NCBI GenBank assembly: GCA_013426805.1
Contig: JACDZG010000047.1
Span: forward strand, 1 to 52,064
Length of the DNA: 52,064 nucleotides
Reading direction: 5' to 3'
Source: Chromatiaceae bacterium
GTDB taxonomy: Bacteria > Pseudomonadota > Gammaproteobacteria > Chromatiales > Chromatiaceae
Shown piece after piece: positions 1 through 52,064 of this stretch (position 1 is the stretch's first letter; the number at the start of each line of letters is the position of its first letter). Under the pieces are notes generated by a model. It searched no databases. It saw nothing but the letters and a program-made list of their open reading frames with translations, and had not been told where the DNA came from. Made by a program: the position numbers and the translations under genes.

Positions 1-56
1 TGTGCGGACCGACGACGGTGCAGATCGCGCGGTGGCCGGGTTTATGTCCAAGGCCT

Positions 57-617
57 TCAGGGCAGCAGGTCGCTGACCAAGATGTGCTGAGTGCCTATTT
101 CCAGCGGGGAGGCCTGGGCATCCGCCGCCAGCACCCGCCGTTGGGCATAACCGCTGTTCTGCGGATCGCGGCAGACCTCCAGTGTCTCCCCGTTCAAGTC
201 CAGAATCCAATACTCAGGCACGCGCGCACGGGCGTAGGCTGCGAGCTTGCGTCCGCGATCATAGGCGAGTGTGGTGTCGGCAATTTCGCAGATGAGTAAT
301 GCACGGGCGGGGTGGGCATCGCGGTAGTCACGCGGTTTGCCGGGGACGACGGCGACATCGGGTTCGGGCGCCGAGTGGTCGTCGAGGTTGAACGGGAGCT
401 GGAGGCGCACGGTGACGTCGGCGCCGAATGCGCTACGCAAGGCGTCCGCGACTAGCGTGACCGCGGTCGCATGCCGGCTCTTCTGGGGTGCCATGTCGAT
501 GATCTCCCCATCCAGCAACTCCACGTGGTCCTGCGGTCCGAATACGCCCGCATCGATCATCCGGTCATAGTGTGCCCGGCTGAATCGGTGCCCGGTCAGT
601 TCCAGTACGGCGCTCAT
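57..617 (-). CDS. Uma2 family (DUF820) endonuclease-like protein
   Basis: About 186 residues. The Uma2/DUF820 fold is a PD-(D/E)XK nuclease-like domain, usually found as scattered single genes of unknown substrate. Visible family signatures are PEPDVAVV, LLICEIADTT, YDRGRKLAAYARA and PEYWILDL, which match the family pattern of P-x-PD, E-V and a K in an alpha helix followed by EYWivD. The start is placed at the ATG at 617 because the homologous region begins with MSAVLELTGHRFSRAHYDRM; an upstream in-frame extension runs into the neighbouring rhodanese gene and lacks family similarity. No strong ribosome site is visible. It lies 16 bp downstream of the rhodanese lipoprotein gene on the same strand. 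The nuclease assignment is by family resemblance only. Confidence 0.85.
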   Translation of the reverse strand: MSAVLELTGHRFSRAHYDRMIDAGVFGPQDHVELLDGEIIDMAPQKSRHATAVTLVADALRSAFGADVTVRLQLPFNLDDHSAPEPDVAVVPGKPRDYRDAHPARALLICEIADTTLAYDRGRKLAAYARARVPEYWILDLNGETLEVCRDPQNSGYAQRRVLAADAQASPLEIGTQHILVSDLLP

Positions 618-633
618 GGTTCGACGGCCAACG

Positions 634-1083
634 TCAACACTGTTTGCACGGCTGTACCGGCAGCCCGCGTTTGATCCAGCCCGGCCCGGCGGCGCTGCCG
701 ACCATGCCCTCCTTGATATTGTAGACATGGGTAAAGCCGCGTGCCTCGAGCTCTTTTTGCATATAGGTGGTACGATTTCCGGTGCGGCAGATAAGCGCAA
801 TAGGGGCGTTGCGGTCGCCCTTCACCTCGGCGAGCACGGCCTCCGCAAAGCCGTCCGGCCCCTTGGGGTTGCGCATTTCGATGCGTACCGCACCCGCGGC
901 GACGCCGGTCTGACGCCATTCCTCGGGGGTGCGAATGTCGATCAGGGTGAGTGCACCGGTGCGCGCCTGGTCGTTGGCCTCCGGGGCGGTCAGGGTCGGC
1001 CCGGCCTCGGACAGGCAGGCGGTCAGCAACAGGGCGGTGAACAAGGCCAGCGCTTGGCGTTTCAGGGGTAAGCGAAGGGTCAT
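634..1083 (-). CDS. Rhodanese-domain lipoprotein
   Basis: 149 residues. The N-terminus has a signal peptide with basic residues, a hydrophobic stretch and a lipobox LLTAC (acylated Cys23), so the protein should be a periplasm-facing lipoprotein. The rest is a single rhodanese domain: IDIRTPEEW near 48-56 is the family CH2A-type entry motif and CRTGNR (Cys99) is the six-residue active-site loop that carries persulfide. A sulfurtransferase role would fit a sulfur-metabolising organism, but the donor and acceptor are unknown. It ends with two further cysteines (PCKQC). It is followed closely by the Uma2 gene on the same strand. Confidence 0.88.
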   Translation of the reverse strand: MTLRLPLKRQALALFTALLLTACLSEAGPTLTAPEANDQARTGALTLIDIRTPEEWRQTGVAAGAVRIEMRNPKGPDGFAEAVLAEVKGDRNAPIALICRTGNRTTYMQKELEARGFTHVYNIKEGMVGSAAGPGWIKRGLPVQPCKQC

Positions 1084-1119
1084 CGTCGGTGTCTCTTGAA
1101 TGGGGGACGGGTCACACCC

Positions 1120-1250
1120 GTCCGGCTACTGCTTAGCCGGACGAGTTAGGTCGCCGAGCCGTGATTCCAAGTGCCGACGCTTTTCCGGCAACTTGGTGAA
1201 GGGGTGGAGATCTCGCCGTACCCGCGACAAGGCTGAAGCCTTGTACTCCT
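1120..1250. repeat. Intergenic palindromes in the 200-bp gap
   Basis: The 1084-1284 gap has no gene. It holds a 9-bp perfect inverted repeat (1120-1128 with 1134-1142, arms GTCCGGCTA/TAGCCGGAC) and a second small palindrome CAAGGCTgaAGCCTTG at 1228-1243. The latter, with its flank AAGCCTTGTACTCC, recurs in diverged form near 34926-34944 (AAGCCTTGCACTCC), so it belongs to a dispersed repeat family. No T-tract follows the first hairpin, so it is not called a terminator. Confidence 0.6.
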
Positions 1251-1284
1251 GCCAGGGGAGAACGCAGTGCTTCAACGCAGCGAT

Positions 1285-1743
1285 CTAGTTGCGCATCCCA
1301 GCCGGGGCGAATGCCTGATAGGCACCGCTGGACAGGAACACACCCAAGGTGATTGCCGCGATGCCGAAGTAGTCGACGGGTCTTGGCACCTCACCGAGGA
1401 GCGGGATTGCCGCGAGCATGGCCAGCACGGGGACCAGCGAGGCAAAGCTTGAGCCCAGCGAGGCCCCGAGGATTCCGACCGCCTTGGCGTACGCGAACAG
1501 CGAGACGATCGACAGTGGTAAGCCGACTTGACGGACCGCAAACCCGTCGCGGATCACGATCGGCAACAAGAGCGCGCCGGCACAGCCGAACCGCAACGCG
1601 GTGATGTCGAAGGGCGAGAGGGAGGTCGTGACGCCGAATCGGGTCAATAAGATCCACCCCACCCAGATCGAAATGGCGAAGAGGCCCCAGAGCGCGCCGG
1701 TCAGGTAGGTTGCCCGCGGCAACGCGACGCGGGTCGCGTGCAT
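1285..1743 (-). pseudogene. EamA/DMT-family transporter, internally deleted
   Basis: 152 residues, against about 290 for a normal two-domain EamA (drug/metabolite transporter) protein. The start (ALWGLFAISIWVGWILLTRFGV, then FDITALRFGCAGALLLP) is typical of the first EamA domain. Immediately after a short cytoplasmic segment (RDGFAVRQVGLPLS) it continues with YAKAVGILGASLGSSFASLVPVLAMLAAIPLLGE, the typical end of the second EamA domain. The gene therefore looks like an in-frame fusion created by loss of about 140 central residues. The frame is intact, so a product may be made, but it would have roughly half the usual ten helices. The ATG overlaps the antiporter stop codon by one base (TGATG), indicating translational coupling. 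Confidence 0.75.
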
Positions 1744-3038
1744 CAGTCTGACCGCGCGGGCAGGGCCGATCCCGCCAAATCGCTTGAGGCGAACTCCCGA
1801 TCGGCCCGGCGCCCCATCGCACGGATGACCGGACCCAGCGTCAGGCCCTGCACCAGGATCGAGAACACCACCACGATGTAAGTTACCGACACCAACAGGT
1901 CGCGGATCTCGCCGTGCGGCAAGGCCAGGGCCATCGCCACCGAGATGCCGCCGCGCAGCCCGCCCCAGGTCAGGATCGCGACCACGCCGGGGGCAAAGGT
2001 GCGGAACCGGGTCAGGGATGCCATTGGCAGGCCGGTACTGACTGCCCGGGCGACCAGGACCAGCGGGATGGTCAGCAGACCGGCGAGCAGGATCGATCCG
2101 GTGAGGGTCAGCACCATCACCTCGAGCCCGATCAGGACGAACAGCACGGCGTTCAGGATCTCGTCGGTCAGCTCCCAGAAACTGTCGACATGCCGCATCG
2201 TCTGGTCCGACCAGACCCCGTCACGGGCCAGGTTGCCGATCAGCAGGCCGGCGATGACGACAGTAATCGGCGCTGAGACATGCCAGTGTTCGGCCACCGC
2301 ATAGGCGCCGCTTGCCACCGCGAGGGTGATCAGCACCTCGACCTGATAGTTGTCGATACTGCGCATCATGTAATACGCGAGACCGCCGCTGACCAGACCC
2401 AAGGCGAAGCCGCCGACGGCCTCTTGCAGGAAGGTGGTCAGAAAAAGCCCCGGATGGAACTGTTCGGCGCCGACGGCAATCTGCGCCAGTACCAGAAAGA
2501 GCACGACGGCCGCACCATCGTTGAACAGCGACTCGCCGGTGATCTTGGTCTCCAGACTCTTCGGCGCCGCGGCCTGCTTCAGAATGCTGAGCACCGCGAT
2601 GGGGTCGGTCGGCGAGATCAGGGCGCCGAACACCATGCAGTAGATCAGGGGAACCTTAAGCCCCAGCAGGAGGAACAGCAGCCAGGCGCCAAAGCCGACC
2701 AGCACGGTCGAGATCAGCACCCCGAGGCTCGCGAGCAAGGCGATGGCCCGTCTATGTTGCGCCAGATCGGAGAGTTTGACGTGCAGCGCTCCGGCAAAGA
2801 GCATGAAGCCGAGCATCCCGTGCAGCACGGCCTCGTCGAAGGGAATACTGTCGAGCATCTGCTTCACCTCATTCTCCAGCCCATCGCTGCCCGGAATCGG
2901 CAGCAGCAGGGTCAGTGAGATCAGCAGCGCGATCAACATCAGGCCGATCGCGGTCGGCAGTTTCAGAAACCGGTGGTTGAACCAACTGAACAACGCGGAC
3001 AGCGTGAGCAGGGCGGCAATGATGTCGAAAAATCGCAT
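1743..3038 (-). CDS. CPA1-type Na+/H+ antiporter
   Basis: 431 residues, the membrane core of the NhaP/CPA1 cation:proton antiporter family without a large cytoplasmic tail. About 12 hydrophobic segments are visible. GALISPTDPIAVLSILK near 145 is the conserved TDP-containing unwound helix and GESLFNDGAAVVLF near 170 carries the ND pair that binds cation in CPA1 members. The C-terminal part WGGLRGGISVAMAL is the family GLRG motif. Function: inner-membrane exchange of Na+ (or K+) for H+, for pH and salt homeostasis. It is the first gene of a two-gene unit with the truncated EamA gene. The exact cation cannot be told from sequence. Confidence 0.92.
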   Translation of the reverse strand: MRFFDIIAALLTLSALFSWFNHRFLKLPTAIGLMLIALLISLTLLLPIPGSDGLENEVKQMLDSIPFDEAVLHGMLGFMLFAGALHVKLSDLAQHRRAIALLASLGVLISTVLVGFGAWLLFLLLGLKVPLIYCMVFGALISPTDPIAVLSILKQAAAPKSLETKITGESLFNDGAAVVLFLVLAQIAVGAEQFHPGLFLTTFLQEAVGGFALGLVSGGLAYYMMRSIDNYQVEVLITLAVASGAYAVAEHWHVSAPITVVIAGLLIGNLARDGVWSDQTMRHVDSFWELTDEILNAVLFVLIGLEVMVLTLTGSILLAGLLTIPLVLVARAVSTGLPMASLTRFRTFAPGVVAILTWGGLRGGISVAMALALPHGEIRDLLVSVTYIVVVFSILVQGLTLGPVIRAMGRRADREFASSDLAGSALPARSD

Positions 3039-3148
3039 GGCGAGTTGCGTCCCCCAGGGTGGTGCGTCCAGGTCGGTCCGTCGATGGGCCGGGTCGGTGC
3101 GGCTGTTAGATCCTGCACGCTAAACGCAAGGCTCTGTGAATGCAATTC

Positions 3149-4324
3149 TCAGTCGGGGACGATTCTCAGCAAGCGTCCGTTGGCCTCGTCGGTGAGGACA
3201 TACAGGAAACCGTCAGGCCCCTGCCGCACGTCGCGCACGCGGGCGCCGATGGTGAGTTTCTCCTCGCCCGCCACCCGCTCGCCGTCCAGGTCGAGCCGAC
3301 GGACTTGGCCGAACTTCAGTGCGCCGCTGAACAGGTCGCCCTGCCAGCCCGGCAGGCGCTCGCCGCTGTAAAAAGCGAGTTCACTGGGGGCCTTCGACGG
3401 AACCCAGACCAGCCGGGGATCGACCATCCCCGGCCGGCTAGTCGCGTCCGCGATCTTGGGTCCCCAATATTCCATGCTGTAGGTCACCACCGGCCAGCCG
3501 AAGTTGCCGCCGCCGACCAGGAGGTTGAGTTCATCCCCACCGCGGGCGCCGTGCTCGGTGGCCCAGACCCGGCCGGTGCGGGGGTCGCGGGCCAGACCCT
3601 GAATGTTGCGGTGACCCAGGGTCCAGATTTCCGGGCGGGCACCCGGCCGGCTCACCAAGGGGTTGTCGGGAAGCGGCTGACCGTCCGCGCTCAGGCGCAC
3701 GACCTTGCCGAAGTGGGTGCTCAGATCTTGCGCCTGATTGCGGATGTTGGCTCCGGCATGGGCGATCGGCGGATTGCCGCCGTCGCCGATGGTCATCAGT
3801 AGGGAGCCGTCGGGCAACCACAGCAAACGCGAGCCGAAATGTTGGCCGTCGTTCTTGGTGTCGGCATTGTGGAAGATGACCTGGAGGTTTTCGAGCCGGC
3901 CCGCGCGCAGGCGCCCCCGTGCCAGGGCGGTGCGGTTGGCGTCCTTGGTGCCCTGGGCAAAGGTGAGATAGACCTGTTGGTTCTCGGCAAAGCGCGGGTG
4001 CGGTGCTACGTCGAGCAGACCGCCTTGACCATAGACCAAGACCTCCGGCACCCCGGCGATGGACTTGGGGTCCAGCCGGCCGTCACGCACGAGGCGCAGG
4101 CGCCCGGGACGCTCGGTGATCAGGGCCGTGCCGTCCGGCAGCCAGGCGATGGACCAGGGGTGTTCGAGCCCGGTGACCAGGGTCTCCGCCCGCCAGCCGC
4201 GCGCCTCCGGCACATCGCCGCTGATCGGCGCCGGTCCGTCCGGCGGCGCACAACCGGCCACCGGCAGCCACGCCAGCAACAGGGGAGCCAGGATCGCACG
4301 GATGCGCATGGGCGAACGGATCAT
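3149..4324 (-). CDS. PQQ-dependent sugar dehydrogenase-like lipoprotein (GSDH beta-propeller, YliI type)
   Basis: 391 residues. The N-terminus is a lipoprotein signal (hydrophobic run then VAGC, Cys25). The rest is a six-bladed beta-propeller of the glucose/sorbosone dehydrogenase family: GLEHPWSIAWLPDGTALITERPGRL, YGQGGLLDVAPHP, DGSLLMTIGDGG, HRNIQGLARDP, TEHGARGGDELN and DGFLYVLTDE are all family landmarks, including the H-R-N and E-H-G-x-x-G-G-D-E cofactor and calcium region. Homologues oxidise aldose sugars with PQQ in the periplasm. The start at 4324 is chosen because its ATG overlaps the SagB stop codon by four bases (ATGA); an alternative ATG lies at 4309. It is the third gene of the DUF971-SagB-dehydrogenase operon. 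Confidence 0.88.
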   Translation of the reverse strand: MIRSPMRIRAILAPLLLAWLPVAGCAPPDGPAPISGDVPEARGWRAETLVTGLEHPWSIAWLPDGTALITERPGRLRLVRDGRLDPKSIAGVPEVLVYGQGGLLDVAPHPRFAENQQVYLTFAQGTKDANRTALARGRLRAGRLENLQVIFHNADTKNDGQHFGSRLLWLPDGSLLMTIGDGGNPPIAHAGANIRNQAQDLSTHFGKVVRLSADGQPLPDNPLVSRPGARPEIWTLGHRNIQGLARDPRTGRVWATEHGARGGDELNLLVGGGNFGWPVVTYSMEYWGPKIADATSRPGMVDPRLVWVPSKAPSELAFYSGERLPGWQGDLFSGALKFGQVRRLDLDGERVAGEEKLTIGARVRDVRQGPDGFLYVLTDEANGRLLRIVPD

Positions 4325-5928
4325 GACGCTCGCGTCTCCAGATGAGCATAGGGCGGCTCGGTCTGTAACCGCTGGTCTTCCAGCGGACCGCCCAGGGTGA
4401 AGTGGTAGAGTGATTGCCACCGGGTGTCGGCGATGCCCAGCAGGTCATGCACGGCGTCGTCAAAGAAGCAGCCGATGCCGGTCCCGCGCAGCCCCGCCGC
4501 CTCCGCCTCCAAATAGAGGATCTGACCGATCAGGCCGCACTCCCAGAAGAGTTCCCGATAGTGCCAGGGTCCATCCGCGAGCGCCGCATCGAAGTCCGCC
4601 AGCATCCCGACCGCAAAGGCGCTGTCGGCGGCAATATCCTGATGACAAGCGAGCTGGCGTGCCGCCGCGCGGGCGTCGCCGTGGACCAGACAGAACAGCG
4701 GCAGGTGGGCGGGTGCGCCTTCGACGGGCTCCCAGCGCCAGTCTGTCCTCAGGCCAGTGCGTAGCGCGGGGATGGCCGCGGGGTCGCGCGCCAGGCAATA
4801 GAGTCCGGGGGCGATCCCCTCCACTCGGTGGACGAACAGTGCCAGATGGACACGGGTCGGCCCGGTCCAGGCGTCCAGGGGCGGCACCCCGGCGCGCGGC
4901 AAGAGCGCGTCCAGCATGGCGAACCAGCGCTGCGCGGACAGCGGCGTCGTCCCGTCGAATGCCTGAGCACTGCGGCGTTGGCGGATCACATCGGCGGCGG
5001 TGAGGGCGCAGGGGTTCGCCGCCGGCGGCGGGAGGCTCGGGTATTGCGCGGCGACCGGGAGCGCCGCCTCCGGGCGCTCAGCGGCCTCATGCACGGTGGC
5101 GATTCCCGACCAGTGCCGGTAGTCCCGGCTCAACCGGTTCGCCCGGCCCTGGAAACACCGCGGTGCCTGGCGCAGTCGCGTGAGTTCGGCCGCCGAGGGG
5201 ACCGCGGGGCCGACCCAGAGTGCCACATCCGCGGCCTCCTGGTGACCGGGCGGAAACTCATCGGCCCGGTCGAGCCCCAGCAGCCCGGCCAGCAGCGCAT
5301 CGCCCCAGGGCAGCCGCGTCACCTGCCAGCCCAGAACCGCGGCAGCATAGGCGACCGCCGCGATGGCGTGGCCGAGATCGTGCTGACAGTAGCGGAAAGC
5401 GCGCAAGCCGTATTTCCAGGCTTCCCGCCAGTGGATGCTGCTGAGCGCCAGCACCAGGCCCGCGGTTGGCGGCCCCGCCGCCGCTGTCTCCAGGTCGAGC
5501 GCCCGTTGTTCCAGCCGGTGATCCCGGCTGACATAGTGATAGACCCCGCCTGCGAGGTCCGTTCGGGCGCCGGTGATCAGGTAACACTCGGTGGGGTGCA
5601 GATTCCCGCTGGACGGATTGCAGCGCAGCGCCCACCGGGCATCGCCATAGGACTTCCAGGCCGAGAGTCCGAATGACAACTCCAACAACACCGCCAGATG
5701 CGCCAGGTCCACCGGCGCCGGATGCGGCCGCTCGCCGCCGCGAATCCCTGAGAACAGCGCCGTCTCGGCATCGGCTGCCAGCCGCAGGTCGATCCCGGGT
5801 GCCCCCGTGAAGACCCGAAACGGGTCCGGCTGATTCGCCCAGTCCAGGCCGCCCGGACCAGGCGCGTAGCCGTTGAGGTGATGTTTGCTCTGCTGATGGT
5901 AGGCGTAGACCAACTCCAGGGCGGTCAT
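4321..5928 (-). CDS. SagB/ThcOx-family flavin dehydrogenase (duplicated nitroreductase fold)
   Basis: 535 residues with two nitroreductase-like halves. The first half shows the hallmark RCNPSSGNLHPTECYLI (FMN-binding SSGN/S region) and GVYHYVSRDHRLE; the second repeats the theme around ADVIRQRRSAQAFDG, GLYCLARDP and GLRGTGIGCFFDDAVHDLLGI. SagB-type enzymes oxidise azolines in peptide natural products, but this long stand-alone form is common in sulfur and phototrophic bacteria without any precursor peptide or cyclodehydratase nearby, so the substrate is unknown. The gene overlaps both neighbours by four bases (ATGA), so DUF971, SagB and the PQQ dehydrogenase are very likely co-translated. Confidence 0.88.
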   Translation of the reverse strand: MTALELVYAYHQQSKHHLNGYAPGPGGLDWANQPDPFRVFTGAPGIDLRLAADAETALFSGIRGGERPHPAPVDLAHLAVLLELSFGLSAWKSYGDARWALRCNPSSGNLHPTECYLITGARTDLAGGVYHYVSRDHRLEQRALDLETAAAGPPTAGLVLALSSIHWREAWKYGLRAFRYCQHDLGHAIAAVAYAAAVLGWQVTRLPWGDALLAGLLGLDRADEFPPGHQEAADVALWVGPAVPSAAELTRLRQAPRCFQGRANRLSRDYRHWSGIATVHEAAERPEAALPVAAQYPSLPPPAANPCALTAADVIRQRRSAQAFDGTTPLSAQRWFAMLDALLPRAGVPPLDAWTGPTRVHLALFVHRVEGIAPGLYCLARDPAAIPALRTGLRTDWRWEPVEGAPAHLPLFCLVHGDARAAARQLACHQDIAADSAFAVGMLADFDAALADGPWHYRELFWECGLIGQILYLEAEAAGLRGTGIGCFFDDAVHDLLGIADTRWQSLYHFTLGGPLEDQRLQTEPPYAHLETRAS

Positions 5929-6356
5929 GCCGTCGCCGGCTCCGGCAGTCGCGACGGGGCCTCCCCGCGCGCCTTGAGCACCTCGAACGGGTCAGGACCC
6001 TGGCGCTGGTGACCGGCCGCGGCGAGTCGCTCGAGATAGTCGAACCAGAGCGGCTGCCAGGCGCGGCCGAGCTTATAAAGGTACTGCCAGTCGTAGAGGC
6101 CCGACCGATGCCCGTCGTCGAAATGAATCTTCAGGGCGTAGCTGCCGATCTGCTCCAGGTCGGTAATGCCGACCTGTTCCTTGCCGACCTGCAGCTTGGC
6201 GGTGGCGGGCGAGTGTCCGCGGACCTCGGCTGAGGGCGACAGCACGCGCAGATACTCGCAGGGCAGACTGAACCGGGCGCCGTCGTCGTAGGTGAGTTCG
6301 AGCACCCGTGACTGCTGGTGGAGGTTGATCTCGGTCGGCAATGGTCGGTTTTCCAT
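5925..6356 (-). CDS. DUF971 (gamma-butyrobetaine hydroxylase-like N-terminal domain) protein
   Basis: 143 residues. The DUF971 fold is seen from LPTEINLHQQSRVLELTYDDG through SLPCEYLRVLSPSAEVRGH to YALKIHFDDGHRSGLYDWQYLYKLG, all strongly conserved family segments. Stand-alone DUF971 proteins have been linked to iron-sulfur cluster handling and occur fused to Mrp/ApbC; the exact role is open. The C-terminal 35 residues are a variable tail. It is the first gene of the operon with SagB, with a four-base overlap at its 3' end. No strong ribosome-binding site is visible upstream of the ATG at 6356. Confidence 0.85.
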   Translation of the reverse strand: MENRPLPTEINLHQQSRVLELTYDDGARFSLPCEYLRVLSPSAEVRGHSPATAKLQVGKEQVGITDLEQIGSYALKIHFDDGHRSGLYDWQYLYKLGRAWQPLWFDYLERLAAAGHQRQGPDPFEVLKARGEAPSRLPEPATA

Positions 6357-6497
6357 GGTGCGGTGGCTCGCGTTGATTTTCTCCGCGAGGTTGGGACGGG
6401 GAAGCGCAATGCCAACGGATTCTGATCGGGGCGGATTCGGCGGCCGAACGCCTCAAAACCTAAGGTGATTTCCGAGAATTTGGATACCGGCAAGCGT

Positions 6498-6551
6498 AGG
6501 TGCGACTTCAGTCGCACCTGCGTCCGAGTCGGTGTGACTAAAGTCGCATCG
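6498..6551. repeat. Paired GTGCGACT-type palindromes
   Basis: A perfect 22-bp palindrome (arms AGGTGCGACT / AGTCGCACCT with a 2-base centre) lies at 6498-6519. A degenerate copy of the same motif (GGTGTGACTaaAGTCGCATC) follows at 6531-6550. Such pairs are typical of REP-like intergenic repeats. They sit between the DUF971 gene and the DUF5615 gene in a 313-bp gap (6357-6669) that holds no gene. Confidence 0.75.
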
Positions 6552-6669
6552 ACATCCGAGCCGATGGTGGGTGGTCTCCGGTGTTCCGGAATTGCATGTC
6601 TGTCGTTCCTCTCGGTTGGTTCCGGTGAGTCCTTGAATGTGCTTCGCAAGCTCAGCGCATCCTCCCGGG

Positions 6670-7023
6670 CTATGTCCCCGGCCGTATACGTACCGACCTA
6701 GGGCGGATGACCGTGAAGGCCCCGGGCAGCTCGGAAGCGTGCGTCTGGAGGACCGAGACCAGGATCTTGCCTTTAACCTCTGACGGGAGGCCGACAAGGC
6801 GGAACAGGATCACACCCGAATGCAGGAGGCGTTGACGAAAGACCAGCTCACCGAAATCCTTGTCCGAGGTGAGGAGCAGTGCACCCTGGGACTCTGCCAG
6901 CAGCAGAACCCGCTCGTCGTCGATGCCGGGCTCCAGCTCGCGGACATAGGCGACGGCGTGGCCGACGCCCCGCAACGCCGCGACGATGGCGGCGTCCACG
7001 TTCTCGTCAGCCACAAGGTTCAC
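6670..7023 (-). CDS. DUF5615 PIN-like toxin candidate
   Basis: 117 residues. It begins MNLVADENVDAAIVAALR and carries LLTSDKDFGELVFR, the acidic motifs of the DUF5615 (Mut7-C-like, PIN-like) family. The pairing with an upstream DUF433 gene 9 bp away is the standard arrangement of this putative type II toxin-antitoxin class; the DUF5615 member is regarded as the RNase-like toxin. Activity is inferred from the PIN-like acidic residues (D6, E7, D54, D56). It is intact and of normal length. Confidence 0.85.
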   Translation of the reverse strand: MNLVADENVDAAIVAALRGVGHAVAYVRELEPGIDDERVLLLAESQGALLLTSDKDFGELVFRQRLLHSGVILFRLVGLPSEVKGKILVSVLQTHASELPGAFTVIRPRSVRIRPGT

Positions 7024-7032
7024 CGCCCGACC

Positions 7033-7266
7033 TCAAGCGGCGACATCGTGCGGATAGATGCGGTCCCCGTGCAGCACATCGGCGGCAAACTGCAGGGCCG
7101 CGCGGATATCCGCGGGCGTGAGCCGCGGCTGTGCCTCCAGGATCTGTGCCTCGGACTCGCCGGCCGCCAATCGCTCCAGGATCGACTCGACCGTCACCCG
7201 CGTGCCCATGACCACGGGTTTGCCCATCATCACCTTGGGATTACAGGAGATTCTGTCGCTGCTCAC
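7033..7266 (-). CDS. DUF433 antitoxin candidate
   Basis: About 77 residues. The sequence ISCNPKVMMGKPVVMGTRVTVESILERLAAGESEAQIL, then LTPADIRAALQFAAD, is the compact DUF433 winged-helix fold. The GTG at 7266 is preferred because GAGG lies 8 bases upstream; a second GTG at 7275 would leave no spacing to that site. DUF433 proteins are the DNA-binding antitoxin partners of DUF5615 proteins. An AT-rich stretch (cttatatta near 7299) just upstream could hold the promoter. Confidence 0.85.
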   Translation of the reverse strand: MSSDRISCNPKVMMGKPVVMGTRVTVESILERLAAGESEAQILEAQPRLTPADIRAALQFAADVLHGDRIYPHDVAA

Positions 7267-7353
7267 CGGTTGCACCTCGCCCGTTGATTCGATCGTCTTA
7301 TATTAGCGCAGCGCCGAGGATCCACGGGTACTCGGGCCGAAGCCCCAACTCAG

Positions 7354-10083
7354 TCAGAAGCGCTTGCGCAGTTGTGCGATCCAATCGCGGGTGTGCTGAA
7401 TCTCCGGGTGGCCGGTGTCGAGGTTCCGCTCCTGGTCCGAGAGAAGAGCCTCGGATTCCGTTAGGGCTTTCGCGCATCGGCCCGACTTCGCCAACAAGTA
7501 GGCAATGCTGCCGCGAGTCGTATACGTGTCCGTGTGATTGCGGTCTAGGATGCGGCACTGATCCGCAAGCAGAGCCTCGAAAGCATGGAGGGCCGCCGGA
7601 ATGTCTCCGGTTAGCGCTTGCAATGCGGCGATGACGCCGCGCGTTGTAAGGGTTTCCGGACGATCCGGGCCTAAGATACGCTCGTCATCCTCAAGCAGGG
7701 ACTCAAAGCTCACGAGGGCGGCTGCAGTATCGCTTGGGGGCAATTGCCATCGCCAGTAGGTGAGCTCGTAACGCGTCGCTAGGGTATCTGGATGCTCTGA
7801 ACCGATGATTCGCTCACGGTCGGCGAGTACGGCTTGAAGCTTTATGACCGCTCTTGCGACCTCGCCTGCCTTCGCCTGCCAACAGGCGAAATTGTGGCGC
7901 ATCTTGAGTGTGTCGGGGTGACATCGGCCGAGGACGACACCGTAGGCCGCAAGTAAAGGCCCCATTTCTTTCAGGGCTGCGGCGATGACGCCGGACGCTG
8001 CTTTCCAATACGCGATTTCATGGCGCGTTCGGAGGCTATGGGGGTGATCCGGGCCGAGCGTGCGAAGGCGATCTGCCAATATGCTCTCGAAGTCGTCCAG
8101 GGCGGCTCCAATTTCGCCAGAGTGGGCGCGCCAATGAGCAATATCGTGGCGAAGCATGAGGGTGCCCGGATCGTCTGGGCCGAGGCGACGCTCAAGCTCC
8201 GGGAGCAGCACTTCCAGGGCTGTTGTCGCGCTGGTGATCTGCCCTGCCTCCCCGAGCGCTTGTGCATACTCGTATCGGGCCGCGAGCAAGTCGATGGATT
8301 CGGAATCTACGCGAAGCTGTTCGAGGTATTCGCCCAGTGCAATCCGGTTCGACAGTTCCCGGGGCTGGTCCCCAAGCGCCCGTTGCAATACCCGAATCGC
8401 GCCCAGGGCCTCAGTGTCGGCGATTCCGCCCTTGCCCTTGCGATGCAGGGTCAGGGCCAGCCAGACGCAGTGCTGGGTCTCGGGGTCGGTGTCCGTGAGG
8501 CCGCGGGTGCGGACCTGCTCGCCGAGCCGCTGGTAAAGGGCGTCGATCTCATGGTCGAAGAAGCGGGTGGCGCGCTCCTCCTCGGCAATGCGCAGTTGGT
8601 CCGGCTCGTTGAATCGGCGCAGCCATTCTTGGACAACACGCGCCCAGCCGTGAGGAATCCGATCCTGGCCCAGGGTCTCGGCGACGGCCTGGCAGCCGGC
8701 GACCTCCGCGCAGGCGGCGATGGCCTCGCCGGTGAGTCGGTTGTGCCAGGCGGCGGAGTCTTGGGGAATGGCCAGGGTCGCCAGGGCCAAGGCCTGCTGG
8801 GCGGTCGCGGGGAGCTCGTCCCAGAGCGCGCGGTAGAGGGCACGCACGTCGTTGTCTGGGAGTGCGTCGATCTGCTCGGGGGTGAGCTTGAGCGCCCCGC
8901 CGGCGAAGGCGCGGCGGAGCTTGTCCATGTTGCAGACCAGCTCCAGCGGCAACGGGTTGTTGTAGCGGGCGGCGAGGTGGGCGACGACCTCGGGTGCGGT
9001 GCCGGGGAAGTAGGCGAGTACCAGACCGGCCAGGTCATCGGCAGGCAGGGCGTCGAGGGAGGCGCCCTTGGGGAAGGGGGCGGGGAGCGGCTGGTCGTGT
9101 CGCAGCCGCAGGCACCGGTTGCCGACGATGGGGTCCAGGGTCAGGGCGGCGAGCCGGTCGCGGCGCTCCAGCTCGCCGGGCCAGGTGCTGGTGACGATCA
9201 GGATGGCGGCATTGGAGCGCACCAGGCGCTCGATCAGCTCATCCACCAGAGGCGTGGCCCGGTGCAGGTCTTCCACGAAGGCCACGAAGGGGAGCCCCGG
9301 GCGGGCGAGCCGGGTGATCAGGGCGACGGTGCCGTCGATGATGTCCGTCGGCCTGTCCACGTCGAACCGACCACCGGCGGCGATCAGGCCGAGGTCCCGG
9401 GTCTCCTTCACCGCCTTGCCGATCCCGATCCTGGCGAGCTGGGCGAGGACGCCGCCGCCGGGGACGGCCATGCCCAGCACGTCGGCGATCAGGTTGCCGA
9501 TGAAGTGCCCGGCGATCTCATCCTGGCCAACGGTGGCGGCTCCGCCCAAGCGCTTGCGGGCGGACCTGAGGGCATCGCGAATCGAGCTGCGGGCCAGGGC
9601 GAGGGTCGGGACGTGCCGCTCGGCGACCGAGGCGAGCGCGGCCCAGGCGGCCTCCAGGTAGACGGCGTGGGTCTCGATCTGGCGAAGATCCGCCAGCAGG
9701 CTCTCGGTGGCAGTGCCGTCGCTGCGCATGTCGCAGGCGATGCCCCACCAGAAGAAGCTCGGCAGGCTGGCCGCGCCCCGCTCGATCCAGCGCGGATAGA
9801 CGCGCTTGCGGCGCGAGCCCACCTGGTCGAGGCTGGCCTCCGGGACTGTTTCGAGGATGGTCGCCGGCCAGTAGCGGCCGGTGTCGCCCTCGGCTTCGCG
9901 GGCGGCGAGCCGCGCATAGAGCTCCTGGGCGACGCGGGTCTTGCCCCAGCCGGAGGGGGCTTCGAGCGAGACCCAGCGGGTCTCGCAGCGGGACTCGACC
10001 TCCTCCAAGACAGCCAGGAGCCCATCGACGAGCCGGATGCGGGACTCGCCGAGGAACGGGGGCTGCGGGGAGCGCGTGTCCAT
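7354..10083 (-). CDS. STAND-like P-loop NTPase with C-terminal TPR-like repeats
   Basis: 909 residues. The start at 10083 is set by a strong ribosome site (GGAGG, 5-6 bases upstream); longer in-frame starts lack one. A Walker A loop (APSGWGKTR, Lys48) and a Walker B strand (FVAFVEDLH, Asp about 272) define an AAA/STAND NTPase module, followed by a helical region (about 350-590). The C-terminal 310 residues contain roughly seven 42-residue TPR-like repeats with the motif LGPDHPxTLxTRxxIAYW, the kind found after NB-ARC/NACHT-type ATPases. No N- or C-terminal catalytic effector domain is recognised. Proteins of this build act as ligand-sensing switches, some in phage defence. Here the role is unknown. 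It stands alone, downstream of a long gene-free stretch. Confidence 0.75.
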   Translation of the reverse strand: MDTRSPQPPFLGESRIRLVDGLLAVLEEVESRCETRWVSLEAPSGWGKTRVAQELYARLAAREAEGDTGRYWPATILETVPEASLDQVGSRRKRVYPRWIERGAASLPSFFWWGIACDMRSDGTATESLLADLRQIETHAVYLEAAWAALASVAERHVPTLALARSSIRDALRSARKRLGGAATVGQDEIAGHFIGNLIADVLGMAVPGGGVLAQLARIGIGKAVKETRDLGLIAAGGRFDVDRPTDIIDGTVALITRLARPGLPFVAFVEDLHRATPLVDELIERLVRSNAAILIVTSTWPGELERRDRLAALTLDPIVGNRCLRLRHDQPLPAPFPKGASLDALPADDLAGLVLAYFPGTAPEVVAHLAARYNNPLPLELVCNMDKLRRAFAGGALKLTPEQIDALPDNDVRALYRALWDELPATAQQALALATLAIPQDSAAWHNRLTGEAIAACAEVAGCQAVAETLGQDRIPHGWARVVQEWLRRFNEPDQLRIAEEERATRFFDHEIDALYQRLGEQVRTRGLTDTDPETQHCVWLALTLHRKGKGGIADTEALGAIRVLQRALGDQPRELSNRIALGEYLEQLRVDSESIDLLAARYEYAQALGEAGQITSATTALEVLLPELERRLGPDDPGTLMLRHDIAHWRAHSGEIGAALDDFESILADRLRTLGPDHPHSLRTRHEIAYWKAASGVIAAALKEMGPLLAAYGVVLGRCHPDTLKMRHNFACWQAKAGEVARAVIKLQAVLADRERIIGSEHPDTLATRYELTYWRWQLPPSDTAAALVSFESLLEDDERILGPDRPETLTTRGVIAALQALTGDIPAALHAFEALLADQCRILDRNHTDTYTTRGSIAYLLAKSGRCAKALTESEALLSDQERNLDTGHPEIQHTRDWIAQLRKRF

Positions 10084-11016
10084 TTGCACCTCCGGTGCCG
10101 TCTTGTGCTTTAGGCTGGAGAGTCGGGGCTCGGAATGGATGCGGATGCGCAGAGCAAATCGCACGGGTGACTGGCGTCGGTTCTTAAGATACAAGCGCTG
10201 GGAGGCGGCAGGCAAGCGCTGCCCGTGGGCTGGTCGAGAGGGACGGGGACGAGGCTGAGTGCTTGGGACCTTTCACTCGATTCGTGTGACGAATGGGAGA
10301 TTCAACCACCCGAGACCAGATGTGCCCACATTCCCAGGTCCGGTAACGGCGGAGGGCAATCCGATTGATGGTTGAGGGAGGTGGGCGCGTGGTGGTCTGG
10401 AGCGGAGCGCCAGCGCGACTGCCGGGTTGGCAAGAGTCTGAAGTGTCCGGTCGGCATCGGCCGGGCATTACTGGGATCGTTCAGCACCCTGAACCGCGGT
10501 GTCGGCGTGGCAGAGCGCTTAGCAAGAGACGCGCCGATCTCGCTGGAGCACACACTCTCGGCTGGCCCGGCCCGCAGCCGCTGGAGACCTTCGGCGACCT
10601 ACCGCGGCCGGGAGCGATTCCGATGTAAACGGGTTTTTTGCACACATCAACTGCGAATCGGCTTGGTCCACAGGAATAAAAGATTCTTTGCTTTGCGGTT
10701 GTCGACATTCCAGGAGCAATCCGTCAAATGCGGCTGTCCCGGTTCAGCCGGTTCACCAAGCACATATTTCATGTCCCGCCTTGAGGCCGCCGCATCGTAG
10801 GCTCGGATCGCTTGGGCGTCGTTCGCCTCCTTGATCAGGCGCGACGCTCGGGCACTGTTCTTTCGTTCGATGCCGAAACACGCTCGCGCAGGGTCGAGTT
10901 GGTCCGCGCTCGACGTGGCGCATACAGGCATGGAGGTAGCAAATCCGGTCGTCTTTTCCATCTTGGTGCCGCCTGGAACGGCACCTGCGGTCGGCGAGCC
11001 CTGTTCGTCCGATGGC
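10084..11016. other. Gene-free 0.9-kb stretch
   Basis: No convincing gene. The first half is high-GC like the neighbours; from about 10630 it becomes AT-richer, as in the RAMA gene that follows, which suggests imported DNA. A 104-codon minus-strand frame (10647-10961) ends in a plausible-looking segment but has no ribosome site and no recognised family. The stretch may contain the promoter of the STAND gene (upstream of 10083) and decayed material. Confidence 0.5.
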
Positions 11017-11058
11017 TTGACATAAGCTTCGCTCCATGTGATATTTTACTCTTATAAT
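11017..11058 (+). promoter_or_regulatory. Candidate sigma-70 promoter of the RAMA/toxin pair
   Basis: A consensus -35 TTGACA lies at 11017-11022 with GATATT 17 bases downstream (11040-11045). A perfect TATAAT is also present at 11053-11058 but has only a weak -35. Both are upstream of the ATG at 11092, in an AT-rich block. The choice between the two -10 boxes is not settled by sequence. Confidence 0.45.
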
Positions 11059-11091
11059 TTGCTTGAAGAGAAAGGCTCAGCGGGGAAGTGT

Positions 11092-11583
11092 ATGGCCACC
11101 AGGATTGTTGAGATCGAGCAGAACGTTTTCGAGCGTCTTCAGAGGCTTGCCATACCTCTTGTAGACACGGTAGGCACTGTTATCGAGCGGGTGCTAGACG
11201 AGTGGGAATCGCTTCAGGACAAGTCGCAAAGCAAATATTTGGAAAAATACGCCGCAGAATCTAAGAATGTCATATCTGCAGACGATCAAAGTGTTGCGCA
11301 GCACTTCGAAACAAGCAGAAAAGTAAGAATCCCTCTTGGAAAACTTAGAGCGTCTTACAAGCCACGGGGCAAAGGTAGGAAAGAGCTTGAAGCGCTGGTG
11401 ACGCCCCGCGGTATCGAGGTCGACGGTAAAGTGTTCGACGATCCGTCTCCCGCTGGTGCCCAGGCGAAAAAAAGTGCTGGCGCGGATACCTCGGCCAGTA
11501 TTACCAACGGATGGTGTTTCTGGGAGTATTTCGACGAATGTTCAGGGACTTGGGTCAGTCTGTCGACGTTGCGGGGGCGCTGA
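11092..11583 (+). CDS. RAMA-domain (restriction-associated) DNA-binding protein
   Basis: 163 residues; the ATG at 11092 follows GGGGAA. The N-terminal third (VEIEQNVFERLQRLAIPLVDTVGTVIERVLDEW) resembles a helical dimerisation or coiled segment. The C-terminal part (residues about 75-163) matches the RAMA domain named after restriction enzyme adenine methylase-associated proteins: an RIPLGKLRASYKP lead-in, a strand ALVTPRGIEVDGKVFDDPSPAGAQAKK, then NGWCFWEYF and WVSLSTLRGR. RAMA domains are predicted to recognise DNA, possibly modified DNA. No methylase or nuclease gene is beside it; instead a RelE-like toxin gene follows immediately. It may act as its antitoxin or operator-binding partner. 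The gene is AT-richer than its surroundings, a sign of transfer. Confidence 0.65.
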   Translation: MATRIVEIEQNVFERLQRLAIPLVDTVGTVIERVLDEWESLQDKSQSKYLEKYAAESKNVISADDQSVAQHFETSRKVRIPLGKLRASYKPRGKGRKELEALVTPRGIEVDGKVFDDPSPAGAQAKKSAGADTSASITNGWCFWEYFDECSGTWVSLSTLRGR

Positions 11584-11585
11584 CC

Positions 11586-11882
11586 GTGCGCGGCACCAGG
11601 ATTCTATTGGACCTCAATTTTCCCGCCTTTCAAGACGATCTGCTCGGACTGGATGCCAATGAGCTCCGACCGGTTCTAAAGACTCTGCGGAAGCTGAAGA
11701 CCCTCGACTGGGAAACGGTCTACCGGGATCACGGGATCAAATGGGAACAGGTCAAGGACGCGCCGGGCAAGTTCACGATACGCGTATCAGGACGGAGCCG
11801 CGCGGTTGTACGACGGGAAGGCGATTACATGCGATTTGTCGCGATCCACACCGAGCACGACGCCGCCTACGGAAAAAAATAG
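11586..11882 (+). CDS. RelE/ParE-like toxin candidate
   Basis: About 98 residues from the GTG at 11586 (GGGGGC upstream); an ATG at 11538 inside the RAMA gene is an alternative. The product starts RGTRILLDLNFPAFQDDLLGL and ends GKFTIRVSGRSRAVVRREGDYMRFVAIHTEHDAAYG. The C-terminal pattern of a basic strand (R-x-R), a second strand and H-x-D-x-A-Y is the signature of RelE-fold toxins of the cytotoxic translational repressor group. It begins 2 bp after the RAMA gene stop, so the two are a unit. Confidence 0.65.
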   Translation: MRGTRILLDLNFPAFQDDLLGLDANELRPVLKTLRKLKTLDWETVYRDHGIKWEQVKDAPGKFTIRVSGRSRAVVRREGDYMRFVAIHTEHDAAYGKK

Positions 11883-11903
11883 CGGCAATCGCGGCAGGCT
11901 TCG

Positions 11904-12161
11904 TTATTGAGCGATACCTTGAAGATTGGCCGCAAGGGCGTCCAGATCTGTCTCATCGGGCGGGTGCCGATCCATCCAGGTATCCGCCTGGAGAAGACGT
12001 TCGCGCATCTCCGGCGTGTAGAGCCAGGCGTCCGACTCGGGGATCACCCGCATCGGTTTCAACAGGATAGCGCCGTCTGCTTGGACATGTATCTCAAAGT
12101 AGCGGCCAGCGTACTGCTTGCCGAGCGAGAGCTGACCGCTTGTGCCTACCATCTTGAGCAT
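11904..12161 (-). CDS. AbrB/MazE-like small protein (orphan antitoxin candidate)
   Basis: 85 residues. It starts MLKMVGTSGQLSLGKQYAGRYFEIHVQADGAILLKPM, a swapped-hairpin AbrB/SpoVT-type segment, followed by a linker IPESDAWLYTPEMRERLLQADTWM and the short acidic tail ETDLDALAANL seen in toxin-neutralising antitoxins. The start is set by GGAGAGG upstream of the ATG at 12161. Its usual RelE-type partner would lie downstream at lower coordinates, but there it meets the convergent RelE-like gene on the other strand, 21 bp away. It is therefore an orphan, unless the two convergent genes interact. Confidence 0.6.
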   Translation of the reverse strand: MLKMVGTSGQLSLGKQYAGRYFEIHVQADGAILLKPMRVIPESDAWLYTPEMRERLLQADTWMDRHPPDETDLDALAANLQGIAQ

Positions 12162-12327
12162 GCGCCTCTCCAATAAAACGCTAATTTCATGCTGCATGAT
12201 AGCCTTCCACACCAGTGCTGCCAAGCCGCGTCGCCAGGCGCGGACGCTGGGCGAACAAGACCGCGACCACGTTATCCTTTTCAAATATGAATCACAAAAA
12301 GCCCCTTGGCTTGCGCAGTCATCAGGT

Positions 12328-12384
12328 GGCCTTGAGCGTCGTTCCGGCCCTACGAGGCCGCGTGGCCGGAACCGTGATCAAGGC
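12328..12384. repeat. Composite palindrome, ATGATCAAGGCC family
   Basis: Arms GGCCTTGAGCGTCGTTCCGGCC (12328-12349) and its imperfect complement (12364-12384, GGCCGGAACCGTGATCAAGGC) enclose 14 bases. The same arms flank other elements near 23917-24084, 24386-24524 and 34850-34986, with half copies near 16414 and 25554. It sits between an orphan antitoxin gene and malK. Confidence 0.7.
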
Positions 12385-12412
12385 TCAGGTAATACTCTTC
12401 ATCCTTCAGATC

Positions 12413-13552
12413 TCAGGTCCGGTTGAACCGCGCCGTGCGCGGAAATGCCTGCCCCTTGGCATCGAAAAGGTAGCAGGCGTCGGCCGGCACACCGATGTCG
12501 AACTGGCTCTGGGGCACGGCGGGGGTTTCCGGGCGCACCTTGACCGTGAAGTCCTTGCCGCCCACTTCCAGGTAAACGAAGGTCTCGGCACCCAGGTGTT
12601 CGGCGACCTGGACAGTACCGGTGATCCGATTGTCGGCACGCGGGTCGTCGAGCAGGACCGTGTGCTCGGGCCGGATGCCGACCTCGACCTTGTCTCCCGC
12701 CCGGCCCCGGCTGCTGTCGACCGATGCGGTCAGGCTGACCCCGGTGTCGAGCTTGATGCGGGTCCGCTGTGCGCCTGCTTCCTCGATCATGCCGCCCAGG
12801 AAGTTCATCTTGGGCGAACCGATGAAGCCGGCGACAAAACGATTGGCCGGCGCATGATAGAGATCCAGCGGTGGGCCGAACTGCTCCAGGTTGCTGGCCG
12901 CGCCATCGTCGGTGAGTGGGCTCAGGACGACGATTTTATTGGCGAGCGTCATGGCCTCGACCTGATCGTGGGTCACATAGATGGTGGTGGAGCCGCGCTC
13001 CTGGTGCATCCGGGCCAGTTCGATGCGGGTCTTCACCCGCAGCGCGGCGTCGAGATTCGACAGCGGTTCATCGAGCAGGAAGACATCGGGGTGCTGGACC
13101 AGGGCGCGGCCGATGGCGACCCGCTGGCGCTGACCACCGGAGAGCGCCTTGGGCTTACGCTCCAGGAAGCTGTCCAGACCCAGCATCGCCGAGGCCTGAG
13201 CCACCCGCTCCTTCGCGATGGCCTTGTCGACCTTCTTGATCTTGAGTCCGAACGCGAGATTCTCACGCACCGTCATGTGCGGGTAGAGCGCATAGGATTG
13301 GAACACCATGCCGACACCACGATTGACCGGCGGCACGTCGTTCATCCGTTTGCCGCCGATGTAAAGGTCGCCGGAGGTGATGTCGTCGAGTCCGGCGATG
13401 GCCCGCAGCAAGGTGGACTTACCGCAGCCCGACGGGCCGACGAAGACCACGAACTCACCCTCTTTGATGTCCAGGTTGATATCGCGCAGCACATCCCGCG
13501 CAACACCGGGGTTGTAGTTCTTGACCAGGTGATCGATCTTGACGTCAGCCAT
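12413..13552 (-). CDS. malK: Maltose/maltodextrin ABC transporter ATP-binding protein MalK
   Basis: 379 residues. Walker A is GPSGCGKST (39-47), followed by the Q-loop (VFQSYALYPHMTV), the LSGGQRQR signature near 138, Walker B LLDEPLSNLDA and the H-loop YVTHDQVEAMTL. After about residue 235 comes the OB-fold/TOBE regulatory domain (GSPKMNFL, GIRPEHTVL) typical of MalK/UgpC. The protein energises import through MalF and MalG at the inner membrane. The start is the ATG at 13552 (an in-frame TTG three codons upstream is less likely). It is the last gene of the malE-malF-malG-malK unit, 138 bp after malG with a repeat between them. Related transporters import other oligosaccharides, but lamB, malM and malQ alongside support maltodextrin. 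Confidence 0.93.
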   Translation of the reverse strand: MADVKIDHLVKNYNPGVARDVLRDINLDIKEGEFVVFVGPSGCGKSTLLRAIAGLDDITSGDLYIGGKRMNDVPPVNRGVGMVFQSYALYPHMTVRENLAFGLKIKKVDKAIAKERVAQASAMLGLDSFLERKPKALSGGQRQRVAIGRALVQHPDVFLLDEPLSNLDAALRVKTRIELARMHQERGSTTIYVTHDQVEAMTLANKIVVLSPLTDDGAASNLEQFGPPLDLYHAPANRFVAGFIGSPKMNFLGGMIEEAGAQRTRIKLDTGVSLTASVDSSRGRAGDKVEVGIRPEHTVLLDDPRADNRITGTVQVAEHLGAETFVYLEVGGKDFTVKVRPETPAVPQSQFDIGVPADACYLFDAKGQAFPRTARFNRT

Positions 13553-13674
13553 TTCTTCCAAGCTCCTGGTGGGCGTCGTGGCCCCGGTTATGTTCTTGAT
13601 CCCGCCGCGTTGCCGATGCGCGGGTGCGGGGTTCGTGGAATCAGAGGCGATTGCGGATATCGCCTGAGGTCGTC

Positions 13675-13694
13675 GGTCCGCGCAGCGGACCTAC
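13675..13694. repeat. GGTCCGC/GCGGACC palindrome overlapping the malG stop
   Basis: A 20-bp copy of a dispersed repeat (GGTCCGCGCAGCGGACCTAC). It recurs at 40743-40861 (several copies) and at 43122-43142. Its end supplies the complement of the malG stop codon. Confidence 0.65.
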
Positions 13695-14581
13695 CCCTTG
13701 ACCCCGCCGGCGGTCAGGCCGCCGACCAGCCAGCGCTGGGCGAGCAGGAATACCAGGGTGATCGGCAGGCCCGACATGACGGCGGCGGCGGCGAAGTCGC
13801 CCCATTTGTATTCCTGCGGGTTCAGATAGTATTGCGATCCCACCGCCAGCGTCAGCTTGGCCTCGTCCTGCAGCAGAATGGAGGCCACCGGATATTCGGT
13901 AATGGCGGTAATGAAAGCCAGGATGAAGACCACCGCCAGGATCGGCACCGAGAGCGGCAGCAGGATCAGCCGGAAGGCCTGCCAGGGCGAGGCGCCGTCG
14001 AGCATGGCGGATTCTTCCAATGACTTGTCGATGGTCTCGAAATAGCCCTTGATGGTCCAGACGTGCAACGCGATACCGCCGAGATATGCAAAGATCAGTC
14101 CGGGGTGGGTATTGAGCCCCAGCGGCGGAAAATACTCGGTGATCCGGCTGAACAAGGCGTAATAGGCCACCAGCGCCAGGACCGCCGGGAACATCTGGAA
14201 GATCAGCATTGCCTTAAGTAACAGGCTGCGCCCCGAGAAGCGCAGCCGGGCGAATGCGTAAGCACAGGTGGTGGAGAGTGCAACGATCAGGATCGCCGAG
14301 ATGACGGCCACCTTGACCGAATTCCACAGCCATAGCAGCACCGGGAAGGGCGGCGGGATGGTCCGCCCGGCCTCATCGATGATGGACATGCCCAGCGCGA
14401 GCCGCCAGTGATCCAGAGTGGGATTGCTGGGGATGATGTCGCCAACCGCGAAATTCCCGGTGCGGAATGAGATGGCGATAACCATCAACAGTGGGAAGAT
14501 GATCAGGGCGAGAAAGAACCACAGAAAAGCATGAGCCGCCAGCTTGCGGTAGATGACTGATTTCGATTCAACCATGGCCAT
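13691..14581 (-). CDS. malG: Maltose ABC transporter permease MalG
   Basis: 296 residues, the same length as E. coli MalG. Six membrane segments are visible, with the first starting near residue 15 ([21 protein letters not shown]) and an extended periplasmic loop ([14 protein letters not shown]). The EAA loop [25 protein letters not shown], which docks on MalK, is near residue 190. The C-terminus [10 protein letters not shown] is the family tail that reaches into the channel. It pairs with MalF. The TAG stop falls in the repeat at 13675. Confidence 0.95.
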
Positions 14582-14623
14582 TGCGGTATACCCTTATCGT
14601 TTGGCAAAACGTGTTGAGCGTTC

Positions 14624-16231
14624 TCAACGATCCACGCGCATGAGTTTGATGTTGATCAGCGCCAGGATTCCGACCATGATGAAGATCAGGGTCGCGATGG
14701 CCGAAGCCAGTCCGTAATCCTGACCCGAACCCTCGAAGGCGATGCGGTAAGTGTAGGTCACCAGCAAATCGGTCGTGCCGGCCGGCGTTTGGGCGCCGAT
14801 GATGTCGGGGCGCCCTTGAGTCAGCAATTGAACCAGCACGAAATTGTTGAAGTTGAACGCGAATGACGCGATCAACAGCGGCGTCAGCGGCTTCATCAGA
14901 ATGGGCAATGTGATGCTGAAGAAGTCACGGATGAAATTGGAGCCATCCATCGCCGAGGCCTCGTAGAGGTCCGCCGGAATCGCTTTCAGCAACCCCATGC
15001 ACAGGATCATCATATAGGGGTAGCCGAGCCAGGTGTTCACGATCAGCAGCATGGTGCGGGCGAGCGTGGGATCATTGAACCAGCCTGGTCTGATACCGAA
15101 GACCTGGCTCAACAGCAGGTTGATCTCCCCGAAGTTCTGGTTGAAGAGTCCACGGAAGACCAGGATCGAGATGAAGGCGGGCACCGCGTAGGGCAGGATC
15201 AGCAGCAGCCGATAGAGGCCGCGGCCGGCGAGTCCCTCCCATTGCACCAGACTCGCCAGCACGGTGCCGATAGCGAGCGTGAACACGACTGACAGGAAGG
15301 AGAAGGTCAGTGTCCACCCGAAAATCTGCAGAAAGGGCCCCTGCACCCCGGGGTCGGTCAGGACCCGCAGGAAATTCTTCCAGCCGACGAAAACGCTGAA
15401 TCCAGGGGCGATTCCCGGCCCGGTGAATTCACCCTCGGCGTTGAGTTGCCGATAGAAACCGAGCCGCATATCCGGTGCGATGCGCTCCTTGGTTTGCTGG
15501 TTGACCAAGATCAAGCCGTCGCCGCCCTGGGCGCTCGGCAAGACTTGAAACAGAGGGCGCGTCGCCGCGAACTGGCGCATCCCGCTCATGCGCAGATCGC
15601 TATGATCGGGCAGATGTGCCACCACGTTCTGCATTACGCCGCGCAGCCGCACCAGTTCCTTGACCGCCAGCGGCGGCTGGTCCGGCGGAGTGTCGATGGC
15701 GGTCAGGTCGATCTCGATCGGCGCGGTGGCCGCCGGCGGCTGGGCCTTGGCGTCGGGAACACGCAACTCCACTGGTTCACTGATAAAGCGTTCGCCGGTC
15801 TTGGCCGTCAGGGCCAGGCGATAGGCCTCGGTGCCGGCGGCATAGAGACTGAAGTCGTAATTTTGACCTTCGATCCGGTAGGTTTGCGAGAGATGGTAGT
15901 GGCGCGCCCGCTCGAAGGTCAGGATGTTGCTCGCACTGTAGTTGGTGAAAGCGATCCAGATCGTATAGGCGAGCGGAAAAACGATGAAAATGAACATGGT
16001 CGCCACACCAGGGAAGATGTAGCGATGAACATAGGCGCGCTCGGCCGCGAATACATAGAGACCGGTGGCGACCAGGATCAGGAACACCAGGGCGAAAACG
16101 GTCTCGCCCTGGATGTACATCAGGGTCACGGCGTACAGGTTGATCAGGGCGATCAGACCGAGAACGATCCATTTGAGCCAATGCGTCGCGGACGTACCCG
16201 CACCTTCAATCAAGCCAGTCGTGACCGCCAT
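14624..16231 (-). CDS. malF: Maltose ABC transporter permease MalF
   Basis: 535 residues, close to E. coli MalF (514). It has the extra N-terminal helices and the large periplasmic P2 loop characteristic of MalF (about residues 100-275, e.g. FTNYSASNILTFERA and the YRLALTAKTGERF region), then the core permease domain with the EAA loop ASAMDGSNFIRDFFSITLPILMKP near 430. A strong ribosome site (AAGGGGGGA) precedes the ATG at 16231. It is 42 bp upstream of malG and separated from malE by a 225-bp gap containing a long inverted repeat. Confidence 0.95.
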   Translation of the reverse strand: MAVTTGLIEGAGTSATHWLKWIVLGLIALINLYAVTLMYIQGETVFALVFLILVATGLYVFAAERAYVHRYIFPGVATMFIFIVFPLAYTIWIAFTNYSASNILTFERARHYHLSQTYRIEGQNYDFSLYAAGTEAYRLALTAKTGERFISEPVELRVPDAKAQPPAATAPIEIDLTAIDTPPDQPPLAVKELVRLRGVMQNVVAHLPDHSDLRMSGMRQFAATRPLFQVLPSAQGGDGLILVNQQTKERIAPDMRLGFYRQLNAEGEFTGPGIAPGFSVFVGWKNFLRVLTDPGVQGPFLQIFGWTLTFSFLSVVFTLAIGTVLASLVQWEGLAGRGLYRLLLILPYAVPAFISILVFRGLFNQNFGEINLLLSQVFGIRPGWFNDPTLARTMLLIVNTWLGYPYMMILCMGLLKAIPADLYEASAMDGSNFIRDFFSITLPILMKPLTPLLIASFAFNFNNFVLVQLLTQGRPDIIGAQTPAGTTDLLVTYTYRIAFEGSGQDYGLASAIATLIFIMVGILALINIKLMRVDR

Positions 16232-16291
16232 GATGATCCCCCCTTGGTCTGTGGTGCAGTGGTCCGCCGACCTTGTATGCCTGGCGTCCCT

Positions 16292-16387
16292 TGTGGGAGC
16301 GGCCTCCGGCCGCGATGCGAGGCCGCGTTAACCTGCGGGCCTGCGGCAGTTTGCGAGGTCCCGTCGCGGCCGGAGGCCGCTCCCACA
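16292..16387. repeat. Long inverted repeat between malE and malF
   Basis: Perfect 24-bp arms (16292-16315 and 16364-16387, core GTGGGAGCGGCC) enclose 48 bases. This is a strong hairpin of the dispersed REP type. Lying between malE and malF, it could attenuate transcription or protect malE mRNA so that binding protein exceeds permease, as the REP between E. coli malE and malF does; that role is inference. Confidence 0.85.
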
Positions 16388-16456
16388 GGGTCGCTGCGCG
16401 ACGTCCGGGCATTGGCCGGAACGATGAAGAAGTTCCGCGCCTGACCCCGCGGCCTG

Positions 16457-17644
16457 CTACTTGGCGGTAACGGTCCGCTTGGCCGCGTCGTCGAGTGCCG
16501 CATCGACTGACTGGCGGCCGGCAGCGACATTCTTCAGGGCGCTTTCCAGGTTGGTCCAGTAGTTGATCATTTCCGGGACGCTCGGCATCGGCTCGCCCGC
16601 GGCGGCATTGTCGAAGGTGACTTTGATGCGTTCGTCCGCCGCGAGTTGCTGCTGGAATTCCTTGAGTGCGACGGCTCCTAGGGGCTTATCGTCATTGACC
16701 GACTTGAGACCCGCGGGCGTCAGCAGGTACTCCTCCAGGAAAAGCGTGGCCAAGTCTTTGTTGGGGCTCGCGTTGTTAATCGCGCCGCCGAGCACGCCGA
16801 CAAAGGCGCGGGCCGGCTTGCCGCCGAGGCTGGGCAGCGGGGCGACGCCGTAGTTGACCCCGCTCTTGTTCAGGTTGTCCCAGGACCAGGGGCCGTTGAT
16901 CGTCATGGCCGCTTCGCCCTTGTTGAACTTGGCCTCGGCGACCCCGTAGTCCACGCCGCGCGGCATCTGTCCCTTTTCGATCATCCCGGCCAGGAAGGCC
17001 ACGCCCTGCTTGGAGCCCGCGTTGTTGAGGCCGGTGTCCTTGACGTCATAGCTGCCGTCAGCGCGCTTTTTGAAGGCGTAGCCGCCGCCGGCAGACATCA
17101 GTGGGTAGCTGAAGTAGGGGGTTTCAAAGGCCCAGAGGATGGCGTGCCTTTTGTCCTTTTGGAGTTTGGCGTCCAGCGCTGCCATTTCCTCGAAGGTCTT
17201 GGCCGGGCCGTCCGGCATCAGATCTTTGTTGTAGATCAGCGAGAGGGCCTCGACGGCGATGGGATAGCCGTAGATCTTCCCGTCGATGGTGACGGCATCC
17301 CAGGCGAAGTCGTCGATCTTGGCTTTCATCTCCGCGCTCGGGGTCAGCGGCGCGATCAGTCCGCCCTTGGCCCACTCGCCGTACCGGTCATGCGCCCAGA
17401 ACATGATGTCGGGTCCCTGGGCATTGGATGCCACTTGCTGGAAGCGTTGTTCGACCTTGTCCGGATGGGAGACCTCGACCGGTACCCCGGTGTCCGCCGT
17501 GAAGCGCTTGGCGACCTCATCCAGGCCGTTGTAGCCCTTGTCGCCGTTGATCCAGAGGACGAGCTTGCCCTCTTCGAACGCGCGTGCGTTGCCGGCCAGG
17601 GAAAGCGTTGCGGTGGCGATAACCAGCGCGATGAGTTTCTTCAC
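16457..17644 (-). CDS. malE: Maltose/maltodextrin-binding periplasmic protein MalE
   Basis: 395 residues, the same size as E. coli MalE (396). The GTG at 17644 (AGGA site upstream) gives a classic Sec signal peptide, [21 protein letters not shown], cleaved before [22 protein letters not shown]. Family landmarks follow: [76 protein letters not shown] and a C-terminal [11 protein letters not shown]. It captures maltodextrins in the periplasm and delivers them to MalFGK. It is the first gene of its unit and divergent from lamB. Confidence 0.95.
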
Positions 17645-17761
17645 GATCGATGTCCTGCCTATGGCGTAGTTGTTCTTTGCGTTGTCCCGAGGGCGTCGCG
17701 GGGGAGCACCCAAGTCGAAGTTCCGGCCTCGATCAAGATTCCGGCCACGTGGGCTCGCCGG

Positions 17762-17820
17762 GTGCGTAGTCAGGCCATCCTGGCCTGGCACCGTCAGGGC
17801 TGGAAGCCCTGACTACGCAC
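17762..17820. repeat. Inverted repeat upstream of malE
   Basis: Perfect 13-bp arms (17762-17774 GTGCGTAGTCAGG and 17808-17820) enclose a second nested palindrome (GTCAGGGCTggaAGCCCTGAC, about 17793-17813). Its position 120-180 bp before the malE start puts it in the divergent malE/lamB promoter region. It resembles a dispersed element more than a protein-binding operator. Confidence 0.7.
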
Positions 17821-19804
<1,984 letters not shown>

Positions 19805-19912
19805 GGTGTCGACCGTCCCGGCCGGTGGGACGGCGAGCAATCCGTGTTGAGGCGGCAGTGCCGGTCAGGGGCTGCCGCTGGTCATCGTGTCATGCAAGCC
19901 CAGGAACCCCGT

Positions 19913-20944
19913 ATGCCCAGATCACTCACCGTTGCACTCGTTTTCAGCCTGGCGACACTCGCCGGCTGCGCCGGCACGGGCAAGAACTCCTGGTTCGCAC
20001 CCATGGAGTCCCGCTCACCCATGTACACCGCGGTCAGCCCGAGCGCCGCGGCCAGCCAGGAAATTCTGCATGCCGCTGCGGTCTGCTGCGACGCGCTCTC
20101 GGAGCTGCGGTTCGCGCCGCTGGACACCACGACCACCCGGTTCTACGAGATCAATGCCGCCTCTCAGGCCTTTGCGTTCTCGACCGGCAAGAGCCTGCTT
20201 CAGGCCTTCAGCATCCCGGACGATCTGGAGCGCGCCACCCTTACCATTGACGCCGTCGCGGGGGCCACGGTCTTCGTGCCGACCGTGCTCATCCTGGACC
20301 GCGACTTCAACGTGACACGGGCCATCGAGTCCAGGAGTTTCAAGTACACCCCTGCCGGGTTCATGGAGCCGCAGCGGTTGCGCGGTCGGGTGTTTCTCGA
20401 CCGTCGTCCGGGCAGTGAGTTGGCGAGCGAAAAATATCTGGTGATCTTCACCACGGACAAGGACATGCGCGGCTCGACCCGGATGATCAGCGAGGCGCGG
20501 CTGTACGCTCGGGCGCGCGGTTTGGCCGACCCGGGCCTTCCGGATCCCGTGGCCCGCCATGCGGCAACCGGTGTCTTTCGCATGAGTGTCGGCGAACTGG
20601 AAACCGCGGCCCCCGCGGTCAGCCGCGCGTATGTCCAACAACAACGCGGCGCGACGCGCTACGTGGCACCGACCCCGGCGGTGACCACCGCGACACCCAA
20701 GGCGCCCGCGCCCGTTGCGCCGCCCGCCCCTGCGGCGACCCGGAAGGCGACCGCCAAGCCAACCGCGCCGACCAAGGGTCCCCAGCCGATGCTGCCGGAG
20801 ACGCAGCGGATGTATGACGCGATGATTGAAGAATCGGTGTCGGTCGGTGACATGGATCGCGCCTGGCGGCTGGTTCAGGAGGCTGAGCGCGCCGGGTCCA
20901 CCAGTGCCCGGACGACCTTCGTCACCGCGGTCAAGAACAAGTAG
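19913..20944 (+). CDS. malM: MalM-family periplasmic lipoprotein
   Basis: 343 residues. The ATG at 19913 follows AGGAA. A lipobox LAGC puts the acylated Cys at 19. The MalM domain spans about residues 40-240: CCDALSELRFAPL, INAASQAFAFSTGKSLLQAF, FVPTVLILDRDFNVTR and KYLVIFTTDKDMRGSTRM. The C-terminal third is an Ala/Pro/Thr-rich linker (about 245-290) followed by a helical hairpin. E. coli MalM is encoded directly after lamB, as here; its molecular role is unresolved. A terminator-like hairpin follows. Confidence 0.85.
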   Translation: MPRSLTVALVFSLATLAGCAGTGKNSWFAPMESRSPMYTAVSPSAAASQEILHAAAVCCDALSELRFAPLDTTTTRFYEINAASQAFAFSTGKSLLQAFSIPDDLERATLTIDAVAGATVFVPTVLILDRDFNVTRAIESRSFKYTPAGFMEPQRLRGRVFLDRRPGSELASEKYLVIFTTDKDMRGSTRMISEARLYARARGLADPGLPDPVARHAATGVFRMSVGELETAAPAVSRAYVQQQRGATRYVAPTPAVTTATPKAPAPVAPPAPAATRKATAKPTAPTKGPQPMLPETQRMYDAMIEESVSVGDMDRAWRLVQEAERAGSTSARTTFVTAVKNK

Positions 20945-20954
20945 CGGGTTCGCA

Positions 20955-20996
20955 AGCGCGCCGGGTCGACGCGGGGGGCGTCGGCGCGGCGTTTTT
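20955..20996 (+). terminator. Probable rho-independent terminator after malM
   Basis: GC-rich imperfect hairpin (arms around GTCGACGC and GCGTCGGCG, loop GGGG) followed by TTTTT, 11 bp after the malM stop. Confidence 0.6.
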
Positions 20997-21072
20997 CCGA
21001 ACGCGGGCGTCGGCTTTTGCGCTGGTCTTCGGTAGACTTCCGGGACTCGGTTCACCAACCCTGGAGTCACCC

Positions 21073-22587
21073 ATGCACCGCACCAGCGGCATCCTGCTGC
21101 ACCCCACCTCGCTCCCCGGACCCTTCGGTATCGGCGACCTGGGCGCGGCAGCCCACCGTTTCGTCGATTTCCTTGCCGATGCCGGACAAGGTCTGTGGCA
21201 GGTCTTGCCTCTGGGCCCGACCGGGTACCGGGACTCGCCCTACCAATGCACCTCGGCCTTCGCCGGCAACCCCTTGCTGATCAGCCCGGACCTGCTGCTC
21301 GCCGCGGGTTGGCTCGACCCTGCCGACCTCGAACATCCGCCCTTCGGGGCCGGGCCGGTCGACTTCGGTCTGGTCAACGCCTGGAAGTGCGATTTGCTGG
21401 AGCGGGCCTGCCAGGGTTTCCTGGCCCGCGCCGATCAGGGCCAATGGGACGCCTTCGACCGCTTCCAGGCCGAGCATCAGGACTGGCTGCCGGACTATGC
21501 GCTCTATGCCGCTCTCAAGACCGCGCATCGGACCCGGCCCTGGACCGACTGGCCCGAGCCGCTCGCGCATCGTGATCCGGCGGCGCTGCACGCCTGGGCT
21601 GCGGAGTACGCGATCCAGATCGAGCGTCAACGCTTGATCCAGTTCTTCTTTTTCGGCCAGTGGACCGCCTTGCACGACGCTGCACGGGCCCGCGGCATCC
21701 GTCTGGTCGGCGACATGCCGATCTTTGTCGCGCACGATTCGGCCGAGGTATGGGCGCATCGCGACTGGTTCCGACTAGAGCCCAACGGCCAACCCACGGT
21801 GATCGCCGGGGTCCCGCCGGACTACTTCAGCGAGACCGGCCAGCGGTGGGGCAATCCACTGTATGATTGGGACGCCCTGGCCGCGGTCGGTTACAGCTTC
21901 TGGGTGCAGCGTCTGCGCCGTCTGTTGCAGGTCACCGACCTGGTGCGCGTGGACCACTTCCGCGGCTTCGCCGGATTCTGGGAGATTCCCGCGCACGAGG
22001 AGACGGCGGTCAACGGACACTGGGTGACCGGGCCGGGACAGGACTTGTTCGACGCCTTGCGCGCGGCGCTGGGGTCAAATCTGGCGCTGATCGCCGAGGA
22101 CCTGGGCGTCATCACCCCGGACGTGGAGGCGCTGCGCGACGGACTCGAACTGCCGGGGATGGCCATTCTCCAGTTCGCCTTCGATGATCCCTGTGAGCAT
22201 TTCGGGCACTGCGCCTTCCTGCCCCACAACCATCAGCGGCGTCTGGTGGTCTACACCGGCAGTCATGACAACAACACCATTGCCGGTTGGTGGGCGGAGC
22301 AGGACGCCGATACCCGTGCCCTGGTGTGCCGCTACCTGAACACCCATGGTGAGAACATCCACTGGGCCTTCATCCGCGCGGCACTGTCCTCAGTCGCCGC
22401 GCTTGCCGTCTTCCCCATGCAGGATGTCCTCGGTTCCGGGGCCGAGGCGACCATGAACCGCCCCGGAACGGCGGACGGCAACTGGACCTGGCGGATGTGT
22501 GATGACGACATGGACCCGGACAGCGCCGAGCGGCTGCGGGATCTGAGTCATCTGTTCGGCCGGTCAGGTCATGTACCGCCGACCTGA
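21073..22587 (+). CDS. malQ: 4-alpha-glucanotransferase (amylomaltase) MalQ
   Basis: 504 residues, GH77 family of the short bacterial type. It opens with the family motif SGILLHPTSLPGPFGIGDLG and LPLGPTGYRDSPYQCTSAFAGNP. Catalytic residues are visible: nucleophile Asp294 in VDHFRGF, acid/base Glu342 in IAEDLG and transition-state Asp399 in GSHDNNT. It disproportionates maltodextrins in the cytosol, releasing glucose and longer chains, and completes the uptake route encoded by the adjacent mal genes. It has its own spacing (128 bp) and an upstream terminator, so it may be separately transcribed. The same enzyme can also serve glycogen metabolism. Confidence 0.95.
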   Translation: MHRTSGILLHPTSLPGPFGIGDLGAAAHRFVDFLADAGQGLWQVLPLGPTGYRDSPYQCTSAFAGNPLLISPDLLLAAGWLDPADLEHPPFGAGPVDFGLVNAWKCDLLERACQGFLARADQGQWDAFDRFQAEHQDWLPDYALYAALKTAHRTRPWTDWPEPLAHRDPAALHAWAAEYAIQIERQRLIQFFFFGQWTALHDAARARGIRLVGDMPIFVAHDSAEVWAHRDWFRLEPNGQPTVIAGVPPDYFSETGQRWGNPLYDWDALAAVGYSFWVQRLRRLLQVTDLVRVDHFRGFAGFWEIPAHEETAVNGHWVTGPGQDLFDALRAALGSNLALIAEDLGVITPDVEALRDGLELPGMAILQFAFDDPCEHFGHCAFLPHNHQRRLVVYTGSHDNNTIAGWWAEQDADTRALVCRYLNTHGENIHWAFIRAALSSVAALAVFPMQDVLGSGAEATMNRPGTADGNWTWRMCDDDMDPDSAERLRDLSHLFGRSGHVPPT

Positions 22588-22673
22588 TCACAACGCCTGC
22601 TCACCCCAAGGCACCAGGATCGCCACGCGGTATGATGCGCGATCCATTCTCCAATCAAGGCTCCTCAGTGCCC

Positions 22674-23237
22674 ATGAAAGTCAGTGAAATCAAGAAAGGA
22701 ATCGTTATCGACGTAGACGGCGCAAACGTCTACGTGAACGAGGTTCAGGTGCAAACCGCCTCCTCGCGCAGCGGCAACACGCTCTACAAGCTGCGCGGCC
22801 GCAATGTCGTGACCCGCCAGAAATTCCAGGGGAGCTTCAAGGGCGACGAGGTGGTCCAGACGGTCGATTTCGAGCGGCGGCCGATGCAGTACCTGTTCGA
22901 GGACAGCGACGGCTGCACCTTCATGGATCGCGATACCTACGAACAGCACAGCTTCGATCTGGAGGCCCTGGAGCAGGAACGGCCCTATCTCACCGAGGGC
23001 CTGGAAGGGATCTTCGGTCTGCTGGTCGACGGCGTCGCCGTGGGGATCGAACTGCCGGCCACCGTCGTCCTGGAAGTGATGGACTGCGCTCCGGCCATGA
23101 AGGGCGCGTCCGCCTCCGCCCGCAACAAACCCGCCACCCTGAGCACGGGTCTGGTTGTCCAGGTGCCCGAGTACATCGTCACCGGTGAGATGATCAAGGT
23201 GAACACCATCAGCGGGGACTTCATGTCACGCGCCTGA
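22674..23237 (+). CDS. Elongation factor P-like protein (YeiP type)
   Basis: 187 residues with the three EF-P beta-barrel domains: KOW-like N domain (SEIKKGIVIDVDG), the tip loop SSRSGNTLYKLRGR, and OB domains II/III (GIFGLLVDGVAVGIELPATVVLEV and STGLVVQVPEYIVTGEMIKVNTISGDFMSRA). The tip loop has the YeiP-like SxRSGxTLYK sequence, so this is the EF-P paralogue and not EF-P itself. It binds the ribosome near the P site. The ATG at 22674 is chosen by family alignment; an in-frame GTG at 22668 has slightly better spacing to AAGG. Confidence 0.88.
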   Translation: MKVSEIKKGIVIDVDGANVYVNEVQVQTASSRSGNTLYKLRGRNVVTRQKFQGSFKGDEVVQTVDFERRPMQYLFEDSDGCTFMDRDTYEQHSFDLEALEQERPYLTEGLEGIFGLLVDGVAVGIELPATVVLEVMDCAPAMKGASASARNKPATLSTGLVVQVPEYIVTGEMIKVNTISGDFMSRA

Positions 23238-23238
23238 G

Positions 23239-23505
23239 ATGAAGCCCGACACCCGCACCGCCATGCGTCAACTGCTGGCCCAGGTGCGGGCGGCCATCCC
23301 GTTCGACGCGCCCGCGGCCCAGGTGTGCACCGGAACCTGCGACGGATGTTCGATGAAGCTCCTGGAGTTTCTGGCAACCGAGCTGCAGGCGTGGGAGTGT
23401 CGTCTGGACGCCGGGGAACAGCCGACGCTTGGCGATCTGTCCCGCCTGGCCCGGACCAGTCGCAAGGTTTATGCGGTGTTGGAGCGCAATGGTCTGGTAG
23501 CTTGA
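23239..23505 (+). CDS. Small conserved protein with CxxxCxxC motif
   Basis: 88 residues. It starts one base after the EF-P-like stop codon, so the pair is translationally coupled. The central CTGTCDGCSMKLLEFL has three closely spaced cysteines (C-x3-C-x2-C) plus a fourth Cys 14 residues later, suggesting metal binding. No known domain is recognised. Its tight link with the EF-P-like gene hints at a translation-related role, which is inference. Confidence 0.7.
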   Translation: MKPDTRTAMRQLLAQVRAAIPFDAPAAQVCTGTCDGCSMKLLEFLATELQAWECRLDAGEQPTLGDLSRLARTSRKVYAVLERNGLVA

Positions 23506-23544
23506 GAAAATATAGTCAGATAAACAACTTGTCTGGATGTGCTC

Positions 23545-23792
23545 ATGCAAACACTAAGCGTGGCGGCAGCGAAGGCCGCTTGTCTGCCGTGCTGGCCCAA
23601 GTTGAAGCGGGCGAAGAAATCGTCATCACACGGCGCGGTGTGGCGATAGCGCGCATTGTGGCGGAACCCGCTGCCAGGTTACCGCAATTCGATATGGCCG
23701 AGCTGTTCGCCTTCGTCGATGGGCAACCCATGCATGTCGGCGCGGATGCCGATCAACTTGTCGGTGAAATGCGGAGCGGCGCGCGTGTCTGA
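23545..23792 (+). pseudogene. Phd/YefM-type antitoxin with frameshift
   Basis: An ATG at 23545 opens MQTLSVAAAKA, the classic Phd/YefM start, but the frame then breaks. The continuation RLSAVLAQVEAGEEIVITRRGVAIARIVAE and an acidic toxin-binding tail are in another frame, ending at a stop at 23790-23792. Loss of one base near 23575 (aaggccgcttg) explains the shift. Without correction the product is dead. Confidence 0.8.
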
Positions 23793-23931
23793 TGCGTCGC
23801 TATTGTGGTGAATGTCGAATCAGTGGATTTCGATGTCGCCGCGGGAATATTCGATCACAGTGCGGTTGCCCTGCGGGCTGGCGATGCATTGCATCTAGCC
23901 GTATGCACACGCTTAGGGGCCATGATCGCGG
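23792..23931 (+). pseudogene. VapC-type PIN toxin remnant
   Basis: The start codon overlaps the antitoxin stop (TGATG), as in an intact phd-vapC pair. After a few codons the N-terminal two thirds of the PIN domain are missing, and only a C-terminal piece remains (VALRAGDALHLAVCTRLGA, the family's last acidic motif and helix) in another frame. It runs into the composite repeat at 23917, which removed the end. Confidence 0.7.
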
Positions 23932-24084
23932 TTCCGGCCAAAGCGGCCACTCGGATTTATCCACAGATGTCCACAGATGAAGAAAAACATCTGTGTTTAC
24001 ATGTATTCATCTGTGAATATCTGTGGACCAGATTTCCGTCACAGGGTCTCGGCGGAAGGTCTGCCGGAACGATGATCAAGGCCC
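23917..24084. repeat. Composite palindromic element, ATGATCAAGGCC family
   Basis: Outer arms: ATGATCGCGGTTCCGGCC (23922-23939) and CCGGAACGATGATCAAGGCC (24064-24083). Inside lies an independent hairpin made of repeated ATCCACAGATG/CATCTGTG words (about 23958-24029). The element is non-coding and sits between two truncated genes. Confidence 0.7.
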
Positions 24085-24249
24085 ATGTTGAGCCCGTTGA
24101 GCCGCTTGCTCAAATATTTAAACTGTACCCCAAAATTGGCGAAGATCACCGCGGGAGAAATCAATGATGTATTTTACAGAATGGCAGGCGAAACCCCTCA
24201 GGCTTTATTTGAGCCTAGCCTTTTTAAATTTGACTCTTTAATTCGGTGA
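24085..24249 (+). pseudogene. C-terminal fragment of an unidentified protein
   Basis: An open frame of 54 codons begins exactly at the edge of the repeat element. From about 24112 it reads like genuine protein (KLAKITAGEINDVFYRMAGETPQ, then FEPSLFKFDSLIR, stop at 24247). The family is not recognised. It is followed 3 bp later by the start of the PLD-like fragment, as in an operon. It is notably AT-richer than the surroundings. Confidence 0.5.
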
Positions 24250-24252
24250 AAA

Positions 24253-24396
24253 ATGAAGATAGTCGCTGATCGCGAAATCCAACGAGCCATAAAAAACGTC
24301 AAACCGTATCGCATTGCCGTTGCTTATGTCGGTATCGACTGTCTGCACTCGAAAATTTACCTTGGCAAAAAATTGGCTATCATTGCAGGGCCTTGA
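24253..24396 (+). pseudogene. PLD-like (HKD) nuclease fragment
   Basis: 47 codons: MKIVADREIQRAIKNVKPYR, then IAVAYVGIDCLHSKIYLGKKLAIIAG. The order of a 'RIAVAYVG' strand and an HSKIYL (HxK) motif followed by 'AIIAG' is that of phospholipase D-like proteins, here with the stretch between compressed. The gene stops where the next composite repeat (24386) begins, so it is truncated just before the conserved GSSN segment. Confidence 0.55.
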
Positions 24397-24524
24397 TCAT
24401 GGCTTCGGCCACGCGGCATCGTAGGGTGGACAAGCGCAACGCAGTCCACCAGCGGCAGCGCGGGATTCGGTGGACTGCTCTGTCGCTTGTCCACCGTACG
24501 GCCGGCGCGATGATCAAGGCCCTG
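24386..24524. repeat. 139-bp composite palindromic element with 15-bp terminal inverted repeats
   Basis: Perfect terminal inverted repeats CAGGGCCTTGATCAT (24386-24400) and ATGATCAAGGCCCTG (24510-24524). Inside is a second inverted repeat built of GTAGGGTGGACAAGCG (24421-24436) and CGCTTGTCCACC (24484-24495), with GCAGTCCACC facing GGTGGACTGC. It looks like a small non-autonomous mobile element (MITE-like). Confidence 0.8.
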
Positions 24525-24725
24525 GCAATTCAGCGGAAGGATAAGATTTCCGCACCTCCTCCATTCGATATACTACCCGACGATATCGTCGCGTTCCGGC
24601 GAACACTCGAATCGGGAGATTTCCCTGAATTTCTTCAGAACGATGATGAGACGTGGAAAGTTTCCGGTACCTTTTCACGGTTTTCCGATTTTATAGTAGC
24701 ATGGCAAGATGAGTGTCTTCGTTAG
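24525..24725 (+). pseudogene. Unidentified gene fragment after the repeat
   Basis: An open frame continues from the repeat edge: IQRKDKISAPPPFDILPDDIVAFRR, then DFPEFLQNDDETWKVSGTF and DFIVAWQDECLR, stop at 24723. The composition looks like a real protein end, but no start or family is seen. It may be the tail of a gene interrupted by the element. 24726-24807 shows nothing further. Confidence 0.4.
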
Positions 24726-24807
24726 CGAAGAATCAAACACTTTACGCGGCTTGGCATTCGGAGTGCGCGATGAATATTGAGCTGCGTCACGGCGTAAAAA
24801 CGTGACA

Positions 24808-25326
24808 ATGAGCAAACGCATCGTCATCATCGCCGGCCCGAACGGCGCGGGAAAAACCACCTTCGCCCGCGAGTTCCTGCCCAACGAGGCCGACTGTCCG
24901 ATTTTCGTCAACGCTGACCTGATCGCAGCGGGGCTGTCGCCTTTCGCGCCCGAGCTCGCCGCGATCAAGGCGGGACGTCTGATGTTGGAGGCAATCTCCG
25001 ACCATGTGCGCAAGGGCGAGAGCTTCGCCTTCGAGACGACGCTGGCCGGTCTTGGCTACGCTCGAACCATCCCGAAATGGCGAGTACAGGGCTTTGTGGT
25101 CAAGCTGATCTTCCTGTCCTTGCCAGACCCGGAGACGGCTTTGGCTCGCGTTGCGGAGCGGGTAGCTCAGGGTGGGCACGCTGTCCCGGAGGCAACGATC
25201 CGCCGTCGCTTTGCTGCGGGCTTGAGGAATTTTTCCCATCCCTATAGAGATCTGGTGGATATGTGGCAACTTTACGACAATGCCGGCGAGCCCCCTACCC
25301 TGATTGCCGAAGGAGGTAACCCATGA
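24808..25326 (+). CDS. Zeta toxin-like P-loop kinase
   Basis: 172 residues. Walker A is AGPNGAGKTT (Lys16); NADLIAAGLSP supplies the catalytic Asp37 of Zeta-type kinases; GESFAFETTLAG is the substrate-site strand; DPETALARVAERVAQGGHAVPEATIRRRF is the arginine-rich lid. Zeta toxins phosphorylate UDP-N-acetylglucosamine; chromosomal relatives of this shorter type may have other substrates. A downstream small gene overlaps its stop by four bases. Confidence 0.85.
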   Translation: MSKRIVIIAGPNGAGKTTFAREFLPNEADCPIFVNADLIAAGLSPFAPELAAIKAGRLMLEAISDHVRKGESFAFETTLAGLGYARTIPKWRVQGFVVKLIFLSLPDPETALARVAERVAQGGHAVPEATIRRRFAAGLRNFSHPYRDLVDMWQLYDNAGEPPTLIAEGGNP

Positions 25327-25556
25327 AAACCCCGGTCTCCCGACTCAATGACCCCGACATGCAGGCCGCCCCGGCGGCTTTGATGCGGGCCGCCGAGAGG
25401 GCGCGTCGTCTCGCGGAGCAAACCGGAACGCGGTTCGTGGTCCGCGCGCCTGCCACCCTATTCAACGAAACGCTTGACCCTACCGGTGGAATCCAACCTG
25501 ACAGTGACGGGAGTTCGCAATTGACGCCGAGTGAATCAAGTCAAGACCCCGCGTGA
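25323..25556 (+). CDS. Small partner protein of the Zeta-like kinase
   Basis: 77 residues, ATGA overlap with the kinase gene. The N-terminal half is a helix-rich segment (DPDMQAAPAALMRAAERARRLAEQTGTRFVV) typical of the small gene that follows zeta-like kinases and is the presumed antitoxin. The Ser/Gln/Asp-rich last 30 residues do not look conserved, and the frame ends as a half copy of the ATGATCAAGGCC repeat starts at 25554. 25557-25762 holds no gene. Confidence 0.65.
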   Translation: MKTPVSRLNDPDMQAAPAALMRAAERARRLAEQTGTRFVVRAPATLFNETLDPTGGIQPDSDGSSQLTPSESSQDPA

Positions 25557-25762
25557 TCAAGGCCTCAGAGATGCTTTTCTTCATCTGTGAAAATCTGTGT
25601 CACTGTGGAAAAATCCGAATGGGCGCTTTGGCCGGCACGGCGATTAATGCTGCCGCGGAGATCGCGCTGCAACTCCGCTAAGCGACGCTGTGGAGACCAG
25701 CCGAGGAACCGAACACCCTCACCGCAGTTTGATCCGTATTCGCCGGTGCCCGAAAGCGATCC

Positions 25763-26278
25763 TCATGGCAAATAGGGAATCAGCCCACGTTGAAAGGCTT
25801 CCTCTTGCACCGCGCGGGGAGCGTGCCGGGCGTCTACGATAAAACCGTTCACCTTGATCAGCCAAGCCACGGGGTTACCCGCGAGTCGGCTCGGCAGGGT
25901 CCACTGGGGATCGGCCTGCCCCGAGTTCAGCAAGTTCAGGATCGCCGTCGATTTCGCCGAGCCGGTGCTCGCGCTCAGACCGAAATGTGAGCACAACTCA
26001 TCCGCCCGCATGTACGGTGTCTGACTGCTGTCGAACAGGAAGTTGACCCGACCCATCGCGTAAACGATCCCGCAGGCCCAAGTTTTGGGTTTGCCCGTGA
26101 CCAGCGGGGAGGGGCGTTTGCGGCACAGCTTCGCCGTCAGGCGCCGGCAGAGACTCCCATACTCCGCGGTCAAGTGCTGTCGGCAGAATGGGTCAGTGAA
26201 CGCGACGATCTCATCATAGCGACCCTGGAGTGCCGTTGGCACCCGCTCCGATCCATCACCCGCCCCGTCGTTTGTCAT
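25763..26278 (-). CDS. DUF6398 domain protein
   Basis: 171 residues. The region YDEIVAFTDPFCRQHLTAEYGSLCRRLTAKLCRKRPSPL, then TWACGIVYAMGRVNFLFD, matches the DUF6398 family (helical, unknown function, scattered in bacteria). The middle contains a helix-turn-helix-like stretch (MRADELCSHFGLSASTGSAKSTAILNLL). An AAGGT site precedes the ATG at 26278. It shares an upstream region with the divergent Phd-type antitoxin gene. Confidence 0.7.
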   Translation of the reverse strand: MTNDGAGDGSERVPTALQGRYDEIVAFTDPFCRQHLTAEYGSLCRRLTAKLCRKRPSPLVTGKPKTWACGIVYAMGRVNFLFDSSQTPYMRADELCSHFGLSASTGSAKSTAILNLLNSGQADPQWTLPSRLAGNPVAWLIKVNGFIVDARHAPRAVQEEAFQRGLIPYLP

Positions 26279-26438
26279 GTCTGCTTACCTTGGTGTGCTG
26301 GTCTTGGACGCTGTCAGTTTCGGCAGTCTATGCGGAAATCCGGTCTTTTGGTATTTGATCCCCGGCCGTCGCGCCAGGATCTTGCAACAAGCACTTGGGG
26401 ATCACCCCCCGTCCGCCGAGGTTCGCCGCTCGAATGAG

Positions 26439-26467
26439 GTCACATTTTTCGCTGTATGTCATATAGT
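26439..26467 (+). promoter_or_regulatory. Candidate promoter/operator of the second phd-vapC
   Basis: A TATAGT -10-like box (26462-26467) overlaps an inverted repeat GTCACA (26439-26444)/TGTGAC (from 26467), 30-58 bases upstream of the antitoxin start. Antitoxins of this class repress their own promoters, so an operator here is plausible. Confidence 0.35.
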
Positions 26468-26496
26468 GTGACTACGCTGCATCTTAAGGCTCCACC

Positions 26497-26766
26497 ATGT
26501 CCATCGCCGTTCGTGAACTGAAAGCCGGCCTGTCCCGAGTGCTGCTGCGCGCTCAGGCAGGTGATGTCATTGAGGTCACCTCGCACAACCGACCGATCGC
26601 ACGCATCGTCGGCATTCCGGCGCAGGCTGGAGACGGCGGGCTGCGCGGCCTGATCGCCGCGGGCGCCTTGTCCTGGAGCGGCAGCAAGCCCCGCTTGACG
26701 CCGCCCCTGGACCTGACGGAGGGTGTGAAGCCGGTTGGCCGGATGGTGTTGGAGGATCGCGGTTGA
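26497..26766 (+). CDS. Phd/YefM-family antitoxin
   Basis: 89 residues. MSIAVRELKAGLSRVLLRAQAGDVIEVTSHNRPIARIVGIP is the canonical Phd/YefM DNA-binding domain; the remainder is the toxin-neutralising tail (PLDLTEGVKPVGRMVLEDRG). It is intact, but the toxin downstream is truncated, so it is an orphan. Its stop overlaps the toxin start (TGATG). Confidence 0.88.
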   Translation: MSIAVRELKAGLSRVLLRAQAGDVIEVTSHNRPIARIVGIPAQAGDGGLRGLIAAGALSWSGSKPRLTPPLDLTEGVKPVGRMVLEDRG

Positions 26767-26969
26767 TGCTGTTCTGCGACACCTCCGCGCTGGTCAAGTT
26801 GTACCTGAGGGAGGATGCGAGCGACATCCGGAAGGGCCTGATCCAGGCTCCTCTCGATCAGGTTAGGCGATTGACAGAAATCGCCTTAAATCCGCTGACC
26901 GCCATGTTGTCGAGGACGCACACCAAGAGCGCGTGCGCATCCAGTCGGCACCTGTTCTTTGACTGCTGA
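26766..26969 (+). pseudogene. VapC PIN toxin, truncated after about 20 residues
   Basis: It starts MLFCDTSALVKLYLREDASD, the PIN N-terminus with the first catalytic Asp, then continues in unrelated sequence to a stop at 26967. The other acidic residues of the PIN site are absent, so no RNase activity is expected. The replacing sequence (26827-26969) is not identified. Confidence 0.8.
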
Positions 26970-26972
26970 CCA

Positions 26973-28001
26973 CTATTTCCGCATTGCCCGCCCCGCGACA
27001 GCACCGGCCAGCCGATCGGCGATGACTTCCAGGCCGTGCCAGGGGTCGCCCGGGCCGAGTCCTTTGATGGCGCGGTCGATGCGGGCGCAGGCTTGCAGCA
27101 ACCCGCGCAGGAGGCCCGGCTGAAGCCGCGCGAGGGCGCGCTCGACTCCGTCCTGGCGCGGTCGCGGGACGCGATGGGCGGCGAAGACGGCTGCCGGAGA
27201 GGCGTTCCGCGCCTTGGCGCCGGCGGCTTCCGCCAGCATCCGCAGGTCGCGCGCCAGGACCCACAGCACCAGCGTCTCCGCCACGCCCTCGGCCCGCAAC
27301 ACCGTAAGCACCCGGTGGACCCGCGCCCGATCGCCCGCGACCGCGGCGTCGGTGAGCGCAAAGAGGTCGAAGCGGGCACTGTCCGCCAGGGTCCCCAAGA
27401 GGTCCTCCAGGGGCAGGGGGCCGGGTTCGCGCAGCAGCCGCAGCTTTTCGATTTCCTGCACGGCGGCCATCAGGTTGCCCTCGACCCGCTCCGCCAGCAA
27501 TTCAGCCGCGCCCGGTTCCGGCACGAATCCCGCGGCCGTGAGCCGCTGACCCAGCCACTGGGCCAGTTCCCGTCCCTTGATTGGCCAGACCTGGACCACG
27601 GCGCCGACGGCATCCAGTGATTTGACCCATTGGGTCTCCAGTTCCTTACGTTCCAGTCCGGGTGCGGTCACCAGCAGGAGGTTGTCGGGGCAGGGCCGCG
27701 CGCAGTAGGCGCGCAGCGCGGCGCTGCCGTCTTTGCCGATCTTGCCGCTGCTCAACCGCAAGTCGATCAATTTACGCTGACTGAACAGCGACATGGCGCT
27801 CGCGCTCGCGCCCAGCGCGCCCCAGTCGAATTGCGCATCCTGGTCGAGCACCTCGCGTTCGTCGAAACCCGCGGTCCGCGCCGCGGTGCGGATGAGGCGC
27901 GCGGCCTCGCCGAGCTGGAAGGGCTCATCGCCGCAGATCAGATAGACCGGGGACAGGCCGCGCGCGAGCTGCTCCGGGAGTTGGGTGAAACGCAGGCGCA
28001 T
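26973..28001 (-). CDS. holA: DNA polymerase III delta subunit
   Basis: 342 residues, the usual length. It starts MRLRFTQLPEQLARGLSPVYLICGDEPFQLGEA, the HolA N-terminus, followed by FSQRKLIDLRLSSGKIGKDG, NLLLVTAP and AAELLAERVEGNLMAAVQEIEKL, and ends in the helical domain III. It is part of the clamp loader that opens the beta clamp. Third gene of leuS-lptE-holA, 6 bp after lptE; this order is conserved in gammaproteobacteria. Confidence 0.95.
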   Translation of the reverse strand: MRLRFTQLPEQLARGLSPVYLICGDEPFQLGEAARLIRTAARTAGFDEREVLDQDAQFDWGALGASASAMSLFSQRKLIDLRLSSGKIGKDGSAALRAYCARPCPDNLLLVTAPGLERKELETQWVKSLDAVGAVVQVWPIKGRELAQWLGQRLTAAGFVPEPGAAELLAERVEGNLMAAVQEIEKLRLLREPGPLPLEDLLGTLADSARFDLFALTDAAVAGDRARVHRVLTVLRAEGVAETLVLWVLARDLRMLAEAAGAKARNASPAAVFAAHRVPRPRQDGVERALARLQPGLLRGLLQACARIDRAIKGLGPGDPWHGLEVIADRLAGAVAGRAMRK

Positions 28002-28007
28002 CGCCGT

Positions 28008-28508
28008 TCAGCGCAAGGTGGTGCGCAGGCGCATCAGGATGCGGTCCGCGGCATCGCTGGCGAAATCCTGGTAGATCTGCTCCTCCTCGAGCTGCTTGCC
28101 CAGCACTTCCACGTCCGGGTTGTCGAAGGTGCGCGAGAGGTCCAGGGTTTGTTGCGGCGCCCGGGTTGTTCCGTCGGCGGACACCGCGTCATAGGAGACC
28201 AAAAACCGCAAGTCATAGGCCAGGACCTTGCCGCTGAAGTCGGTGGCGACCACCCGCGACGAGCGTCCCTCCGAGAGGATGCGCACGATGAGCTTGGCCT
28301 CGGCGGGGGTGGCGGCCAGGGCGAGCGCGCTGCCGGAGAGTTGGTCCTCGATCGCCCGTTTGACCGTTGAACCGCCGCCCGCCTGGATGTACAGGGGCGA
28401 CAGCGTCTCCGGAAGGTCCAGGGTGCCGCGCAGGCGAAATCCGCAGCCGGCCAGCAGCGCCAGCGTCAGACCGGGCAGCGCCGCCGCGAATGCGCGCCTG
28501 CTGATCAT
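28008..28508 (-). CDS. lptE: LPS-assembly lipoprotein LptE
   Basis: 166 residues. A lipobox LLAGC gives acylated Cys22, followed by the LptE hallmark GFRLRG and LSPLYIQAGG. The rest has the two-layer alpha/beta pattern (AKLIVRILSEGRSSRVVATDFSGKVLAYDLRFLVSYD) and a C-terminal helix. LptE plugs the LptD barrel in the outer membrane and helps deliver lipopolysaccharide. It lies 5 bp after leuS. Confidence 0.93.
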   Translation of the reverse strand: MISRRAFAAALPGLTLALLAGCGFRLRGTLDLPETLSPLYIQAGGGSTVKRAIEDQLSGSALALAATPAEAKLIVRILSEGRSSRVVATDFSGKVLAYDLRFLVSYDAVSADGTTRAPQQTLDLSRTFDNPDVEVLGKQLEEEQIYQDFASDAADRILMRLRTTLR

Positions 28509-28513
28509 GACGA

Positions 28514-31108
28514 TCAGCCCGTCACCACGTTCACGAGCTTACCGGGCACCACGATGACCTTGCGGACCGGGGCGGTGTCCGTGAACCGGCGTACGCACTC
28601 GGCGGCGCGCGCGGCGGATTCGACCGCGGCCCGATCGGCTTCGGTCGGCACCGTCACTTTGCCGCGGACCTTGCCGTTGACCTGCACCACATAGTCGATG
28701 CTGTCCTGTTTGAGCGCGGATTCATCGACCGCCGGCCAGGGGGCGTTCAGGATGTCCTCGCCGAAGCCGAGTTCCCGCCACAGATGGTGGGTGACATGGG
28801 GTGCGATCGGGGCCAGGAGGCGTAGACAGATGCTGACTCCCTCGCGCCGCACCGCGGCGGCGGCGGGCGCGTCATCCAGCTTGTAGAGCGCATTGACCAT
28901 CGTCATGCAGCCGGAGACCACGGTGTTGTACTGCTGGCGCTCATAGTCGAAGCGTGATTTCTTGAGCGCGGCATGGACCTCGCGGCGGGCGGCGGCGGCT
29001 CCCGGTTGCTCGCTCAAGTCCAGGTCCAGCGCCGGGCCGGCGCCCATGATGGCCCCGGCATTGACGGTTGCCAGGGTCCACAGGCGCTTGATGAAGCGGA
29101 AGGCGCCTTCCACGCCGTCGTCGTTCCACTCCAGCGACTGGTCCGGCGGCGAGGTGAACATCGTATAGAGTCGCACCGTATCGGCGCCGTAACGTTCGAT
29201 CAGTGACTCCGGGTCCACCCCATTGTTCTTGGATTTGGACATCTTCTCGATGCCGCCGAAGGTCACGGGCAGGCCGTCCGCCTTGAGCACGGCGTGCAGC
29301 AGTTTGCCCTTCTCATCGCGGGTGACCGTGACCTCGGCCGGATTGAACCAGTCTTTGCGGCCGTCCGCGCCGTCACGGTACCAGGTCTCGGCGACCACCA
29401 TCCCTTGGGTGAGCAGGCGCGTGAAGGGTTCGTCGCAGTCGACCAGTCCCTCGTCACGCATCAGTTTGTGGAAGAAGCGGGCATAGAGCAGATGCAGCAC
29501 GGCATGTTCGATGCCGCCGACATACTGGTCCACCGGCAGCCAGTAGCGGGCGCGCTCATCCAGCATGGCGGTGGTGCAGTCGGGGGAGCAGAAGCGGGCG
29601 TAGTACCAACTCGACTCGAAGAAGGTATCGAAGGTGTCGGTTTCTCGAATCTCGCCGGCGGCGAGATTCGAGAACGAGGGCATTCTTTTCAGGGGCGAGC
29701 CGGAGCCGTCGACGACCACGTCCTCGGGGAGGCGGACGGGGAGGTCGGTTTCGGGGCGGATGCCGCCGTCGGCGGTATGGACGACGGGGATCGGGCAGCC
29801 CCAGTAGCGTTGGCGGGAAACGCCCCAGTCGCGCAGTCTAAAGTTGACGCGTTTCTCGCCCTTGCCGCGCTCGGCCAGCCAGTTCGCGACGGCGTCGACG
29901 GCTTGCGCCGAGGTCAAGCCGTCGAATGGGCCGGAGTTGCGCAGGACGCCCTTCTCCACATAGGCGCAGGTCGCGATGTCGCAGGGGCTGTCGTCCGCCG
30001 AATAAATGACCTGACGTTTGGGGATACCGTATTTTTCGGCGAACTCCCAATCGCGCTGATCGTGTCCGGGCACCGCCATCACCGCCCCGGTGCCGTAGCC
30101 CATGAGCACGAAATTGGCGGCGAAAACCGGCACGGCTGCACCGGTGATGGGATGCAGGGCGTCGATCCCGAGCCGATGACCCTTTTTTTCCATGGTCTCG
30201 AGCTCGGCCTCCGAGACCCCGCCCTGGCGGCATTCGTCGATGAAGGCGGCCAGTTCCGGGTTGGTCTCGGCAGCCTGCCGGGCCAGCGGGTGCTCGGCGG
30301 CCACGGCCATGTAGGTGACGCCCATCAGGGTGTCCGGGCGGGTGGTGTAGATGCCCAACACCTCGTCCGAACCGCTGATCCCGAACGCCATGTAGACCCC
30401 CTCGGAGCGGCCGATCCAGTTGCGCTGCATGGTGCGCACCTGTTCCGGCCAGCCGCTGAGCCCGTCCAGGGCGTCGAGCAACTCCTGGGCATAGTCGGTG
30501 ATGCGCACCGACCACTGTTCGATCTCACGCTTCTCGACCAGGGCGCCGGAGCGCCAACCCTTGCCGTCGATCACCTGCTCGTTGGCCAGCACCGTCTGAT
30601 CGACCGGGTCCCAATTGACCAGCGCGGTTGCCCGGTAGGCCAGACCCTTTTCCATCAAGCGGGTGAAGAGCCATTGCTCCCAGCGGTAATAGTCCGGATC
30701 GCAGGTCGCCAGTTCACGCTCCCAGTCGTAGCCGAACCCCAGGCTCTGCAATTGGCCTTTCATGTAGGCGACGTTGCTGCGCGTCCACTGCGAGGGCGGG
30801 ATGCCGTGCTTGATTGCCGCGTTCTCCGCCGGCAGGCCGAAGGCATCCCAGCCCATCGGCTGGAGTACGTTCTTGCCCTGCATCCGCTGATAGCGGGCGA
30901 TCACGTCGCCGATGGTGTAGTTGCGCACATGGCCCATGTGCAGCCGGCCGGACGGGTAGGGGAACATCGCGAGGCAATAGAACTTCTCGCGCGCCGGGTC
31001 TTCAACCGCCTTGAAGCTCTGGCGCGTGTTCCAAAACGTCTGGGCCGCGGTCTCGACGGCGCGCGGGTCATAGTCATGCTGCATGGGGGGGCGCTGCTGC
31101 TCAGGCAT
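28514..31108 (-). CDS. leuS: Leucyl-tRNA synthetase
   Basis: 864 residues. The class I signatures are LHMGH (56-60, HIGH) and KMSKS near 620; the CP1 editing domain ([22 protein letters not shown]) and the anticodon-binding C-terminal part ([12 protein letters not shown]) are complete. It charges tRNA-Leu and edits misacylated products. The ATG at 31108 is chosen for its GGAGG site 6 bases upstream; it overlaps the end of the upstream methyltransferase gene by 8 bases. Confidence 0.96.
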
Positions 31109-32162
31109 TGAAAGCCTCCAATCCGGACAGGCGCAGCCGATGATCGTGCTCGCGCGGTTGTCGCGGCGGCTTGCCGGCCACCGCGGCGGCGATGGCGCGG
31201 ATGTGCGCCGGGGTGCTGCCGCAGCAGCCACCGACGATGTTGACGAAGCCGGAGTCGACCCACTCGGCGATGTGGGCAGCCATCTGGTCCGGCGTCATGT
31301 CGTACTCGCCCATTTCATTCGGCAGGCCCGCATTGGGGTGAAATGAGGTACAGAACTCGGCCACCCGCGCCATGTCCTCGACATGCGGCCGCAGCGCATC
31401 CGGTCCGAGCGCACAATTCAGCCCAATGGACAGGGGTCGGACATGGCGCAGGCTGTTGTAGAAGGCCTCCACCGTCTGGCCCGACAGGGTGCGACCGGAG
31501 GCGTCCGTGATGGTGCCGGAAATCATCACCGGCAGCACCAGGCCGTCTTCCTCGAAGACCTGATCCACCGCGAAGGCCGCGGCCTTGGCGTTCAGGGTGT
31601 CGAAGATGGTCTCGATCAGGATAGCGTCCACCCGCCCGGCGATCAGTGCCCGGGTCGCCTCGGCATAAATGGTCACCAGTTCGTCGAAATGGGTGTTGCG
31701 GGCGCCCGGATCGTTCACCTCCGGCGAGATACTGGCCGTCTTGCTGGTCGGCCCGAGCACCCCGGCGACGAAGCGCGGCTTGGCCGGGTTCAGCGCCGTG
31801 TAGCGGTCCGCACAGTCCCGCGCGAGCAGGGCAGCAGCCGTGTCGATCTCGGCGGCATAGTCTTGCAACCCATAGTCCGCCTGGGACAGCCGATTACCGT
31901 TGAAGGTGTTGGTCTCCAGGATGTCGGCCCCGGCCTCCAGGTACTGCTCGTGGATTTCGCGGATCACGCCGGGTTTGGTCAGCACCAGCAGATCATTGTT
32001 TCCTTTCAGATCCGATGGCCAATCCTGGAAGCGCTCGCCCCGATAGTCCGCCTCCTCGAGCCGGTAACGCTGGATCATGGTGCCCATGGCGCCGTCGAGG
32101 ATCAGGATGCGCTCGTGCAGCAGTTGGGCGAGTCGGGAGGAGGGCTGGGCCTGGTTTGGCAT
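31101..32162 (-). CDS. Homocysteine S-methyltransferase module (MetH N-terminal domain only)
   Basis: 353 residues, equal to only the first of four modules of cobalamin-dependent methionine synthase (about 1230 residues). [18 protein letters not shown] and [34 protein letters not shown] are typical of MetH. Zinc ligands are the Cys in GLNCALG and the CC pair in [11 protein letters not shown], so the module should be catalytically competent for homocysteine. The folate, cobalamin and reactivation modules are not in the window and must be encoded elsewhere or replaced. The start at 32162 is taken from the MetH alignment. It overlaps leuS by 8 bases. Confidence 0.88.
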
Positions 32163-32310
32163 GGGTGGTTCCGCCTGAGGTTTCTTAGCGCGCACCTGGC
32201 CGGTGCGGCGATGCATCAGTATAACCGCGCCGGCCCGTCCGCCTGGTGCCGGATCGGCGCCGCGGCCGCGGGCCGACAACGCTCACCGCGACAGCGCGTA
32301 CGTCTGCGGC

Positions 32311-32339
32311 TATACTCGGGTTAACGCAGACTAACGCGC
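32311..32339 (+). promoter_or_regulatory. Candidate autoregulated promoter of the RES pair
   Basis: A TATACT -10-like box (32311-32316) is followed by two TAACGC half-sites 11 bases apart (32322 and 32333), ending 18 bases before the antitoxin ATG. Spacing of one helical turn is typical of toxin-antitoxin operators. Confidence 0.35.
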
Positions 32340-32356
32340 GCTGCTTTCAGTAACCC

Positions 32357-32968
32357 ATGTCGCAATCCAGCCTTCAATACGCCTTCGCATCCCGCGGCAT
32401 CACCGCCGGGGCGGTCGAACTGGCCGACTACGTGACCGAGGCAATCGCCCAGATGGAGGAGGGCGCGTTGATCCCTGCCGTGGAAGATCTCCCGGCCGCC
32501 GAGCTGGCGGTCCTGCGCAGCGGCGGTTTCGTCGTCGAGCGCGGCCCGGTCGCCGGGGAAGACCCGCTGGCTCGTGCCGCCGCCGCCTATGCCGCCCTCC
32601 TGGAGACCGCGCTGACGATCAAAGTCGTTGCCCAGGCTTTGGGCCGCAATGAGAGCCGCATCCGCCAGCGCTTGTTGGAGCGCAGCCTGATCGGTATCCG
32701 CCGGGGCCGGGGCTGGCTTCTGCCGCGCTACCAGTTCCAGGTGCAGGAGCAGGACGGTCAGCCGGTGGTGCGCGCCCTGGTCCCAGGGATCGAACAGGTC
32801 TTCCCCCGCCTGAGCCCTGAGTTGCACCAGGTCGCCCTGTGGCGCTGGTTCAGCAGCCCCAGTAGTGAACTGGTGCCGGAGGATGAAGACGCGCCGCTGT
32901 CGCCGCGGGACTGGCTGATCGCCGGGCGCGAACCGGCCGTGGTGGCGCGGCTGGCGGCCGGCCTGTAG
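32357..32968 (+). CDS. Antitoxin of a RES-type module (HTH plus ParS/Xre-like C-terminus)
   Basis: 203 residues. The middle has a helix-turn-helix (IKVVAQALGRNESRIRQRLLERSLIGI then RRGRGWLLPRYQF), and the C-terminus (FPRLSPELHQVALWRWFSSPS, LSPRDWLIAGREPAVVARLAAGL) matches the toxin-binding end of antitoxins that partner RES-domain proteins. It precedes the RES gene by 47 bp and is divergent from the methyltransferase gene. The N-terminal 90 residues are a less familiar helical region. Confidence 0.78.
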   Translation: MSQSSLQYAFASRGITAGAVELADYVTEAIAQMEEGALIPAVEDLPAAELAVLRSGGFVVERGPVAGEDPLARAAAAYAALLETALTIKVVAQALGRNESRIRQRLLERSLIGIRRGRGWLLPRYQFQVQEQDGQPVVRALVPGIEQVFPRLSPELHQVALWRWFSSPSSELVPEDEDAPLSPRDWLIAGREPAVVARLAAGL

Positions 32969-33015
32969 TGCCAGTGGTCTGCCGCTGATCCGGTATCGCC
33001 CGGACGGGCCGAACC

Positions 33016-33651
33016 GTGCCGGAATTCCCGCCGCCGCCGCCGGTCGAGACGCTACGCCAGGTTCGGCCGGTGCTGCGCCGACTCCCGGCTGGTACCGTCT
33101 TGTGGCGCGTCTATTTCCGCGGCGGCCCCCACGCCGGACGCTGGGACCTATTTCGCGACTTCGGGCCGACCAGTGCCCGCTTCGATCACCAACTCCCGGA
33201 TCCGGATGGTGAGCCCACCGCACAGGACCGGGCGATCCATTATGCGGCACTGGATGGCCTCACCCCGCTGGCCGAGGTCTTTCAGGATACCCGCGTCATC
33301 GACCGCCAGGCCCGCCAACCCTGGCTCGCGGCCTACGCCCTCGGCGGCGAACTGACCCTGCTTGATCTGACCGGCGTCTACCCGACCCGCGCGGGGACCT
33401 CCATGTTGATCAGCAGCGGCTCGCGGCCACGCGCACTGGCCTGGTCACGCGCCTTCTATGTGGCCTACCCCGAGATCCAGGGCCTCTACTACGGCTCCAG
33501 TATGCACGGCAGCAGCCCCGCGCTGGCGTTCTATGAGCGTGCCCGCCCGGTCCTCCCCGGCGCACCGCTCCTGCATCGCGCCCTGGCCGATGCCGCCCTG
33601 AAGCTCACGCTGCGCCAGGCGGCGTCCACTCTGGGTTATTTGCTCCTCTAA
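33016..33651 (+). CDS. RES-domain toxin
   Basis: 211 residues from a GTG start. The RES signature residues are visible: Arg in LWRVYFRGGPHAGRWDLFRDFGPTSARFDH, an Arg/Ser segment ALAWSRAFYVAYPEIQGLYYGSSM, and the later Glu in ALAFYERA. RES toxins resemble ADP-ribosyltransferases and degrade cellular NAD+. It has normal length and residues, so is probably active and controlled by the upstream antitoxin. Confidence 0.88.
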   Translation: MPEFPPPPPVETLRQVRPVLRRLPAGTVLWRVYFRGGPHAGRWDLFRDFGPTSARFDHQLPDPDGEPTAQDRAIHYAALDGLTPLAEVFQDTRVIDRQARQPWLAAYALGGELTLLDLTGVYPTRAGTSMLISSGSRPRALAWSRAFYVAYPEIQGLYYGSSMHGSSPALAFYERARPVLPGAPLLHRALADAALKLTLRQAASTLGYLLL

Positions 33652-33686
33652 ACCGCGCCCAGCGCGGTATGCGCTGTTTTTGGATG
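33649..33686 (+). repeat. Post-stop hairpin repeat, copy 1
   Basis: Starting in the RES stop codon, TAAACCGCGCCCAGCGCGGTA forms a hairpin followed by GCGCTGTTTTTGGATG. Nearly the same 38 bases start at the rng stop codon (43057-43094). The T-run suggests terminator function for this copy. 33687-33876 holds no gene. Confidence 0.65.
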
Positions 33687-33876
33687 GGGGTCGGCTCCGG
33701 CAGACTCGGCGATTGCTGGATCTGGCGCGGTTTAACATTCTAAAAAATATAAACTATAAACCGCGTCTCCACCGAAGTTGGTTAAATCACCAAGGCCGTC
33801 TTGATTTCGCGCAGATCAGTCTGATCTGCCGAAGCACTGACCCGAGCTGCAATCCACCCTCAAATTGGCTTCTGCG

Positions 33877-34743
33877 ATGCATGATCAACCGCCCCCATTA
33901 ACCGACCGTATCGCCCTGGTGACCGGTGCCAACTCCGGTCTGGGTCGGGCGGTCGCGGAGGCGCTGGCGGGGCAGGGTGCGACGGTGCTCATGGTGTGTC
34001 GCGACGCCGCGCGCGGCGAGCACGCGCGCGACTGGATCATGGCCGCGACCGGCAATCCGCAAGTCTTGTTGTTCGTTGCGGACCTGGCCTCCCAAGCGGC
34101 CATCCGCGGCCTGGCCGCCCAGGTCCGGGAGCGATTCGACCGGCTGCATCTGCTGATCAACAACGCCGGCACCGCCTTCCCGGCCCGGCGTCTCAGCCCG
34201 GACGGCATCGAGATGGCCCTGGCCGTCAATCATCTGGCGCCGTTTCTGCTCACCAATCTGCTGCTTGACCCCCTGCGTGCCGCCGCGCCGGCGCGTATCG
34301 TCAACGTGGGGACACGCATCAACACGGCGATGGATTTCGACGATCTGAACTGGGAGCGGCGACCGTACCGGTTGATGCAGGCCTACGGACAATCCAAGCT
34401 CGGTAACCTCCACTTCACCTTCGAGTTGGCGCGGCGCCTCGCCGGGAGCGGGGTGACGGCCAACTGCTGTTTCCCCGGTGTGTTCCGCTCCAATCTGGGC
34501 GGGACGGACGGCGCCCAAGGGTGGTTCTGGCGGGCGGTCGACCGCTTGGTCGGCTGGGCCTTACCGACCCCCGAGCAGGCGGCACGACGGGTGCTCTATC
34601 TGGCCACCGACCCCGCGCTGGCCGGCGTCACCGGCGGCTATTACAGCGACCGTAAACTCATACCGGCCCCCGCCCAGGCCCAGGACCCCGCCGCCAACCA
34701 GCGGTTGTGGGACATCAGCGCGGGGCTTACTGGTCTGGCCTAA
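33877..34743 (+). CDS. SDR-family oxidoreductase (retinol dehydrogenase-like)
   Basis: 288 residues. TGANSGLG is the NAD(P)-binding loop, followed by LLINNAG and the catalytic YGQSK. The Arg in VCRDAARGE suggests NADP preference. The layout (DLNWERRPYRLMQAYGQSKLGNLHFTFELARRL) is that of the retinol/WW-oxidoreductase-like group. Odd: the strand that normally carries the catalytic serine (IVNVSS) reads IVNVGTRIN, so the Ser is replaced. The substrate is unknown. The ATG at 33877 fits the alignment. Confidence 0.88.
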   Translation: MHDQPPPLTDRIALVTGANSGLGRAVAEALAGQGATVLMVCRDAARGEHARDWIMAATGNPQVLLFVADLASQAAIRGLAAQVRERFDRLHLLINNAGTAFPARRLSPDGIEMALAVNHLAPFLLTNLLLDPLRAAAPARIVNVGTRINTAMDFDDLNWERRPYRLMQAYGQSKLGNLHFTFELARRLAGSGVTANCCFPGVFRSNLGGTDGAQGWFWRAVDRLVGWALPTPEQAARRVLYLATDPALAGVTGGYYSDRKLIPAPAQAQDPAANQRLWDISAGLTGLA

Positions 34744-34849
34744 AGGCTGCCGATCGGTGTTGGTCAGCCTTCAGCCCGACCGGGTGAATGCGGGTCGGCC
34801 ACCGGTATCCCGGTGGGGCGGAAGCCCGATCGAATGTTCTCGACATGGG

Positions 34850-34986
34850 GGCCTCGATCGTCGTTCCGGCCAGCGATGCTCGTTTGGAATCCAAGACTTC
34901 AGCCTTGGCCGGCCTACCTGGCCAAGACTGAAGCCTTGCACTCCAGCAGGCCAACGCCGCGGCTGGCCGGAACCATGACCAAAGCC
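34850..34986. repeat. Composite palindromic element, ATGATCAAGGCC family
   Basis: Diverged arms GCCTCGATCGTCGTTCCGGCC (34851-34871) and GGCCGGAACCATGACCAAAGCC (34965-34986) enclose an inner palindrome (TTCAGCCTTGGCC facing GGCCAAGACTGAAGCC) related to the repeat near 1228. It fills most of the 404-bp gap 34744-35147, which has no gene. Confidence 0.65.
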
Positions 34987-35147
34987 GCATCCGGGTTAGC
35001 GGCGCAGAGGCGCAGACCCCTGTCTTGCCGTCACACCGTGGCGCGACTACCATCCAGTCGTGCGTTACGGTGTTGTACCCCCCGATGCGGGACGCCCCGG
35101 ACTGTCGGCGGCTCCAGCGCGCGTCGGCGCCAACAGAGGTTCCAACC

Positions 35148-35435
35148 ATGTCCCGCGTCGCCTTCGATATCCCCGCGGAGATCGCCCTGCAGCTCGGCGC
35201 CGATGACCGTCAGGCCGGCATCGCGTTGCGAATGATGGCCGCCGTCAAGCTCTTTGAACTGGGGCGGCTGTCCTCCGGGGCCGCGGCGGAACTGGCCGAC
35301 GTGCCGCGACCCCTGTTCCTCGCCAGGCTGGCCGACTACGGCGTCGCCACCTTTGATCTGACCGCGGACGAACTGGCGCACGATTTCGCCAATGCGTGTA
35401 GGGGCGGGTTTGAAACCCGCCCCTACGTCCGGTAA
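35148..35435 (+). CDS. UPF0175 family small protein (antitoxin-like)
   Basis: 95 residues. MSRVAFDIPAEIALQLGADD, then RMMAAVKLFELGRLSSGAAAELADVPRPLFLARLADYGVATFDLT, is the UPF0175 ribbon-helix-helix/HTH pattern, usually the antitoxin partner of a DUF3368 PIN toxin. No such toxin is adjacent. The last 13 codons (from about 35396) are not family sequence but are read from a perfect palindromic repeat, so the original 3' end has been replaced. Confidence 0.8.
   Translation: MSRVAFDIPAEIALQLGADDRQAGIALRMMAAVKLFELGRLSSGAAAELADVPRPLFLARLADYGVATFDLTADELAHDFANACRGGFETRPYVR
35398..35426. repeat. 29-bp perfect palindrome inside a gene end
   Basis: 14-bp arms GTAGGGGCGGGTTT / AAACCCGCCCCTAC around a single central G. 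This palindrome type is a common dispersed repeat in many bacteria. Here it encodes the final residues of the UPF0175 protein. 35436-35558 holds nothing recognised. Confidence 0.85.
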
Positions 35436-35558
35436 TCACGTGCGAAGGCTATATCACTGGCTGGAGAGTCTGAGTCGCGTGGGCCTTGAGGATGGTCGTG
35501 ATGCCGGGTCTCGATCGTCAGCGATGCCCAAATGCTGGCCTGTGTGCCGGGGGCCAAG

Positions 35559-35735
35559 TCATTGCTCGGCTTTCTTTGGCGTCGGTTTCCGAGCCGGAAA
35601 TGATACGAACTCACGTCCGCTTCTTATTTGCTTAGCCTGGATGTCTTTGCAAATGGCACGGACATCGAAGTCAAATTCCCGGGCGTATGCTTCCCGTTCT
35701 TTGTGAATCTCATCGACGATAGGATCGCGCGACAT
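35559..35735 (-). CDS. Small toxin-antitoxin-like protein
   Basis: 58 residues with a strong ribosome site (GGAGG, 7 bases before the ATG at 35735). Sequence MSRDPIVDEIHKEREAYAREFDFDVRAICKDIQ is typical of small helical proteins that follow PIN-like genes in accessory regions. The tail is basic (PARKPTPKK). It begins 2 bp after the stop of an upstream gene fragment. Confidence 0.65.
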   Translation of the reverse strand: MSRDPIVDEIHKEREAYAREFDFDVRAICKDIQAKQIRSGREFVSFPARKPTPKKAEQ

Positions 35736-35737
35736 GG

Positions 35738-35971
35738 CTAAACCTCCAGTAACTCTTGAGGGGTGCAGATTATCGGGGGCTCGAACCCCATGGAGCGACA
35801 CAAGTGATCAATACGGGGGCGAAGCACCGAAATATTTATTTTATGTGCGAGCAGTTCCAGGTGAGGAGATAGTCCATACCTTTCACCGCTGCGACCGCGA
35901 TATTGATCCGGGAGAGCCCGGAATGCCAGCCGGCTTTGGGCTGATCGGTTGAACCGCGGGTTAGGCCGCAC
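35738..35971 (-). pseudogene. C-terminal fragment of a PIN-like protein
   Basis: Only the end looks genuine: ERYGLSPHLELLAHKINIS, then DHLCRSMGFEPPIICTPQELLEV. The 'ICTPxEL' ending is like that of PIN-type proteins found upstream of the small gene at 35559. The N-terminal half is missing; upstream it runs into attC-like sequence and the nucleotidyltransferase gene end. An incoming cassette could have removed the 5' part. Confidence 0.45.
35960..35966 (-). other. attC-like end box overlapping the nucleotidyltransferase stop
   Basis: On the minus strand the stop codon lies inside GCCTAAC, an RYYYAAC (R'') box, followed by CCGCGGTTCAACCG. A stop codon embedded in the attC R'' box is characteristic of integron cassettes. 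The matching GTTRRRY box is not found within 100 bases, so the site is incomplete. Confidence 0.4.
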
Positions 35972-36899
35972 GCCGGCCTTGTCGCTCTGTAGTCGGCTCG
36001 TTCATCCAATTCTGGTAAAGCGCCTCCAGTTCAGTACGAATCCAAGCGATGGAGTCTGAACCTGTAGACGTGTATGGCGACGGCGCTGCGAAGAGAATAT
36101 CAATCTCTCTCTGCTCAGGGGTTGAATCACTGAGAGGCGCGAAGCCCATGGCCCGATAGACTCCCTCATAGCGCCGCAAAAGGAAATACCAATGGACGGC
36201 GTGCTGTGGAAGCGCTAACAGTTGGTTGACGAATTCATAGGCTGATAGACGCAGCGAGAGCAGATTGGCGCCAGTGATTCTTTCTATTACCGCTTGCGTT
36301 CGCAGTAACGTCGGCAGCGACGTGTTGGCGAAGTGAGGATTGCTTCGGTACTCGCGCTTGCGACAGCGGAGATCAAGCAGCAGATGCAACTCCGAGTACG
36401 ACAGCTGATGCATGAAAGCTAATCTCATGATCAGCTCAGAATACGAGAAGATATAGGTTCCTTCCTGTGCTAAATCCAGGATTGCGTGATTCCGAAGTGC
36501 CACGGCAAGAACGTCGAATGCCCAGGCCATAGCGAGTGGTGTGGCGGGCACACCGTTAGTGAGTTCGAGAAGTTTTAGATTATCCGTGATCCGCGCGCTA
36601 TAGTCGCTTCTTGGGCGGTAGTCAGAAAGGAGGTCTCGGAGCCGACCTTGCCGATCGAGGAGGATCCGGGATTCTTGCTTCAAGTGCTGCAGGAAGAGCG
36701 ATCCGTCACGTGCAAGGTTCTGAAGCTGCTCCCAGATGTAGAGGCTTGGAGAGTACCCCGCGCGCTCAAGAGCATCCGCTATGAGAGGCTCGGGAAGTTT
36801 GGTTGCGACGAGCACATCCCTGTCGCTGATGAGATCAGCATCGCCTCTAGCCACGGAGCCGAAGAGGGCAAGACTGTCGATGCGCATTGAGGGAATCAT
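35961..36899 (-). CDS. Nucleotidyltransferase (MNT/pol beta-like) with helical C-terminal domain
   Basis: 312 residues. LALFGSVARGDADLISDRDVLVAT (11-33) is the G-S-x-x-R-G and D-x-D motif (Asp26, Asp28) of the pol beta NTase superfamily in its minimal MNT form. Residues about 100-310 are helical with no assigned family (LAMAWAFDVLAVALRNHAILDL, SYSELHLLLDLRCRKREYR); a HEPN-like fold is conceivable. The ATG at 36899 overlaps the stop of the pore gene by four bases, so the pair is co-translated. AT-rich relative to the genome. Related minimal NTases act as AMPylating antitoxins; whether this is antitoxin or signal synthase is unknown. Confidence 0.72.
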   Translation of the reverse strand: MIPSMRIDSLALFGSVARGDADLISDRDVLVATKLPEPLIADALERAGYSPSLYIWEQLQNLARDGSLFLQHLKQESRILLDRQGRLRDLLSDYRPRSDYSARITDNLKLLELTNGVPATPLAMAWAFDVLAVALRNHAILDLAQEGTYIFSYSELIMRLAFMHQLSYSELHLLLDLRCRKREYRSNPHFANTSLPTLLRTQAVIERITGANLLSLRLSAYEFVNQLLALPQHAVHWYFLLRRYEGVYRAMGFAPLSDSTPEQREIDILFAAPSPYTSTGSDSIAWIRTELEALYQNWMNEPTTERQGRRAA

Positions 36900-37786
36900 C
36901 GGATGAACCTCTTTACAATCATTGCGGTGGAGAGCGCAATCCATGTGATGCCAAGAACGACTTGGGACGCGACAGCAATTAAGCCAAACGTGGTCGTCGG
37001 CGTGAGTTCAGCAGTTCCAAATGTGGAGAGGTTTCCGACGGTGAAGAAGGCTGATTTTACGAGAAGCGGAACCGATGGAAGTTTACTTGACTCTATTCCA
37101 AAATCTGCCCAGTAGGCTTGGTTGTAAGCCCAGGTTAAGGTGAAAAGTATTGGAGTCCAGGCGAGGACGTTTCGTACTCGAACTCCGTAGCCAAAGATGC
37201 GCTGGAATAGCATGTTCCAGACCCAGAATGCATAGAAATTAGTATCGAACCATCTCGCCTTTCCCTTGGAGCTAACCCAATAGTACGTTCGGTTGTAACG
37301 TTGCCATAATCGAAAGTGATACTCGGCAGTGTCGCGGAACTCAGGCTGGCTTTCATCCACCGAGTTTTTCAGCAAGGCGTGGAAAAGATCCACGCCGACG
37401 TTGGAGTACTTCTTTCGATCAAATATTTCTTCTAAGAACGAGCATGGATCAATATACGTTCTAGATAGCCTAAACTTGTGCGTGTTGCAGCTAATGAATT
37501 TGCATTTATGAAATGCACAGTCTTCAAAATGGGCGCTGAGAAAGAGACATTCGTCAAATCGACAGTTTGTAAAAACAACGTTTTTAAAAGTCGTCTCATA
37601 GAATCGCATGCGCTTGAATGTCTTGTCCTTAAACTGAACAATGTCGCCCGGCGGTACAGCTTCCAGAATGCTACTGGGCACGAAAGCACGCTCAAAGATC
37701 TCGTCGTTCTTGTCGAGGTGCGATTGCAAATCCGCAGTGTTGACTTTCGGCAGTCCTTTGCCAAGATCAAAGAACGAATCGACCAT
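36896..37786 (-). CDS. Pentapeptide-repeat protein with C-terminal two-helix ion-channel domain
   Basis: 296 residues. Residues 52-101 form ten consecutive pentapeptide repeats (FKDKT FKRMR FYETT ... FEDCA FHKCK), a beta-helix stalk. Residues 205-227 and 267-290 are membrane helices; between them AFFTVGNLSTFGTAELTP aligns with the pore loop of two-TM potassium channels but the filter TxGYGD is replaced by STFGTAE. The protein probably makes an inner-membrane pore with a cytoplasmic beta-helix. It is the first gene of a two-gene unit with the nucleotidyltransferase, and AT-rich like it. An attC-like site lies 93 bp upstream. Confidence 0.72.
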   Translation of the reverse strand: MVDSFFDLGKGLPKVNTADLQSHLDKNDEIFERAFVPSSILEAVPPGDIVQFKDKTFKRMRFYETTFKNVVFTNCRFDECLFLSAHFEDCAFHKCKFISCNTHKFRLSRTYIDPCSFLEEIFDRKKYSNVGVDLFHALLKNSVDESQPEFRDTAEYHFRLWQRYNRTYYWVSSKGKARWFDTNFYAFWVWNMLFQRIFGYGVRVRNVLAWTPILFTLTWAYNQAYWADFGIESSKLPSVPLLVKSAFFTVGNLSTFGTAELTPTTTFGLIAVASQVVLGITWIALSTAMIVKRFIR

Positions 37787-37878
37787 CTTTGGATACCTTC
37801 AAAATGGTTTTCCGTTTGATAAGGGAATTGTGCTTCGTCTGAGGAAAAAGTGGTCAGCACAGAATGGATTTGAGTTAA

Positions 37879-37925
37879 GCCTAACCGACTGAAAAGTCGG
37901 GGACTGGCTCGCAACGGTGTTAGGC
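37879..37925. other. attC-like site (short)
   Basis: GCCTAAC (37879-37885) and GTTAGGC (37919-37925) are perfect complements and fit the RYYYAAC/GTTRRRY ends of integron attC sites. The 33 bases between include a 6-bp hairpin CCGACTgaaaAGTCGG. At 47 bp it is shorter than the usual 57-141 bp. It lies just upstream of the AT-rich two-gene unit. Confidence 0.45.
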
Positions 37926-38011
37926 GTTAAGTTGTTAGACCCCATCCCCTCCCCGGCAAGCCAACCCCCCAAGCATCCAAACCAGTAGTGCGAGCTCCGG
38001 AGACAGTTTAC

Positions 38012-38031
38012 TTAACTCGACTCTGAGTTAA
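38012..38031. repeat. TTAACTC/GAGTTAA inverted repeat
   Basis: 7-bp perfect arms with a 6-base loop in the gene-free stretch 37787-38383. It may be an operator or remnant; no T-run follows. Apart from this and the attC-like site the stretch has no recognisable content. Confidence 0.4.
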
Positions 38032-38383
38032 TAGACCAACCACGAAGCCTCGGAAACCGCAGCGTTTTGGATGCGCCAAGATCTCTTCTACAGGTCGGAG
38101 ACGGACACCGATCCGCATGGCAACGGACAGAGGAAAATTAGGAACGCACACGGAGTCATGTCTGTTGCCACCCCTCTACCGCTCACGCGGCGCCTGTACA
38201 AGCGCGGTGTTCCAAGGTTCGCAAATCGTTGTAGCGCAACGACCCGACCGGGGTAAGGCGGTTTTTCGCGAGCGACTATCTCGCACTTCCACAGCCCGCG
38301 AATCTGGGCCTGACCCGCGCCCCCTGGCAACACTTGCCACCCCTTCCCGCCAGTGCCAACCTGAGGGGAAACCGAGGTACCAG

Positions 38384-38647
38384 ATGCAGACCATGAACAT
38401 CTCCCTGCCAGACCCCCTGAAGCAGTTCGTCGACAGCCAGGTGGCAGCAGGCCACTTCAGCAGCGCAAGCGAGTATGTGCGCGAGCTGATCCGCGCGGAC
38501 GAGCGGCGCAAGGCCGTGAATGCGCTGGAAGCAGCCCTTCGCGAAGGACTGGACAGCCCCGAAGCGCCCATGGACCCCGCGGATTGGGACGCAATCCGCG
38601 CGACGGCCCCGGCCCGCCTGGTGGCGACACGCACGCGCCCAGTCTGA
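38384..38647 (+). CDS. parD: ParD-family antitoxin
   Basis: 87 residues. MNISLPDPLKQFVDSQVAAGHFSSASEYVRELIRADERR is the ribbon-helix-helix domain of the ParD/CC2985 family, followed by the toxin-binding helix ALEAALREGLDSPEAP. The start at 38384 (MQTMNISL) follows GAGG by 8 bases. The stop overlaps the parE start (TGATG). It should repress its own promoter. Confidence 0.9.
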   Translation: MQTMNISLPDPLKQFVDSQVAAGHFSSASEYVRELIRADERRKAVNALEAALREGLDSPEAPMDPADWDAIRATAPARLVATRTRPV

Positions 38648-39009
38648 TGGGTCGGATCTATCGGCGGGCAACGGCGCGGCGGGATCTGGTCGAGCACTTT
38701 GTCTACTTGGCAGAGACCGCGGGCCAGAATACAGCCGACCGCTTTCTTGAGAGCACACGGGCCAGCTTTGAGGACTTGCAGGTATGGCCCTCGATCGGGG
38801 CGCCGGTGACGCTGGGTAGCCCCGCCCTGGCTGGGATGGGGAAATGGCCGGTTCGTGATTTCAGGAACTCTTTGATCTTCTATCTGCCGAGAGGGAAACC
38901 GTGGTCTGTTCTCTGCCCCCGCCATCTTTGCGAGCTCAAGCGATGGCTTGAATCCCTTTTTTCTCAACGACGGTCAAGAGTCGAAGCGCCGGGCCGCCGG
39001 GGCGCTTGA
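38647..39009 (+). CDS. parE: ParE-family toxin with aberrant C-terminus
   Basis: 120 residues, about 20 longer than usual. The first 85 residues are normal ParE (YRRATARRDLVEHFVYLAETAGQNTADRFLESTRASFEDL, then WPVRDFRNSLIFYLP). The last strand, which should read like VLRVLHGARD, is instead VLCPRHLCELKRWL, and the frame then runs 74 bases into the convergent HigA-like gene. Since the ParE C-terminal strand carries key basic residues, activity may be lost. Confidence 0.78.
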   Translation: MGRIYRRATARRDLVEHFVYLAETAGQNTADRFLESTRASFEDLQVWPSIGAPVTLGSPALAGMGKWPVRDFRNSLIFYLPRGKPWSVLCPRHLCELKRWLESLFSQRRSRVEAPGRRGA

Positions 39010-39253
39010 CGCCTCGCTCCCAGTCCGAGACGAGGTTCTTGCTGACGTTGAGGTAGCGGGCGAAGACCGGCTGAGAGAGATGCTCACGCTCGCGCAGGGC
39101 GCGGATGGCCTCAGGCGAGAGGCGTGCGATGGGCGTCAGGCATGAGTCGTCGAACTCGCGCATGGTCTGATTGTCGATGGCGCCCACCCCGTTGAGTGCC
39201 TCCATGGTTTCGTGGATCGAAGCCAGCGCGTCGCTGCGGTACTGCTTAGTCAT
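38936..39253 (-). CDS. HigA-like XRE antitoxin
   Basis: 105 residues. The C-terminal half is an XRE helix-turn-helix (SPEAIRALREREHLSQPVFARYLNVSKNLVSDWERGVKRPGGPALRLL). The N-terminal half (ASIHETMEALNGVGAIDNQTMREFDDSCL) binds toxin. The ATG at 39253 overlaps the toxin stop by 8 bases and has GGAGG 9 bases upstream. Toxin-first order is typical of higBA-like modules. Confidence 0.88.
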   Translation of the reverse strand: MTKQYRSDALASIHETMEALNGVGAIDNQTMREFDDSCLTPIARLSPEAIRALREREHLSQPVFARYLNVSKNLVSDWERGVKRPGGPALRLLTVVEKKGIQAIA

Positions 39254-39629
39254 CGTAGTCAACCTCCGAAAATTGCCCGTTCCGGATCAGCGCCGCGAGT
39301 TGTTCGTCCGTCAGGTCCAGGACGTACCGCGCGGCCTTCTTGAATGCCGCCTCCTCCTCGTCACTGATATTTGCCTGCCGGCTCTTGGCGAATCCGTAGA
39401 CGAAGAACGCGCGATGCGCCTGGCGGTATAGGATCAGGGTCCGATATCCTCCTGACCGTCCTTGCCTAGGGCGCGCCACACGCTGCTTGACGACTCCGCC
39501 GCCGAGGTCGGCATCGATCAGACCCCGTTCCGCCCGGTGGACCGCATCACGTAGCGCCGCATCCCGGATCTTCTGCCTGCGCATATAGCGCTCGAACCAA
39601 GCGTTCTTGAAGATCCTCACGCGTCCCAT
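39246..39629 (-). CDS. HigB/RelE-like toxin (DUF1044-type)
   Basis: 127 residues. Sequence RIFKNAWFERYMRRQKIRDAALRDAV, VVKQRVARPRQGRSGGYRTLILYRQAHRAFFVYGFAKSRQANI and a C-terminal helix AAFKKAARYVLDLTDEQLAALI are those of the RelE-fold toxins encoded before an XRE antitoxin. Conserved basic residues (R-x-G-x-x-G-G-Y-R) are present, so it should be an active mRNA interferase. GGAGGAA precedes the ATG at 39629. Confidence 0.88.
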   Translation of the reverse strand: MGRVRIFKNAWFERYMRRQKIRDAALRDAVHRAERGLIDADLGGGVVKQRVARPRQGRSGGYRTLILYRQAHRAFFVYGFAKSRQANISDEEEAAFKKAARYVLDLTDEQLAALIRNGQFSEVDYDD

Positions 39630-40003
39630 TTCCTCCCCCCTTTATGTCACGCTTAGTATTATACCTGGAGACCGCAAGAGGTAAACGTTCAGCAAGCAGG
39701 CAAATTCCAAGACTCCAAATTTGAGGGCCCTCGCGCGACCCATGGTGGATGCGGCGCGTACGACCGACGTGCCAAGTCCCAAACACCGTGCGGCGTGCCT
39801 TATCCACCACAGCAGCGTCGGTTTCGTCGGCTGGATAAGCGCGCCCATCCACCCTCAGCCCCGCCGACGGTTCCATGCTGGTTGCTGCCGTCCAAGTTTG
39901 GAACTGCTGACTCGACGCTGCCGGATTGGCGGCACCAGCGCTCCCCCGGCTATGATCCCCACCAACGGTGACCAACCGGCCGCCGCGCCACGAGGACAGA
40001 CCC
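39630..40003. other. Gene-free 374-bp stretch
   Basis: No gene is seen. It starts with an AT-rich segment (39641-39720) that probably holds the toxin-antitoxin promoter and ends with a GAGGACAG ribosome site for the next gene. Between about 39745 and 39865 words GGATGCGGCGCG.. and their rough complement GCGCGCCCATCC face each other as an imperfect long palindrome, probably a decayed dispersed repeat. Confidence 0.45.
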
Positions 40004-40240
40004 ATGGCCGAACAACTCATGCTGTTGCCGAACGCGGACCCGGCGCGAATGCGCCTGCTGCGGCTGCCGCGCGATCTGGGCAGCACTGAAGCGTACCGTC
40101 TGGTGACCGGGCTGATCGCTACGCTGGAGTCCGCGCGCGCGCCGGGGGCCGGGCGGGTGCCGGTGGAGGATGTGATCGATGCCTTGGAGGAGCGCGGCTT
40201 CGAGGTGTTGGAGGTCATTTTGGGGCCGACCCTGGACTGA
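40004..40240 (+). CDS. Small conserved protein upstream of rlmH
   Basis: 78 residues; GAGGACAG precedes the ATG. MAEQLMLLPNADPARMRLLRLPRDLGSTEAYRLVTGLIATLE, then VPVEDVIDALEERGFEVLEVILGPTLD. No family is recognised; it is not RsfS, the usual neighbour of rlmH. It lies 13 bp before rlmH, so is probably co-transcribed. Confidence 0.65.
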   Translation: MAEQLMLLPNADPARMRLLRLPRDLGSTEAYRLVTGLIATLESARAPGAGRVPVEDVIDALEERGFEVLEVILGPTLD

Positions 40241-40253
40241 GAGTGCGCCGCCG

Positions 40254-40724
40254 ATGCGTATCCATCTGATCTGTGTCGGGCGGCGGATGCCCGACTGGGT
40301 GGAGGCCGGTTATCAGGAGTACGCCCGACGCCTGCCCCCGGAGTGCGCGCTGCATCTGATCGAGGTGGACCCGCTGCATCGGGGCAAGACCGGCGGCGCG
40401 GAGTTGGCCCGGCAGGATGAGGCGGCGCGTCTGCTCAAGGCGATTCCGAAAGGGGCGGGGGTGGTCGCGCTGGATGGGCGGGGCCAGGGCTGGAGCACCG
40501 AGGATCTGGCCCGCCAGTTGGCGGGATGGCTGGGCGGCGGACGGGATCAGGCGCTGCTGGTGGGCGGGCCCGATGGGTTGGCCCCGGCCTGTCTGGAGCG
40601 CGCGGATCAGTGTTGGTCGTTGTCGCGCCTCACTTTCCCGCATCCACTGGTGCGGGTGATCCTGGCCGAACAGGTTTACCGGGCCTGGAGCCTGCTCAAG
40701 GGGCATCCTTACCATCGGGGTTGA
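40254..40724 (+). CDS. rlmH: 23S rRNA (pseudouridine1915-N3)-methyltransferase RlmH
   Basis: 156 residues, the usual length. MRIHLICVGRRMPDWVEAGYQEYARRLP is the family start; VVALDGRGQGWSTEDLA, GGPDGL (SAM-binding knot loop), and the C-terminal HPLVRVILAEQVYRAWSLLKGHPYHRG complete the SPOUT knot. It methylates pseudouridine 1915 in helix 69 of 23S rRNA. Confidence 0.95.
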   Translation: MRIHLICVGRRMPDWVEAGYQEYARRLPPECALHLIEVDPLHRGKTGGAELARQDEAARLLKAIPKGAGVVALDGRGQGWSTEDLARQLAGWLGGGRDQALLVGGPDGLAPACLERADQCWSLSRLTFPHPLVRVILAEQVYRAWSLLKGHPYHRG

Positions 40725-40741
40725 TGATGAGGCGGTCTGGT

Positions 40742-40861
40742 GCTGGTCCGCGCGGCGGACCGGCCGATCTTCATCACGGTGAGTTCGCCGACTGCACGGG
40801 TGTTGGTCCGCACAGCGGAGGTTGGTCCGCACAGGAGGTTGGTCCGCACAGCGGACCCTAC
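40742..40861. repeat. Cluster of GGTCCGC repeats
   Basis: One palindrome CTGGTCCGCGCGGCGGACCGG (about 40743-40763) is followed by three TTGGTCCGCACA units at 40803, 40822 and 40839, the last extending to GCGGACCCTAC. The complement occurs at 43122-43142 and a variant at 13675-13694. It fills the 230-bp gap between rlmH and maf. Confidence 0.7.
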
Positions 40862-40954
40862 GGGCTTTGCGCAGAACGCGGCGGAGTTCTTTATCGCTCT
40901 GTATACTCATCGAAATCTCGCCGCGCGCGACTGTTCGGTAGACAAGTTAAGTTG

Positions 40955-41608
40955 ATGATGTCCGACGCTGATCCTCAGATTTACCTGGCCTCCCGCTCGC
41001 CCCGCCGGCGCGAGCTCCTGACCCAGATCGGGGTGCGGTTCGCGGTGGTGGAGGCGGAGGTCGACGAGACCCGCCACCCCGGCGAGCACCCGGAGGATTA
41101 TGTGCTGCGCGTGGCCCTGGAGAAGGCGCGGCAGGCGCACGCGGCCCTCCCGGCGGACGATTCCCGCCCGGTGCTGGGTGCGGACACCACGGTCGTGGTG
41201 GGGGAGCACATTCTGGGCAAGCCGGCGACCCTGGAGGACTGTCTGGCGATGATGCAGGCCCTGTCCGGGCGCTCGCATCGGGTGTTGACCGCGGTCGCGC
41301 TGATTGCGCCGGACGGGGAGCGGACCGATCTGTCCGAAAGCCGGGTGACCTTCCGGTCGCTCACCCACGACGAGTGCCTGCGTTATTGGCTCACCGGTGA
41401 GCCCCAGGACAAGGCCGGTGGCTACGGCATCCAGGGTCTGGGCGCGCTCTTCATCGCCGGTCTCAACGGCAGTTATTCCGGCGTCATGGGTCTGCCGCTG
41501 TTCGAGACCGGGCGGCTGCTGGGACAGGCCGGGATCGAACTCATATCCAACACGGCCGTCCGGGCGTCCGTTCCGACCGCGCAGGTTCCCACCGAGACGA
41601 CCCCATGA
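40955..41608 (+). CDS. maf: Maf-family nucleotide pyrophosphatase
   Basis: 217 residues. YLASRSPRRRELLTQIGVRF is the Maf active-site start, with EVDETRHPGEHPEDYVLRVALEKA, GADTTVVV and KAGGYGIQGLGALFI. The family hydrolyses dTTP/UTP or modified nucleotides to avoid their incorporation. The ATG at 40955 is followed by a second at 40958. The stop overlaps the rng start by four bases, a conserved maf-rng arrangement. Confidence 0.93.
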   Translation: MMSDADPQIYLASRSPRRRELLTQIGVRFAVVEAEVDETRHPGEHPEDYVLRVALEKARQAHAALPADDSRPVLGADTTVVVGEHILGKPATLEDCLAMMQALSGRSHRVLTAVALIAPDGERTDLSESRVTFRSLTHDECLRYWLTGEPQDKAGGYGIQGLGALFIAGLNGSYSGVMGLPLFETGRLLGQAGIELISNTAVRASVPTAQVPTETTP

Positions 41609-43059
41609 GCGAAGAAATCCTGATCAATGTGACCCCGCCGGAGACACGGGTCGCCGTGGTGGAAAATGGCGTGGTGCACGAGATCATCATCGAGCGGGCC
41701 GAGCGCTGCGGTTTGGTGGGCAATGTCTACAAGGGGCGGGTGGTGCGGGTGCTGCCGGGGATGCAGGCCGCGTTCATCGAGATCGGCCTGGATCGTGCCG
41801 CCTTCCTGCACGCGTCCGACATCATCGGTGCCGAGGGTGAGCCGCGCGGCGAGCATATCAACGAGCTGGTCCGCGAAGGCGACGAGATGGTGGTGCAGGT
41901 GGTCAAGGACCCCTTGGGCACCAAGGGGGCGCGCCTGACGACCAATATCTCGGTGGCCTCGCGCTATCTGGTATGCATGCCGGCGCTTTCCAGTACCGGG
42001 GTATCCCAGAAGATCGAGGACGAGGAGGAGCGCCGCCGCCTGCGCGATATCCTGGCGCGCTATGTGGAGGCGCATCCGGGCCAGGGCGGTTTCATTGCCC
42101 GCACGGCCGCGGAGGGCGTTGGTGAGGAGGCGCTGGTGAAGGACATGGAGTTCCTCGCCAAGCTGTGGCGCGGGGTGCGGGAGCGGTGTCTCCAGGCCAC
42201 CCAGATCGGACTCATCCACGACGATCTGCCGCTGGCCCTGCGCGCCCTGCGCGATCTGGTCACCCCGGAGGTGGAGCGGGTGCGTATCGACTCGCGCGCC
42301 ATGGTCGAGAAAGCGATCCCTTTCGCCGCCAAGTACATCCCGGAGATCAAGGACCGCATCGAGCAGTATCAGGGCGAGCGCCCGCTGTTCGACCTCTATG
42401 GGGTGGAGGAAGAGATCAAGAAGGCCCTGTTGCGCAAGGTGAGTCTCAAGTCCGGCGGTCATCTGGTGATCGATCAGACCGAGGCCATGACCACCATCGA
42501 TGTCAACACCGGCGCCTTCGTCGGGCATCGCAATCTGGAAGAGACCATCTTCAAGACCAACCTGGAAGCGGCTCAGGCGATCTGCCGTCAATTGCGGCTG
42601 CGCAATCTGGGCGGCATCATCATCATCGATTTCATCGACATGACCGAGGAAGAGCATAAGCGTCAAGTCATGCGCGCGCTGGAGAAGGCGCTGGCGCGCG
42701 ATCACGCCAAGACCCACATCACCGAGGTCTCGTCGCTGGGGCTGGTGGAGATGACCCGCAAGCGCACCCGCGAGTCACTGGAGCATGTGCTGTGCGAGCC
42801 CTGCCCCTGCTGCGGCGGGCGGGGTTCGGTCAAGACCGCCGAGACCACTTGCTATGAGATCTTTCGGGAGATCCTGCGCGAATCGCGCCAGTTCGAGGTC
42901 GAGACCCTACTGGTCCTGGCCTCGCAGGAGGTCGTGGACCGGATGCTGGACGAGGAGTCCGCCCATCTGGCCGAGCTGGAGGAGTTCATCGGCAGACCCA
43001 TCCGGCTGCAGGCCGAGGCGCTCTATTCCCAGGAGCAATACGATATTGTTCTGATCTAA
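41605..43059 (+). CDS. rng: Ribonuclease G
   Basis: 484 residues, the usual length. S1 domain GLVGNVYKGRVVRVLPGMQAAFIEIGLDRAAFLH (about 35-70), catalytic Mg-binding aspartates in TTIDVNTGAFVG and IIIIDFIDM, and a cysteine-rich zinc-link segment EPCPCCGGRGS. It processes 16S rRNA 5' ends and degrades mRNA. Coupled to maf by an ATGA overlap. It is followed by the hairpin repeat at 43057. Confidence 0.96.
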   Translation: MSEEILINVTPPETRVAVVENGVVHEIIIERAERCGLVGNVYKGRVVRVLPGMQAAFIEIGLDRAAFLHASDIIGAEGEPRGEHINELVREGDEMVVQVVKDPLGTKGARLTTNISVASRYLVCMPALSSTGVSQKIEDEEERRRLRDILARYVEAHPGQGGFIARTAAEGVGEEALVKDMEFLAKLWRGVRERCLQATQIGLIHDDLPLALRALRDLVTPEVERVRIDSRAMVEKAIPFAAKYIPEIKDRIEQYQGERPLFDLYGVEEEIKKALLRKVSLKSGGHLVIDQTEAMTTIDVNTGAFVGHRNLEETIFKTNLEAAQAICRQLRLRNLGGIIIIDFIDMTEEEHKRQVMRALEKALARDHAKTHITEVSSLGLVEMTRKRTRESLEHVLCEPCPCCGGRGSVKTAETTCYEIFREILRESRQFEVETLLVLASQEVVDRMLDEESAHLAELEEFIGRPIRLQAEALYSQEQYDIVLI

Positions 43060-43142
43060 ACCGCGCCCGGCGCGGTAGGCGATGTTCTTGGATGAGCTCG
43101 GCCCCGGGAAGGCCGCGATCCGTAGGGTCCGCTGTGCGGACC
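43057..43142 (+). repeat. Post-stop hairpin repeat, copy 2, and GGTCCGC repeat
   Basis: From the rng stop, TAAACCGCGCCCGGCGCGGTA (8-bp arms, 1-base loop) and GGCGATGTTCTTGGATG repeat the sequence seen after the RES gene. A GTAGGGTCCGCTGTGCGGACC copy of the GGTCCGC family lies at 43122-43142. The remainder to 43213 is featureless except for the ribosome site AGGAGGAG. Confidence 0.65.
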
Positions 43143-43213
43143 AGCGGTCTCGCCGTCGGCGAAATGGCCGCGATTATCAAGGGCTCTGTGGTGGATCTTA
43201 GGAGGAGTCCGGA

Positions 43214-43294
43214 ATGCGTTGGATCGATCTGTTCGCCTGGTTGCCGATGATTCCGCGGTGGCCCGCCGTCCGTTCGCTCATACAAGCCGCCTGA
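43214..43294 (+). CDS. Possible 26-codon leader peptide
   Basis: ATG at 43214 has the best ribosome site in the area (AGGAGGAG, starting 14 bases upstream). It encodes a short Trp/Pro-rich hydrophobic peptide (MRWIDLFAWLPMIPRW, then PAVRSLIQAA) and stops two bases before the ATG of the Mla-like permease, which has no ribosome site of its own. Ribosomes finishing the peptide could reinitiate on the permease gene. It could instead be the displaced start of the permease. Confidence 0.45.
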   Translation: MRWIDLFAWLPMIPRWPAVRSLIQAA

Positions 43295-43296
43295 CG

Positions 43297-44109
43297 ATGG
43301 CCGCCGACCTGAACCGCGACGCGTACGATCGCCCGCCCCGTGCCGGGACCTGGCCGCTCGGCTGGATCGAGAGCCTGGGCCTCGCGGCCCTGGCGCTGCG
43401 GCGCTGTCTTGGGCTCTATCTGCGGATTCTGCTGGGGCGGGGACGCCTGGACCTGCCGGCCTTCGCCTGGTCGCTACGCCAATCCGGGCTAACCATCCTA
43501 CCGGCCATGACCCTGGTCGGGATCGTCGCCGGTGCCATCCTGGGCCATCAGACCGAGTCGATTCTGGAGCGCTTCAACTTGCCGGGGTTGGTGCTGTTGT
43601 CGATCAATTACGCGCTGGTCATGGAGTTGGTGCCGATCCTGGTGGGTATCCTGGTGGCGGGCCGGGCCGGGGTGGCCCTGGCGGTGCGTCAGGCCGCGCT
43701 CTCGGTGCGGGGCGAGGTGGATGGATTGCTGATCACCGGGATCGACCCGCTGACCTACACCCTGGCCCCGGCGCTGCTGGCCATGCTGATCATGAGTTTC
43801 GCCTTTGCGGTGTGGGGCAGTCTGGTCACCTTTGCCGCGACCTTTCTGTGGCTGTGGCTGGTGGCGAATGTCCCGCCGGCGCTCTTTCTGGATTCACTGG
43901 CCGGCGCCCTGGGTCCCGGGGATCTGCTTGAAGCCATCCTCAAACCCATGCTCTTCGCGCTGCTCATCGCACTCATCGCCACGGTCAACGGCACGGCCGC
44001 GGGCCGTGATCCCCTGAACATCGGCGAGGCGGCCACCCGGACCATGATCGGCGCGGTCACCGTCATCCTCATCGCCGACCTGGCGATCATCCTGCTGGTG
44101 CGTCAGTGA
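43297..44109 (+). CDS. MlaE/YrbE-like ABC transporter permease
   Basis: 270 residues from the ATG at 43297. Five to six hydrophobic helices; the pattern SLRQSGLTILPAMTLVGIVAGAILGHQTE and NYALVMELVPILVGILVAGRAGVALAVRQAALSVRGEVDGLLITGIDPLTYTLAPALLA is that of the MlaE permease family that moves phospholipid between membranes (the E-L-x-P-x-L and GRxGxxxAxxx motifs). No MlaD (MCE), MlaC or MlaB gene follows; only an ATPase does. GTGA overlap with that gene. Confidence 0.85.
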   Translation: MAADLNRDAYDRPPRAGTWPLGWIESLGLAALALRRCLGLYLRILLGRGRLDLPAFAWSLRQSGLTILPAMTLVGIVAGAILGHQTESILERFNLPGLVLLSINYALVMELVPILVGILVAGRAGVALAVRQAALSVRGEVDGLLITGIDPLTYTLAPALLAMLIMSFAFAVWGSLVTFAATFLWLWLVANVPPALFLDSLAGALGPGDLLEAILKPMLFALLIALIATVNGTAAGRDPLNIGEAATRTMIGAVTVILIADLAIILLVRQ

Positions 44110-44897
44110 GCGCGGTATCCGGTCCGGACGCAACGGCGGACGTGCTCGCGGAACCGGTTCCGGAGTGGGCGCTGGAACTGACCGGCGTCTATCAACATGT
44201 CGGCGGGAACTGCGCTCTGGCGGAGATCAACCTGCGGGTGCCGCGCGGGGCCTGGCTCCTGATCGTCGGTCCCAACGGCGCGGGCAAGAGTTTGTTGACA
44301 CGCCTGATCCTCGGTCTGGACGCGCCGTCCGCGGGGACAGTGCGCGTCCTGGGCGAGGATCTGCGAGGCCTGAGCGTCCGCGCCATGACCGCATTGCGCG
44401 GGCGCATGGGCGCTGTGCTCCAAGGCGGCTCACTGCTGGAACATCGCAGCGTGATCGAGAACCTCTTGCTGCCCCTGCGCGAGCTGCCCGGCGGGCGGGC
44501 GCAGCAGGCCCGTGCGGCGCGGCTGGTGATTGCCACGCTGCGCCTGGACGGATTGGAGAATCACCTGCCGCGCGCGCTCTCGCTGGGTCAGCGGCGTCAG
44601 GTCGAATTGGCCCGCGCGCTGATCAGCGGGCCGAGCCTGCTGGTGTGGGATGGGCTCACCGACGGACTGGACCCGGCCGCCGCCATCGAGACGCTCCAAG
44701 TGTTGCGGGCGCAGCGCGAGACTCGCCGCCTGACCCTGATTGCCACCGACAACCGGGCGGACGCCTTGGGCGAGGCCTGTGACTGCATCGCGGTCCTGGA
44801 GCGCGGCCACATGGCCTTTTACGGATCGCCGAGTGAACTCACGGCGGTGCTGCCCGAGCGGCTCGATCTGCGCTATATCTTGACGGGGCGGCCCTGA
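44106..44897 (+). CDS. MlaF-like ABC ATPase lacking the catalytic glutamate
   Basis: 263 residues from a GTG start overlapping the permease stop. Walker A GPNGAGKS, Q-loop VLQGGSLL, signature LSLGQRRQVELARAL, Walker B SLLVWDGLTDGLDP, H-switch position TDNRAD. In Walker B the Asp182 is followed by Gly183 where nearly all ABC ATPases have Glu, and the switch His is also replaced (IATDN). The protein can probably bind ATP, but hydrolysis by the normal mechanism should be impaired. Partner of the MlaE-like permease. Confidence 0.85.
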   Translation: MSAVSGPDATADVLAEPVPEWALELTGVYQHVGGNCALAEINLRVPRGAWLLIVGPNGAGKSLLTRLILGLDAPSAGTVRVLGEDLRGLSVRAMTALRGRMGAVLQGGSLLEHRSVIENLLLPLRELPGGRAQQARAARLVIATLRLDGLENHLPRALSLGQRRQVELARALISGPSLLVWDGLTDGLDPAAAIETLQVLRAQRETRRLTLIATDNRADALGEACDCIAVLERGHMAFYGSPSELTAVLPERLDLRYILTGRP

Positions 44898-44989
44898 TTG
44901 CCTGTCTTGCCGATCTTCCGTCACGCGTCCCGGCAATGATAAGGATTATCCGGCAATCGCCTTAGTCCCCGCCGCAGCCACCGCCATCA

Positions 44990-45210
44990 CCATCCCCGCC
45001 ATCCCCCGAAGCGGAGTCACCGAACCCATCGGTGGTGCCGTCGAAATCGGTACTCTCCTGACCCACCGCTTCGGCCACCTGCCGGCCTGGGTCGCCGCGC
45101 GTGTCGCCGAGGCCCAAATCCCGCAGTTCGCCGCCTGGCTCGACGGTTTCTTCGACGCCGACGCCCTGACCGATCTGCTCGGCCCCGCGACCGAGCCTCC
45201 CGCGCACTGA
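44990..45210 (+). pseudogene. DUF4351 domain remnant
   Basis: An open frame without start codon ends at 45210. LLTHRFGHLPAWVAARVAEAQIPQFAAWLDGFFDADALTDLLG is the C-terminal half of a DUF4351 domain, normally at the end of Rpn/PD-(D/E)XK transposase-like proteins. The N-terminal catalytic part is missing. Confidence 0.6.
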
Positions 45211-45224
45211 GCGCGCCGTGGGTC

Positions 45225-45408
45225 GGACCGCGCCCGGACGGAACCGGCCGAGCGCGGTCGCCAGCGCAAAGATGCCTTGACCGAGCCGCTCGCGCGCCGC
45301 CTTCAAGTCCGCCAGCGCCTTGCCCAACAGTACCCGCGCCTGCGCCGGTGCCAGGGTGTCAAGCTACGCGTCGTCAAGCTGGCTTAGGTCGTGATCGCTC
45401 AGGTGCAT
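45225..45408 (-). pseudogene. IS66-like transposase N-terminal remnant
   Basis: ATG at 45408 opens MHLSDHDLSQLDDA, then an in-frame TAG, then LDTLAPAQARVLLGKALADLKAARERLGQ. This resembles the N-terminal DUF6444-like region of IS66-family transposases. The gene loses similarity by about 45240 and abuts the DUF4351 remnant on the other strand. 45409-45598 has no gene. Confidence 0.5.
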
Positions 45409-45598
45409 GTCGGTCGGGGTTTGACTGGCACCGCTGAATGTAGTCCAGGCCGTTGCGTACAAAGTCTTGCACGCTCGCCGAAATCGATCGCCCAACGGTA
45501 TGATGCACAGTCGGCGTAGTCGGAGGAAGGCTGAACGGCTACGCCGTCACAGGGGCAGAATAACCGTAATCTCCGTTTGGAGTGCGAAACCCAGGGAG

Positions 45599-47125
45599 AT
45601 GTCCGTGCGCACTATACCCGAGTCCTTCCTGGTCGCCTTCTCCTTCGCAGGAGAGCAGCGAGCATTGGTTCACAGTATTGCCGAGGCTGTGGAATCGCGA
45701 CTGGGGGCGGGGACCGTCTTTTACGACGATTGGTTCGAGCACTGGCTTGCCGGTGCCGACGCCGACCTCAAGCTTCAGAGCGTCTACGGCGAGCGCTGCA
45801 CCCTCGCGGTCGTGTGTGTTTCCGCGCGCTACGGCGGCAAAGCCTGGACCCAGGCGGAGCATCGTGCCATTCGGGCGCGGCAGATGCGCGCGGACCTGTC
45901 GGCCCGTGCGCTCGACCGAGAGGCGATCCTGCCGATCCGTGTCGGCGATGGCGATGTGCCCGGAATTCTGTTCAACGCCATCGTTCCTGATGTTTGTCAG
46001 CGTTCCCCCGCTGAATCGGCCGATCTCATCATCGGGCGGTTACGGCTCTTGCGCCCCGAGCTCGAGGTATATTCCGACGCTATGGTTCCGGCTCAGGAAT
46101 CCGACGGTACGGAATCGCTACCGGGCGATGAACCGCCGGACAGCGATACTGAGACAGCCGGTAGCGATGACCACTGCATTGTCCGGCCCGCCGATCGGGC
46201 AGTGCGGGCATTGGCGTCACGCTGCGGCCTGACGCTGGTCATCAAAGGACCCGAGGAGATGGGGAAGAGCCGGTTGCTGACCGTGTTCATTTCTCATTGC
46301 CAAAGGCAGGGCAAAGCCTGCGCCTGCATCGACTTCTCGGCGTTCTCCAGAGCAGACCTATCGGAGTATTCGACGTTCCTTTCCTTGTTTGCGGCGACAG
46401 TGAAATCCGAACTTGGCCAGGATCTCGGTGAACCGCCGGTCATCGGGTCCCAGTGGGAAATGAACCTGTTCATTGAGAGATCGATACTTGCGCCATTGTC
46501 GAGCGGTTTGGCCCTCGGACTCGACGAGGTTGACCGGATTCTCGGGCGCCCTTACCAGGCGGATTTTTTTAGCATGTTACGCAGTTGGCACAATGCGCGC
46601 ACCCCGCTGAAGCCGGTGTGGCGGAAGCTGGACATGGCCATGGTCATTTCCACCGAGCCGTATCTGCTGATCGATGACGACGATCGCTCGCCGTTCAACG
46701 TCGGTGAGATCATCGAGATCGGTCCCTTGACGATCGCCGAGTGTCTGGCGATCAATCGGGGTTACGGGGACGTCCTGACGAGCGAGGAAAGCAGACAACT
46801 CTGGTCACTCCTTGGCGGTCAGCCCGCGCTGACACAAACGGCGTTCAAGCGGCTGACGGCACCGGACCGGATGGCATTCGAGTCCCTGATGACACGTGCC
46901 GCCGAGCCGCACGGGCCCTTCGGCTCACATTTGCGCAAGCTGTCGGCCAAGCTCCACAAGGCGCCGGAGCTGAAAGCCGCGCTGCGTCAGATCATTGATG
47001 ATGGCACCCGGCCGGAGCAGTCGTTGTGCGACCGGCTCGCCGGCGCCGGTCTGGTGCGATGGGAGGGTGGGCGGGTCATGCCCGCAAACCGCTTGTACGC
47101 CTCTTACTTCGGGAGCGTCGTCTAA
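45599..47125 (+). CDS. TIR-domain protein with AAA-type ATPase domain
   Basis: 508 residues. Residues 8-150 are a TIR-like domain: SFLVAFSFAGEQRALVHSIAEAVE, TVFYDDWFEHWLAGADADLKLQSVY, VVCVSARYGGKAWTQAEHRAIRAR and ILPIRVGDGDVPG; the conserved Glu87 of the W-x-x-x-E segment, the NADase catalytic position in TIR enzymes, is kept. After an acidic linker (160-192) comes an ATPase domain: Walker A GPEEMGKS (Lys223), Walker B LALGLDEVDRI, and a winged-helix-like C-terminus ending ANRLYASYFG. The ATPase looks related to the AAA-like domain at the start of the next gene. The ATG at 45599 directly abuts AGGGAG; a GTG at 45605 has better spacing. 2 bp separate it from the next gene. Confidence 0.8.
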   Translation: MSVRTIPESFLVAFSFAGEQRALVHSIAEAVESRLGAGTVFYDDWFEHWLAGADADLKLQSVYGERCTLAVVCVSARYGGKAWTQAEHRAIRARQMRADLSARALDREAILPIRVGDGDVPGILFNAIVPDVCQRSPAESADLIIGRLRLLRPELEVYSDAMVPAQESDGTESLPGDEPPDSDTETAGSDDHCIVRPADRAVRALASRCGLTLVIKGPEEMGKSRLLTVFISHCQRQGKACACIDFSAFSRADLSEYSTFLSLFAATVKSELGQDLGEPPVIGSQWEMNLFIERSILAPLSSGLALGLDEVDRILGRPYQADFFSMLRSWHNARTPLKPVWRKLDMAMVISTEPYLLIDDDDRSPFNVGEIIEIGPLTIAECLAINRGYGDVLTSEESRQLWSLLGGQPALTQTAFKRLTAPDRMAFESLMTRAAEPHGPFGSHLRKLSAKLHKAPELKAALRQIIDDGTRPEQSLCDRLAGAGLVRWEGGRVMPANRLYASYFGSVV

Positions 47126-47127
47126 CC

Positions 47128-50100
47128 ATGCCCGGGTATCGCGGCGAGCTGCAGGTCGGCGGTACGCTGGACCCGACACGCCATCTCTATATCGAACGCC
47201 GCGATGCCGAAGACGAGGTCTTTGAACTCCTTGCGCGGGGGGAGTACTGCAACATCCTTTGTCCACGTCAGGTCGGCAAGTCCAGCCTGATGATCAAGAC
47301 CGCCCTGCGCCTCGGGCGCGAGGGCGTGCGGGTCGTTACCATCGACGTTGGGGGTGAGCTCGGGTCGCCTCAGAACGCCACGGAATGGTACCGGGGACTG
47401 CTCGGCAAACTGAGCGCTGACTTGTGCCTGGAACTCGATGTGGATCATTGGTGGGAGCACGACGGGCAGGGGACTGCCAACCAGCGGCTCCGGCAGTTCT
47501 TCCGAGAGCGTGTTTGCCTGGCCGAGCTGCCACCCTGCGTCGTCTTTCTCGACGAGATCGACAGCACCCTTAAGCTCGACTACACCGATGACTTCTTTAC
47601 CGCGATCCGGTCGATGTACAACGAGCGATCGGTGTGGCCGGGCTATCGTACCCTGACCTTCTGTCTGATCGGTGTGGCCACTGCCAACGAGTTGATCAAG
47701 AATCCGCGCACCACGTCTTACAACGTCGGCAGGACCATTGTGCTCCGCGACTTCGACGTGGAAGCGGACGACCTGTCACCGCTCCAGGACGCCTTGGACG
47801 ATACCGGAGGGGGCGGAAAAGAACTGGTTGCGGCGGTATTGTACTGGACCGGCGGCCACCCCTATCTGACGCTTCGTTTGTGCCAGGAGATCATCGCCCG
47901 GCGCCTGGTCTGCGCAGAACAGCTCGGCACGCTGATCGCGACAGAGTTCGGCAATTTCGAGAGCACGCGCTCCGACGTGCATTTTCAGCAGATCGAGCGG
48001 TTCCTGGGAAACCGAATGTCGGACCGGCTTGCTGCGTTCGATCTGTATGAGCGGATACTGAGGGGCGAGCGGGTCCGCGACGAGGCGGCAGCGACGCACA
48101 TCCAACTCAAGCTGTCCGGGCTGGTCGCGCGTGATCGCGATGGCTGCCTGGTGGTACGGAACCGGATCTACCGGCAGGTCTTCAATCTCCAATGGGTGCG
48201 TGGCAGCAGACCGGATCGGACCCTACGGCAACTGCGGCGGCTCGCGTACACGGCGACGGCGTTGCTGGTCCTGATCGTGGGCGGAGCGAGTACTTGGCTC
48301 GCGTATGATCTGCTGGTCTTGGAGCCACCGCGCCGGCTCACGGCGGACCTGCTGCAACGGCTGGCGTCCGCCCATTCCGAGGAGGACGCCTTTGAGCTTT
48401 ATCGGTATCTGTCCGGACTGGAGCCACATCCGGAGTTGATGCGGTATCCGCTGCCTATTCAGAGGACATTGACCGCTTCCGGACATGCCGCGGCCATCGG
48501 TTATCAGCGAGTGCTGTTTGGCAATGGCGGTGAGCCGTCTTGGGAAGCCATCGACGAATCCTGGTTTGAGAAATGGCTGCGGCTGAGGACCTCCCGTCCG
48601 GCAGAGATCAGTCCGGAGAAGGTCGAGCACGTCAATGACGTTGTCAGTGAGATGGAAGGCCTGGGCATGTATGGCGCCTGCGCGGTGATGGCTCGGAGGA
48701 TAGTAGAGATTGCGGAAGGGGCACTGGGGGCCGAGCATCCGGCTACCCTCACGGGCATCAACAACCTCACCTTTCTGTACCAGGCCCAGGGCCGCTACGC
48801 GGACGCCGAGCCGCTCTACCGCCGGGCGCTGAAGGACCGCGAGCGGGTGCTGGGGGCCGAGCATCCTGATACCCTCCAAAGCGTCAACAACCTCGCCGGA
48901 CTGTACCAGGCCCAGGGCCGCTACGGGGAGGCCGAGCCGCTCTGGCGCCGGGCGTTGGAGACCAGCGAGCGGGTGCTGGGGGCCGAGCATCCGCAAACCC
49001 TTACGAGCCTCAACAACCTGGCCGCTCTGTACGAAGCCCAAGGCCGCTACGGGGAGGCCGAACCGCTCTACCGCCGAGCGCTAGGGGATCGCGAGCGGGT
49101 GCTGGGGGCCGAGCATCCGCAGACCCTCACGACCCTCACGAACCTGGCCGAACTGTACCAGGCCCAGGGCCGCTATGGGGAGGCCGAGCCGCTCTTCCGC
49201 CGGGCGCTGGCGGCCCGAGAAAAGGTGCTGGGGGCCGAGCGTCCGGATACCCTCCAGAGCGTCAACAACCTCGCCTCCCTTTACTACTCGCAAGGCCGCT
49301 ACGTAGAGGCAGAACCGCTCTTACGGCGCTCGCTGGCAGGAACCGAGCGAGCGCTCGGAGCCGAGCATCCGCAGACCCTAACGAGCCTCAACAACTTGGC
49401 CGGACTGTACAAAGCCCAGGGCCGCTATGGGGAGGCCGAGCCGCTGTACCGCCGGGCGCTCGCGACCCGCGAGCAGGTGCTGGGGGCCGAGCATCCGCAG
49501 ACCCTCACGAGCCTCAACAACTTGGCCGGACTGTACCAGGTTCAGGGCCGCTACGCGGAGGCCGAGCCGCTCTACCGCCGGGCGCTGGCGGCCCGCGAAC
49601 GGGGGCTGGGGCCCGAGCATCCGGATACCCTCACGAGCCTCAACGACCTGGCCTATCTGTACGACTCCCAGGGCCGCTATGGGGAAGCCGAGCCGCTGTA
49701 CCGCCGGACGCTCGAGTCCAGCGAGCGGGTACTCGGATCAGAGCATCCAGACACGATCAACGTCCAGTTGAACTTGGCCTTGAACCTGGTCAACCAGTCC
49801 AAACTCCCCGAGGCCATCCGCCAGTTCCGCTCCCTCGACGGCCGACTGCGCGGTTTCGTGGGCCTGCAACTTGCCACCACCGGCTCCGAGCAGGTGCGCC
49901 GCGACCGGGTGAACGCGGAGGCCCGGCTCCAGGATGCTGTCTACAGCTTCGCCCTGGCGCACCCTGACAGCGAGGCCCTGCCGCTCGCGGCCGACCTCCT
50001 GCTGCGCTGGAAGCGCCTGGCCGGCGAGGAGGAGGCCCTGGTCGCGTGCTTGGCCCGCACCAGTCAGGACCCGCGGGTGAAGGATCTGGCCAGCCGGCTG

Positions 50101-51558
50101 GCCCAGTCGCGGACGGATCTCAGCCGGCTGGTCAACCTGCCCAAGCCAGACCCCAAAGCGATCACCGATGCGCGTACCGCCCTGGAGCGCCTGGAGGTGG
50201 AACTGGCGACCCTCAACCGGACCTTCGGCGGCCAGCGGGCGGTTCGCGCGCTCGACTGGGAGTCGGTGCGCGACGCCCTGCCGCGGGGCTCGGCCCTGCT
50301 GGAGCTGCGGGCCTTCCGGCCATACGACTTCCAGACGCGCCAATGGGGCGACCCCCGTTGGCTTGCCCTTCTGATCCCGGCCGCCCCGGGCGAGGGCCCG
50401 CCCCTGCGGGTCTTCGACCTGGGTCCGGCCGCCGCGCTCGATCCCCTGCTCGCGCGCCTGCGCGCCGACGAGGCGGCGGCCGAGCCGCTGGTCTATCAGG
50501 CGCTCTTCGGCCCGCTCGACGCGGCGATCAAGGACTATGGGACCCTCTTCATCGCCCCGGACGGCGTCCTAGACCTGGTCGCTTTCGCCCGGCTGCGGCC
50601 GCAGCTCCCGGACGGTCGTTACTGGGTGCAGCAGCAGTGGTTGCGGGAACTGCGCACCGGGCGCGACCTGCTGGCCCCCCCGCGGGCCCGGGAGGCGGCC
50701 GGAATCTTGGTCCTGGGAGAAGTGGATTACGACCACTTCCCGGCCGGCGAGCCGGCAAAGGCGCGCCCTGCGGGTTCGTCCCCGGACCCGCTCGGGCCGG
50801 TGCTGCCGGGGCCGGCGGACGAGCCCTTGATCACCATTGACACCCAACTGTGCGCCGAGCACCGCAGCTTCGGCCCCCTCGCCGCTACCGGCCCCGAGGC
50901 ACGCCAAATCGGCCGCTTCTATTGGGACAAGGACGGTCGCGAGGCCGTGGTCCTGATGGGCCTAGACGCCAACGAGCGCCGTCTGAAGTCGCTGGCCGAG
51001 CCGCCCCGGGCGCTGCATCTCGCTACTTCCGGTTTCTTCCCGACCGAGCAGTCGGACGCGCCCGGGGGCGGCTGGGGCCGCCCCATGGTCCTGTCCGGCA
51101 TCGCGCTGGCCGGCGCCAACCGGGGGCTCGAAGGTCAGCTTGGCCCGGACGGCGAGGACGGCATCCTCTACGCCTTGGAGGTCCTGGACCTTAATCTGGA
51201 AGGCACCGAGCTGGTCACTCTCTCCGGCGGCAATATGGGCATGGGCGCGGTGGACCTATCCGAAGGGGTTTACGGATTGGTACGCGCATTCCAGATCGCC
51301 GGCGCCCGCAATGTGCTGATGACCCTGGGGTGTCTCACCGACGTGCTGGCCCGCGAATTCATGGAAGACTTCTATCGCAGTTGGTTCGACCCGCAGGGCC
51401 ATCGCTCGCCCGCCGAGGCGCTGCGCAAGACCCAGCTCGACTGGATCGGGGGCAGCGACCCGCGCAAACGCGACCCGAAATACTGGGCGCCCTTCGTGCT
51501 GGTGGAGCGGGGCCGAGACCCCGGGTCCAGCCCGACCGTTGCGCCCCCTGGCCATTGA
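47128..51558 (+). CDS. AAA-like ATPase, TM helix, TPR array and degenerate CHAT domain
   Basis: 1476 residues. Residues 15-330: AAA-like ATPase with PRQVGKSS (Lys51), VVFLDEIDS (Asp142-Glu143) and sensor-like WTGGHPYLTLRLCQ. A winged-helix-like segment follows, then a single membrane helix (372-397), a helical spacer, and eight exact-length 42-residue TPR-like repeats (534-869) of the GAEHPxTLxSLNNLAxLYxxQGRYxEAEPLYRRAL type. After a coiled stretch, residues about 1040-1470 form a CHAT domain. The CHAT His (LATHG) is Ser1301 (LATSGFF) and the Cys (SACxTG) is Gly1368 (SGGNMG), so the caspase-like site is lost while GVYGLVRAFQIAGARNVLMTL and KYWAPFVLV are kept. It sits directly after the TIR-ATPase gene. 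Confidence 0.85.
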   Translation: MPGYRGELQVGGTLDPTRHLYIERRDAEDEVFELLARGEYCNILCPRQVGKSSLMIKTALRLGREGVRVVTIDVGGELGSPQNATEWYRGLLGKLSADLCLELDVDHWWEHDGQGTANQRLRQFFRERVCLAELPPCVVFLDEIDSTLKLDYTDDFFTAIRSMYNERSVWPGYRTLTFCLIGVATANELIKNPRTTSYNVGRTIVLRDFDVEADDLSPLQDALDDTGGGGKELVAAVLYWTGGHPYLTLRLCQEIIARRLVCAEQLGTLIATEFGNFESTRSDVHFQQIERFLGNRMSDRLAAFDLYERILRGERVRDEAAATHIQLKLSGLVARDRDGCLVVRNRIYRQVFNLQWVRGSRPDRTLRQLRRLAYTATALLVLIVGGASTWLAYDLLVLEPPRRLTADLLQRLASAHSEEDAFELYRYLSGLEPHPELMRYPLPIQRTLTASGHAAAIGYQRVLFGNGGEPSWEAIDESWFEKWLRLRTSRPAEISPEKVEHVNDVVSEMEGLGMYGACAVMARRIVEIAEGALGAEHPATLTGINNLTFLYQAQGRYADAEPLYRRALKDRERVLGAEHPDTLQSVNNLAGLYQAQGRYGEAEPLWRRALETSERVLGAEHPQTLTSLNNLAALYEAQGRYGEAEPLYRRALGDRERVLGAEHPQTLTTLTNLAELYQAQGRYGEAEPLFRRALAAREKVLGAERPDTLQSVNNLASLYYSQGRYVEAEPLLRRSLAGTERALGAEHPQTLTSLNNLAGLYKAQGRYGEAEPLYRRALATREQVLGAEHPQTLTSLNNLAGLYQVQGRYAEAEPLYRRALAARERGLGPEHPDTLTSLNDLAYLYDSQGRYGEAEPLYRRTLESSERVLGSEHPDTINVQLNLALNLVNQSKLPEAIRQFRSLDGRLRGFVGLQLATTGSEQVRRDRVNAEARLQDAVYSFALAHPDSEALPLAADLLLRWKRLAGEEEALVACLARTSQDPRVKDLASRLAQSRTDLSRLVNLPKPDPKAITDARTALERLEVELATLNRTFGGQRAVRALDWESVRDALPRGSALLELRAFRPYDFQTRQWGDPRWLALLIPAAPGEGPPLRVFDLGPAAALDPLLARLRADEAAAEPLVYQALFGPLDAAIKDYGTLFIAPDGVLDLVAFARLRPQLPDGRYWVQQQWLRELRTGRDLLAPPRAREAAGILVLGEVDYDHFPAGEPAKARPAGSSPDPLGPVLPGPADEPLITIDTQLCAEHRSFGPLAATGPEARQIGRFYWDKDGREAVVLMGLDANERRLKSLAEPPRALHLATSGFFPTEQSDAPGGGWGRPMVLSGIALAGANRGLEGQLGPDGEDGILYALEVLDLNLEGTELVTLSGGNMGMGAVDLSEGVYGLVRAFQIAGARNVLMTLGCLTDVLAREFMEDFYRSWFDPQGHRSPAEALRKTQLDWIGGSDPRKRDPKYWAPFVLVERGRDPGSSPTVAPPGH
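48727..49734 (+). repeat. Eight tandem 126-bp coding repeats
   Basis: Eight consecutive 126-bp units encode the 42-residue TPR-like repeats with no length variation. A ninth, decayed unit follows (GSEHPDTINVQLNLA). High DNA identity between several units (GGGGCCGAGCATCC and CAGGGCCGCTA blocks) suggests recent duplication or gene conversion. Confidence 0.9.
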
Positions 51559-51764
51559 TCGTTCAGGGACCAAGCGCGCTGCTGCTGGGGCATGGCGGCG
51601 CCTCGCTGCTGTTGGGTGCCGATGCCTTTCCCGGCTTTAACCACGCCACCGAGCGCAATCTGCGCTGGGGCGATCCGCAGCTGCAGCGCAACTACCGGTT
51701 CACAACGCTGTATCCGGCTGATCCGGCCGCGGGCGCGGTGCTGTGGCTGAGCGGCTGGCCCTGA
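51555..51764 (+). CDS. Possible short third gene of the operon
   Basis: A TTG at 51555 overlapping the CHAT gene stop opens 69 codons: SALLLGHGGASLLLGADAFPGF, NHATERNLRWGDPQLQRNYRF, TTLYPADPAAGAVLWLSGWP, stop at 51764. The sequence has the look of real protein and continues as an open frame from within the CHAT gene, so it may be a C-terminal remnant rather than a gene. No family is recognised. Confidence 0.35.
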   Translation: MIVQGPSALLLGHGGASLLLGADAFPGFNHATERNLRWGDPQLQRNYRFTTLYPADPAAGAVLWLSGWP

Positions 51765-51805
51765 GTGCGGGGCGCGCAAGCGGACCTGGACCCGTGCCCC
51801 GCTGC

Positions 51806-51845
51806 CGCGTAACCGTACGGTTGCCTCGCGTAACCGTACGGTTGC
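51806..51845. repeat. Direct repeat of a palindromic 19-mer
   Basis: CGCGTAACCGTACGGTTGC occurs at 51806-51824 and 51827-51845 (period 21). Each contains the palindrome AACCGTACGGTT. Confidence 0.75.
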
Positions 51846-51900
51846 GTGCTGCATGGGTGCGGTGACGCGCCGTCCGGGTACGGGTGCAAGGGATCAGGGT

Positions 51901-51976
51901 GCCCGGCTCACCCGCAGTGGCGCCCGGATCACCCGCCGGGGCGCCGGGATCGCCCGCCGGGGTGCCCGGGCGGCCC
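51901..51976. repeat. 21-bp tandem repeat
   Basis: Three full units of 21 bp starting at 51901, 51922 and 51943 (pattern GCCCGGATCACCCGCCGGGGC) plus a partial fourth. Read on the minus strand the units would encode a collagen-like GDPGAPA motif, but no gene is supported. The rest of 51765-52064 shows nothing else. Confidence 0.7.
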
Positions 51977-52064
51977 GTCCTGGCCCCCCGTTGATTCGTC
52001 CGGGTCACCTGGCAGCCCTGAAGCATGACCGCGTGACCTCAGTCATGGCGCGGGCTGGCGGTGG

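Follow-up and report, generated by a model that had tools for sequence, protein, structure and literature searches.

A conserved gene pair of STAND-like ATPases joins a TIR domain to a membrane-anchored TPR protein with a degenerate CHAT domain in a Chromatiaceae bacterium

We identified two adjacent genes in a Chromatiaceae bacterium (contig JACDZG010000047.1; the whole stretch of 52,064 nucleotides analysed is referred to as the window) whose products each contain a STAND-like ATPase, fused with a TIR domain in the first (gene A) and with a membrane helix, TPR repeats and a catalytically degenerate CHAT domain in the second (gene B). The two ATPases represent a broad, co-inherited dyad. We read the pair, with a probability of roughly 0.55, as a split NLR-like receptor in which a pseudo-protease sensor outside the cytosol would act through the ATPase of B on the ATPase and TIR domain of A. 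This reading builds on the observed domain make-up, conserved pairing, co-inheritance, natural fusions, P-loops, STAND/NLR-like predicted folds and loss of the CHAT dyad.

The two reading frames, both on the forward strand, are intact and uninterrupted and are separated by 2 bp, the ATG of gene B coming directly after the TAA of gene A and two bases. The two-gene layout given in the preliminary description (TIR and ATPase, then ATPase, transmembrane helix, TPR and CHAT) agrees with the ORFs, Pfam and hydropathy. Gene A, the proposed effector subunit (45599..47125, + strand, 508 aa), begins at ATG 45599; an alternative GTG at 45605 is better spaced from AGGGAG at 45593-45598, so that translation may actually begin there. 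Its TIR domain (residues 12-121, 45632..45961) matched Pfam TIR_2 with 27.7 bits against a cut-off of 28, and with 29 bits when the N-terminal segment was scanned alone. A putative catalytic Glu87 (45857-45859) lies 12 residues past a Ser, a spacing identical to that of the Glu in other A-type TIRs; it was placed by spacing, by eye, because MAFFT misplaced the window TIR, and its alignment to 7uxr was weak (E 1.8). The SEMV pattern found in most A-type TIRs is absent from this domain. The A-type AAA_35 domain (residues 198-504, 46190..47110, P-loop 46247-46270) was detected at 1.2e-63 (215.4 bits, gathering score 27) and has a predicted NB-ARC/CED-4-like fold; GKS and DE are retained, and near-invariant flanking residues are altered (E219, E220 and R225). 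A scan for promoters and terminators found nothing above shuffled sequences.

Gene B, the proposed sensor subunit (47128..51558, + strand, 1476 aa from ATG 47128), contains a B-type AAA_35 domain (residues 14-353, 47167..48186; 3.1e-24, 85.9 bits, gathering score 27), supported also by the alignment and predicted fold. An eroded ATPase in this protein had been suspected from a P-loop regular expression and was ruled out by the alignment, in which its P-loop and Walker B motif match the rest of the B family. Hydropathy predicts a transmembrane helix at residues about 379-397 (48262..48318), within a helix spanning 364-414 in the structure model; judging from the sequence, its orientation is probably N-in/C-out. 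The TPR array (48724..49857) consists of eight regular 42-residue units starting at residues 533-827, in line with eight Pfam TPR_10 stretches and with the eight units originally described, and repeat analysis added a degenerate ninth unit (869).

The CHAT domain of gene B (residues 1122-1459, 50491..51504) is a strong Pfam match (2.1e-50, 172.2 bits, cut-off 24); a PDB sequence search with this region returned no match at E <= 1. The preliminary description took CHAT as a recurrent effector and missed the loss of the dyad. Judged by its residues, this domain is no effector, because Ser1301 (codon 51028-51030) stands in place of the catalytic His and Gly1368 (codon 51229-51231) in place of the Cys. 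In a survey of 18 of the 21 other CHAT matches in the same genome (all except C39, C109 and C212:78078), the Cys was retained in 18/18 and the His aligned in 17/18. Among paired loci, the Cys was lost in three of four B-side CHATs (window, L083 and L106) and the His in two (window and L083), versus a Cys kept in 19/19 A-side CHATs, 18 of which kept the His (L094 was not alignable); the difference in Cys loss gave Fisher p = 0.0023, for loci that are not independent. A rule that B-side CHATs are always dead is contradicted by L175. CHAT in such proteins need not be an effector, which corrects a natural misreading.

The ATPases of A and B both satisfy the Pfam AAA_35 and STAND/AP-ATPase-like P-loop/Walker B criteria. 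The P-loop GK is kept in 73/73 A and 54/54 B sequences and the Walker B Asp in 72/73 and 54/54, and the window proteins retain both; these alignments covered 72 of the 80 loci for A and 53 of the 67 for B, with incomplete rows and some others omitted by choice. A GxP motif before the winged helix is a feature of STAND/AP-ATPases, and it occupies invariant alignment columns here (G407/P409 in A, G243/P245 in B). Predicted models of both proteins showed an AAA+ core plus winged-helix fold, with best Z scores to CED-4 of 18.2 (A) and 15.8 (B) and nearly equal ones to ORC/Cdc6.

Co-occurrence across genomes, proposed earlier as a check, was found: of the 80 best A loci, which came from eight named phyla and three unplaced genomes, 67 had a B gene nearby. 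A-type and B-type ATPases formed separate clades with matched distances, and two ORFs were natural A-B fusions; together with the conserved neighbourhood, this bears out the proposed pairing of the two ATPases. Within the 7.6 Mb genome that contains the window, the only two strong PF14516 matches were genes A and B (three more scored 22-36 bits), and the pairing is not due to chance because these two adjoin. Copies were numerous in filamentous genomes, with 54 matches in one of them; the adjacency count in eight genomes used 125 of 144 matches, the 19 weakest (<40 bits) being omitted. Searches of viral contigs and phage records detected no relative of gene A. Segments on the A side of the best 80 A loci included TIR (49/80), CHAT (17/80) and protein kinase (16/80), and rarer BTAD (2), HTH_3 (2) and Trans_reg_C (1) domains; EAD7 and trypsin were also found, and one A protein (L046) ended in a LuxR-type HTH. 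Two further A proteins (L043 and L044) had both CHAT and TIR, and another locus (L045) encoded TIR-AAA_35 and AAA_35-WD40, whose propeller had its best PDB matches in 2ymu and the WRAP designs 7bie, 7bid, 7bif and 7big. B-side sensors elsewhere included CHASE2 and PAS/GAF. The earlier assignment of effector to A and sensor to B fits the domains of the sampled family.

Neighbouring genes, where examined, were mostly housekeeping. The defence-island setting raised in the preliminary description was not seen: no defence genes were detected in 10 upstream ORFs (Pfam) or 10 window ORFs (PADLOC), on a contig that ends ~500 bp past gene B, nor did the regions flanking 20 pairs, taken from three cyanobacterial genomes, show such a setting. 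For these flanks, 118 of 129 eligible proteins (AAA_35 proteins and those >900 aa excluded) were compared with a control set of 118 of the 194 proteins encoded in 20 arbitrarily chosen stretches of those genomes, and no clear PADLOC excess was observed among the 25 most frequent families, out of 64 near pairs and 52 in the control. Within these commonest families, up to seven members near pairs matched Cas12f-type models plus a Csx1 model, with none in the control; the Cas12f-type matches are presumably, and most simply, TnpB transposases. PD-T4-6 models had 2-3 members near pairs versus 3-4 in the control, and mad6 two versus four. After comparison with the control stretches, the flank tallies were discounted as a sign of a defence island.

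In the split receptor proposed here, topology, hetero-assembly, TIR activity, trigger and immune role are the conjectural parts. Subunit B would sit in the inner membrane, its STAND ATPase facing the cytosol and its TPR-CHAT portion lying beyond the membrane. The dead TPR-CHAT, a relative of TPR-CHAT proteins of the same genome, would serve as a sensor binding a ligand or partner, and its engagement may shift the nucleotide state of the B ATPase, leading to co-assembly with the A ATPase in a mixed AAA+ ring or filament. Co-assembly would gather the TIR domains of A, which could then cleave NAD+ or, alternatively, produce a signalling nucleotide, and this output would result in cell arrest or death. 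We infer a role in immunity. If correct, this would be a widespread bacterial receptor with an NLR switch split over two proteins, one of them membrane-spanning, so that an event outside the cell could fire a TIR enzyme inside. To our knowledge, known bacterial NLR-like defence proteins, such as Avs and bNACHT, are single cytosolic chains.

The same components could instead form a developmental or environmental switch, with an external sensor that signals envelope stress or contact between cells and a TIR that produces a signalling nucleotide. The A-side kinases, the few regulator-type domains and the terminal LuxR-type HTH, the CHASE2 and PAS/GAF sensors, the many copies in filamentous genomes and the housekeeping neighbours all agree with such a role; however, the A side is dominated by TIR and CHAT, with EAD7 and trypsin also present, and for the cyanobacterial case the authors infer innate immunity from rapid propeller turnover (PMC9218822). 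We regard this switch as rather unlikely. A regulated toxin, in which membrane-bound B inhibits the TIR of A and its loss or cleavage frees A in an antitoxin-like manner, agrees with the tight coupling and with the membership of A and B in one family, but B has its own conserved ATPase motifs and a large variable sensor, and the single-ORF fusions are hard to square with release of an inhibitor; it appears very improbable.

A different concern is that the end of gene B is partly a product of assembly or gene conversion, the real protein ending in an active TPR-CHAT (e.g., that of contig C317) and the pseudo-CHAT belonging elsewhere. A 206-bp stretch (49681..49886, + strand) is identical to a TPR-CHAT gene on C317, which reflects either gene conversion or assembly ambiguity; three TPR-CHAT ORFs of this genome (L054, L056 and L057) run off their contig ends within the TPR array; and the C-terminal part of B is a mosaic, nearer to L056 after the TPRs (87.8%) and to L055 in the CHAT domain (79.4%). 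Nevertheless, no other site in the genome exceeded 82% identity beyond short stretches among the 40 of 203 candidates scored, a B-type AAA_35 with a Cys-less CHAT occurs independently in L083 and L106, and read pairs ordinarily bridge a repeat of 206 bp, which makes an artefact doubtful, with only a slim chance of being right.

The split-receptor reading may be extended by an integrated decoy, a long shot in our estimate: a sensor STAND would have captured one of the cell's own, probably exported, TPR-CHAT proteases, which then lost its active site and became bait, beyond the cytosol, for an inhibitor or hijacker of the genuine TPR-CHATs, and the sensor would in turn fire the partner TIR-STAND inside. 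The gene B CHAT is 71-79% identical to its two nearest TPR-CHATs in the same genome, and the remainder of the pseudo-CHAT is apparently under purifying selection. Compared with 38 relatives, the C-terminal half of B matched six genomes, its own included, with 52-66% identity in the others except G147 (85% over 154 residues). If the receptor reading is right, the window contributes a sensor built from an inactivated member of a protease family present in this genome, in which decoy evolution can be tested; the decoy arrangement, if true, would work as integrated decoys do in the paired NLRs of plants, but across a membrane.

The preliminary description stated that it knew of no named system arranged in this way. 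A search of full-text literature, mostly outside subscription journals, did not find the AAA_35 dyad by name, and earlier work is possible. However, PMC9218822 reports a cyanobacterial TIR-STAND gene coupled to a STAND-WRAP (WD40) gene (Nostoc punctiforme Npun_R6612 and others; Dunin-Horkawicz, Kopec and Lupas, J Mol Biol 426:1568, 2014), the TIR-STAND sometimes having an additional N-terminal caspase-type domain and the partner a C-terminal repeat sensor, with innate immunity inferred from rapid propeller turnover. As far as that account goes, both systems consist of two adjacent co-directional genes with a STAND ATPase each, TIR on one and a C-terminal repeat sensor on the other; the window differs in being gammaproteobacterial, in having TPR and a degenerate CHAT instead of the WD40 propeller, in the kinship of its sensor to TPR-CHATs of its own genome and in a TIR lacking the SEMV pattern. 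Relative to the literature covered, the two-gene plan is already published for cyanobacteria and the TPR and pseudo-CHAT version is new.

PMC8195603 assigns the Npun2340/2341 family (Leipe 2004), a name that we infer couples two gene numbers, to the MNS clade of STAND NTPases; the window ATPases probably belong to the same family. The same paper describes the nSTAND2 two-gene conflict system (Kaur 2021), with adjacent STAND genes, a predicted hetero-multimer and one eroded ATPase fused to GT4 or HEPN. By that description, the window is similar in its two adjacent STAND genes but both retain P-loop and Walker B, and their domains are TIR, AAA_35, TPR and CHAT only, with no GT4/HEPN. Plant TIR-NLRs (RPP1, WRR4A and Roq1) and CED-4 share with the window the predicted fold and the order of TIR, AAA+ core and winged helix, whereas the window sensor lies on a second, membrane-anchored polypeptide and has no LRR. 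In paired plant NLRs with integrated decoys, output resides on one partner and a host-derived non-functional bait domain on the other; the window pair is bacterial, its sensor is probably outside the cytosol, and its decoy role is putative.

The pair consists of two forward-strand genes defined by open reading frames and domain searches: gene A (45599-47125), whose 508-residue product carries a TIR domain fused to an AAA_35 ATPase, and gene B (47128-51558), whose 1476-residue product has a further AAA_35 ATPase followed by a hydrophobic helix, an array of eight regular TPR units and a CHAT domain. B starts two bases past the end of A, and the domain layout given in the preliminary description is thereby borne out. 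A profile search of the 7.6 Mb genome found strong AAA_35 matches in A and B only. PADLOC assigned them a generic TPR model and no defence system, and NCBIfam yielded nothing above family cut-offs. Upstream of gene A, a short open stretch (44899-45210, forward strand) ends ...AQIPQFAAWLDGFFDADALTDLLGP... and resembles a leftover C-terminus from a DUF4351/Rpn-type protein.

The two ATPases represent distinct types, each forming one clade (SH-aLRT 100). Loci were scanned with profiles built from separate alignments of each type; the 80 loci were the best of 298 relatives listed, ranked by similarity to the window's A and thus not a random sample. A B-type gene lay beside the A-type gene in 67 of these 80 (A then B in 57, B then A in 5, divergent in 4, convergent in 1), and no B was seen at 13, of which 6 had less than 4 kb of contig downstream. 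The same best 80 of 298 comprised Cyanobacteriota (48), Chloroflexota (10), Pseudomonadota (7), Armatimonadota (5), Verrucomicrobiota (3), Myxococcota (2), Nitrospirota (1), Acidobacteriota (1) and unplaced loci (3). Across eight whole genomes, each with a locus, B occurred within 5 kb of 47/59 A matches and A within 5 kb of 50/66 B matches. Within the window's order, all 13 matches above 80 bits were located in A-B clusters (4 of 210 genomes); within its genus, the pair was present in one of eight genomes, the window's own. In a 398-genome sample of the phylum, four other genomes had weaker B-profile matches (82-165 bits) for which no A partner was seen, indicating that distant unpaired relatives exist. 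Distances among A proteins correlated with those among B proteins (r = 0.926, 64 loci), consistent with the two genes having moved together and also with a shared host history. Two ORFs contained both ATPases in one chain in opposite orders (A-B in L226, 1676-4564; B-A in L179, 1395-4115), and two others (L227, L228) had tandem B ATPases beside one A gene, which argues for a physical A-B partnership. A Thiosymbion locus (L050) had one A gene and two B genes; these gene counts hint at A:B ratios other than 1:1.

Judged from domain content, the variable end of A is N-terminal and effector-like, and that of B is C-terminal and sensor-like. A-side segments (n=80; the window and 79 of the 80 loci) included TIR_2 (49), CHAT (17), kinase (16), EAD7 (2) and trypsin (1). 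WD40 was found in 42 of 63 B C-terminal ends (the window and 62 of the 67 loci; 25 of 184 families listed), and single C-termini carried LRR, FGE-sulfatase, CHASE2, kinase, GUN4, PAS-GAF, TPR or amidase domains. On a Nostoc ATCC 53789 plasmid (L045:4524-11413), a trypsin-TIR-AAA_35 gene had a CU044_2847-family gene directly upstream, and the partner protein ended in WD40 and N-acetylmuramoyl-alanine amidase domains. A Candidatus Chlorohelix plasmid (L046) had the reversed gene order and a kinase-AAA_35-LuxR-type HTH protein as its A subunit, a predicted DNA-binding output.

Of 67 B proteins, 56 had a hydrophobic segment after the ATPase domain. The more positive flank was N-terminal in 38 and C-terminal in 6 of 51 proteins, with 7 ties (sign test 9e-7, the proteins not being independent); for the window's B the values are 4 versus 3. 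CHASE2 and peptidoglycan amidase domains at B C-termini suit an outside location. Signal-peptide-like N-termini, detected by hydropathy in two (L221, L223, not L222) of three homologous TPR-CHAT ORFs of a same-genus genome, likewise point to an outside position, which is plausible for the TPR-CHAT part of B.

The preliminary description had listed CHAT among domains that recur as effectors and sensors in bacterial immunity. In the window's B, Ser replaces the His of HLATHG and Gly replaces the Cys of LSAC, and this CHAT domain is predicted to be catalytically dead. Among other CHAT domains of the same genome, Cys was kept in 18/18 examined and His in 17/17 alignable; across loci, Cys was kept in 19/19 A-side domains and missing in 3/4 B-side domains. 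Two TPR-CHAT proteins from the same genome, both with His and Cys intact, share 76-78% identity with the C-terminal region of B across ~830-900 residues. The dN/dS between B and the nearer of the two (0.315, a pairwise value that cannot place constraint on B's own branch) lies inside the span covered by pairs of active paralogues (0.24-0.59), and the domain thus seems to be retained for a non-proteolytic role. A 206-bp segment (49681-49886) is identical to another contig of the genome (C317), possibly through gene conversion or a mis-join; among candidates scored, no other long genome match to the region exceeded 82% identity. The genome has 22 CHAT matches, and some TPR-CHAT genes are broken at contig ends within TPR arrays.

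Predicted structures of the ATPases were of high confidence (A, pLDDT mostly >90; B including the helix, mean 90.6), and the TIR part of A was poorly modeled. Both ATPases matched AAA+ cores with a winged helix; archaeal 2qen/2fna ranked first, followed by CED-4, the plant TIR-NLRs RPP1, WRR4A and Roq1, and ORC, with Avs3, Avs4 and Avs5 also among the matches. Since ORC-type proteins scored nearly as high, fold alone does not prove NLR identity. In A, P-loop flank positions 219, 220 and 225 deviate from the family, GKS and DE being retained, so ATP binding may be weaker in A than in B.

We infer that engagement of the pseudo-CHAT/TPR part outside would change the B ATPase, that B and A would then co-assemble, and that clustered TIR domains of A would act on NAD+. 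Immunity, though unproven, is the purpose we favour for the pair. The preliminary description had suggested asking whether the two genes co-occur across genomes in defence islands; the co-occurrence was borne out, and flanks of pairs in three cyanobacterial genomes showed no clear excess of defence genes. The window pair's neighbours examined were mostly housekeeping genes.

The preliminary description knew of no named system with this two-gene layout, yet PMC9218822 describes it in cyanobacteria. There, Nostoc punctiforme Npun_R6612, a STAND protein ending in a WRAP propeller, is coupled to a TIR-STAND gene; further cyanobacteria share the arrangement, in some cases with the TIR protein also bearing a caspase domain, and the suggestion of an immune role is credited to a 2014 paper. 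PMC8195603 names an Npun2340/2341 STAND family and a separate two-gene system, nSTAND2, in which one ATPase is eroded, a feature absent from the window pair. The layout itself is thus already known, and the window supplies a new form of it, from a gammaproteobacterium, whose sensor is made of TPRs and a pseudo-CHAT domain.
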